Shown: piece by piece, positions 1 to 42,449 of the stretch | Layout: the number at the start of each line of letters is the position of its first letter | Position numbering within the stretch: position 1 is the stretch's first letter | Source of the DNA: Sedimenticola sp. | Lineage (GTDB): Bacteria > Pseudomonadota > Gammaproteobacteria > Chromatiales > Chromatiaceae | Length of the DNA stretch: 42,449 nucleotides | Direction: 5' to 3' | Assembly (NCBI GenBank): GCA_027008705.1 | Contig: JALVEB010000025.1 | Span: 1-42,449, forward strand | Translations under genes and position numbers: made by a program | Notes under the pieces: generated by a model | What the model saw: only the letters and a program-made list of their open reading frames with translations | Told to the model about the DNA's origin: nothing | Database searches by the model: none

Positions 1-1164
1 GCCGGTGATATGGATATGGATCTTGTAGCCCTTGTCCCACCAGTAATCGAAGATCGCCTCGCCCTCCTTCAGGGGGATGATCCACTCCGACTTGCATTCC
101 CCGCAGTTATAGAAGGGTTCGCGCAACTGCAAGGCAAGGGAGTAAATGGCACCGTCGGCGAATGTCTTGTACTGCCTGGGCAGGAACTGGATGTACTCGG
201 TGTCGTACTTCTTTGGTAGCGCCTCGATGTGCTTCGCGTACTGGTCGTTGGAGAGCTTCTTTACAAACTGTTCCGGAAAACCGGAGATCAGGTAGATGGT
301 ATAGGCCCTGGCCTTTTCCGTGCCTTGCCTGAGCACCTGGTACTCATCCTCGAAGGTGCTGGTGGGAAAACCGGGCTCCATCATGGCGGTGATGCCATTC
401 TGCCGCATCACCGCGGAGATGCGGTCCATGCCGCGCTGGAGCATCTTGCGGTCGCCAAAGAAGGGGGCCAGTTTGGTGCCCTTGATCATCTGGTAGGCAC
501 GCTCCCAGAAGTGGAGGTTCTCCCAGTCCGCCTGTTCGTCGTCCTCCCGGGACAGATCCCCTTTATGCACGCCGTATTTTTTGGCGCAGGCCGTGTTCAG
601 GTAGATCTCGTGGGTAGAGCGCTGCCAGATGATGGTCGGCACATCGCCCGTGACCCGGTCCAGGTCTTTCCGCGTGAGTTCACCGTGCCAGGACTTGTGG
701 TAACCCCAGATGAGCACAGTCTGACTCTTGTCCTTCTTCGAATCGATGATCTCCTTGACCGCCTTCAGGTAGTTCTCCTTGCCAGTGACGCCAGGATAGG
801 TCTTGTGCGGCATGCGCCATTCGTGGGGCGCCACGATATCGTTGGCGAGGATGAAGGCGCCGATGGAAACGGGATGGGCGTGGGGTTCGATGAAGCCGGG
901 CATCAGGGTCTTGCCCTGCAGGTTCACCTCGAGGGTCTTGCCGGCAAAGTTGTTCACCGCCGAGGCCTTGGGGCCAGCGTAGATGATGCGGCCATTGCGT
1001 TCCATCACCGCTTCCACATAGGTGTGCTTATCGCCTTCCATGGTGATAATGTCGCCGCCATAATAGAGGGTCTGCACCCCCAGATCCGCCTTGCCGGTTC
1101 CCGCGTGGCTGCCGCCGATCGACAGCACTGAAGTCACGGCCAATAACAAAGACCGCCTGAACAT
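1..1164 (-). CDS. YtcJ-like exported amidohydrolase (C-terminus beyond the window)
   Basis: The gene starts at ATG 1164 and runs off the left edge after 388 codons without a stop, so the protein is incomplete here. Residues 1-21 (MFRRSLLLAVTSVLSIGGSH then A) form a Sec signal peptide, pointing to export. A small beta-sandwich-like segment follows, with IITMEG near residue 40. A metal-binding HAH (residues 95-97) lies in the context GFIEPHAHP, typical of the amidohydrolase superfamily, Amidohydrolase_3/YtcJ branch. The last visible residues read HIHITG, matching the internal HxHxxG(D) metal-ligand region of that branch. YtcJ relatives hydrolyse amide or related bonds in a metal-dependent way, but the substrate cannot be read from sequence. 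The gene is alone on its strand with about 470 bp of non-coding DNA upstream. Family confidence is high; function is open. Confidence 0.88.
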   Translation of the reverse strand, partial: MFRRSLLLAVTSVLSIGGSHAGTGKADLGVQTLYYGGDIITMEGDKHTYVEAVMERNGRIIYAGPKASAVNNFAGKTLEVNLQGKTLMPGFIEPHAHPVSIGAFILANDIVAPHEWRMPHKTYPGVTGKENYLKAVKEIIDSKKDKSQTVLIWGYHKSWHGELTRKDLDRVTGDVPTIIWQRSTHEIYLNTACAKKYGVHKGDLSREDDEQADWENLHFWERAYQMIKGTKLAPFFGDRKMLQRGMDRISAVMRQNGITAMMEPGFPTSTFEDEYQVLRQGTEKARAYTIYLISGFPEQFVKKLSNDQYAKHIEALPKKYDTEYIQFLPRQYKTFADGAIYSLALQLREPFYNCGECKSEWIIPLKEGEAIFDYWWDKGYKIHIHITG

Positions 1165-1638
1165 CCCAGACCCCCGCAAAAGGAAACACCAGCAATTGCT
1201 AACCCGCATATCTCACCAGACCGCTCGAAAAATCATGGATGACAATGTAAATCAATGACATATGGAAAACAGGCCATCAACGCACGGTCACCACCACACT
1301 GCCCACGAATACTAGTGGATTGGCGGAAGCCTGTGAAGCGCTTTCCGATGTTCGATTGGCGAGGTGGGTGTAAAGATCTGCGTTACCGTAACCGGCCATT
1401 GCCCGCCAGTACCGCTCCCACTCCATCGAAGACAGAAATGTGCAAGCACGCCAAGTCGTTGATTTTTCCCTGGTCTGGGGTGATGCCACCCCGCGTCATG
1501 AGCGTTAGGGGCCTGGATGGCGTGGTCCCGCATGGCGATGCGACTGCCGGTCAGTCGGTGTCCGATTCGTTGTATACTCGTCGCCGATGGTTTGGGTGTG
1601 CCGGACGGAAGCAGGTGCTTCGACTGCGGGGGGCGGAA
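1165..1638. other. Non-coding gap between divergent genes
   Basis: This 474-base gap separates the minus-strand amidohydrolase from the plus-strand Lys-rich protein. It holds one copy of dispersed repeat C (1423-1507). A possible -10 box, TATACT at 1573-1578, lies about 60 bases before the Lys-rich gene but has no convincing -35. Short open frames exist here, but none has a ribosome site or a recognisable product. I see no RNA gene. Confidence 0.6.
1423..1507 (-). repeat. Dispersed repeat C, left copy
   Basis: Read on the minus strand, this 85-base stretch matches 42201-42284 on the plus strand at roughly four of five positions. Both copies begin TAACGCTCATGAC and contain the hairpin GGGGTG-GCAT-CACCCC; the right copy keeps the pairing with one G-T wobble. 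A single-base length difference near the middle shifts any reading frame. The two copies are in opposite orientation on the chromosome, near the two ends of the window, each in a non-coding gap. Its nature (mobile-element remnant, REP-like element or structured RNA) is not known. Confidence 0.75.
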
Positions 1639-1965
1639 ATGGCAGGCAATGTGAAAAAAAAGGCGAAGAAGAAAATCGGGTCGAGAAAAGCGGTTGCTCG
1701 GGCGGAGGAAACGGTCGCCACAAGTAGATCAGCGAAGAAAACCTCGACGAAGAAGGCCACAACGAAGAAGGCCACGACGAAGAAGGCCACGACGAAGAAG
1801 GCCACGACGAAGAAGGCCACGACGAAGAAGGCCGCGACGAAGAAGGCCACGACGAAGAAGACCGAAGCGAAGAAGGCGGCAGCGAGGAAGAGCGCCCCGA
1901 TACCGGCAAAACCCCGCCCGTTGCGACCGCGCAAGGTAACGCCGCGCAAGAAGACTCGCCACTGA
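1639..1965 (+). CDS. Histone H1/AlgP-like Lys-Ala-Thr repeat protein
   Basis: This encodes a 108-residue, extremely basic protein with almost no hydrophobic residues. The N-terminus reads MAGNVKKKAKKKIGSRK. Residues 37-71 are seven pentapeptides TKKAT (one is TKKAA), and the tail is rich in K, R, A and P, ending TPRKKTRH. This composition resembles the C-terminal tails of histone H1 and the bacterial AlgP/Hc1-like proteins, which bind DNA non-specifically; a nucleoid role is inference. ATG 1639 is preferred because a G-rich Shine-Dalgarno-like run lies just upstream and the basic composition begins here; the same frame stays open further upstream but encodes unrelated residues. A terminator follows. 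The DNA repeat makes the copy number prone to change. Confidence 0.75.
   Translation: MAGNVKKKAKKKIGSRKAVARAEETVATSRSAKKTSTKKATTKKATTKKATTKKATTKKATTKKAATKKATTKKTEAKKAAARKSAPIPAKPRPLRPRKVTPRKKTRH
1747..1851 (+). repeat. Seven tandem 15-bp units inside the Lys-rich gene
   Basis: Seven in-frame copies of ACGAAGAAGGCCACG run head to tail, differing at only two positions (ACA in the first unit, GCG in the sixth). Each encodes TKKAT or TKKAA. Near-identity at the DNA level, including third codon positions, suggests recent expansion by slippage rather than old selection on protein alone. Confidence 0.95.
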
Positions 1966-1990
1966 TCGCGTCGCGCGGGGACAGAGGAAG

Positions 1991-2011
1991 AGCCCGCTCT
2001 CGCGGGCTTTC
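1991..2011 (+). terminator. Rho-independent terminator after the Lys-rich gene
   Basis: AGCCCGC (1991-1997) pairs with GCGGGCT (2002-2008) across the loop TCTC, followed by a short T run. It lies 26 bases after the stop of the Lys-rich gene. The short T tract makes it moderate rather than strong. Confidence 0.6.
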
Positions 2012-2085
2012 GAGCCCATGGCGTGACAACGAACCGGGCCGCCGGTGCTTCGGGAAGGCATCACACAGCATAAACGAGGGGTACG

Positions 2086-3528
2086 ATGGTTGAACCCATA
2101 TTGATCGGAAAGGGCGATAAAAAGGTTTACCTGCACCCGCGCATGGCGAATCGCCATGGCTTGATAGCGGGCGCCACCGGTACGGGTAAGACCGTGACCT
2201 TGCAGATCCTGGCCGAGGGATTCAGTCGCATTGGCGTGCCGGTTTTTCTTGCCGATGTGAAAGGCGATCTCTCCGGCCTTGCCGCGCCGGGCAAGGATCA
2301 CCCGAAGATCCACGAGCGGATCGACCGAATCGCTATCGAAGACTACCAGGCGCGCGCCTATCCGGTGACCTTTTGGGACGTGTTCGGCCAGCAGGGGCAT
2401 CCGGTGCGGTCCACAATCACCGACATGGGGCCGCTGTTGCTGAGTCAGCTGCTCAACCTGAACGAGACCCAGGAAGGGGTCATGGCGCTGGTGTTTCGCG
2501 TCGCCGATGACAACGGTTGGTTGCTGCTCGATCTGAAGGATCTTCGTTCGATGTTGCAATTCGTCTCGAAACATCGGAAGGAATTCCAGTCGCTCTACGG
2601 TAACATCTCGCCGGCCAGCGTGGGCGCCATTCAGCGCCGTCTGATTGGTCTGGAGGAACAGGGCGCCAACCGTTTCTTCGGCGAGCCGGACCTGAATCTG
2701 GACGATCTGATGCAGACCGCCGACGACGGCCGCGGCAGGATCAACATCCTGTCCGCCGAGCAGTTGATGCAAGCGCCCAAGCTCTATTCGACCATCCTGT
2801 TGTGGCTGCTTTCCGAGTTGTTCGAACGCTTGCCCGAGGTCGGTGATCCGGAGAAACCCCGCTTGGTGTTCTTTTTCGATGAAGCCCACCTGTTGTTCGA
2901 CGATGCCTCCGACGCCTTGCTCGACAAGATCGAACAAGTCGTGCGTCTGATTCGTTCGAAAGGCGTGGGTATCTACTTCGTGACCCAGAACCCGCTCGAT
3001 GTCCCGGTTACCGTGTTGGGTCAACTCGGCAACCGCGTGCAGCACGCGCTGCGCGCGTTTACGCCACGGGATCGCAAGGCGGTGAAGGCGGCGGCGGAAA
3101 CCTTTCGCCCGAACCCCAGGCTCGATACCGAACAGGTCATCACCGAACTGGGCGTCGGCGAGGGGCTGGTATCGACCCTGGACCGGAAAGGCCGGCCGAG
3201 TCCGGTCGAGCGTGCTTTGATCGTACCGCCGGAAAGCCGGATCGGACCCATCAGCAAGGCCGCGCGGAAGCGCATCATCGACGCCTCTGTATTGAAGGGG
3301 GTATACGACAAACCCGTCGACCGGGAATCGGCGTACGAAATCCTGAAGCAGAAGGCGGAGCAGGCCGCGGAGCTTACCGAGCAGGAAAAGAAATCGCCGC
3401 GACGCGGCGGACGGCAACGCCAGACCCCCCTCGAAGCCTTTGCCAAAAGCACCCTGCGGGCCATCGGCAGCAGCATCGGCCGGCAGATCGCGCGCGGCAT
3501 TCTCGGGTCGCTGTTCGGAAGACGATGA
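2086..3528 (+). CDS. HerA-like ATPase, DUF853 (YjgR-type)
   Basis: This 480-residue cytoplasmic P-loop ATPase of the HerA/FtsK superfamily belongs to the DUF853/YjgR group. The N-terminus [13 protein letters not shown] leads into Walker A GATGTGKT (residues 29-36) and then [13 protein letters not shown], characteristic of the family. Walker B is LVFFFDEAH, with D265 and E266. A sensor-like segment [12 protein letters not shown] follows, and an arginine-rich region with [14 protein letters not shown] comes later. The C-terminal 60 residues are charged and end in a glycine-rich helix ([16 protein letters not shown]). HerA relatives are hexameric DNA or protein-translocating ATPases; the role of the YjgR branch is not firmly established. 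It appears to be a single-gene unit, with a terminator upstream and a 307-base gap downstream. Confidence 0.9.
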
Positions 3529-3835
3529 CGGACATCGAGGACGGTCCGTTCCCGGCGGTTCGCACCATCCTGGTCCGGGCGGTCTCGGTTGGGCGTTGAC
3601 GGGCTTTTTGGTACCATGCCCGCAGGCTTTGAATGGCACGGAAATTCCGTTACAAGGGGTTTGCCGCCCGCCTTTCAAATCCGTTTGACGGAATGGAGTG
3701 GGATGGAATCGGACAGGCCGATCCCGCGTGGGGATCGCCCGGTCGAGTCGTCGCCCGGTTGGCCGTGGTGATGGTTCATGGGCCGGGAATCCGACGCGGG
3801 ATGACTACAATTTACAATAGTGAGAATTTCATCTG
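3529..3835. other. Non-coding gap before the GTPase module
   Basis: No gene is supported here. Visible structures are a perfect palindrome ACGGAAATTCCGT (3638-3650), a hairpin CGATCCC/GGGATCG (3719-3737) inside a diverged copy of repeat A, and two overlapping -10-like boxes TACAAT (3806-3811 and 3813-3818). Neither box has a good -35, and both lie unusually close to the GTG start at 3836. The promoter of the following gene is probably in this gap but is not clear. Confidence 0.5.
3713..3737 (+). repeat. Possible diverged copy of repeat A
   Basis: The stretch ACAGGCCGATCCCGCGTGG and the following GGATCG resemble the core of repeat A at 27160-27186 (ACAGGCCCGATCC...GCGTGGCGGATCG) apart from a few gaps and substitutions. 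It also folds as CGATCCC-gcgtg-GGGATCG. The flanks do not match well, so homology is tentative. Confidence 0.4.
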
Positions 3836-5068
3836 GTGTTAGCTGATTCTGATACGGATATGAAAGGCCCGCTACACGCGGGCGTCGCGGCCCTGTCGTT
3901 GGAACACGATGTCACGACATTGGTGGGCGATGCGCCAGATGTCGATCCGTCACAAGCGCAGACGCATGATGCCTTGTTCTTCGTTCCGGATGGCTATCTT
4001 TGCGGTCGTCTGCTTCAGGCCATCGCGCGGGCTCGCGCAAATGGCGCGCCTTGCGCGATCGTCACCGAATCCGGGCGCCTGTCGGTCTGTCCTGAACAGG
4101 ATGTCGTGCTCACCGAGATGACCGAGACCACCTTGCGCTGGTTGGCCAGCGTGCGCATCGCCAATGACCGGGTATCCCTGGAAGACGCCGCCGACGGCTG
4201 TCCGACGGAACCCGACAACATGGACCTGCGCCGGGGCACGGAGGGCATGTTGTGGATGACGACCCTGTGGGCGGCGCGTGGCCGCGTGCCGGTGGGCACC
4301 TCGTTGAGCGCGCCGGTGCGTCTTGAACGTTGGCCCAACATGACCCGCCTGCTGCTGTTCCCCCACAGTTTGAGAATCGCCGCGCTGTGGGCCCGCGAGC
4401 CGGTTTCGCTGCTGGATACGGCGGAAAGGTTGAAGATCCCGCAGCGATTCGTGTTTTCCTTCTACTCCGCCGCGAAGGCTGTTGGTTTGATCGCGGGTGG
4501 GGAAAAGTCCGATGATACGCACGCGTCGGGCGAAGCCGAAGCGATGGCCGCCGGGTCCGCCACCCGGGTAGCCGAGCCGCCGGCGCCGGCTGTCAAGCCT
4601 TCCCCCGCCGTGTCTCGCCGCCGGCAGACGCCGGCGGGCGAGGCCGAGACCTCCGCCGAAGAAGCTCCCACGGTCGCGCCGCCATCGGAGGAGCCCAAGA
4701 CCGCCGGGCCGGCAGGCGGGCGCGCGCCAGGCGACGACAGCCCAGACCATGCCCCGGAAGTCGTCGCGGGCGCGCGGGCTTCCGCCGGCACCCCCGGCAC
4801 CGACCGCCGGGAAAGCGCCCCGCATGCGGCGCGCGTCACGGCATCCCGCGCGCGGCCGGTATCGGCTGGCGCCTCCACGCGGGACGATGCGGACCGGGCC
4901 AGCGAAGAGCGCCGGCTCGATGAAGCCATCAAGAGCCGCAACGAGCGCCTGAGCCAGTTGCGTGAGCAGCAGGCCGCCAGTGACGAGCAAGTCAGGCCGG
5001 TGCGGAAGAAAGGGGCCGTGGCCCGTTTTCTGGGGGCTTTTTCGGGACTTTTCGGACGGAAATCATGA
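3836..5068 (+). CDS. Unrecognised 410-residue protein coupled to a small GTPase
   Basis: I do not recognise this protein. Residues 1-220 look like a folded alpha/beta region: DALFFVPDGYLCGRLLQAI and CAIVTESGRLSV are hydrophobic strand/helix patterns. It ends in a segment (SLLDTAERLKIPQRFVFSFY) that could be a winged-helix-like fold. Residues 225-355 are a low-complexity Pro/Ala/Glu-rich linker. The C-terminus has a charged helix (EERRLDEAIKSRNERLSQLREQQ) and then a short amphipathic end, VARFLGAFSGLFGRKS, which might bind a membrane or partner. The stop overlaps the GTPase start by 4 bases (ATGA), implying translational coupling and a joint function, perhaps as effector, GAP or adaptor (inference). 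GTG 3836 gives the longest frame; ATG 3860 is an alternative, and neither has a strong ribosome site. Confidence 0.72.
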   Translation: MLADSDTDMKGPLHAGVAALSLEHDVTTLVGDAPDVDPSQAQTHDALFFVPDGYLCGRLLQAIARARANGAPCAIVTESGRLSVCPEQDVVLTEMTETTLRWLASVRIANDRVSLEDAADGCPTEPDNMDLRRGTEGMLWMTTLWAARGRVPVGTSLSAPVRLERWPNMTRLLLFPHSLRIAALWAREPVSLLDTAERLKIPQRFVFSFYSAAKAVGLIAGGEKSDDTHASGEAEAMAAGSATRVAEPPAPAVKPSPAVSRRRQTPAGEAETSAEEAPTVAPPSEEPKTAGPAGGRAPGDDSPDHAPEVVAGARASAGTPGTDRRESAPHAARVTASRARPVSAGASTRDDADRASEERRLDEAIKSRNERLSQLREQQAASDEQVRPVRKKGAVARFLGAFSGLFGRKS

Positions 5069-5595
5069 GCACGGTCAATCGGAAAATCATCTTCACCGGT
5101 CCGGTCGGAGTCGGCAAGACCACCGCCATTACCAGCGTGACCGATGGCGAGGCCCTGTACACCGAAGAGACCCCGACCGACGAAACCCGTATGCGCAAGG
5201 CGAGCACCACGGTGGCAATGGATTACGGCGTGCTCGAGCTGCTCGACAAGAGCCGCGTCCACCTGTATGGCACGCCGGGCCAGGAACGCTTCGATTTCAT
5301 GTGGGATATCCTGGTGCAGGGCGGCATGGGCTTGGTGTTGCTGATCGACAACGCGCGCCCGGATCCGGTGGCCGATCTTCAGTTCTACCTGGACCGCTTC
5401 AAGGACTTCATCGCAAAGACCCACGTCGTGATCGGCATCACGCGCATGGACGAGCAGCCGCGTCCCGGGGTCGAGTACTACCAACAGTTCCTCGGAGAAC
5501 ACGCCCGTGGCGCGGCGATCTTCGATGTCGATGCGCGCAACCGCCAGGATGTGCTGATCCTGCTGCAATCACTGCTTTATATCATCGAAACCTGA
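5065..5595 (+). CDS. Small Ras-like GTPase, COG2229 (MglA/Arf-like)
   Basis: This 176-residue single-domain GTPase carries G1 GPVGVGKT (residues 12-19), a threonine-rich switch I region (EETPTDETRMRKASTTVAMDYG), G3 in the form GTPGQERF (69-76, with TPGQ replacing DTAGQ) and G4 TRMD (126-129). These non-canonical G3 and G4 forms are typical of the COG2229 prokaryotic group, related to MglA and Arf/SRPRB. MglA relatives act as polarity switches in cells; members of this group elsewhere often sit beside Roadblock/LC7 partners, but none is visible here. The partner is instead the 410-residue protein immediately upstream, overlapped by 4 bases. There is no lipidation motif, so membrane recruitment would need a partner. 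Fold confidence is high; cellular role is unknown. Confidence 0.88.
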   Translation: MSTVNRKIIFTGPVGVGKTTAITSVTDGEALYTEETPTDETRMRKASTTVAMDYGVLELLDKSRVHLYGTPGQERFDFMWDILVQGGMGLVLLIDNARPDPVADLQFYLDRFKDFIAKTHVVIGITRMDEQPRPGVEYYQQFLGEHARGAAIFDVDARNRQDVLILLQSLLYIIET

Positions 5596-5609
5596 GCAGT
5601 TACCCGTCA

Positions 5610-5654
5610 TTTGAAATCAGGAAACGTCACGCGAGATGAAGCGCGATTGCCCTG
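5610..5654 (+). repeat. Dispersed repeat B, copy 1
   Basis: This 45-base stretch matches 27203-27247 at 40 of 45 positions. The first 15 bases (TTTGAAATCAGGAAA) and the last 19 (ATGAAGCGCGATTGCCCTG) are identical; the differences are all in the middle. This copy lies between the convergent GTPase gene and rnfE. Unlike copy 2, it lacks the upstream arm that would make a long hairpin. Confidence 0.85.
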
Positions 5655-5692
5655 GCGGGTTGTCTGTCCGGTTGGCGAATCGGTTTCCTTGC

Positions 5693-6391
5693 TCAAGAAG
5701 CGGGCGAGGCGTCCCGGCTGTCGAAAGCAAGCGGTCGGGCGGCGACGCGGGCCGCGCGGCGCTTGTCGATGAGATTCTTCAGCGCGATCAGCAGGCCCAG
5801 GCCGATGAAGGCGCCGGGAGGGAGGATCGCGAGCAGCAGACCGGGGTAGTCGTCGGTCAGGTGCAGCGTCAGGCCGCGCGCGGCCTCGCCGAACATCAGA
5901 TGGGCGTCGGCGAACAGCGTGCCCTGACCGACCAGTTCGCGCAGCAGGCCGAGCGTGAACAACACCGAGGTGAAGCCCAGGCCGATGAACAAGCCGTCGA
6001 GCGCCGACGGCAGCACCGGATTGCGCGAAGCGAAGGCCTCGGCGCGACCGATGATGGTGCAGTTGGTGACGATCAGCGGGATGAAGATGCCGAGCACCTG
6101 GTACAGCCCGTGGAACCAGGCATCGAGGCTCAGCTGGACGGCGGTGACGAACGAGGCGATCAACAGCACGAACACCGGCAGGCGGATCTCGGGCGGCACC
6201 CAGTGGCGGATCGCGGAGACCGTGGTATTCGAGGCCAACAGCACGACGGTGGTGGCGAGCCCCAGGCCGAGGCCGTTGATCGCGGTGTTCGAGGTCGCCA
6301 ACAGCGGGCACAGGCCGAGCAAGGCGACCAGCGCCTGATTGTTGTTCCACAGGCCGTCGGCGATGATCTGGCGATAGTTTGCGTCAGTCAC
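5693..6391 (-). CDS. rnfE: Rnf electron transport complex subunit E
   Basis: This polytopic inner-membrane subunit of the Rnf (Rsx) complex is 232 residues with about six hydrophobic segments. The GTG start at 6391 is chosen because GGAG sits just upstream and the protein then begins [19 protein letters not shown], as the family does; it overlaps the rnfG stop by 8 bases. Cysteines in [10 protein letters not shown] (C28) and [14 protein letters not shown] match those that, in characterised complexes, share an intramembrane 2Fe-2S cluster with RnfA. Last gene of the metG-rnfABCDGE run. In many gammaproteobacteria nth follows, but here the next gene is convergent and unrelated. No clear terminator was found after the stop. 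Confidence 0.95.
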
Positions 6392-7040
6392 GATGGTTCT
6401 CCGTCTTGTGATCCTCGTCCGCCGGGTGCGCGAACAGCGCATCGCGGTGATCGCGAAAGTATTCGAGCGTGGTCTTCAGCGCCTTGACGATGCCCCGAGG
6501 GGTAATCGTAGCACCGGTGAACTGATCGAACACGCCGCCATCGCGTTTCACCTTCCACTGTTTCTCCGGGGGGGTTCCGAGCGAGCGGCCGCGAAAGCCG
6601 AGGATCCAGTCCGATTTGCTGGTGTCGATGCGGTCTCCGAGTCCCGGCGTTTCCATATGCGAGAGCACGCGCGCGCCGGCCAGCCGGCCGTCGGCGTAGA
6701 CCCCGACGAGCAGCTCGATCGGCCCGCTGTAGCCCTTTGCGATCACCGGGCTGAACAGCGCCGCGACCGGCTTGCCTGCCTTGCGCGCGCGAAATACGGT
6801 GAGCGGGCGGTCGCCGGCGAGTTCCGGGATGCGGGTGACATAGTGGTCGGCGAGCAGATCGTTGTCCAGCTCGTCGCGAGGCAGTACCTCGTGCAGGCTT
6901 TTGAGCAGGAACTCGCGGTGGTTTTGCTCGATGCGCGCGGCGGTGAGACGCTCGGTAACCACTACCAGCGTGGTGCCGACGAAGGCGAAGCCGCCGAGGA
7001 TCAGGGCCGCGAGCAGGACCGGGCGCTTAGTCATCGTCAT
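6384..7040 (-). CDS. rnfG: Rnf electron transport complex subunit G, flavoprotein
   Basis: This 218-residue subunit has one N-terminal membrane anchor (residues 7-27, [21 protein letters not shown]) and a periplasmic FMN-binding domain. The flavinylation motif is FTGATITP, a variant of SGATxT; the FMN-linked threonine would be about T178, modified by ApbE outside this window. ETPGLGDRI and WILGFRG are also family hallmarks. Starts MTMTKRP at 7040, overlapping the end of rnfD by 14 bases; the second ATG at 7034 is possible. It passes electrons in the Rnf chain between ferredoxin and NAD(H) while an ion gradient is made or used. Confidence 0.95.
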
Positions 7041-8064
7041 CCTCGCGGTGCCCGAAGACGCGCGGGCGGGTGTAGTAGTCGATGGTCGGCGCGGCCATGT
7101 TCATCAGCAGCACCGAGAAGGCGACGCCGTCCGGGTAACCGCCCCAGGTGCGGATGACATACACCAGCAGGCCGATCGAGGCGCCGTAGATCAGTTGTCC
7201 ACGCGGCGTGGTCGAGGCGGTGACCGGGTCGGTCGCGATGAAGAAGGCGCCGAGCATGACGCCGCCGCTGAAGACGTGGAACAGGGGAAACGGGTAGTTT
7301 TCCGGGTTGGCCAGCGAGAACAGCGCGGCGATGACGACCAGGCTGGTGATCATCGCCAGCGGGATGCGCCAGCTGATGATGCGCCGGTAGATCAGCCACA
7401 GTCCGCCGAGCGCGTACCAGTTGGCGACCCATTCCCAGCCCTTGGCGCCGAAATCGCCCCACATCGGGTTGTCGCGGATCTCCGATATCATCATCTCCTG
7501 GCCGAGGCCGGTGCGCATCTGGTCGAGTGGCGTGGCCATGGTGATCGCGTCCCAGCCGCCGAGCGCGTCGGCGCCGCCGAAGATCAGTTGCAGGCTGTCG
7601 AACAGGCCGATGGTCTGGGTGCTGAGCACCGATGGCGGCAGCCATTGGGTCATGGCCGCCGGGTAGGAGATCAGCAACAGCACATAGGCCGCCATCGCCG
7701 GATTGAACGGGTTGTAGCCCAGGCCGCCGTAGAGCTGCTTGACGATGGCGATGGCGAATACCATGCCGAGCACGGTCATCCACCACGCCAGCGTCGGCGG
7801 CGCGGCGAGCGCGAACAGCACTGCGGTGACCACCGCGCTGAAGTCACCGATATCCGGTTGCAGCGGGCGCCCGCGCAGCTTCAACATCGCGGCCTCGGTG
7901 GCCAGCGCGGCGAGCGAGGCCAACAGGATGTTGATCAACACGCCCCAGCCGAAATACCAGAACATCGCGGCGATGCCGGGCAGCAGCGCCAGCAAGACCT
8001 GGAGCATGACCTGGCGCACCGGACGACGACCCCAGTCATGGGGTGGGCTGACAAGCTGGTTCAT
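7027..8064 (-). CDS. rnfD: Rnf electron transport complex subunit D
   Basis: This 345-residue polytopic membrane subunit, homologous to NqrB, has many hydrophobic helices. GYNPFNPAMAAYV is a family signature. The covalent FMN threonine is expected in DPVTASTTPRG (about residue 282). The C-terminus [12 protein letters not shown] is short and acidic. The start overlaps the rnfC stop (8061-8064) by 4 bases, and the stop is overlapped by rnfG. RnfD is thought to form part of the ion-translocating core with A, E and G. Confidence 0.95.
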   Translation of the reverse strand: MNQLVSPPHDWGRRPVRQVMLQVLLALLPGIAAMFWYFGWGVLINILLASLAALATEAAMLKLRGRPLQPDIGDFSAVVTAVLFALAAPPTLAWWMTVLGMVFAIAIVKQLYGGLGYNPFNPAMAAYVLLLISYPAAMTQWLPPSVLSTQTIGLFDSLQLIFGGADALGGWDAITMATPLDQMRTGLGQEMMISEIRDNPMWGDFGAKGWEWVANWYALGGLWLIYRRIISWRIPLAMITSLVVIAALFSLANPENYPFPLFHVFSGGVMLGAFFIATDPVTASTTPRGQLIYGASIGLLVYVIRTWGGYPDGVAFSVLLMNMAAPTIDYYTRPRVFGHREDDDD

Positions 8065-9647
8065 GACGGTTCCTTGCGGTCATCGGGGACGCCGGCCTGG
8101 GCCTGTTGGCGCGCGCGTTCGGCTTTCTTCGCCTGCACGCGCCGCAGCGCGGCCTGGATCGCGGCTTTTTTCGGATCGTCGTCGGTCTGTTTCTGCTCCA
8201 GCGCTTCTTTCTTCTTGCGCAGACGCGCCTTGCGCTCGGCTTCGAGGCGCGCGAGGCGCGCCTGACGCGCTTCGTGGCGGCGTCGCGCGAGGTCGGCCTT
8301 GCGGCGCTCCTCCTCTTGCGCCCAGATCTCGGATTTGGCGAAGCGGTAGTACTGCACCAGCGGAATATGGGAGGGACAGACATAGGCGCAGGCGCCGCAC
8401 TCGATGCAGTCGAACAGGTCGAAGCGCTGGACCTCGTCGAAATCGCGCGCTCGGGTGTACCAGTAGAGCTGTTGCGGCAGCAATTCGACCGGGCAGACCC
8501 GTGCGCATTCGCCGCAACGGATGCATGGCCGGGCCGGCTCCTCGGGCGGAGCCTGTTCGGCGTCCAGCGCGAGCAGGCAGTTGCCGCCCTTGAGCAGGGG
8601 GTAGTCGTCGCCGGCCAGCGGCACGCCCATCATCGGGCCGCCCATTACGCGACGGCTCGGTTCCTCCCGGTAGCCGCCGATCTGCTCGACGAGCCAGCCG
8701 AGCGAGGCGCCGAGCGGGGCGCGGACGTTCTGCGGCTGCTTCAGCGCGCCGCCGCTCAGCGTCACCACGCGCGAGATCAGCGGACGACCGTCGATCACTG
8801 CGTCGGCCACCGCCGCCGCGGTGCCGACGTTGTGGCAGACGACCCCGATATCGGCCGGGAGATGTTGCGACGGGACTTCCTGACCGGTCAGAAGGTAGAT
8901 CAGCTGGCGTTCGCCGCCGCTCGGATAACGAGTCGGGATGGAGATCAGCTCGCTGTCTTCGAGGCCGCTCTCGTCGAGCGCCCGGCGCATCGCCGCAATC
9001 GCCTCGGGTTTGTTGTCCTCGATCCCGATCAGGCATTCCCGTGGCGTCAGGATATGACGCATCACGCGCAGCCCGGCGATGATGCGTTCGGCCTGTTCGC
9101 GCATCAGCATGTCGTCGCAGGTGATATAGGGTTCGCATTCGGCGCCGTTCAGGATCAGCGTGCGGATCGGTTTGTCGGCGCCCGGAGCGAGTTTGACACT
9201 GGTCGGAAAGGCGGCGCCGCCGAGGCCGACGATGCCGGCCCAGCGGATGCGCTCGAGCAGGAAATCGCGGTCGCACTGCTCGAAATGGGGCAGGGGTTCG
9301 GGCAGCGCAGCCCACTCGTCCAGGCCGTCGCTCTCGATGACGATCGCGCGCACCGGCAGGCCGGAGGGATGAGGATAGGGGCGTTCCTCGATGGCGACCA
9401 CGCGGCCCGAGGTCGGGGCATGCAGCGAGGCGCTGACGTAGCCCTCGGCCTGAGCGATCAACTGGCCCTTGGCGACCGGCTCGCCGACATCGACCAGCGG
9501 CTCGGCGAGGTGGCCGATGTGTTGGCGCAGCGGCAGCACCAGGCGTTGCGGCACGCCGAGATCGAGGATCGACAGCAGGGTGGACTCCTGCTTGTGCTCG
9601 GGCAGGCGCAGGCCGCCGTGGAATCGGTGCAGTTTGCGCGCCGACAT
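8061..9647 (-). CDS. rnfC: Rnf electron transport complex subunit C
   Basis: This 528-residue peripheral subunit is expected to bind NADH and FMN. ATG 9647 is chosen because it overlaps the rnfB stop by one base (TGATG) and gives the family N-terminus [19 protein letters not shown]. The Nqo1-like core has GLGGAAFPTSVKL and LILNGAECEPYITCDD. Two 4Fe-4S motifs follow: CIRCGECARVCP (from about residue 375) and CIECGACAYVCP (from about 414). The last 90 residues are a Lys/Arg/Glu/Ala-rich helical tail (RRRHEARQARLARLEAERK and so on), shorter than the repeated tail of E. coli RsxC. Such tails are known to vary in length; their function is unclear. Confidence 0.95.
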   Translation of the reverse strand: MSARKLHRFHGGLRLPEHKQESTLLSILDLGVPQRLVLPLRQHIGHLAEPLVDVGEPVAKGQLIAQAEGYVSASLHAPTSGRVVAIEERPYPHPSGLPVRAIVIESDGLDEWAALPEPLPHFEQCDRDFLLERIRWAGIVGLGGAAFPTSVKLAPGADKPIRTLILNGAECEPYITCDDMLMREQAERIIAGLRVMRHILTPRECLIGIEDNKPEAIAAMRRALDESGLEDSELISIPTRYPSGGERQLIYLLTGQEVPSQHLPADIGVVCHNVGTAAAVADAVIDGRPLISRVVTLSGGALKQPQNVRAPLGASLGWLVEQIGGYREEPSRRVMGGPMMGVPLAGDDYPLLKGGNCLLALDAEQAPPEEPARPCIRCGECARVCPVELLPQQLYWYTRARDFDEVQRFDLFDCIECGACAYVCPSHIPLVQYYRFAKSEIWAQEEERRKADLARRRHEARQARLARLEAERKARLRKKKEALEQKQTDDDPKKAAIQAALRRVQAKKAERARQQAQAGVPDDRKEPS

Positions 9648-10204
9648 CAGCCGGCCTCCCGGAGGGCGTCTTCGTCCGGCGCGGGCCAGTGCCAGTGCGC
9701 CAGGTCCGGCTCCAGCCGCACCATCGTGATGCATTCCACCGGGCAGGGCGGCACGCACAGCTTGCAGCCGGTGCATTCGTCCTGGATCACGGTGTGCATC
9801 TGCTTCGCCGCGCCGAGGATGGCGTCGACCGGGCAGGCCTGGATGCACAGCGTGCAGCCGATGCAGTCTTTCTCCTCGATATAGGCGACGAGCTTCTCTT
9901 GCTGCGCCTCGCCGACCTCTTCATCGAGCGGCAGCGGATCGCGTCCCAGCAGATCGGCGAGTTGCAGGATGACGGTTTCTCCGCCGGGTGGGCAGCGGTT
10001 GATATCGGCCTCGCCGCGGGCGATGGCCTCGGCGTAGGGACGGCAACCCGGAAAGCCGCACTGGCCGCATTGGGTCTGCGGCAGCAGCGCATCGATCTGG
10101 TCGACGATCGGATCGCCCTCGACGCGGAAGCGGGTTGCGGCAAAGCCCAGCAGCAACCCGAACAGGGCGGCGAGGACGACCATCACCAGGATCGCGGTCA
10201 GCAT
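9647..10204 (-). CDS. rnfB: Rnf electron transport complex subunit B, ferredoxin-like
   Basis: This 185-residue subunit has an N-terminal membrane anchor ([22 protein letters not shown]), then the RnfB cluster domain [19 protein letters not shown] ending NRCPPGG. It finishes with two ferredoxin-type 4Fe-4S motifs, [12 protein letters not shown] and [12 protein letters not shown]. It is the likely entry point for electrons from ferredoxin. It sits 9 bases after rnfA and shares one base with rnfC, so tight translation coupling is expected. Confidence 0.96.
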
Positions 10205-10213
10205 GGGCGGGAT

Positions 10214-10795
10214 TCAGCCGGCGACCAGGCCGGAAAAGCCCATGAAGGCCATCGACATCAGTCCGGCGGTGATCAGCGCGATGGCGTTGCCTTGAAAGGG
10301 CTCGGGGACGTCGGCGGCGGCAACGCGCTCGCGCACTGCCGCGAACAGCACCAGCACCAGCGAGAAACCCACCGCCGCGCCGAAGCCGTAGAGCGCGGAT
10401 TCGACAAAGCCGTGTCGTTCCTGGGTGTTCAGCAAGGCGACGCCGAGCACCGCGCAGTTGGTGGTGATCAGCGGCAGATAGATGCCAAGCACCTGATACA
10501 GCACCGGGCTGGTCTTGTGCATCACGGTTTCGGTGAACTGCACCACGACCGCGATCACCAGGATGAAAGCGATGGTTTGCAGATACTCGAGTCCGAGCGG
10601 GGCGAGCAGGTATTCGTTCACCAGGTAGCTGCAAACCGCCGACAAGGTCAGTACGAAGGTGGTCGCCAGCCCCATCCCGGTGGCCGTTTCGAGCTTGCGC
10701 GAGACGCCCATGAACGGGCACAGGCCGAGAAACTTCACCAGCACGAAGTTGTTGACGAGGATGGTGCTGACCAGGATCAGGGCGTACTCGGCCAT
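10214..10795 (-). CDS. rnfA: Rnf electron transport complex subunit A
   Basis: This 193-residue polytopic inner-membrane protein has six hydrophobic helices and is paralogous to RnfE. The conserved cysteines are C26 in [10 protein letters not shown] and that in [12 protein letters not shown], which with RnfE would hold the intramembrane 2Fe-2S cluster known from structures of related complexes. [19 protein letters not shown] is the typical start. It begins only 9 bases after the metG stop, so it is probably transcribed from the metG promoter. Confidence 0.96.
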
Positions 10796-10804
10796 CGCGC
10801 GATC

Positions 10805-12838
10805 CTACTTGACCCGCATGCCGGGTTGCGCGCCGGCATCGGGCTGCAACAGCCACAGCTCCTTGCCCCCCGGGCCGGCGGCCAGCACCATGCCCTCGGA
10901 AACGCCGAAACGCATCTTGCGCGGCGCCAGGTTGGCGACCATGACAGTCAGTCGGCCGATCAGATCTTCTGGCGCATAGGCCGATTTGATGCCGGCAAAG
11001 ACGGTACGTCGCTCGTCGCCCAGGTCGAGCGTCAATTGCAGCAGCTTGTCGGCGCCCTCCACATGGGTGGCATCGACGATGCGCGCGATGCGCAGATCGA
11101 CCTTGGCGAAATCGTCGTATTCGATGGTCGGCGCGATCGGCTCGATCGAGCCGGCCGATGGCGGCGCGGCGGCATCGGCGCCGGCGGCGAGATCCTCCTT
11201 CGAGGCCTCGACCATGGCCGCGACGCGCTTGGGATCGACGCGCGTCATCAGCGGCGAGAACCTGCCGATGCGGTGATCGAGCAGCGGAGTGGCGATCGAG
11301 TCCCAACCCGGCGGCTCGATGCCGAGAAAGGCCTCGGCCTTTTGCGCCGTGGCCGGCAGGATCGGGCGCAGCCAGGCCATCAGGATACGGAACAGCTCGA
11401 TGCCCATGCCGCAGACCGCCTGCAACTCGGCCTCGCGGCCTTCCTGCTTGGCGATCACCCAGGGCTTTTTCTCGTCGATGTACTGGTTGGCCTTGTCGGC
11501 CCAGGCCATGATCTCGCGCACCGCGTGGCTGAACTCGCGGCGTTCGTACAATTGCGCGATGCCCTCCGAGGCGGCGACGAAGTCGGCATGCAGCGATGGG
11601 TTTTCGAGCGAGGCCGGCAGACGGCCGTCGAAGCGCTTGGCGAGGAAGCCGGCGCAGCGGCTGGCGATGTTGACCACTTTGCCAACCAGGTCGGAGTTGA
11701 CACGCTGGGCGAAGTCCTCGAGGTTCAGGTCGATGTCGTCGACCCCGGAGCCGAGCTTCGCGGCGAAGTAGTAACGCAGGTATTCCGGATTCAGGTGATC
11801 CAGATAGGTGCGCGCCTTGATGAAGGTGCCGCGCGACTTCGACATCTTCTGGCCGTCGACGGTCAGAAAGCCATGCGCGTAGATCGCCGTCGGCGCGCGG
11901 AAGCCGGCGCCGGAGAGCATCGCCGGCCAGAACAAGGCATGGAAGTAGATGATGTCCTTGCCGATGAAGTGGTACAGCTCGGCGTCGCTGTCCGGCCGCC
12001 ACCAGGCGTCGAAATCCAGACCGATGCGGTCGCAGAGATTGCGGAAGCTCGCCATGTAGCCGATCGGCGCGTCGAGCCAGACATAGAAATACTTGCCCGG
12101 ATGGCCCGGGATCTCGAAGCCGAAGTAGGGCGCGTCGCGCGAGATGTCCCACTCTTGCAGGCCGGCCTCGAACCATTCGTCGAGCTTGTTGGCGACCGCT
12201 TCCTGGAGATGGCCGGCGTGGGTCCATTGCTTCAGCATCGGCTCGAAATCACCCAGTTTGAAGAACAGGTGCTCGGTTTCCTTCTCCACCGGCTTGGCGC
12301 CGGAGACCGCCGAGTAGGCGTTCTTCAGCTCGGTCGGCGCGTAGGTCGCGCCACAGACCTCGCAGCTGTCCCCATACTGGTCGGGCGCGCCGCACTTCGG
12401 GCATTCGCCCTTGATGAAACGGTCCGGCAGGAACATCTCCTGCTGAGGATCGTAGGCCTGGGTGATCTTGCGCGTCGCGATATGGCCGGCGGCCTGGTTG
12501 CGCTCGAAGATCAGTTCGGCATAGTGGCGGTTCTCGTCCGAGTGGGTCGAGTGATAGTTGTCGAAGCCGATCGCGAAATCGGCGAAATCGGCCTGGTGTT
12601 CGCGGTGGGTCTTCTCGATCAGCTCTTCCGGGGTGATCCCCTCCTGGCGCGCGCGCAGCATGATCGGTGTGCCGTGGGCGTCGTCGGCGCAGACATAGAA
12701 GCACTGGTGTCCGCGCATGCGCTGGAAGCGTGTCCAGATGTCGGTCTGGATGTATTCCACCAGATGGCCGATGTGGATCGGCCCGTTGGCATAGGGCAGG
12801 GCGCTGGTGACAAGGATCTTGCGGGTGGTGTCGGACAT
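10805..12838 (-). CDS. metG: Methionyl-tRNA synthetase
   Basis: This 677-residue class I aminoacyl-tRNA synthetase charges tRNA-Met. It contains the HIGH signature as PIHIGHL after ALPYANG, a zinc-binding region with two CxxC knuckles (CPKCG and CEVCG), the KMSKS loop ([10 protein letters not shown]), an anticodon-binding helical region, and a C-terminal EMAP/tRNA-binding domain from about residue 575 ([20 protein letters not shown]). The length is that of the long, dimeric bacterial form. First gene of metG-rnfABCDGE, an arrangement also known from Pseudomonas. Confidence 0.97.
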
Positions 12839-12874
12839 CGGGGCTGGCCTTTCGGAACGGCAGGATCAGCGCCC

Positions 12875-12883
12875 ATTATCGCA
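12875..12883 (-). promoter_or_regulatory. Extended -10 promoter for metG-rnf, with inverted repeat
   Basis: On the minus strand TGC-GATAAT forms an extended -10 box about 37 bases before the metG ATG; no good -35 is seen at 17 bases. A perfect inverted repeat TTCCAGG (12887-12893) / CCTGGAA (12906-12912) covers the -35 region and could be an operator or part of an RNA hairpin. Inference from sequence only. Confidence 0.5.
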
Positions 12884-12943
12884 TATTTCCAGGCCCTCCG
12901 GATGACCTGGAAGCCCTGCCGCGTGTACGGAAGAGACAAGCCG

Positions 12944-12976
12944 CGCCCGGAATCCTCCAGGCGCGGATTCCGGGCG
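12944..12976 (-). terminator. Hairpin terminator after ppk2
   Basis: A perfect 12-base stem, CGCCCGGAATCC (12944-12955) with GGATTCCGGGCG (12965-12976), lies about 20 bases after the ppk2 stop on the minus strand. It is followed in that direction by a moderately T-rich stretch. It separates ppk2 from the metG promoter. Confidence 0.65.
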
Positions 12977-12995
12977 GGCACCGGCGGGGTTGGGC

Positions 12996-13910
12996 TTACA
13001 GCCCCATGTGCTTGCGATATTTCTTCTCGCCCTTTTCGTAGATGTTCTTCGCCGAGCCGACCAGCAGCGGATCCGGAGGAACCGCGATCTTATGCTTTTT
13101 GTTCGGATAGTCGAGGTTGTTGAGCAGGAAGCGCATCGCGTTCAGGCGCGCGCGCTTCTTGCAGTCGGATTTGATTACGGTCCACGGTGCGTCGGCGGTG
13201 TCGGTGTAGAAGAACATGGCCTCCTTCGCGGCGGTGTAGTCGTCCCACTTGTCCAGCGATTGCAGATCGATCGGGCTCAGCTTCCATTGTTTCAGCGGGT
13301 CGTTCAGGCGGGCGTGGAAGCGGCGGAACTGCTCTTTTCGGCTGACCGAGAACCATAGTTTGAACAGGTGGATGCCGTCACGCACCAGCATGCGTTCGAA
13401 CTCCGGCGCCTGACGCATGAACTCGAGGTACTGTTCCGGGGTGCAGAAGTTCATCACCCGCTCGACACCGGCGCGGTTGTACCACGAGCGGTCGAAGAGC
13501 ACGATCTCCCCCTTCGTCGGCAGGTGCTTGGCATAGCGCTGGAAGTACCATTGGCCCGCCTCTTCGTGGGTGGGTTTTTCGAGCGCGACGACGCGCGCCC
13601 CACGGGGGTTCATGTGCTCCATCACGCGCTTGATGGTGCCTCCCTTGCCGGCCGCGTCGCGCCCCTCGAACAGGATCACGATGCGCTGTCCGGTGTCCTT
13701 GACCCAGTTTTGCATCTTGATCAGCTCGATCTGCAGATCGCGTTTCTGGTCTTCGTACTTGCGCCGGCTGAGCTTGCGCGGGTAGGGATAGTTGGCGTCC
13801 GGGAAGATCTCCTTCTTGCCGAGTTTCGAGACTTCCTCGACGGTCGGGACGCCCTTGCCGGATTTGAAATGGTTCTCCTTGGTGAGGATCTGTAAGGCTT
13901 CTGCGCTCAT
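12996..13910 (-). CDS. ppk2: Polyphosphate kinase 2 (PPK2 family)
   Basis: This 304-residue kinase transfers phosphate between polyphosphate and nucleotides. Walker A is FEGRDAAGKGGTIKR and the Walker B/lid region is DRSWYNRAGVERVM, with further family markers GQWYFQRY, FKLWFSVSR and SPIDLQSLDKWDDYTAAKE. Single-domain length and these motifs fit class I PPK2, which usually favours nucleoside diphosphates; the exact preference cannot be read. MSAEALQILTKEN at 13910 is preferred because AGGA lies 10 bases upstream; the frame continues upstream to 14033 without family-like residues. It is single-gene, divergent from the M48 peptidase gene. Confidence 0.93.
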   Translation of the reverse strand: MSAEALQILTKENHFKSGKGVPTVEEVSKLGKKEIFPDANYPYPRKLSRRKYEDQKRDLQIELIKMQNWVKDTGQRIVILFEGRDAAGKGGTIKRVMEHMNPRGARVVALEKPTHEEAGQWYFQRYAKHLPTKGEIVLFDRSWYNRAGVERVMNFCTPEQYLEFMRQAPEFERMLVRDGIHLFKLWFSVSRKEQFRRFHARLNDPLKQWKLSPIDLQSLDKWDDYTAAKEAMFFYTDTADAPWTVIKSDCKKRARLNAMRFLLNNLDYPNKKHKIAVPPDPLLVGSAKNIYEKGEKKYRKHMGL

Positions 13911-14015
13911 TGTCGGTGGTTCCTGCCGGGTTGGGTTGATGGGGGCATGCATGGCCGCGCGGAGACGGCTGGATTCGCGCGCTCTGGTGCGTAATGGCTT
14001 CATGGATGCCCTTCC

Positions 14016-14021
14016 ATTATA
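14016..14021 (-). promoter_or_regulatory. -10 box, probable ppk2 promoter
   Basis: A perfect TATAAT on the minus strand lies about 105 bases upstream of the ppk2 start, in the gap between divergent genes. No good -35 hexamer is present at 16-18 bases, so an activator may be needed or the site may be fortuitous. Confidence 0.4.
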
Positions 14022-14161
14022 GTAGATGGGCAACGGAGTTTGCTGACTGAGGTCAAAGGTAGAGGGCCGTGGCTTGGCGGCGCGCCGGGGGCGGCTACAG
14101 TAGTTGAACGTTCATGGGCGACGAGGATCGAACTCGAGGTCCACGGGGAGAAGGCAGCTCG

Positions 14162-15751
14162 ATGCGATGTTCCAGGAGATTGAATCGATGGTTCTGGCTG
14201 GTTTTTTCGGCGGTCATCGCGGGGTGCGCGGTGAACCCGGTCACCGGCCAGCGCGAGTTGAACCTGGTCAGCGAATCCCAGGAGCTGGCGATCGGGGCCA
14301 GACAGTTTCTGCCGAGTCGCCAGGAACAGGGGGGTGACTACAATGCCGAGCCGGAGGTGGTGGCCTATGTGCGCGAGGTCGGCCAGAAGCTTGCGGCGGT
14401 GGCCGATCGCAAGTTGCCCTACGAATTCGTCGTATTGAACAATGACACGCCGAATGCCTGGGCGCTGCCCGGGGGCAAGATCGCGGTCAATCGCGGCTTG
14501 TTGACGCGGCTCGACAGCGAGGCCGAGCTGGCCGCGGTGCTCGCGCACGAGATCGTCCACGCGGCGGCGCGCCACGGCGCCCAGCAACTGCAACGCGGCT
14601 TGCTGATGCAGGGCGCGGTGTTGGCCGCCTCGGCGGCGGCCTCGTCGTCGCGTTACGGCGGCCTGGCCGGCACCGCGGCGTCGCTGGGCTCGGTTCTGCT
14701 GTCGCGCGCCTACGGGCGGGATGCCGAGCGCGAGGCCGATTACTACGGCATGCGCTATATGTTGCGCGCCGGTTACGATCCGTGGGCCGCGGTGCGCCTG
14801 CAAAAGCTTTTCGTGAAGCTGTCGAAGGCGCATGATCCGGCCTGGCTGGGCGGTTTGCTCGCCACGCACCCGCCGTCACGCGAGCGCGTCGAGAACAATC
14901 GCCGGGAGGCCGAGGCGCTGACACGCGGCTTGCGGGGCCGACGGCTGTTCGTCGGCGCCCATGCCTACCAGCGGCGCATGGCCGGGCTGCTGCGCGCCAA
15001 GCCGGCCTATGCGGCCTACCGCAAGGGTCGCAAGGCGTTGAAGCGGGGTGACGCCGAGGCCGCGCTGCGCCTGGCCGACGAGGCGATCGACATCGAACCG
15101 CGCGAGGCCTTGTTCTTCGCGTTGCGCGGCGAGGCCCTGCGCAAGCTGGGCCGCAAGCGCGCGGCGTTGCGCGCCATCGACCGCGCTGTCGAGCGGAATC
15201 CGGACTACTTTGCCTTGCATGTCGAGCGCGGCCTGCTGTTGCACGAACTGGGTGACGACCACGCCGCGCGGCGGGCGTTCGAGCGCAGCATCGACCAGCT
15301 GCCGACCGCGACGGCCTATTACGCGCTCGGTCTGATCGCGGCCGGGCAGGGAGAGCGGGAGCGTGCGGTGAAGTATCTGCGGGTCGCTTCCCGGGCGCGC
15401 TCGGAGGTCGGGAAGCGCGCCCGAGCGGACCTGCTCCGGCTGGATCTGGCGCGCCATCCCGAGCGCTATGTACAGGCCGATATCGCGCTGGACGATGACG
15501 GCTACCTGCTGATCGTGCTGCGCAATCGCAGCGCGAGCCCGCTGCGCGATCTGCTCGTGCTGGTGGGGCGCCGCCGGGGCGGCGGGCTGGCGCCGCTTGA
15601 ACGCATCCCCTACCATGGTGTCTTGAAAGCGGGCGCGCGCGCCACCATCTCGACCGATATCGGCCCGCTGTCCTCGCGCGGCGAGCTGGCGCGTTATGGC
15701 GCGCGGGTCGAGGGCGCTGAAGACGGCTCCACACGGCGCTTGCGCCTGTGA
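14162..15751 (+). CDS. M48-family metallopeptidase lipoprotein with TPR repeats
   Basis: This 529-residue zinc peptidase is predicted to be outer-membrane-anchored in the periplasm. ATG 14162 follows AAGG with a 7-base gap and gives a lipoprotein signal ending VIAGC (Cys22), then AVNPVTGQREL. The peptidase domain has NAWALPGGKIAVNRGLL, the zinc motif HEIVH (residues 129-133) and the third ligand in EREADYYGM (E191). From about residue 285 TPR-like helices follow (RGDAEAALRLADEAID, ALRAIDRAVERNP). The last 90 residues look like a beta domain. The layout resembles BepA (YfgC), which monitors outer-membrane protein assembly, but the extra C-terminal domain differs, so no gene symbol is given. 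The next gene starts 16 bases downstream. Confidence 0.88.
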   Translation: MRCSRRLNRWFWLVFSAVIAGCAVNPVTGQRELNLVSESQELAIGARQFLPSRQEQGGDYNAEPEVVAYVREVGQKLAAVADRKLPYEFVVLNNDTPNAWALPGGKIAVNRGLLTRLDSEAELAAVLAHEIVHAAARHGAQQLQRGLLMQGAVLAASAAASSSRYGGLAGTAASLGSVLLSRAYGRDAEREADYYGMRYMLRAGYDPWAAVRLQKLFVKLSKAHDPAWLGGLLATHPPSRERVENNRREAEALTRGLRGRRLFVGAHAYQRRMAGLLRAKPAYAAYRKGRKALKRGDAEAALRLADEAIDIEPREALFFALRGEALRKLGRKRAALRAIDRAVERNPDYFALHVERGLLLHELGDDHAARRAFERSIDQLPTATAYYALGLIAAGQGERERAVKYLRVASRARSEVGKRARADLLRLDLARHPERYVQADIALDDDGYLLIVLRNRSASPLRDLLVLVGRRRGGGLAPLERIPYHGVLKAGARATISTDIGPLSSRGELARYGARVEGAEDGSTRRLRL

Positions 15752-15767
15752 ACGGCGGAGGTTTTCG

Positions 15768-16643
15768 ATGGGTTTCATGAACAAGATCCTCCGCCTGAAC
15801 GACGGCGATACCAGCGGCTATCTGCCGTTCGTGATCGCCGGGAGACAGGTCGGCAACATCCGCCCGGCGTTCGCCGCCTTGCTGCGCGCGTTTCCGGAGG
15901 TTTTCGTGGTCGGTGAGACCTGGGTTTCGCTGCATCATGATTTGCATGACTTCGAGTCGCGCTCCGAGGCCCTCGCCCGGGTGTTGCGGAACCTTCATCG
16001 CGAAGGGCGGGTCGAAACCCTGCTCGGCGAGATGTACCCGGTCACCGATGGGCGCCGCGAGCACGCGCTGTGCCTGATCGATCGTGGCGCGATCGGCTAT
16101 TTTGGTATCTGCGCCTTCGGCCAGCATCTCAATGGTTATGTTGGCGAGGGTGATGATCTGCGTATGTGGATTGCCACCCGCGCGCGCGATCGCAAGCTCT
16201 ATCCGGGCAAGCTCGATCAACTGGTTGCCGGCGGTTTGCCGTGGGGCATCTCGCTGGCCGGGAATCTGGCGAAGGAGTGCCACGAAGAGGCCGGTATGTC
16301 GTCCGAGCTGGCGGCGCGCGCGCGACCGGTCGGCGCATTGAGCTATTTCGCGGAGAATCCGCGCGGGTTGAAGCCGGACGTATTGTATTGCTACGACTTG
16401 GCGCTGCCGGAGGATTTCCGTCCGGTATGTACCGATGGCGAGGTCGAGACCTTCGAGCTGATGCCGATCGCCGAGGTCATCGAGCGGGTGCGCGACAGCG
16501 ACGATTTCAAACCGAACTGCGACCTCGTGATCATCGATTTCCTGATCCGCCACGGTTATCTCGGCCCGGAGGAGTCGGATTATCTGGCGTTGCAGACCGG
16601 CCTGCATCCCGGGGTCCGGGGGATTGGCGCGGTATGCTTGTGA
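15768..16643 (+). CDS. Nudix hydrolase with DUF4743 N-terminal domain
   Basis: This 291-residue protein has an N-terminal region (FVIAGRQVGNIRPAFAALL, then VETLLGEMYPVTDGRRE) typical of DUF4743, followed by a Nudix domain. The Nudix box reads GGLPWGISLAGNLAKECHEE then AGM; the core KECHEEAG replaces REUxEExG, and the upstream glutamate position of the consensus is a glycine/asparagine here. The family is related to yeast Tnr3 and plant Nudt20/24 enzymes, which hydrolyse oxidised thiamine diphosphates; that substrate is an inference by family. ATG 15768 has GGAG(G) 6-7 bases upstream. It probably shares a transcript with the M48 gene 16 bases upstream. Confidence 0.88.
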   Translation: MGFMNKILRLNDGDTSGYLPFVIAGRQVGNIRPAFAALLRAFPEVFVVGETWVSLHHDLHDFESRSEALARVLRNLHREGRVETLLGEMYPVTDGRREHALCLIDRGAIGYFGICAFGQHLNGYVGEGDDLRMWIATRARDRKLYPGKLDQLVAGGLPWGISLAGNLAKECHEEAGMSSELAARARPVGALSYFAENPRGLKPDVLYCYDLALPEDFRPVCTDGEVETFELMPIAEVIERVRDSDDFKPNCDLVIIDFLIRHGYLGPEESDYLALQTGLHPGVRGIGAVCL

Positions 16644-16662
16644 GCCGGGTCCCGCGAGCGCG

Positions 16663-16671
16663 TGCTACACT
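16663..16671 (+). promoter_or_regulatory. Extended -10 promoter for prc
   Basis: TGC-TACACT forms an extended -10 box about 63 bases before the prc start and just after the Nudix gene stop. No clear -35 is seen. Confidence 0.4.
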
Positions 16672-16734
16672 CGAACCACAAGACAAGATCGGCATGGCAA
16701 TGTCGGCACACCGCCGAATAGCAGGATGACAACG

Positions 16735-18846
16735 ATGCATTTACTGAAACGATCCTTTCTGGCCCTGTGGCTGCTCATCGGCCTGGCGCCGGCGGCGCCG
16801 GGCCGTGTTTCATTGGTCAGCGAGCAGGATCTGACGCCGCACCGGGCCAATCGCCAGGCGGCGCTGATCATGACCCGCGTCATGGAGAAGTATCATTACA
16901 AGAAGGTTGAGCTCGATGACGCCTTTTCGGAAAAGATCTTCAAGCGTTATCTCGATACCCTCGATCCCAATCGCAGTTTCTTCACCGCGAAGGATATCGA
17001 GCGCTTCCAGAAGTATCGTCACCAGTTCGATGACGCCTTGCACGAGGCACGCCTGGAAGGCGCCTTCGAGATCTTTCGCACCTATCGGCATAGGGTGGCT
17101 GAACGCGTCGATCATGCCTTGCGATTGCTGAAGCGGGGCTTCGATTTCACCAGGGACGAGAGCTACCGTTTCGATCGGGAGGATGCGCCCTGGCCGGCCG
17201 ACGAGGCGGCGCTCGACGAGCTCTGGCGCAAACGGGTCAAGAACGATGTGTTGAGCCTGAAGCTGGCCGGGAAGCCGATGGACAAGATCCGCAAGACCCT
17301 GAGCCAGCGCTACGAGGGCATCAAGCGGCGCACCTTCCAGCTCAACGCCAATGACGTCTTCCAGTTGTTCGCCAATGCCTATGCCATGAGCCTGGAGCCG
17401 CATACCGGCTATATGTCGCCGCGCAGCTCGGAGAATTTCGACATCGGCATGAGGCTGTCGCTGGAAGGGATCGGCGCGGTGCTGAAGACCGATAACGAGT
17501 ATACCGTCGTGCAACGCACCGTGCCGGGTGGTCCGGCGGCGCTGAATGGCGAACTCAAGCGCGGCGACCGCATCGTCGGCGTCGCCCAGGGACGCGATGG
17601 CAAGATGGTCGATATCGTCGGCTGGCGGCTGCAAGATGTGGTGCAGCGCATCCGCGGGCCGAAGGACAGCATCGTTCGCCTCGAGGTGTTGCCGAAAGGC
17701 GCCATCGGCGACGCCAAGACCAAGGAGATCACGCTGGTGCGCAACAAGGTCAAGCTGGAAGACCAGGCGGCGAAGTCGAAGGTGATCGAAGACATCGGTG
17801 GTCTGCATGGTTTGCGCATCGGCGTCATCGAGATTCCGACCTTCTATCGGGATTTCGCCACCGAGGCGCGCGGCGATCCGGATTTTCGCAGCACCACGCG
17901 CGATGTGCGCAAGCTGTTGAAGAAGCTGCGCGGGCAGAAGGTCGACGGCATCGTCATCGATTTGCGTGGCAACGGGGGCGGCGCGCTCAGCGAGGCGGTC
18001 GAGCTGACCGGGCTGTTCATACCCGAGGGTCCGGTAGTGCAGGTGCGCGATTCCAGCGGGGATGTGAATATCGAGCGCGATCCCGATCCGAAGCAGGTCT
18101 ATTCCGGCCCCTTGGCGGTGCTCGTCGATCGCAACAGCGCTTCGGCCTCGGAGATCTTCGCCAGCGCGATCCAGGACTACAAGCGTGGCTTGATCCTCGG
18201 TGAGCCGACCTTCGGCAAGGGCACGGTGCAAACCTTGATCGATCTCGACCGCTTCGTGCCCAATCGCGTCGGCGGTCTGGGTCGCCTGCGCCTGACGATG
18301 GCGCAGTTCTTCCGCGTCAACGGCGGAAGCACCCAGTATCGCGGCGTGGTGCCGGACGTGCCTTTTCCGACGGTGATCGAAGGGGATTACGGCGAGCGCT
18401 CCTACGACAACGCGCTGCCGTGGGCGCATATCAAGCCGGCGCACATCAAGACCGCCGGACTGGGCTCGGCATCGCAACTGCTCGATGATCATTACCAGCG
18501 CATCAGCCACGACCCGGGTTTCGCCTACCTCATCGAATCCGAGAAGGAACTGGCCAAGGCGCGCAAGCGCAAGAGCCTGAGCCTGCTGGAAAGCAAGCGG
18601 CGCAAGGAATGGAAGGAACGCGAGGAGCGCCAGCTGGCGAACCGGAATCGTTTCCGCAAGGCGGTCGGTTTGCCGCCGATCAGCCTGGCGCAGAGCCTCG
18701 AGGAGGCGGATGCCGACGACAGCGACGAGAAAGAATCCGACGCGGTTCGCGCGATCGAGATCGACGAAGCCGCGCGGATACTCGCCGATTTCATCAAATC
18801 CTGCGAACCGCCGGTGATGACGGCGATGCGCAAGAAGGATTGGTAG
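16735..18846 (+). CDS. prc: Tail-specific protease Prc (CtpA family, S41)
   Basis: This 703-residue periplasmic serine protease has a signal peptide MHLLKRSFLALWLLIGLAPA, an N-terminal helical region (DTLDPNRSFFTAKDIERFQ), a PDZ domain (about 245-330; GIGAVLKTDNEYTVVQRTV, RGDRIVGVAQG) and an S41 protease core. Catalytic Ser470 in NSASASEIF and Lys495 in EPTFGKGTVQ are 25 residues apart, as in E. coli Prc. DUF3340-type C-terminal helices follow. ATG 16735 is preferred over 16726 because AGGA then lies 8 bases upstream. Prc trims C-termini and, with NlpI, controls murein hydrolases in E. coli. Confidence 0.95.
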   Translation: MHLLKRSFLALWLLIGLAPAAPGRVSLVSEQDLTPHRANRQAALIMTRVMEKYHYKKVELDDAFSEKIFKRYLDTLDPNRSFFTAKDIERFQKYRHQFDDALHEARLEGAFEIFRTYRHRVAERVDHALRLLKRGFDFTRDESYRFDREDAPWPADEAALDELWRKRVKNDVLSLKLAGKPMDKIRKTLSQRYEGIKRRTFQLNANDVFQLFANAYAMSLEPHTGYMSPRSSENFDIGMRLSLEGIGAVLKTDNEYTVVQRTVPGGPAALNGELKRGDRIVGVAQGRDGKMVDIVGWRLQDVVQRIRGPKDSIVRLEVLPKGAIGDAKTKEITLVRNKVKLEDQAAKSKVIEDIGGLHGLRIGVIEIPTFYRDFATEARGDPDFRSTTRDVRKLLKKLRGQKVDGIVIDLRGNGGGALSEAVELTGLFIPEGPVVQVRDSSGDVNIERDPDPKQVYSGPLAVLVDRNSASASEIFASAIQDYKRGLILGEPTFGKGTVQTLIDLDRFVPNRVGGLGRLRLTMAQFFRVNGGSTQYRGVVPDVPFPTVIEGDYGERSYDNALPWAHIKPAHIKTAGLGSASQLLDDHYQRISHDPGFAYLIESEKELAKARKRKSLSLLESKRRKEWKEREERQLANRNRFRKAVGLPPISLAQSLEEADADDSDEKESDAVRAIEIDEAARILADFIKSCEPPVMTAMRKKDW

Positions 18847-18966
18847 TCCGGGCGGACAGGGTCAGCCATCACGACGACCACATGAACGGCAGGTGCCCGC
18901 CCGGATGATTTCCCCGCCTCGAAAGCGTCGTCGTCCGCGCCTCGGAAACGATTGGTTCCCTTGAGC

Positions 18967-19956
18967 ATGAAAAAAAAGGGCAAGCACTTGCGAACGCTGC
19001 GCGATTTCGTGCGCTGGGGAGCCAGCCGCTTCGTCGAGGCCGGGCTGTTCTTCGGACACGGCACCGACAACCCCTTGGACGAGGCCCTGGCGCTGGTGCT
19101 GCATGCCGTTCATCTGGATCACAGCCTGCCCGGGGGATGGCTGGATTGCCGGCTCGACAAGGCGGAGCGGCGCGCGGTGAGAAAGCTGTTGCAGCGGCGC
19201 ATCGAGGAACGTAAGCCCGCGGCTTACCTGATCGGCAGGGCCTATTTCGCCGGTCTCGAATTTCTTGTCGACGAACGCGTGTTGGTGCCGCGTTCTCCGA
19301 TCGCCGAATGGATCGAAAAGGGCTTCGCGCCCTGGTTGTCGCCGGACGTGGGACGTTTTGCCGGTGGGCCGCCGCGGGTGCTCGATCTGTGCACCGGCAG
19401 CGGCTGCATCGCGATCGCTTGCGCCCATTGGCTCGATGGGCTGCTGGAGGGCGGTGAGCTCCAGGTCGACGCGGTCGACATATCGCCCGCCGCGTTGGAG
19501 GTGGCCGCGGAGAACGTGGCGCGTCATGACTTGGAGCGGCGGGTCTCGCTGATTCAGTCCGATCTCTACGACAACTTACCGGAAGGGCGCCGCTATGCGC
19601 TGATCGTCAGCAACCCACCCTATGTTTCCGAACGCGAGATGCGTGGGCTTCCATCCGAGTATCGTGCTGAACCGACGATCGCGCTGCGCGCCGATGACGA
19701 TGGTCTGGCCGTCGTCATCCGGCTGCTCGCCGGGGCGGCGGAGCGTTTGTCGCCGGAAGGGCTTTTGGTGGTCGAGGTCGGCAACAGCGCGACCGCGCTC
19801 GCGGCGCGCTTCCCCGAGCTGCCCTTTACCTGGCTCGATTTCGAGCGCGGCGGCGACGGTGTGTTTCTGCTCACCGCCGAACAGCTGGCGCAACATCAAT
19901 CCCTGTTTGCAAACGAGGTGAACCACCGTGAGTCTACGCAGAGCGAGAACACCTGA
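18967..19956 (+). CDS. prmB: Ribosomal protein L3 glutamine methyltransferase
   Basis: This 329-residue SAM-dependent N5-glutamine methyltransferase of the HemK/PrmB family is expected to modify ribosomal protein L3. The N-terminal helical domain includes RTLRDFVRWGASRF and PAAYLIGRAYFAGLEF; the SAM motif is VLDLCTGSGCIAIA; the catalytic NPPY is at residues 216-219. An N-terminal domain fitting PrmB rather than PrmC supports the assignment. ATG 18967 is chosen conservatively; in-frame TTG codons at 18952 and 18961 could add five or two residues, and the first has GGAA nearby. The 3' end overlaps the next small gene by 29 bases. Confidence 0.93.
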   Translation: MKKKGKHLRTLRDFVRWGASRFVEAGLFFGHGTDNPLDEALALVLHAVHLDHSLPGGWLDCRLDKAERRAVRKLLQRRIEERKPAAYLIGRAYFAGLEFLVDERVLVPRSPIAEWIEKGFAPWLSPDVGRFAGGPPRVLDLCTGSGCIAIACAHWLDGLLEGGELQVDAVDISPAALEVAAENVARHDLERRVSLIQSDLYDNLPEGRRYALIVSNPPYVSEREMRGLPSEYRAEPTIALRADDDGLAVVIRLLAGAAERLSPEGLLVVEVGNSATALAARFPELPFTWLDFERGGDGVFLLTAEQLAQHQSLFANEVNHRESTQSENT

Positions 19957-20248
19957 GGAATACGCGGAATGGGTCAAGTCGGCGGTGTTCGAGGTCGGCG
20001 ACCTGCGCGAATGCCTGTTGTATGAGACCGAGGAAGCGATGACCGCCTTCCCGGTCTGGCTCGAACCTCTGGAACAGAGTATCCGGGCCATCTACGATCA
20101 GATGTGCGACGGCAACTACCATTTCGGCCGCGAGGATCTTCCCTTCATGGAGATCATCCACAACCACGGTGACCAGATCCCGTTCGCGACCCTGCTGAAG
20201 CAGATCAACGACACCCACCGGCACGGTTTGGAGATTGACGAGGAATGA
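19928..20248 (+). CDS. Conserved-looking small hypothetical protein
   Basis: This 106-residue acidic protein is of unrecognised family. It starts at GTG 19928 with GAGG 9 bases upstream, inside the last 29 bases of prmB, so translation is probably coupled. The sequence RTPEEYAEWVKSAVFEVGDL, then FPVWLEPLEQSIRAIYDQM, then HFGREDLPFMEIIHNHGDQI looks mainly helical, without signal peptide, membrane segment or metal motif. Good ribosome site, ordinary codon use and tight coupling make it a real gene. No function is claimed; it might assist L3 or ribosome maturation by context only. Confidence 0.78.
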   Translation: MSLRRARTPEEYAEWVKSAVFEVGDLRECLLYETEEAMTAFPVWLEPLEQSIRAIYDQMCDGNYHFGREDLPFMEIIHNHGDQIPFATLLKQINDTHRHGLEIDEE

Positions 20249-20250
20249 TC

Positions 20251-20279
20251 TGGCGCGCCGCGACCCGGGGCGCTACAAT
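20251..20279 (+). promoter_or_regulatory. Probable promoter of tRNA-Leu
   Basis: TGGCGC (20251-20256), a 17-base spacer and TACAAT (20274-20279) lie 22 bases before the tRNA. The -10 is good and the -35 weak; the G/C-rich stretch after the -10 resembles the discriminator of stable-RNA promoters. Confidence 0.5.
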
Positions 20280-20301
20280 GCCCGGTTTGGTGGCAAGTCA
20301 A

Positions 20302-20386
20302 GCGAAAGTGGCGGAACTGGTAGACGCGCTGGATTTAGGTTCCAGTGGGGCAACCCGTGAGAGTTCGAGTCTCTCCTTTCGCACCA
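20302..20386 (+). tRNA. tRNA-Leu(UAG)
   Basis: This is an 85-base type II tRNA with encoded CCA. The acceptor GCGAAAG pairs with CTTTCGC. The anticodon stem CTGGA/TCCAG holds the loop TTTAGGT with anticodon TAG. A long variable arm (GGGGCAACCC) and the T loop TTCGAGT are present. It reads CUN leucine codons. Confidence 0.97.
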
Positions 20387-20401
20387 TCATCTGAATCGTT
20401 G

Positions 20402-20437
20402 CGACCGGCGGGGAGGTTGCCTGTCCCGGTCGTTTTT
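20402..20437 (+). terminator. Rho-independent terminator after tRNA-Leu
   Basis: CGACCGG (20402-20408) pairs with CCGGTCG (20426-20432), with additional G/C pairing inside, followed by five T. It ends the tRNA transcript before tig. Confidence 0.85.
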
Positions 20438-20496
20438 CATTGGTATTCGTGGCGGGTCGCGTGGCGCCGCCGGTGTCAGGAATCTGGAGAGTTTGA

Positions 20497-21792
20497 ATGC
20501 AAGTTTCGGTGGATGCGGGCGAGGGCCTCGAGCGTCGGATGACGGTGGAGTTGCCATCCGGGGAGCTGGAGAATCGGATCGACAAACGGTTGCGGGATCT
20601 CTCCCGCAACCTGCGCATGGACGGCTTTCGTCCCGGCAAGGTGCCGTTGTCGGTGATTCGCAAGCGCTTTGGCGAGCAGGTCCGCCAGGAGGCCATTGGC
20701 GAGCTGGTGGAATCCACCTTCTTCGACGCCGCCAAGAGTCAGGATCTCAACCCCGCCGGCATGCCGCGCATCGAATTGCTGGACTCGCCCCGCGAAGGCT
20801 TTGTGGCCTACCAGGCGGTGTTCGAGGTGATGCCCGAGGTCGAGGTCGGCGAGCTCTCCTCGGTCACGGTCAAGAAACCGGTCGCCGAGGTCAGCGAGGA
20901 AGACGTCGACCGCATGATCGAGCGCCTGCGCGAGCAACGCGCCACCTTCAACGAGGTCGAACGTCCGGCGGCCGACGGTGATCGCGTCACGGTCGATTTT
21001 ACCGGTACGGTCGATGGCGAGACCTTCGACGGCGGATCGGCCGAGGACGTGCCGGTGCTGCTGGGCTCCCACGCCATGATCGATGGCTTCGAGGAGGGCC
21101 TGATCGGCGCCCGCGCCGGCGAGACCCGCTCGCTGGATCTGGAATTTCCGGAGGATTTCCACGACGCCGACCTCGCCGGCAAGGCGGCGCATTTCGAGGT
21201 CACGGTGAAGAAGGTCGAGGAACGGGTGTTGCCGGAAACCGACGCCGGGTTCGTTCAGTCGTTCGGCGTCGAGGACGGCGAACTGGCCTCGCTGCGCGCC
21301 GAGATCCGCGCCAACATGGAGCGCGAACTGAAGCAGCGCCTGCGCGCGAAGAAGCGGGAGGCGATCATGGAAGCCCTGCTGAGCGTGGTCGAGTTCCCGG
21401 TTCCCACGGCCTTGATCAAGGCCGAAATCGGCGCGATGAAGGAGAACATGCGCCAAGAGATGGAACAGGCGGGACAGCGCACCAGCGTCGACCTTCCGGA
21501 CGACCTCTTTCACGAAGCGGCGGAGCGCCGCGTGCGTCTGTCGCTGGCGTTGGGCAAGATCGTCGACCAGTATGAAATCACGCTCGATCAGGAACGGGTC
21601 GAGGCGATGATCGAGGAGCTGGCCTCCAGTTACGAGAATCCGGACGAGGTGATCGAGTTCTATCGCAACGACCCCGAGCAACGGCGTCAGATCGAGAACG
21701 CCGCGCTCGACGAGCAGGTTGCCGACAAGCTGCTCGAAGAGATGACGGTCGAAGAGGAACGGCACGAATTCGACAAGCTGATGAAAGCCTAG
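20497..21792 (+). CDS. tig: Trigger factor chaperone
   Basis: This 431-residue ribosome-associated chaperone and peptidyl-prolyl isomerase has an N-terminal ribosome-binding domain with the signature FRPGKVPLSVIRKRFGEQV, an FKBP-like isomerase domain at about 155-240 (DRVTVDFTGTVDGETFDGG, LIGARAGETRSLDLEFPEDF), and a long helical C-terminal domain forming the substrate cradle. Length matches the E. coli protein (432). GGAG lies 8 bases before the ATG. It heads the classic tig-clpP-clpX-lon order, but long gaps suggest each gene also has its own promoter. Confidence 0.97.
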   Translation: MQVSVDAGEGLERRMTVELPSGELENRIDKRLRDLSRNLRMDGFRPGKVPLSVIRKRFGEQVRQEAIGELVESTFFDAAKSQDLNPAGMPRIELLDSPREGFVAYQAVFEVMPEVEVGELSSVTVKKPVAEVSEEDVDRMIERLREQRATFNEVERPAADGDRVTVDFTGTVDGETFDGGSAEDVPVLLGSHAMIDGFEEGLIGARAGETRSLDLEFPEDFHDADLAGKAAHFEVTVKKVEERVLPETDAGFVQSFGVEDGELASLRAEIRANMERELKQRLRAKKREAIMEALLSVVEFPVPTALIKAEIGAMKENMRQEMEQAGQRTSVDLPDDLFHEAAERRVRLSLALGKIVDQYEITLDQERVEAMIEELASSYENPDEVIEFYRNDPEQRRQIENAALDEQVADKLLEEMTVEEERHEFDKLMKA

Positions 21793-22204
21793 TCGCCTGC
21801 CGGGTCTGGGGTGTCGCGAAGCGGGACCCCGGAGCCGAATCGCCCACCTGCCTCGTTCCCCTTGACTTTCGCTCCATCGTCTCCACCCTTCTTTGAGATT
21901 ATTACGCCAGGGAAGGGTTTTTCGGGGCGAAAAAGGCCCGATCTCCTGTTATAGTCACGCTTCCGGCCCCAGCCCGCATGCCTCAGCACACATCGTTTGG
22001 CGGTGGCCGGGTGCTCCCTCGGGCGTCTTTCGTATGTTGAGCGGTCTGGTGAGATATGGGACCAAGCACGGCGTTGGATTTCCCTTTTGCATTATCTTCC
22101 TGCCGGCCGGAGCAAGCACGCACGGCGGACCGGGGCAGACCGCGTTCTGCTCCTGTTTTCACCGCGAACCAAAGGATTTCCTGGAACTGACCGATAGGCA
22201 AGCT
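21793..22204. other. Long tig-clpP gap with hairpins and promoter
   Basis: These 412 bases hold no supported gene. Near the start is a G/C hairpin pairing GGGTC with GACCC (about 21802-21829), without a T tract. A perfect inverted repeat TTTTTCG-ggg-CGAAAAA (21918-21934) lies immediately upstream of the extended -10 box given separately. The remainder, about 250 bases to the clpP start, would be a long untranslated leader. I see no tRNA or riboswitch fold that I recognise. Confidence 0.55.
21947..21955 (+). promoter_or_regulatory. Extended -10 promoter, probably for clpP
   Basis: TGT-TATAGT is a strong extended -10 match. The perfect inverted repeat at 21918-21934 covers the place of the -35 and may be a regulator site. 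If used, the clpP leader would be about 245 bases. Confidence 0.5.
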
Positions 22205-22828
<624 letters not shown>

Positions 22829-22836
22829 CGCTGGCG

Positions 22837-22867
22837 GTTGTCCGGAGCCGGACGGACAACGTCCGTC
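22837..22867 (+). repeat. Two mutually exclusive hairpins after clpP
   Basis: GTTGTCCG (22837-22844) can pair with CGGACAAC (22853-22860), while GACGGAC (22851-22857) can instead pair with GTCCGTC (22861-22867). The two perfect stems share bases, so only one can form at a time. No T tract follows. They start 9 bases after the clpP stop; a role in message stability or attenuation is speculative. Confidence 0.5.
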
Positions 22868-22906
22868 GCCAAGTCGTCCGCCGGGAGTAATAAGCAGGAT
22901 TCGTGG

Positions 22907-22933
22907 TCAAACAATCGATGGGTGGGCCGATAA
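22907..22933 (+). promoter_or_regulatory. Sigma-28 (FliA)-like promoter upstream of clpX
   Basis: TCAA (22907-22910), exactly 15 bases, then GCCGATAA (22926-22933), a full match to the FliA -10 consensus; the -35 matches TAAA at three of four bases. An exact 8-mer is expected about once by chance in a window this size, so this is only a candidate. Confidence 0.35.
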
Positions 22934-23001
22934 AATGGGAAACGCCGTCCATTTTTTCGGTTGCCGGTGGAAGCGGTTCAGCTACCCGTTTGGCGAGAGG
23001 G

Positions 23002-23029
23002 TTGCGAAACCGCCCATAACGGATATGAT
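23002..23029 (+). promoter_or_regulatory. Sigma-70 promoter of clpX
   Basis: TTGCGA (23002-23007), a 16-base spacer and TATGAT (23024-23029) give a plausible vegetative promoter starting transcription near 23036, about 50 bases before the clpX ATG. Confidence 0.55.
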
Positions 23030-23042
23030 TAAGGTACAGGTG

Positions 23043-23057
23043 TCCGTGTAACACGGA
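23043..23057 (+). repeat. Palindrome in the clpX leader
   Basis: TCCGTGT-A-ACACGGA is a perfect inverted repeat with a one-base centre, lying just after the predicted start of transcription and about 28 bases before the ATG. The one-base loop suits a protein-binding operator better than an RNA hairpin. Confidence 0.55.
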
Positions 23058-23085
23058 TGAAAAGATTTTGGAATGAGGTTTTTCT

Positions 23086-24363
<1,278 letters not shown>

Positions 24364-24420
24364 GCGGGTCCCGCGCCGGGCGCCGTCGTCGGCGGATGCC
24401 GGCGGCGCCGGGCGAAGCCC

Positions 24421-24449
24421 CTTGAAAATCCGCCATCCCGCCCCCATGT
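24421..24449 (+). promoter_or_regulatory. Sigma-32 heat-shock promoter of lon
   Basis: CTTGAAA (24421-24427), a 14-base spacer and CCCCATGT (24442-24449) match the sigma-32 consensus (CTTGAA, 13-15 bases, CCCCATNT) almost perfectly. It lies 130 bases before lon, a well-known heat-shock gene in E. coli. Confidence 0.75.
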
Positions 24450-24578
24450 CGAATACAAGCTGATCCCATCCCGGCTCCGCGCCATCCCGCGTGCGAGGGC
24501 GCGGGCCGCATGGGATTCGACAGAATAAGAACGAGGCCGACCGGTCCCGTTCGATAGGAAACACACAAAGGACACGTT

Positions 24579-27047
<2,469 letters not shown>

Positions 27048-27062
27048 TTGCCGGCGCGCAAT

Positions 27063-27092
27063 GCCCGCGCCCCGACGGGGCGCGGGCTTTTT
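27063..27092 (+). terminator. Strong Rho-independent terminator after lon
   Basis: GCCCGCGCCCC (27063-27073) pairs perfectly with GGGGCGCGGGC (27077-27087) across the loop GAC, followed by five T. Confidence 0.95.
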
Positions 27093-27142
27093 CTTGCGGA
27101 AATGCCGAACTCCGCTGGCCAGGACAATCGCGCGTAAATGCC

Positions 27143-27188
27143 ATTGACCTGACAAGGCACAGGCCCGATCCAGCGTGGCGGATCGGGC
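27143..27188 (+). repeat. Dispersed repeat A, copy 1
   Basis: This 46-base stretch matches 42338-42383 (minus strand) at 37 of 46 positions. Both begin ATTGACCTGACA and both form the same perfect hairpin GCCCGATC-N10-GATCGGGC, while most of the loop differs. Conserved stem with variable loop is what a REP-like element or structured RNA shows. It is joined to repeat B downstream. Confidence 0.8.
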
Positions 27189-27251
27189 AACCGCGCCAAG
27201 CCTTTGAAATCAGGAAATCTCAAGTGAAATGAAGCGCGATTGCCCTGATCC
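27180..27251 (+). repeat. Large inverted repeat enclosing repeat B
   Basis: The arm GGATCGGGCAACCGCG (27180-27195) pairs with CGCGATTGCCCTGATCC (27235-27251) apart from one bulged base and one mismatch. The loop holds most of repeat B. The left arm also belongs to the repeat A hairpin, so two alternative folds compete. It sits between the lon terminator and the hupB promoter. Confidence 0.7.
27203..27247 (+). repeat. Dispersed repeat B, copy 2
   Basis: This matches 5610-5654 at 40 of 45 positions, same orientation. Here the 3' part is one arm of a long inverted repeat, whereas the other copy lacks the partner arm. Both copies lie downstream of a plus-strand stop codon in non-coding DNA. Confidence 0.85.
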
Positions 27252-27267
27252 ACTGGCCCGCCGGTCC

Positions 27268-27296
27268 TTGACCCCTGCCGGGCTCTACTGTATAAA
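27268..27296 (+). promoter_or_regulatory. Strong sigma-70 promoter of hupB
   Basis: TTGACC (27268-27273), a 17-base spacer and TATAAA (27291-27296) form the best vegetative promoter in the window. Transcription should start near 27303, leaving a leader of about 78 bases. With the terminators on each side, the unit would be hupB, tRNA-Val and tRNA-Asp. Confidence 0.85.
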
Positions 27297-27380
27297 ATGC
27301 GGCTTCTCCGGGCACTGGGACAGTGGCGCATCCAGGCGGGATGTGGCGAGCGGAGCACAAATACCATTGGGGGACATTGC

Positions 27381-27653
27381 ATGAATAAAACTGAATTGGT
27401 CAAGGCGATGGCGGATGGCGCGGACATCTCGGTGGCCGCCGCGGGACGCGCGCTCGATGCCATGGTAGACACCATCACTCAGGCATTGAAGGATGGGGAT
27501 CAGGTCACCCTGATCGGCTTTGGCACCTTCTCCGTGCGTGATCGCGCCGCGCGTACCGGCCGCAACCCGCGCACCGGTGAAACGCTGGAGATCAAGGCAT
27601 CGAAAAATCCGGTTTTCAAGGCTGGTAAAACGCTCAAGGATGCTGTAAACTGA
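27381..27653 (+). CDS. hupB: DNA-binding protein HU-beta
   Basis: This 90-residue nucleoid protein starts [19 protein letters not shown]. The HU signature [20 protein letters not shown], with the DNA-intercalating proline in RNPRTGE, and a C-terminus [18 protein letters not shown] identify it. It binds and bends DNA as a dimer. The position after lon is conserved in gammaproteobacteria. The tRNA-Val gene begins 19 bases after the stop, so the message probably continues into the tRNAs. Confidence 0.97.
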
Positions 27654-27672
27654 CGCACCTTTCTCAGGGTCA

Positions 27673-27748
27673 GGGTGCTTAGCTCAGCTGGGAGAGCATC
27701 GCCCTTACAAGGCGAGGGTCGCAGGTTCGATCCCTGCAGCACCCACCA
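27673..27748 (+). tRNA. tRNA-Val(UAC)
   Basis: This is a 76-base tRNA with encoded CCA. The acceptor GGGTGCT pairs with AGCACCC; anticodon stem TCGCC/GGCGA with loop CTTACAA and anticodon TAC; T loop TTCGATC. Lies between hupB and tRNA-Asp without its own visible promoter. Confidence 0.97.
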
Positions 27749-27756
27749 CCAAATTT

Positions 27757-27833
27757 GGAGTGGTAGTTCAGTTGGTTAGAATACCGGCCTGTCACGCCGG
27801 GGGTCGCGGGTTCGAGTCCCGTCCACTCCGCCA
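27757..27833 (+). tRNA. tRNA-Asp(GUC)
   Basis: This is a 77-base tRNA with encoded CCA. The acceptor GGAGTGG pairs with CCACTCC; anticodon stem CCGGC/GCCGG with loop CTGTCAC and anticodon GTC. It is 8 bases after tRNA-Val and is followed by a strong terminator. Confidence 0.97.
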
Positions 27834-27843
27834 TATACGAAAA

Positions 27844-27874
27844 GGCATCCGCTGTTCGGATGCCTTTTTTTTTT
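27844..27874 (+). terminator. Strong Rho-independent terminator after tRNA-Asp
   Basis: GGCATCCG (27844-27851) pairs with CGGATGCC (27857-27864) across CTGTT, followed by ten T. Confidence 0.96.
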
Positions 27875-27963
27875 GCCGTGGGCGCAAGCACCGGTCCGTC
27901 CGGCTCTGGTAGACTAGCGCCCTTCGAACTCCACTATCCGTACTTCCCGTAGGTAGCGACGCA

Positions 27964-29907
27964 ATGCTAGAAGCAATCAGAGAGAAGGCGCAGGGCTGGA
28001 TAGCCTGGGCCATCGTCATATTGATCACCATCCCCTTTGCCCTGTGGGGTATCCAGCAATACCTCGGCGGCGGTGGCGAGGTGGAAGTGGCCAAGGTCAA
28101 CGGTGAACCCATCGCCCAGCGGGATCTCGAGGTCAAGATGCGGAACCTGCGCATGAACATGCGCGAGCGACTCGGCGATGCCTACCGCCCCGGGATGTTC
28201 GATCCCAAGCTGCTGCGCGCCAAAACGCTGGACTCGATGATCCGCGCCACCTTGCTCTATCAGCACTCGAAAGACCTCGGGCTGGGTGTCAGCAACGCCG
28301 AGGTCATCGCGCTGATCCAGAATCTGCCGCTGTTTCAGGTCGGCGGGAAATTCAACCGGGATGCCTACAAGCAGGGCCTGCGCCTGCAAGGCATGACCTC
28401 CAGGATGTTCGAGGAGCAGGTTCGCAAGTCCCTGGTCTCCACCCAACTCGCCGATGCCATCAGCGACAGCGCCATCGTCACCCCGGGCCTGCTCGCGGAC
28501 TATGTCCGCCTTGCCGACCAGCAGCGGGATTTCCGCTACCTGCGTATCCGGGCGTCGCGCTATCGCGAGCAGGTCAAGATCGACGACGCGGGGATCAAGG
28601 CGTGGTATGACCAGCATCCCGATCGATTCGTCCAGCCCGAGCGCGTCAAGGTCGAATATCTCGATTTTGCGATCGACGCCCTGCGGGACCAGATTCCGGT
28701 GACGGACGAAGCCTTGCGTGATTACTACCAGCAGAACATCGAGAAATACAACCGCCCGGAGAAGCGCCGCGTCAGCCATATCCTGATCCAGGCCGACGAA
28801 AACGCCAGTGAAGAGGACAAGGCCAAGGCCAGGAAACAGGCCAAGGCCAAGGCCAGGAAACAGGCCGAGGAGCTCTACCAGCAGTTGCAACAGGGGGCCG
28901 ACTTCGCCGAACTCGCGCGCAAGGCATCGCAAGACGCCGGTTCCGCCGCGAACGGGGGCGATCTCGGCATCCTCGAGCCCGGCACCCTTGGAAACGCCTT
29001 CGACACGGTCGCTTTCCAATTGAAGCAGGGCGAGATATCCAAGCCGGTGAAAACCGAATTCGGCTATCACATCATCCAGGTCACCCAGGTCATCCCCGGA
29101 GGCTCGGCCAGCTTCGAATCGGTCAAGGGCAAGGTCGAAGCCGCCTACCGCAAGGAACAGGCCGAGAAACGCTTCTATGACCAGGCCGAGAAGCTATCGG
29201 AACTGACCTATCAGAACCCTGATTCGCTCGAACCGGCCGCCGAGGCCATGGGGCTGAAGATCCAGCAGAGCGATTGGCTCACGCGCGACGGCGGCCAAGG
29301 CGTGCTCGCCTCGCCGAAGGTCGCCGCCGCGGCATTCAGTGACGACGTGCTCAGCGAGGGAAACAACAGCGAAGCGATCGAGCTGGGTCCCGAACATATC
29401 CTGGTGTTGCGCGTGACCGAACACGAAGACCAGGGGATCAAGCCGCTGGACCAGGTCAAGGATTCGATCCGCGCGCAACTGGTGGCCAGACAGGCGGCCG
29501 AGCAGGCGAAAAAGGCCGCCGACAAGCTGTTGAAGGCCCTGCGCGGCGGTCAATCGCTGGAGGCCCTGGCGAAGGAAAGCGGCGTGACGTTGTCGCAACC
29601 GGGCGCGTTGAAGCGCACCGATGCCAAGGCGCCCGCCGAACTGTTGGAGAAGGTCTTCGAATTGCCGCGACCGGCCGAGGGCAAAACCGGCAATGCGAGT
29701 CTCCAACTGGCGAATGGCGATGCCGTCGTCGTCGAGCTGCGTTCGGTGCGGGACGGCGATCCCGCGAAGCTGTCCGAGGCCCAACGCAAGCAGCTGATCG
29801 CCGCTCTCCGCCGTGAATACGGCCGCGTCGAGTTCGACGACTACATCCAGTGGCTGCGTGACAGCGCCGAGATCGTCATCACGCCGGTGAAGGAAAGCGC
29901 CGAGTAA
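27964..29907 (+). CDS. ppiD: Peptidyl-prolyl isomerase D, membrane-anchored periplasmic chaperone
   Basis: This 647-residue chaperone has a short cytoplasmic N-terminus (MLEAIREKAQG), one membrane helix (about 12-29, WIAWAIVILITIPFALWG) and a large periplasmic part. A SurA-like N-terminal helical domain is followed by a parvulin domain at about 270-380 (RRVSHILIQAD, GGDLGILEPGTLGNAFD, TEFGYHIIQV), then a second helical region. An 8-residue tandem duplication lies inside the parvulin domain, between the first strand and the following helix. PpiD works near the Sec translocon. Following hupB is the conserved order. An extended -10 (TGG-TAGACT, 27907-27915) may serve as promoter. Confidence 0.95.
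   Translation: MLEAIREKAQGWIAWAIVILITIPFALWGIQQYLGGGGEVEVAKVNGEPIAQRDLEVKMRNLRMNMRERLGDAYRPGMFDPKLLRAKTLDSMIRATLLYQHSKDLGLGVSNAEVIALIQNLPLFQVGGKFNRDAYKQGLRLQGMTSRMFEEQVRKSLVSTQLADAISDSAIVTPGLLADYVRLADQQRDFRYLRIRASRYREQVKIDDAGIKAWYDQHPDRFVQPERVKVEYLDFAIDALRDQIPVTDEALRDYYQQNIEKYNRPEKRRVSHILIQADENASEEDKAKARKQAKAKARKQAEELYQQLQQGADFAELARKASQDAGSAANGGDLGILEPGTLGNAFDTVAFQLKQGEISKPVKTEFGYHIIQVTQVIPGGSASFESVKGKVEAAYRKEQAEKRFYDQAEKLSELTYQNPDSLEPAAEAMGLKIQQSDWLTRDGGQGVLASPKVAAAAFSDDVLSEGNNSEAIELGPEHILVLRVTEHEDQGIKPLDQVKDSIRAQLVARQAAEQAKKAADKLLKALRGGQSLEALAKESGVTLSQPGALKRTDAKAPAELLEKVFELPRPAEGKTGNASLQLANGDAVVVELRSVRDGDPAKLSEAQRKQLIAALRREYGRVEFDDYIQWLRDSAEIVITPVKESAE
28819..28866 (+). repeat. Perfect 24-bp tandem duplication in ppiD
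   Basis: Two identical adjacent 24-base units, each beginning AAGGCCAAGGCCAGG, add eight residues (KAKARKQA) in frame. Perfect identity at silent sites indicates a recent duplication. It lengthens a charged helix in the parvulin domain. Confidence 0.95.
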
Positions 29908-29925
29908 TCCACCTGATTCTCCAAC

Positions 29926-29954
29926 GGGCGGGGCTGCGGCTTGCGGCCCCGTCC
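29926..29954 (+). terminator. Possible terminator after ppiD
   Basis: GGGCGGGGCTGC (29926-29937) pairs with GCGGCCCCGTCC (29943-29954) at ten of twelve positions plus a G-T wobble. The following sequence is only partly T-rich, so termination strength is uncertain. Confidence 0.45.
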
Positions 29955-30080
29955 TTCCCTTTCGCGGCTGATTCATCCTCCCGGGTTTGTCGCAACCGCT
30001 CTCCCGACTGTCGGAAGCCTTCCTTCCGGCGCCATCTGCGTGCGTCTTGCCTGTCAGGATTTTGTCGCGCTGTCCCGATC

Positions 30081-30097
30081 TCAATGTAACTCATTGA
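30081..30097 (+). promoter_or_regulatory. Inverted repeat upstream of the flhB sigma-54 promoter
   Basis: TCAATG-taact-CATTGA is a perfect inverted repeat about 20 bases upstream of the -24 element. Its half-sites resemble the TCAAT/ATTGA halves of the Pseudomonas FleQ site, but the spacing differs (7 rather than 2 bases between TCAAT and ATTGA). A flagellar activator site is a reasonable guess. Confidence 0.45.
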
Positions 30098-30116
30098 CAG
30101 TACAGGCTCTCTGAAC

Positions 30117-30134
30117 TTGGCATCCGGTTTGCAT
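30117..30134 (+). promoter_or_regulatory. Sigma-54 promoter of the flhB flagellar operon
   Basis: TTGGCAT-ccggt-TTGCAT has the required GG (-24), exactly ten bases, GC (-12) and matches the TGGCAY-N5-TTGCW consensus. It lies 46 bases before the flhB ATG. RpoN-dependent control with a FleQ/FlrA-type activator is usual for polar flagellar genes of this type. Confidence 0.8.
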
Positions 30135-30179
30135 GGTGTTGTTCGAATCGCTTGGTCGGCAACACAGTGGAGCATCGGG

Positions 30180-31307
30180 ATGGCGGAAAACGCGGATGGT
30201 CAGGATAAGTCGGAACGACCGACCGGCAAGCGCTTGGCCGATGCGCGCAAGAAAGGGCAGGCGCCTCGCTCGCGAGAGTTGAATACGCTTGCGTTGACGC
30301 TGGGCGGGGTGGTGTTGTTGCTGGCCTTCGGACCACGCTATGCCGAGGGTTTGATGACGACGATGCGCGTGAACTTCCGCGTCGCGCGCGCGGACCTGCT
30401 CGATCCGGCGACCCTGCTCGATCATCTGGTCGGCGGCTTGCGGGATGCCCTGTTGCTGCTGGCGCCTTTCTTTGCCGCGATGCTGGCAATCGCCGTTCTG
30501 GCCTCGATCGCGCTCGGTGGTTTCCATTTCTCCACCCAGGCGTTGGTGCCGAAGTTCTCCAAGCTGAATCCGTTGGCGGGTTTCAAGCGCATGTTCTCGA
30601 CGAAAGGGCTGGTGGAGCTGCTGAAGGCGGTGCTGAAATTCTTGTTGATCGGTGGAGTCACGGTGCTGGTGTTGTGGCACGATGCCGACCGCCTGGTTGC
30701 CCTCGGCACGGCCGATGTGCGCGTCGCAATCGGCGAGGTTTTCGACTTGCTGGCTTCGGCGACCTTGCTGTTGGCGTCGACCCTGTTGCTGCTGGCGGTG
30801 ATCGATGTGCCATTCCAGCTCTGGGAGCATCATCGCGGCTTGCGCATGACCAAGCAGGAGGTGCGCGACGAGATGAAGGACACCGAGGGTCGTCCCGAGG
30901 TCAAGGGGCGGATCCGCCAGGTACAGCGGGAGATGGCCCAGCGACGCATGATGGCGGAGGTGCCGAAGGCGGATGTCGTGGTCACCAACCCCACCCATTT
31001 CGCTGTGGCGCTGCGCTATGAGTCGGGCATGACGGCGCCGAGGGTGGTGGCGAAGGGGGCCGATCAGGTCGCCGCGCGGATTCGTGAGCTGGCCGGCGAA
31101 CATCAGGTGCCGGTGGTCGAGGCCGCGCCGCTGGCGCGCGCGATCTATTTCAATGCCGAGGTCGGCGAAACGATTCCGGCCGCGCTGTATCTGGCGGTCG
31201 CGCAATTGCTGGCCTATGTGTTCCAGCTTCAGGCGTGGCGTGAAGAGGGCGGCGAGCGCCCGGCTCCGCCCGATGACTTCCCCGTGCCCGGGGAGTTGAG
31301 GCGGTGA
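30180..31307 (+). CDS. flhB: Flagellar export apparatus protein FlhB
   Basis: This 375-residue inner-membrane gate protein of the flagellar type III export system has about four membrane segments and a cytoplasmic C-terminal domain with the self-cleavage motif NPTH (residues 270-273) in VVTNPTHFAVALRYE; cleavage after Asn270 switches export from rod/hook to filament proteins. The N-terminal basic segment GKRLADARKKGQAPRSREL is typical. ATG 30180 has GGAG 8 bases upstream; an open upstream stretch overlaps the sigma-54 promoter and is not coding. fliOPQR, the usual upstream neighbours, are absent and ppiD stands there instead. Confidence 0.96.
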   Translation: MAENADGQDKSERPTGKRLADARKKGQAPRSRELNTLALTLGGVVLLLAFGPRYAEGLMTTMRVNFRVARADLLDPATLLDHLVGGLRDALLLLAPFFAAMLAIAVLASIALGGFHFSTQALVPKFSKLNPLAGFKRMFSTKGLVELLKAVLKFLLIGGVTVLVLWHDADRLVALGTADVRVAIGEVFDLLASATLLLASTLLLLAVIDVPFQLWEHHRGLRMTKQEVRDEMKDTEGRPEVKGRIRQVQREMAQRRMMAEVPKADVVVTNPTHFAVALRYESGMTAPRVVAKGADQVAARIRELAGEHQVPVVEAAPLARAIYFNAEVGETIPAALYLAVAQLLAYVFQLQAWREEGGERPAPPDDFPVPGELRR

Positions 31308-31326
31308 GGCTCGGCCGGAGCGGGCA

Positions 31327-33432
31327 ATGAACTGGCGCGACTGGCTCGAACGCATGCGCGCGACCGGCGTCGCCGGGCTCGGCGCGCCGGCACTGGTGCT
31401 GGTGATCCTGGCGATGGTGGTGATCCCGCTGCCGCCGATCCTGCTGGACCTGTTCTTCACCTTCAATATCGCCCTCTCGATGGTGATCCTGCTGGTGGTG
31501 ATTAACACCGCTCGGCCTTTGGAGTTTGCGGTATTCCCGAGCGTGCTGCTGATCGCCACCTTGATGCGGCTGGCCTTGAATGTTGCCTCGACCCGGGTCG
31601 TGCTGCTCGAAGGCCACAACGGCGGCGCGGCGGCCGGCAAGGTGATCGAGGCCTTCGGTGAGTTCGTCATCGGCGGCAACTACGCGGTGGGGTTGGTGGT
31701 GTTCCTGATCCTGGTGATCATCAACTTCGTGGTGGTCACCAAGGGCGCCGGGCGGGTGTCCGAGGTGGCCGCGCGCTTTACCCTGGACGCCATGCCGGGC
31801 AAGCAGATGGCGATCGACGCCGATCTCAACGCCGGTCTGCTGACCCAGGAAGAAGCGCGCGCGCGGCGCGAGGAGGTGACCACCGAGGCCAACTTCCACG
31901 GCGCGATGGATGGCGCCAGCAAGTTCGTGCGCGGCGATGCGATCGCCGGCATCCTGATCCTGTTCATCAACATCATCGGCGGTCTTGCGATCGGTGTCTC
32001 GCAGCACGGCCTGAGCCTGGCCCAGGCGATGCAGAACTACTCCCTGCTGACCATCGGCGATGGCTTGGTCGCGCAGATCCCCTCGCTGCTGTTGTCCACC
32101 GCCGCGGCGATCCTCGTCACCCGGGTCTCGGCAACCCAGGATGTCGGCTCGCAGGTGGCCGCCCAACTCTTCACCAACCCGCGCGCCCTGTGGCTCACCG
32201 CCGGCGTGATGGCGTTGCTCGGGCTGGTGCCGGGGATGCCCAATCTGGCTTTTCTATTGCTTGCCGGCGGTCTTGGCTACGCCGGCTGGACGGCACGCAA
32301 GCGTGCGCTGGAGCCCGAGCTGCTGCCGGCCGCCGCGGGCGTGCCGGGCAGCCTGCCGGCGCCGGAGGAGGGCGAACCGGAGAATCGCGAGCTCAGCTGG
32401 GACGACGTGCAGCCGGTCGATGTGATCGGCCTGGAGGTCGGTTATCGCCTGATCCCGCTGGTCGATCGCAGTCAGGATGGCCAGTTGATGACGCGCATCA
32501 AGGGGGTGCGCAAGAAACTTTCGCAAGAACTCGGCTTCCTGATTCAGGCGGTGCATATCCGCGACAACCTGGATCTGGCGCCGACCGCCTACCGGCTGTC
32601 CTTGCACGGGGTCGCGCTGGCCGAGGCCGAGGTCTACCCCGATCGCGAGCTGGCGATCAATCCGGGCAAGGTATTCGGCGAGTTGCAGGGCATCGCCACG
32701 CGCGACCCGGCCTTCGGGCTGGAGGCGGTATGGATCGACAGCGGCCAACGCGGCCATGCCCAGGCGTTGGGTTATACCATCGTCGATGCCAGCACGGTGG
32801 TCGCCACCCATCTCAGCGAGTTGATCCAGCGCCACGCCGCCGAGCTGCTCGGTCATGAGGAAGTGCAGCAGCTGATCGACAAGCTCGCCAAGGTCGCGCC
32901 GAAGCTGGTCGAGGATCTCACCCCCAAGACCCTGCCTCTGACGGTCATTCTGAAGGTATTACAGAACCTGCTGCTGGAGCAGGTGCCGATCCGCGATATG
33001 CGCACGATCGCCGAAACCTTGGCGGAGCAGGGCGTCAACAGTCAGGATCCCGCCACCCTGACGGCGGCTGTCCGGGTCGCCCTGTCCCGTGGCATAGTCC
33101 AGCAACTTGTTGGAAACAAAGAAGAAATTCCAGTCATCGTGTTGCAGCAGGAATTGGAACGCTTATTGCAACAGTCCTTGCTGTCATCGGGAGAGGATGG
33201 CGGCGTGTTCGAACCGGGGCTGGCGGAACGCTTGCAACAGAAGTTGCATGACGCGGCCCGGCAACAGGAACGGGAAGGCAATGAGGTCATCGTCCTGGTC
33301 AGCGCGCCGGTGAGGCCGTGGCTGGCGCGTTTTCTGCGCCACGCCGGCATCGACGGCCACGCACTCTCCTACAACGAGATCCCCGAGGGACGCCGCGTCA
33401 AGGTCGTGGCGAGCATCGGGCGACAAGACTAA
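31327..33432 (+). CDS. flhA: Flagellar export apparatus protein FlhA
   Basis: This 701-residue protein is the main ring component of the flagellar export gate. The N-terminal half has about eight membrane helices with the family motifs NIALSMVILLVVINTARPLE and FPSVLLIATLMRLALNVAST, and a conserved loop ending RFTLDAMPGKQMAIDADLNA. The C-terminal half is the cytosolic substrate-docking domain (LELGYRLIPLVD-like VGYRLIPLVDRSQDG). It lies 19 bases after flhB with GGAG before the ATG. Length matches the family (about 690-710). Confidence 0.96.
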   Translation: MNWRDWLERMRATGVAGLGAPALVLVILAMVVIPLPPILLDLFFTFNIALSMVILLVVINTARPLEFAVFPSVLLIATLMRLALNVASTRVVLLEGHNGGAAAGKVIEAFGEFVIGGNYAVGLVVFLILVIINFVVVTKGAGRVSEVAARFTLDAMPGKQMAIDADLNAGLLTQEEARARREEVTTEANFHGAMDGASKFVRGDAIAGILILFINIIGGLAIGVSQHGLSLAQAMQNYSLLTIGDGLVAQIPSLLLSTAAAILVTRVSATQDVGSQVAAQLFTNPRALWLTAGVMALLGLVPGMPNLAFLLLAGGLGYAGWTARKRALEPELLPAAAGVPGSLPAPEEGEPENRELSWDDVQPVDVIGLEVGYRLIPLVDRSQDGQLMTRIKGVRKKLSQELGFLIQAVHIRDNLDLAPTAYRLSLHGVALAEAEVYPDRELAINPGKVFGELQGIATRDPAFGLEAVWIDSGQRGHAQALGYTIVDASTVVATHLSELIQRHAAELLGHEEVQQLIDKLAKVAPKLVEDLTPKTLPLTVILKVLQNLLLEQVPIRDMRTIAETLAEQGVNSQDPATLTAAVRVALSRGIVQQLVGNKEEIPVIVLQQELERLLQQSLLSSGEDGGVFEPGLAERLQQKLHDAARQQEREGNEVIVLVSAPVRPWLARFLRHAGIDGHALSYNEIPEGRRVKVVASIGRQD

Positions 33433-33434
33433 CC

Positions 33435-33461
33435 GAAGGGCCGCTTCATCCGCCGCCCTTC
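33435..33461 (+). repeat. Hairpin between flhA and flhF
   Basis: GAAGGGC (33435-33441) pairs with GCCCTTC (33455-33461) across 13 bases. It has no T tract and fills much of the 48-base flhA-flhF gap; it may tune read-through or message decay within the operon. Confidence 0.45.
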
Positions 33462-33480
33462 CACAGGGGCAAGCAGGCTG

Positions 33481-34749
33481 ATGAAGATAAAACGTTTTCA
33501 GGCTCCCGATATCCGACAGGCGTTGCGGCTGGTGAAAGAGTCCCTTGGGGCGGACGCCGTGATCCTCTCGAACACCTCCACCGGGGAGGGGGTCGAGCTG
33601 GTCGCGGCGATCGACATGGACGAGGCCGCGCCGGCGCGGGTCGAGCCCCCGAAACCGGCGGCGCGCCCGCCACGGGATGCGGTGACCGCGCGCGGCGAGC
33701 GCGTCACTCCGCTGCGTCCGCCCGCTGAACACCGGCGTGGAGACCAGGCCCAGACCATGCGCCAGGCCAGCGCCGCCTTCTCCCGCGGCACGGAGCGGGA
33801 GGCGCCGCGGGAGAGCGCCGATGTCGCCGCGTTGCGCGCCGAGCTGGCCGGCATGAAACGCATGCTGGAGGCCGGTTTCACCAGCCTCTCATGGCAACGC
33901 GCCGGCGAACAGGAGCCGGAGCGCCAGCATCTGTTTCGTCGCCTCATCGGGATCGGCATCGACAGCGCTATCGCCAGCCGGCTGTTGCGGGACGGCCCGC
34001 TCGGCGAAGACATCGAGGAAGGTTGGCACCGCGCCCTCTACAGCCTTGCGGCGGCGCTGCCGGTGGTCGACGATAATGTGCTCGACGACGGCGGCGTGAT
34101 CGCGCTGGTTGGTCCTACCGGAGTCGGCAAGACCACCACGCTGGCGAAGATCGCGGCGCGCTTCTGTCTGCGTCACGGCAAACAGCAGCTGGCCCTGGTG
34201 ACCACCGATCACTATCGCATCGGCGCGCGCGACCAGCTCAACACCTATGCCCGCATCCTCGATATCCCGATCCGCACCGCGTCCAGCGAAGGCGAGCTGC
34301 ACGATACCCTGGCGAGCCTCGCCGACCGCCGCCTGATCCTGATCGACACTGCCGGCATGAGCCACAAGGACGTGCGCCTGTCCGAGCAGATGGCGATGCT
34401 CAAGGCCGGCGCCCAGCCGGTGAAGACCTGGCTGACCCTGCCCGCCACCATCCAGCAGCGCGCCGCCGAGCAGGTGATCCGCGCGTTTCGCGTCGCCCGC
34501 CTGTCGGCCTGCGTGCTGACCAAGCTCGATGAAAGCGTCTTGCTGGGTGGCGCGATCTCGGCGCTGATCCGTTCCGGTCTGCCGCTGAACTATGTCACCG
34601 ACGGCCAGCGCGTGCCGGAAGATCTGCATCCGGTGCGCGCCTTTCAGCTGCTCGAACAGGCCGCGGCGCAGCGCGCGGAGGACGACGATCTGTCCGAGGA
34701 CTACCTCGCGATGGCGTTCGCGGAGGCGGGAAAGCATGCGCATGGCTGA
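33481..34749 (+). CDS. flhF: Flagellar placement GTPase FlhF
   Basis: This 422-residue SRP-type GTPase marks the pole where the flagellum is built. The basic N-terminal region MKIKRFQAPDIRQALRLVKE is typical, then a low-complexity linker. The NG domain follows, with G1 GPTGVGKTTTLAK (from about residue 211), TTDHYRIGARDQL, G3 LIDTAGMSHKD and G4 TKLDE. It overlaps fleN by 14 bases. Its presence argues for a polar flagellum. Confidence 0.96.
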   Translation: MKIKRFQAPDIRQALRLVKESLGADAVILSNTSTGEGVELVAAIDMDEAAPARVEPPKPAARPPRDAVTARGERVTPLRPPAEHRRGDQAQTMRQASAAFSRGTEREAPRESADVAALRAELAGMKRMLEAGFTSLSWQRAGEQEPERQHLFRRLIGIGIDSAIASRLLRDGPLGEDIEEGWHRALYSLAAALPVVDDNVLDDGGVIALVGPTGVGKTTTLAKIAARFCLRHGKQQLALVTTDHYRIGARDQLNTYARILDIPIRTASSEGELHDTLASLADRRLILIDTAGMSHKDVRLSEQMAMLKAGAQPVKTWLTLPATIQQRAAEQVIRAFRVARLSACVLTKLDESVLLGGAISALIRSGLPLNYVTDGQRVPEDLHPVRAFQLLEQAAAQRAEDDDLSEDYLAMAFAEAGKHAHG

Positions 34750-35620
34750 AGCGAAACAGGACCAGGCGGCGGGCTTGCGGCGCATGATGAACGTCGAACC
34801 GGTACGCGTCATCGCGGTCACCGGCGGCAAGGGCGGAGTCGGCAAGACCAATGTCGCGGTCAATCTGGCGGTGGCGCTGGCCGTGCAGGAACGCGAGGTG
34901 ATGCTGATGGACGCCGACCTCGGCCTGGCCAACATCGATGTCGTGCTTGGCCTGCATCCACGCTACAACCTTTCCCATGTGCTCAGCGGCGAGCGCTCGC
35001 TCGAAGAGATCGTCGTCACCGGTCCGAAGGGGATCCAGGTCGTTCCCGGCGCCTCTGGCGTCAAGCGGATGGCGCGCCTCGACAGTTCCCAACACGCCGG
35101 CCTGATCCGTGCCTTCAGCGACGTCGGCGTCCACCTCGACACCCTGATCATCGACACCGCCGCCGGCATCAGCGATGACGTCGTCAGCTTCAGTCGCGCG
35201 GCGCAGGACATCCTCGTCGTGGTCTGCGACGAGCCGGCCTCGATGACCGATGCCTATGCCTTGATCAAGTTATTGAACAAGGACTACGGCGTCGGCCGTT
35301 TCCGCGTGCTTTCCAACATGGTGAAAACCGTCCAGGAAGGACGCGAACTCTACAACAAACTGTGTCGCGTCACCGACCGCTATCTCGACGTGATGCTCAC
35401 CTACATCGGCGCGGTGCCTTTCGACGAGTCCTTGCGCAAGGCCGTCAAGGGGCAGAAGCCGGTGCTGCTGGCTTACCCGCGCAGCCGCTCCGCGCAAGCG
35501 TTTCGCGCGATCGCGCGCAAGATCGACGACTGGCCGCTGGCCACCGGAAACAGCGGGCAATTGCAGTTCTTCGTCGAACGCCTGATTCAGTATTCAAGTC
35601 AACTTGGGGAGATCGTGTAA
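34736..35620 (+). CDS. fleN: Flagellar number regulator FleN/FlhG (MinD-like ATPase)
   Basis: This 294-residue ParA/MinD family ATPase limits flagellar number by restraining the sigma-54 activator FleQ. The deviant Walker A is GGKGGVGKT (residues 30-38), followed by MDADLGLANIDVVLG and LIIDTAAGISDDV. ATG 34736 is preferred because GGAGG lies 9 bases upstream; the second ATG at 34742 is too far from it. The stop overlaps the fliA start by one base (TAATG). FleQ itself is not in this window. Confidence 0.95.
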   Translation: MRMAEAKQDQAAGLRRMMNVEPVRVIAVTGGKGGVGKTNVAVNLAVALAVQEREVMLMDADLGLANIDVVLGLHPRYNLSHVLSGERSLEEIVVTGPKGIQVVPGASGVKRMARLDSSQHAGLIRAFSDVGVHLDTLIIDTAAGISDDVVSFSRAAQDILVVVCDEPASMTDAYALIKLLNKDYGVGRFRVLSNMVKTVQEGRELYNKLCRVTDRYLDVMLTYIGAVPFDESLRKAVKGQKPVLLAYPRSRSAQAFRAIARKIDDWPLATGNSGQLQFFVERLIQYSSQLGEIV

Positions 35621-36381
35621 TGAATGGTCTGGCTACCTACAATGCCGTCGCGGAGCAAAGCTTCGATGAACTCGTCAACCAGCATGCGGCCCTGGTGAAG
35701 CGCATTGCCTATCACCTGATGAGCCGTCTGCCGCCGAATGTCCAGGTCGAGGACCTGATGCAGGCCGGCATGATCGGCCTGCTCGACGCCAGCCGCAACT
35801 ATGATCCGTCGCAGGGCGCGAGCTTCGAGACCTACGCCGGCATCCGTATCCGTGGTTCCATGCTCGACGAGATCCGGCGCAGCGACTGGACCCCGCGCTC
35901 GGTGCATCGCAAGGCGCGCATGGTGGCCGAGGCGATCCGCGAGATCGAGGCCGAGAAGGGCCGTGACGCGCGCGACAGCGAGGTCGCCGAGGCGCTCGGC
36001 ATGAGCATCGAGGAGTACCACGCGGTGCTCAAGGATTCGAGCAGCGCGCGGGTCTTCAGCCTCGACGAACTCTCGGCGCTCGGCGAGGTCGTGCCGGAGG
36101 GTGGCGACAAGCATTCGCTCGGCGAGAACCCGCTCGACGGCCTGCACCGCTCGGATTTCCGCAAGGCCCTGATGGAAGCCATCGCCGGATTGCCGGACCG
36201 CGAGCGCATGGTGATCGGCATGTACTACCAGGACGAGATGAACCTGCGCGAGATCGGCAAGGTGCTCGGCGTCAGCGAATCCCGCGTCTGCCAGATCCAC
36301 AGCCAGGCCGCGCTGCGCCTGCGCGCGCGCCTGCGCGAGTGGCTCGCCGATGAGACCCAGGAGCGCCTGAGCGGGCGATGA
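35620..36381 (+). CDS. fliA: RNA polymerase sigma factor for flagellar genes, sigma-28
   Basis: This 253-residue sigma-28 directs late flagellar and chemotaxis transcription. Region 2 is LVKRIAYHLMSRLP then QVEDLMQAGMIGLLDA and YAGIRIRGSMLDEIRRSDW; region 4 has LPDRERMVIGMYYQDEMNLREIGKVLGVSESRVCQIHS. ATG 35620 overlaps the fleN stop by one base. The anti-sigma factor FlgM is not in the window. A gap of about 150 bases with a FliA-like promoter separates it from cheY. Confidence 0.96.
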   Translation: MNGLATYNAVAEQSFDELVNQHAALVKRIAYHLMSRLPPNVQVEDLMQAGMIGLLDASRNYDPSQGASFETYAGIRIRGSMLDEIRRSDWTPRSVHRKARMVAEAIREIEAEKGRDARDSEVAEALGMSIEEYHAVLKDSSSARVFSLDELSALGEVVPEGGDKHSLGENPLDGLHRSDFRKALMEAIAGLPDRERMVIGMYYQDEMNLREIGKVLGVSESRVCQIHSQAALRLRARLREWLADETQERLSGR

Positions 36382-36454
36382 GGATACATATCGGCGGCCC
36401 GATCGATCCGCCAGGCTCAATGGAACGAGCGTTTCCCCAGTGAGACAGGCCGAT

Positions 36455-36481
36455 TAAGGATCGGGACGAATCGGCCGATGC
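36455..36481 (+). promoter_or_regulatory. Possible sigma-28 promoter for cheYZA
   Basis: TAAG (36455-36458), exactly 15 bases, then GCCGATGC (36474-36481), compared with TAAA-N15-GCCGATAA: nine of twelve bases match. The position, just after fliA and 48 bases before cheY, makes FliA control plausible. Confidence 0.5.
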
Positions 36482-36528
36482 ATACCACAAGCGGACTGTC
36501 CATCACGACTAACGAACGGGAGGCCCCC

Positions 36529-36915
36529 TTGGACAAGAACATGAAGATCCTGATCGTCGACGACTTCTCCACGATGCGTCGCATCATCAAGAATCTGCTG
36601 CGCGACCTCGGTTTTACCAACACCCACGAGGCCGACGACGGCAACACCGCCTTGCCGATGCTGAAGGGCGGCGGCTTCGACTTTCTGATCAGCGATTGGA
36701 ACATGCCCGGGATGACCGGCATCGACCTGTTGCGCGCGGTGCGCGCCGATCCCAGCCTCGCCACCATGCCGGTGCTGCTGGTGACCGCGGAATCCAAGCG
36801 CGAGCAGATCATCGAGGCGGTCCAGGCCGGCGTCAACGGCTATGTCGTCAAGCCGTTCACCGCGGCGACGCTGGAAGAAAAGATCAACAAGATCTTCTCG
36901 CGCGTGGCGGCCTGA
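36529..36915 (+). CDS. cheY: Chemotaxis response regulator CheY
   Basis: This 128-residue single receiver domain switches the flagellar motor when phosphorylated. The acidic pair is D11-D12, the phosphorylation site is D56 in [11 protein letters not shown] and the lysine is K108 in VVKPF. Start choice: TTG 36529 has the ribosome site GGGAGG 5 bases upstream and gives the family-like N-terminus [18 protein letters not shown]; ATG 36541 would have a 17-base gap. The cheZ start lies 2 bases after the stop. Confidence 0.95.
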
Positions 36916-36917
36916 TC

Positions 36918-37670
36918 ATGAATCATCACGGGAACGCCGACCTCGAAGCACCCCGTCGCGAAAGCCGTCTTGCGATGGCGCGTGAACTGCTCGCCCTGCT
37001 CGAGGCCGGAGACGATGAAGCCGCCGACCAGCAACTGGTCGCGATGTGCGGCGAGATGGATTCCGCGCTGTTTCACGAGGTGGGGCGCCTGACGCGCGAG
37101 CTGCACGAAGCCATGAACGGCTTCCTGCTCGACGACCGCGTCTCCGAGATCGCGCTGCACGAGATACCGGATGCCGCCGAGCGTCTGCGCTATGTCATCA
37201 CCACCACCGAACAGGCCGCGCACGCCACGCTCAACGCGGTCGAGCGCTCGCTGCCGCTGGCCGAGGAATTGCGCGATGGCGCCGAGGCCCTCGGCGAGGC
37301 ATGGGACCGCTTTCGCGGACGGCGCATGACGATCACCGATTTCAAATCGATGAGCCAGGATATCAGCGCCTTCCTGGATCTTGCGCGGGGTCATTCCTCC
37401 GCGTTGCAGACCCAGCTTTCCGAGGTGTTGATGGCGCAAGGCTATCAGGACATCACCGGGCAGATCATCAAGCGCGTCATCGAGCTGGTCGAGGATGTCG
37501 AAAAGCGTCTGGTCAACCTGGTGCGGATCACCGGCGACCGCTATCAGCGCGGCGGCGATCACACCGATCCAAGCGTGCTGGAAGGTCCGGTGGTGCCCGG
37601 CGTGGTCAGCGGAAACGTGGTGCATGGGCAAGACGACGTCGACGATCTGCTTTCCAGTCTCGGGTTCTGA
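36918..37670 (+). CDS. cheZ: CheY phosphatase CheZ
   Basis: This 250-residue, mostly helical dimeric phosphatase removes phosphate from CheY. The catalytic region GYQDITGQIIKRVIELV contains D178 and Q182, equivalent to the Asp/Gln pair of E. coli CheZ. After a flexible linker the C-terminus DDVDDLLSSLGF is the usual CheY-docking helix. It sits between cheY and cheA as in Pseudomonas. Confidence 0.95.
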   Translation: MNHHGNADLEAPRRESRLAMARELLALLEAGDDEAADQQLVAMCGEMDSALFHEVGRLTRELHEAMNGFLLDDRVSEIALHEIPDAAERLRYVITTTEQAAHATLNAVERSLPLAEELRDGAEALGEAWDRFRGRRMTITDFKSMSQDISAFLDLARGHSSALQTQLSEVLMAQGYQDITGQIIKRVIELVEDVEKRLVNLVRITGDRYQRGGDHTDPSVLEGPVVPGVVSGNVVHGQDDVDDLLSSLGF

Positions 37671-37707
37671 GCCCGCCGTCCCCCGAAGAACGACTTAGGA
37701 GCCAACC

Positions 37708-39765
37708 ATGAGTCTCGATGCGGATGACGAGATCCTTCAGGATTTCATCGTCGAAGCCAGTGAGATACTGGAACTGCTGTCCGAACAACTGGTCGACCTC
37801 GAACAGGCGCCGGATGATTTCGACCTGCTCAACGCGGTGTTTCGTGGTTTTCATACCATCAAGGGCGGCGCCGGTTTTCTGAACATCGAAAGCCTGGTCG
37901 AGGTCTGTCACCGCGCCGAGGACGTGTTCAACATCCTGCGCCAGGGACAGCGACCGGTGGATGCCGCGTTGATGGATGTGGTGCTGGAGGTGCTCGACGT
38001 GCTCAACGCGATGTTCGATGACATCCGCGAGGCGGTCGAACCCGAACCGGCCAGCCGCGAGCTGATCCGGCGGCTCGAAGAACTGGCGGTGCCGCTGGAC
38101 GAGGCGGCGGCGCCCACGGTCCCGGCGGCGCCCGAGCCGCCCGCGGCGTCGCCGGCTGGCGCCGACAACGCGCTCGACGAGCTGGTCGGGCAGGTGGCCG
38201 ATGGCGGCGACGAGGCCGTGGTCGGCGGCGACGACATCACCGAGGAAGAATTCGAGAAGCTGCTCGATGAATTGCACGGCGAGGGTCGCTTCTCGCCCGA
38301 CGCGCTGGCCTCGGGCGAAAGCGCCCCGCCGCCGGCCGCCGGCGGCGACGACATCAGCGAGGACGAGTTCGAGGCCCTGCTCGACGAGATGCACGGCAAG
38401 GGACGCCATCTCGGCAGGCCGCCCGCGCCGCAGCCGGCGGACGAGTCCGCGAGCGCGCCGCCGCCGGCGCCCGAAGCCGTGACGCCCGAGCCCGCGCCAC
38501 AAACGCCGCCGCCGGAACCCGTGGCGGAACCCGCGCCGGCCTCGAGAGCCGCGCCGAAAGCGTCCCCGAAAAGCGCGCCGAAGCCCAAGAGCGGCGCCGG
38601 CGAAACCACGGTGCGGGTCGATACCAAGCGTCTCGACGACATCATGAATATGGTCGGCGAGCTGGTCTTGGTGCGCAATCGTCTCGCCACTTTGCGCAGC
38701 TCGGTCGAAGACGAAAAGATGCTCAACGCGATCGCCAACCTCGACGTGGTCACCTCCGATCTGCAACTCTCGGTGATGAAGACCCGGATGCAGCCGATCA
38801 AGAAGGTCTTCGGGCGTTTCCCGCGCGTGATCCGCGATCTGGCGCGCAGTCTCAATAAGGAGATCGAGCTGGAGATGATCGGCGAGGATACCGATCTTGA
38901 TAAGAACCTGGTCGAATCCCTGGCCGATCCGCTGATCCATCTGGTGCGCAACGCGGTCGATCACGGTATCGAGATGCCCGACGAGCGCGAACGCATGGGC
39001 AAGCCGCGCACCGGCAAGGTGGTGTTGTCGGCCGCCCAGGAGGGCGACCATATCCTGCTTTCGATCCGTGACGACGGCAAGGGCATGGATCCCGACGTGC
39101 TGCGCCGCAAGGCGGTGGAGAAAGGCATGATGGATGCCGAGACCGCCGAGCGGCTCGATGACCGCGATTGCTACAACCTGATCTTCCAGCCCGGCTTTTC
39201 GACCAAGAGCGAGATCTCCGACGTCTCCGGCCGCGGGGTCGGCATGGATGTCGTCAAGACCCGCATCAGCGAGCTCAATGGGAGTGTCGAGATCGACTCC
39301 GAGAAAGGGCGGGGCAGTCTGATCGTGGTCAAGCTGCCGCTGACGCTGGCGATCCTGCCGACCCTGATGGTGGTGCTCGGCGACCAGCCGTTCGCCCTGC
39401 CGCTGGCGAGCGTGGTCGAGATCTTCAACCTCAGCGACAGCCGCACCAATGTCGTCGACGGACAGTTGACGGTGCGCGTGCGCGATCGCGCCCTGCCGCT
39501 GTTCTACCTGCGCAAATGGCTGGTCAACCGCTTCGATGGCGATGACGACAAGGGCGGGCATGTTGTCGTCGTCAATATGAACGGGATGCAGATCGGCCTG
39601 GTCGTCGATACCCTGCTCGGCCAGGAAGAGGTGGTCATCAAGCCGCTTGGCGCCTCGCTGCAGAACGTCGACGGGATGGCCGGCGCCACGATCACCGGGG
39701 ATGGCAAGATCGCATTGATTCTGGACGTGCCGGGGCTGTTGCGCCGATACGCCAGCCGCTATTGA
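37708..39765 (+). CDS. cheA: Chemotaxis histidine kinase CheA
   Basis: This 685-residue CheA begins with a P1 domain with the phosphorylated H49 in GFHTIKGGAGFL. The region where P2 would lie (about 130-300) is low-complexity and carries two copies of a motif, GGDDITEEEFEKLLDELHG (about 173-191) and GGDDISEDEFEALLDEMHG (about 212-230), separated and followed by Pro/Ala-rich linkers. P3 dimerisation starts DTKRLDDIMNMVGELVLVRN; the P4 ATPase has LVRNAVDHGIEMPDER, DDGKGMDPD and GRGVGMDVVKTRI; P5 is C-terminal. The standard P2 is not recognisable. In Pseudomonas cheB follows; here motC does. Confidence 0.95.
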   Translation: MSLDADDEILQDFIVEASEILELLSEQLVDLEQAPDDFDLLNAVFRGFHTIKGGAGFLNIESLVEVCHRAEDVFNILRQGQRPVDAALMDVVLEVLDVLNAMFDDIREAVEPEPASRELIRRLEELAVPLDEAAAPTVPAAPEPPAASPAGADNALDELVGQVADGGDEAVVGGDDITEEEFEKLLDELHGEGRFSPDALASGESAPPPAAGGDDISEDEFEALLDEMHGKGRHLGRPPAPQPADESASAPPPAPEAVTPEPAPQTPPPEPVAEPAPASRAAPKASPKSAPKPKSGAGETTVRVDTKRLDDIMNMVGELVLVRNRLATLRSSVEDEKMLNAIANLDVVTSDLQLSVMKTRMQPIKKVFGRFPRVIRDLARSLNKEIELEMIGEDTDLDKNLVESLADPLIHLVRNAVDHGIEMPDERERMGKPRTGKVVLSAAQEGDHILLSIRDDGKGMDPDVLRRKAVEKGMMDAETAERLDDRDCYNLIFQPGFSTKSEISDVSGRGVGMDVVKTRISELNGSVEIDSEKGRGSLIVVKLPLTLAILPTLMVVLGDQPFALPLASVVEIFNLSDSRTNVVDGQLTVRVRDRALPLFYLRKWLVNRFDGDDDKGGHVVVVNMNGMQIGLVVDTLLGQEEVVIKPLGASLQNVDGMAGATITGDGKIALILDVPGLLRRYASRY

Positions 39766-39797
39766 TCCCGCCAGCCGTGAACGCGGAGTAGCGCGGC

Positions 39798-40541
39798 ATG
39801 GATCCCCTCAGTATCGCTGGCATCCTCGTCGGCCTGGCGGCGGTCATCGGCGGCAACGCGCTCGACGGCGGCCACTTCGATGCCCTGATCAATGGCCCGG
39901 CGCTGCTCATCGTGCTCGGCGGCACCCTCGGCGCCATTCTGTTGCAGACGCCGCCGCGGGTCTTCGCGCATGCGCTGCGTCAGGCGGGACGCGTGTTCGC
40001 GCCGCCGCGCCTGCCGTTCGAGCATTCGCTGCAACAGATCATCGAATGGGCCAAGAAGGCGCGTCGAGAGGGCCTGCTCGGCCTCGAGCCGGTCGCCGAC
40101 CAGCAGAGCGATCCCTTCGTCCGCAAGGGCATCGAGCTGCTCGTGGACGGCAACGAACCCGAGGCCATCCGCGACATGCTCGAGGTGGAGCTCGACAGCC
40201 ATGAACAGCGGGATCTGCTGGCCGCGCGCGTGTTCGAGGGCATGGGCGGCTACGCGCCGACGATCGGCATTCTCGGCGCGGTCATGGGCCTGATCCATGT
40301 GATGCGAAACCTCGCCGATCCGTCGATGCTCGGTTCCGGCATCGCCACCGCCTTCGTCGCAACGATCTACGGCGTCGCTCTGGCCAATCTGTTTCTGTTG
40401 CCCTTCGCGAACAAGCTCAAGACCCTCGCTCAGTCCGGCGCGCGTTATCGCGAGATGATCATCGAGGGTTTGGTCGCGATCGCCGAGGGCGAGAATCCAC
40501 GCGCCATCGAGATCCGGCTGCGCGGTTTTTTGAACGGGTGA
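39798..40541 (+). CDS. motC: Flagellar stator protein MotC (MotA/PomA family)
   Basis: This 247-residue membrane protein has four membrane segments: two near the N-terminus (about 4-22 and 31-50) and two in the second half (YAPTIGILGAVMGLIHVM and GIATAFVATIYGVALANLFLL), with a cytoplasmic loop (EWAKKARREGLLGLE) that contacts the rotor. Gene order cheA-motC-motD-parC is that of Pseudomonas, so MotC rather than MotA is used. The coupling ion (H+ or Na+) cannot be set from the sequence by eye. Confidence 0.93.
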   Translation: MDPLSIAGILVGLAAVIGGNALDGGHFDALINGPALLIVLGGTLGAILLQTPPRVFAHALRQAGRVFAPPRLPFEHSLQQIIEWAKKARREGLLGLEPVADQQSDPFVRKGIELLVDGNEPEAIRDMLEVELDSHEQRDLLAARVFEGMGGYAPTIGILGAVMGLIHVMRNLADPSMLGSGIATAFVATIYGVALANLFLLPFANKLKTLAQSGARYREMIIEGLVAIAEGENPRAIEIRLRGFLNG

Positions 40542-40545
40542 TTCC

Positions 40546-41346
40546 ATGGCAAGAAGAAGACGCATCAAGCCGACCGAACACGAGAACCTGGAGCGCTGGC
40601 TGGTCTCCTATGCCGATTTCATCACCCTGCTGTTTGCGTTCTTCGTCGTCATGTATGCGATCTCGTCCGTGAACGAGGGCAAGTACCGGGTGCTGTCGCG
40701 GACCCTGGTCGAAGCCTTCGACCAGGGTCCCGGCGACGCCCCGATCGAGGTCGGCGATCCCACGCGCGAGGCGCTGCCGTTTCCCGCCGAGGCCGGCTCG
40801 GTGCGCGCCTCGAAGCCGCTTTCGACCCGCGACGAGACGCGTACCGGCGATGCGGAAAGCGCGCTCGATACACGTCTTCCGGCGATCGAGGAACGGTTGC
40901 GTGAAGCCCTTCAGGGCTTCGTCGACCGCGATCTCGTCGAGATCGCCAATCATGGCGACTGGATCAGTGTCGATATCAAAAGCCGCATGCTGTTTCGTAC
41001 CGGAAGCGCGGTGTTGTCGCTGGAAGCGCTCGCCGTGCTCGACAAGGTCGCGCGGATCCTGGCCCCGGACGACCACGAGATCCAGGTCGAAGGGCATACC
41101 GACAACGTGCCGATCCGCACGCGTCAGTATCCATCGAACTGGGAACTCTCGGCGGCGCGCGCCGCCAGCGTGGTCCATTTTCTTGCCGGCAAGGGCATCG
41201 CGCCGGCGCGCATGGCCGCGATCGGTTACGGTGAATACCGCCCGATCGCCGACAACGCCACCACCGAGGGACGACAGAAGAACCGCCGGGTTTCGCTCGT
41301 GATCCTCGGGCGGGGCGTCGACCCGGCGCGGGTGGCGGCGCCATGA
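40546..41346 (+). CDS. motD: Flagellar stator protein MotD (MotB family)
   Basis: This 266-residue stator partner has a basic cytoplasmic N-terminus, one membrane helix with the essential Asp24 in VSYADFITLLFAFFVVMYA, a periplasmic linker and an OmpA-like peptidoglycan-binding domain (GHTDNVPIRTRQYPSNWELS then RAASVV). It starts 4 bases after motC and overlaps parC by 4 bases. Confidence 0.94.
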   Translation: MARRRRIKPTEHENLERWLVSYADFITLLFAFFVVMYAISSVNEGKYRVLSRTLVEAFDQGPGDAPIEVGDPTREALPFPAEAGSVRASKPLSTRDETRTGDAESALDTRLPAIEERLREALQGFVDRDLVEIANHGDWISVDIKSRMLFRTGSAVLSLEALAVLDKVARILAPDDHEIQVEGHTDNVPIRTRQYPSNWELSAARAASVVHFLAGKGIAPARMAAIGYGEYRPIADNATTEGRQKNRRVSLVILGRGVDPARVAAP

Positions 41347-42134
41347 AGGTCTGGGCGATCGCCAACCAGAAGGGCGGGGTCGGCAAGACCACCACCACGG
41401 TCGCTCTCGGTGGCCTGCTCGCCGCTTGGGGGTTGCGCACGCTGCTGGTCGATGTCGACCCGCACGGTTCGCTGACCACCTATTTCCGTTATGACCCGGA
41501 TGCGGCGGAAGACAGCAGCTGGTCGCTGTTCGATGCCTCGGTCAAGCGCTATCCGCTGGACCCCCGCCGTCTGCTTCATCCCACCGGAACCGACGGGTTG
41601 GATCTGATCCCGTCGGCGATGCCGTTGGCCGCGCTGGAACGTCAGTCCGGCCAGCGCAAGGGACTGGGCCTGGTGCTGAAGCAGGCGTTCGGCGAGTTGC
41701 GGCGGGAGTACGACTATGTGCTGGTCGATTGCCCGCCGGTGCTCGGCATCCTGTTGATCAACGCCCTGGCCGCATGCCAACACCTGATCGTGCCGGTGCA
41801 GACCGAGTTTCTCGCCTTGAAAGGGCTGGAACGCATGACGCGCACCCTGGCGATGGTCGATCGCGCGCGTCCGCGCCCGCTGCCTTATACCGTTGTGCCG
41901 ACCTTCTTCGACAAGCGCACCAATGCCTCGCGCGAAAGCCTGCAAGTGTTGCGCACCACCTATCCGGAGGTGTTGTGGCCGGGCGTGATCCCGATGGACA
42001 CGCGCTTGCGCGAAGCGGCGCGCGCGGGCCTGCCGCCGGCGATCTACGACCCCCGCTCGCGCGGCGTGGTCGCATATTCGGAGTTGCTCGACTATCTGCG
42101 CACCGATGCGCCGGCGTCGGTCGCGGGCGTTTGA
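41343..42134 (+). CDS. parC: ParA-like ATPase for chemotaxis array positioning (ParC)
   Basis: This 263-residue ParA/Soj-family ATPase has deviant Walker A KGGVGKTT (10-17), VDVDPHGSLT and YDYVLVDCPPVLG. In Vibrio and Pseudomonas the ParA-like gene after motCD/cheA recruits chemotaxis arrays to the cell pole through ParP, and context assigns this gene that role. ATGA overlap with motD couples translation. ParP and CheW, usually next, are not found in the remaining 315 bases. The symbol is the chemotaxis ParC, not the topoisomerase subunit. Confidence 0.88.
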   Translation: MKVWAIANQKGGVGKTTTTVALGGLLAAWGLRTLLVDVDPHGSLTTYFRYDPDAAEDSSWSLFDASVKRYPLDPRRLLHPTGTDGLDLIPSAMPLAALERQSGQRKGLGLVLKQAFGELRREYDYVLVDCPPVLGILLINALAACQHLIVPVQTEFLALKGLERMTRTLAMVDRARPRPLPYTVVPTFFDKRTNASRESLQVLRTTYPEVLWPGVIPMDTRLREAARAGLPPAIYDPRSRGVVAYSELLDYLRTDAPASVAGV

Positions 42135-42200
42135 GACCTGGCGCCCGGGCGTTGTGGCAGGCTGGGAGATATTCCGATAATGAATCAGTCTCTTTACGAT

Positions 42201-42284
42201 TAACGCTCATGACACGGGGTGGCATCACTCCAAATCATGAAAAAATAAATGACTTGCCTGCTTGCGCATTTCCACCTTCGCAGG
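42201..42284 (+). repeat. Dispersed repeat C, right copy
   Basis: This 84-base stretch is the partner of 1423-1507 (minus strand). The two share TAACGCTCATGAC, CGGGGTGGCATCAC, GACTTG and GCTTGC in order. The hairpin GGGGTG-GCAT-CACTCC is kept with a wobble pair. A one-base gap separates the copies in the middle. Confidence 0.75.
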
Positions 42285-42289
42285 CCGGT

Positions 42290-42357
42290 TCAAGTACCGC
42301 GGAACCGGCTGTGGCGGGGCCGAAAAACCGCGTCGCGGCCCGATCCGCGGTACTTGA
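42290..42357. repeat. Perfect 14-bp inverted repeat
   Basis: TCAAGTACCGCGGA (42290-42303) and TCCGCGGTACTTGA (42344-42357) are perfect reverse complements. Inside, GGGCCG and CGGCCC can pair as well, so the whole 68 bases could form a long hairpin or cruciform. The right arm overlaps repeat A. Confidence 0.85.
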
Positions 42358-42383
42358 TCGGGCTTACGCCCTGTCAGGTCAAT
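42338..42383 (-). repeat. Dispersed repeat A, copy 2
   Basis: Read on the minus strand it matches 27143-27188 at 37 of 46 positions, with the same hairpin GCCCGATC-N10-GATCGGGC and the same leading ATTGACCTGACA. In this copy the loop is part of a separate 14-base inverted repeat, so two hairpins compete. Confidence 0.8.
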
Positions 42384-42449
42384 ATTATTTCAGCGGTTGG
42401 CTGGGTAGTTACCGTATTTCCACATTAAATAATCCGGAAATAGGTGTTT

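Follow-up and report, generated by a model that had tools for sequence, protein, structure and literature searches.

The window analysed here, a stretch of 42,449 nucleotides, is the entire contig G000:C25 of a Sedimenticola sp. genome (G000, the window's own genome, 2.9 Mb in 244 contigs). An inverted repeat is found at its two ends. The initial annotation had described this repeat, and it is real: the minus strand at 1508-1428 aligns with the plus strand at 42200-42279, agreeing at 66 of 81 positions and needing a single one-base gap; without gaps, the best inverted arms (1452-1507 and 42201-42256) cover 56 nt at 86 %. Because a search of the own genome with the right copy as query returns the left copy at E = 1.9e-16, the match is not a product of chance. 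The 8-base leader, the ATG and the GGGGTG/CACCCC hairpin pointed out earlier are all found in both copies, and the boundary originally placed at 1423 extends a few bases beyond the repeat. The placement at both window ends, although correctly noted, is incidental, the window being one whole contig and the copies being dispersed genome-wide. The repeat is the left part of a short non-coding element with two unlike conserved ends, H on the left and T on the right, which we refer to as the HT element. Its features in the window are as follows.

42200..42203, plus strand: TTAA, the YTRA motif abutting the left end of the right-hand copy (from alignment)
42204..42428, plus strand: full composite HT element (right-hand copy)
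42207..42240, plus strand: left-end (H) hairpin, TCATGA...GGGGTG/CACTCC...TCATGA (from fold and alignment)
42260..42279, plus strand: T1, the first right-end-like motif, GCTTGCGCATTTCCACCTTC
42280..42367, plus strand: REPIN with two REP-like arms, GCAGGCCGGTTCAAGTACC... and ...GGTACTTGATCGGGCTTAC (GTAGG... in other copies)
42387..42412, plus strand: right terminal repeat of M3, a second element, ATTTCAGCGGTTGGCTGGGTAGTTAC
42415..42428, plus strand: T2, the right end, TATTTCCACATTAA
1428..1504, minus strand: left-hand copy, consisting of the H end and T1, without REPIN
1505-1508, minus strand: CTAA abutting the left-hand copy
1469..1500, minus strand: H core of the left-hand copy with decayed outer stem, CATGACG...AGACCAGG

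The final 134 bases of the window (42316-42449), inside and just past the right copy, overlap G000:C224:1-134 with one mismatch, so contigs C25 and C224 are probably neighbours. Other repeats are present in the window. On the plus strand, TATACTCGTCGCC at 1573-1585 is the end of another dispersed miniature repeat, with ends TATACTCGTCGCCCATGAATTTTCGG, which occurs at several loci of G000 and G001 and is inserted into the HT copy at L029. Adjoining the left copy, positions 1639-1965 (plus strand) encode a lysine-rich protein with a TTKKA tandem repeat of 15-base period. Two further repeat pairs, one direct (5610-5654 and 27203-27247, 89 %) and one inverted (27131-27188 and 42338-42395, 76 %), resemble sequence that by eye flanks REPIN copies elsewhere in the genome.

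The H end follows the pattern YTRA|C...CATGA...CACCCC[A/T]GATCATGRAAA and the T end the pattern TATTTYCACATTAA. The two ends enclose palindromic DNA that can be exchanged, in many copies a REPIN (paired REP repeats) or another palindrome; some copies have no such insert. The fetched own-genome loci contain 30 distinct H modules, so that at least 30 exist in the genome; own-genome searches with the right copy gave at least 49 matches, fragments included and nearly all on other contigs, and with a longer copy at least 58. In the fullest own-genome form the order is H, T1, REPIN, tail, M3 right terminal repeat and T2, and all of these motifs occur in 4 of the 30 copies, the window's right copy being one of them. 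At least one REPIN arm is found in 26 copies, T1 in 23, T2 in 8 and the M3 left end in 5, while the window's left copy is the sole H-T1 form without a REPIN arm. The REPIN stretch at 42280..42367 also has stand-alone copies in the own genome.

Units in related genomes have the same ends around other interiors. In G001, which belongs to the same genus as G000, the unit measures 73-74 bases including CTAA, with H joined directly to T and no REPIN. Eleven measured units of G197 span 94-158 bases and enclose a different palindrome, others there being longer and some in tandem, and the units of G097 hold at least three different palindromes (by eye). The ends are conserved while the interiors change, both within and between genomes. 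One AT-rich, REPIN-free HT unit was seen in each of G000 (L283) and G197 (L284). A common old interior for these two units was considered, since only 8 of 2000 shuffles aligned equally well, and rejected: the stretch compared had included the T end, without which 168 of 2000 do so. At two other loci, L100 (G101:C69) and L123 (G197:C142), inverted T ends face each other without an H end; L123 lies where its contig begins and could reflect misassembly.

The H core pattern is present in 12 of 210 family genomes, with 32 occurrences in G097, 13 in G000, 12 in G197, 5 in G100, 4 in G001 and 1-3 in each of the remaining seven, and the reversed control gave 0 in every genome. T-end matches number 17 in G000, 4 in G001, 3 in G195, 28 in G197, 1 in G097 and 1 in G101, against control matches of 0, 1, 0, 0, 0 and 0 in the same order. 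In a draw of 369 class genomes the H core was found only in G000 and, once, in one other genome, there in coding-looking sequence. A stricter core applied to 84,980 species genomes, a set from which the own genome was possibly left out, recovered 6 stretches; the 4 MAGs that contain them are labelled Sedimenticola sp. (two), Chromatiales bacterium and Gammaproteobacteria bacterium. Judged by these patterns, which would miss diverged forms, the HT family is confined to a narrow bacterial group and occurs almost nowhere else in the wider searches. Plasmid and phage sequences were searched and gave no match. A viral origin was discarded, the two viral-contig matches being chance-like and, by eye, inside coding-looking DNA.

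Mobility of the HT unit is well supported by its dispersal and by defined units that have inserted where relatives lack them, in agreement with the mobile-element origin offered earlier as one option for the repeat. Four loci were examined for filled and empty sites and two of them, L196 and L193, show insertion of a unit. At L196 the unit is present in G197 and G198, while G195 and G188 are empty and collinear apart from the unit, retaining one TTRA-like site (TTGA in G195, TTAG in G188). This site is the stop codon of the preceding gene and by eye remains a stop codon. Two further relatives at this locus (L208 and L209) have no unit but a different, longer spacer. L193 shows the same filled/empty division over the same four genomes, with a left junction that differs by a few bases and an interior whose length differs between G197 and G198. 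No clean empty site was found at L188 and L200. For the window's right copy no empty site can be demonstrated because its flanks fall on different contigs in G001 and G002.

The bases flanking the units bear on how they insert. From 119 raw rows, which included reverse and chance rows, 88 curated copies were retained. YTRA stands at the left of 60 of the 88 (11 undefined), that is 47 of 60 outside the own genome and 13 of 28 within it, where some copies without left YTRA carry M3 ends or look decayed. Most of the curated HT elements thus have a YTRA motif immediately on their left, and tandem units also occur. The left and right four bases are the same in only 15 of the 52 curated copies with both sides defined (G197, 9 of 18; elsewhere, 6 of 34), so no target duplication is evident. 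Of 12 H-anchored G197 cores, 5 have a left side other than TTAA, and the right side reads TTAA in all 10 cases counted (p = 0.04, counts by eye in a small test); the larger G197 sample was partly chosen by the right end and is therefore biased. The left motif in G197 may be CTAA, TTGA, TCAA, TGAA or TTAG with TTAA constant on the right, and differing sides could also stem from mutation after insertion. The four bases at the right end vary in G097, G100 and G101, which a fixed cleavage site would not predict. Terminal inverted repeats are absent, TTAA alone being common to H and T (by eye).

A second element, M3, also carries HT units. M3 is a miniature element with ends GTAACTACTCAGC...GCTGAGTAGTTAC, starting with GTAA, and it possesses the terminal inverted repeats and target duplication expected of a DDE-type MITE. 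Perfect 8-base duplications flank it at L006, L071, L072 and L084, and 7 of 8 bases are duplicated at L203, whose flanks are the same as those of L053; at L028 the contig stops within the element. The three G001 loci L071, L072 and L084 hold an HT unit inside M3 at an identical position, and at L006 (G000) the M3 ends enclose H and a REPIN. Since these copies are enclosed by M3 with its 8-base duplications, some HT copies have spread as passengers. The nesting is reversed at L203, where M3 is inserted into an HT unit. In its GTAA start and its 8-base duplications M3 resembles IS66-type miniature elements; IS66 ends, as far as PMC11946415 sets them out, start GTAAGCG and are accompanied by 8-base repeats, but GTAA alone is common to M3 and IS66 ends.

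The repeat had also been read as a possible start of a gene, on the ground of silent differences in the ATG frame, or alternatively as a structured non-coding element. The coding hint was not borne out: 25 of the 30 own-genome copies (5 were left out as partial) show 51 silent and 118 replacement differences versus 47.2 and 121.8 expected. Variation is similar at the three codon positions (0.089 at the first, 0.113 at the second and 0.098 at the third), and the frame from the ATG runs for 9 to 79 codons until a stop, with four copies stop-free within 80. The second reading holds in part, in that the element is non-coding and most of the outer stem is retained (86.7 % of cells paired), although with weak covariation. 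Stem tests used 33 left ends chosen by hand, nearly all from an alignment of 89 rows. In this set two-sided changes occur at 3 pairs versus 1.8 by shuffling (122 of 500 shuffles as high), and paired cells amount to 76.0 % versus 75.4 % in shuffles. The covariation score was reached by 14 of 500 shuffles and is the only one of five stem measures that stands out. When the partners are slid, far fewer cells are paired (28-51 %), and at a slide of -3 columns the covariation score rises to 0.107 from 0.093 and two-sided changes become more numerous.

The pair before CATG and after TCATG is T-A, T-G or C-G in 84 of the 89 rows, which include a few chance or reverse rows (G097_L171 first, G190_L143 first, G197_L125, and the second rows of G097_L077 and G101_L076). 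The left hairpin is present, and the right end has no constant hairpin. The right copy folds with z = -4.2, dominated by the REPIN, and the G001 unit with z = -3.1; the fold of the left copy does not surpass that of its shuffles. Over the window, Rfam reports three tRNAs only at gathering score and no family at the repeat. A loose Rfam scan of six loci produced five sub-threshold hits: the best two fall on the REPIN (mir-26, one per strand, the better with E = 4.4e-05 and 34.3 bits where the cut-off is 57), a whalefall-1 hit (E = 0.74) lies inside a G197 unit, and the remaining two (0.36 and 0.84) are outside the elements. Sequence conservation outweighs the structural evidence, and the case for a selected stem is weak.

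Y1_Tnp, the profile searched for a transposase, gave 33 hits in 11 genomes. Thirty of these, at L095, L096 and 28 other loci, were examined with their flanks, and H or T ends adjoin none of them; the flanks contain three degenerate H-core matches with 3 mismatches, without T or left end. G097, with 32 H cores and 92 % completeness, has no Y1_Tnp hit at E <= 0.01. The two hits in G000, L095 and L096, are below the Pfam cut-off and are read as RAYT-like genes. Each is flanked by its own GTAG-tagged REPs, which by eye are unlike the window's REPIN.

We lean towards reading HT as a non-autonomous element, defined by its ends H and T and an exchangeable interior, that is moved in trans by a single-strand transposase without duplication. 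Single-strand insertion without duplication fits best because of the unlike ends, the YTRA motif and the tandem joining of units. A trans-acting enzyme, putatively of the IS200/IS605 or TnpA-REP kind, would cut the left side behind YTRA and the right side behind TTAA; such cutting would leave no target duplication, and the transposase may have been lost from these genomes. A tentative extension, which we think distinctly improbable, is that HT is a novel kind of single-strand element with an interchangeable right-end hairpin, which would capture any REPIN or palindrome that its host has in abundance and use it instead of its own end structure. If so, one pair of ends would have spread several unrelated REP families.

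It is possible, if doubtful, that HT units lack mobility of their own and are passengers of REPINs moved by RAYT and of M3 moved by an IS66-like transposase. In its favour, M3 with its perfect 8-base duplications encloses three copies in G001, all at an identical position, and one in G000; REPIN arms are found in 26 of 30 own-genome copies, and G000 has two RAYT-like genes. However, the filled sites at L196 and L193 contain H...T units that by eye have no M3 ends, similar ends enclose interiors that vary both inside one genome and from genome to genome, units without a REPIN exist in G001 and at the window's left copy, and both RAYT-like genes are flanked by other REP families (by eye). An ordinary cut-and-paste miniature element of the DDE type that duplicates a 4-base TTAA target is quite unlikely. 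It would suit the 9 of 18 G197 copies whose sides are identical and the single TTRA-like site in the empty sites at L196, but H and T share TTAA alone instead of terminal inverted repeats, the left side in G197 can be CTAA, TTGA, TCAA, TGAA or TTAG against a constant right TTAA, and 6 of 34 copies outside G197 have identical sides.

That the repeat is a conserved regulatory, promoter or terminator element is very improbable. Its hairpins and intergenic positions would suit such a role, and 42100-42449 has two promoter-like matches versus a shuffle mean of 0.2, one of them inside the H hairpin; the same interval has no terminator-like site, Rfam has no family at gathering score at the repeat and gave only sub-threshold hits in the loose scan, covariation is weak, the left copy folds no better than shuffles, and the unit is present or absent at orthologous sites. 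A remnant of a protein-coding start is scarcely credible: the ATG common to the two window copies and the silent nature of some of their differences had suggested it, but there is an excess neither of silent nor of third-position changes, and the frames end at differing places. Integron attC sites have the core pair RYYYAAC...GTTRRRY. HT was dismissed as such a site, YTAAC being found at the left only and no GTTRRRY at the T end (by eye).

Returning to the single-strand reading, the closest known systems are palindrome-associated transposable elements (PATEs) and the IS200/IS605 family, whose members, as PMC7290912 describes them, have no terminal repeats or duplications and insert on the 3' side of a set tetra- or pentanucleotide. 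HT resembles these systems (PMC7290912) in being non-autonomous, in its lack of terminal inverted repeats and in the hairpin near its left end, and probably also in inserting 3' of a short motif with no evident duplication. HT differs in that no tnpA partner with matching ends was found among the 30 Y1_Tnp hits examined, in that its right end has no constant hairpin and in that its interior contains exchangeable REPINs. By analogy HT may work like a PATE; membership of the PATEs is not claimed. With the REP/REPIN and RAYT system it shares many interiors that are an inverted pair of REP-like arms tagged GTAGG, and two RAYT-like genes flanked by REPs in G000, but the conserved HT ends differ from REPs and enclose palindromes of several unrelated families. 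PMC3733652 reports REPs inside longer palindromes from A. variabilis, T. roseum and H. neapolitanus. There too REP elements lie regularly within one other repeat; the host repeat as characterized there is palindromic, whereas the HT host has two unlike ends, several cargos or none, and its own filled and empty sites. A literature search of partial coverage, not made by sequence, found no description of the HT element.

An HT copy at the contig end may explain why the contig stops there. More broadly, three kinds of short bacterial repeats (REPINs, a miniature element with GTAA ends, and the ends of HT) come together in a single nested system for which filled and empty sites are available, and HT provides a concrete case of how REPINs may spread as the cargo of another element.
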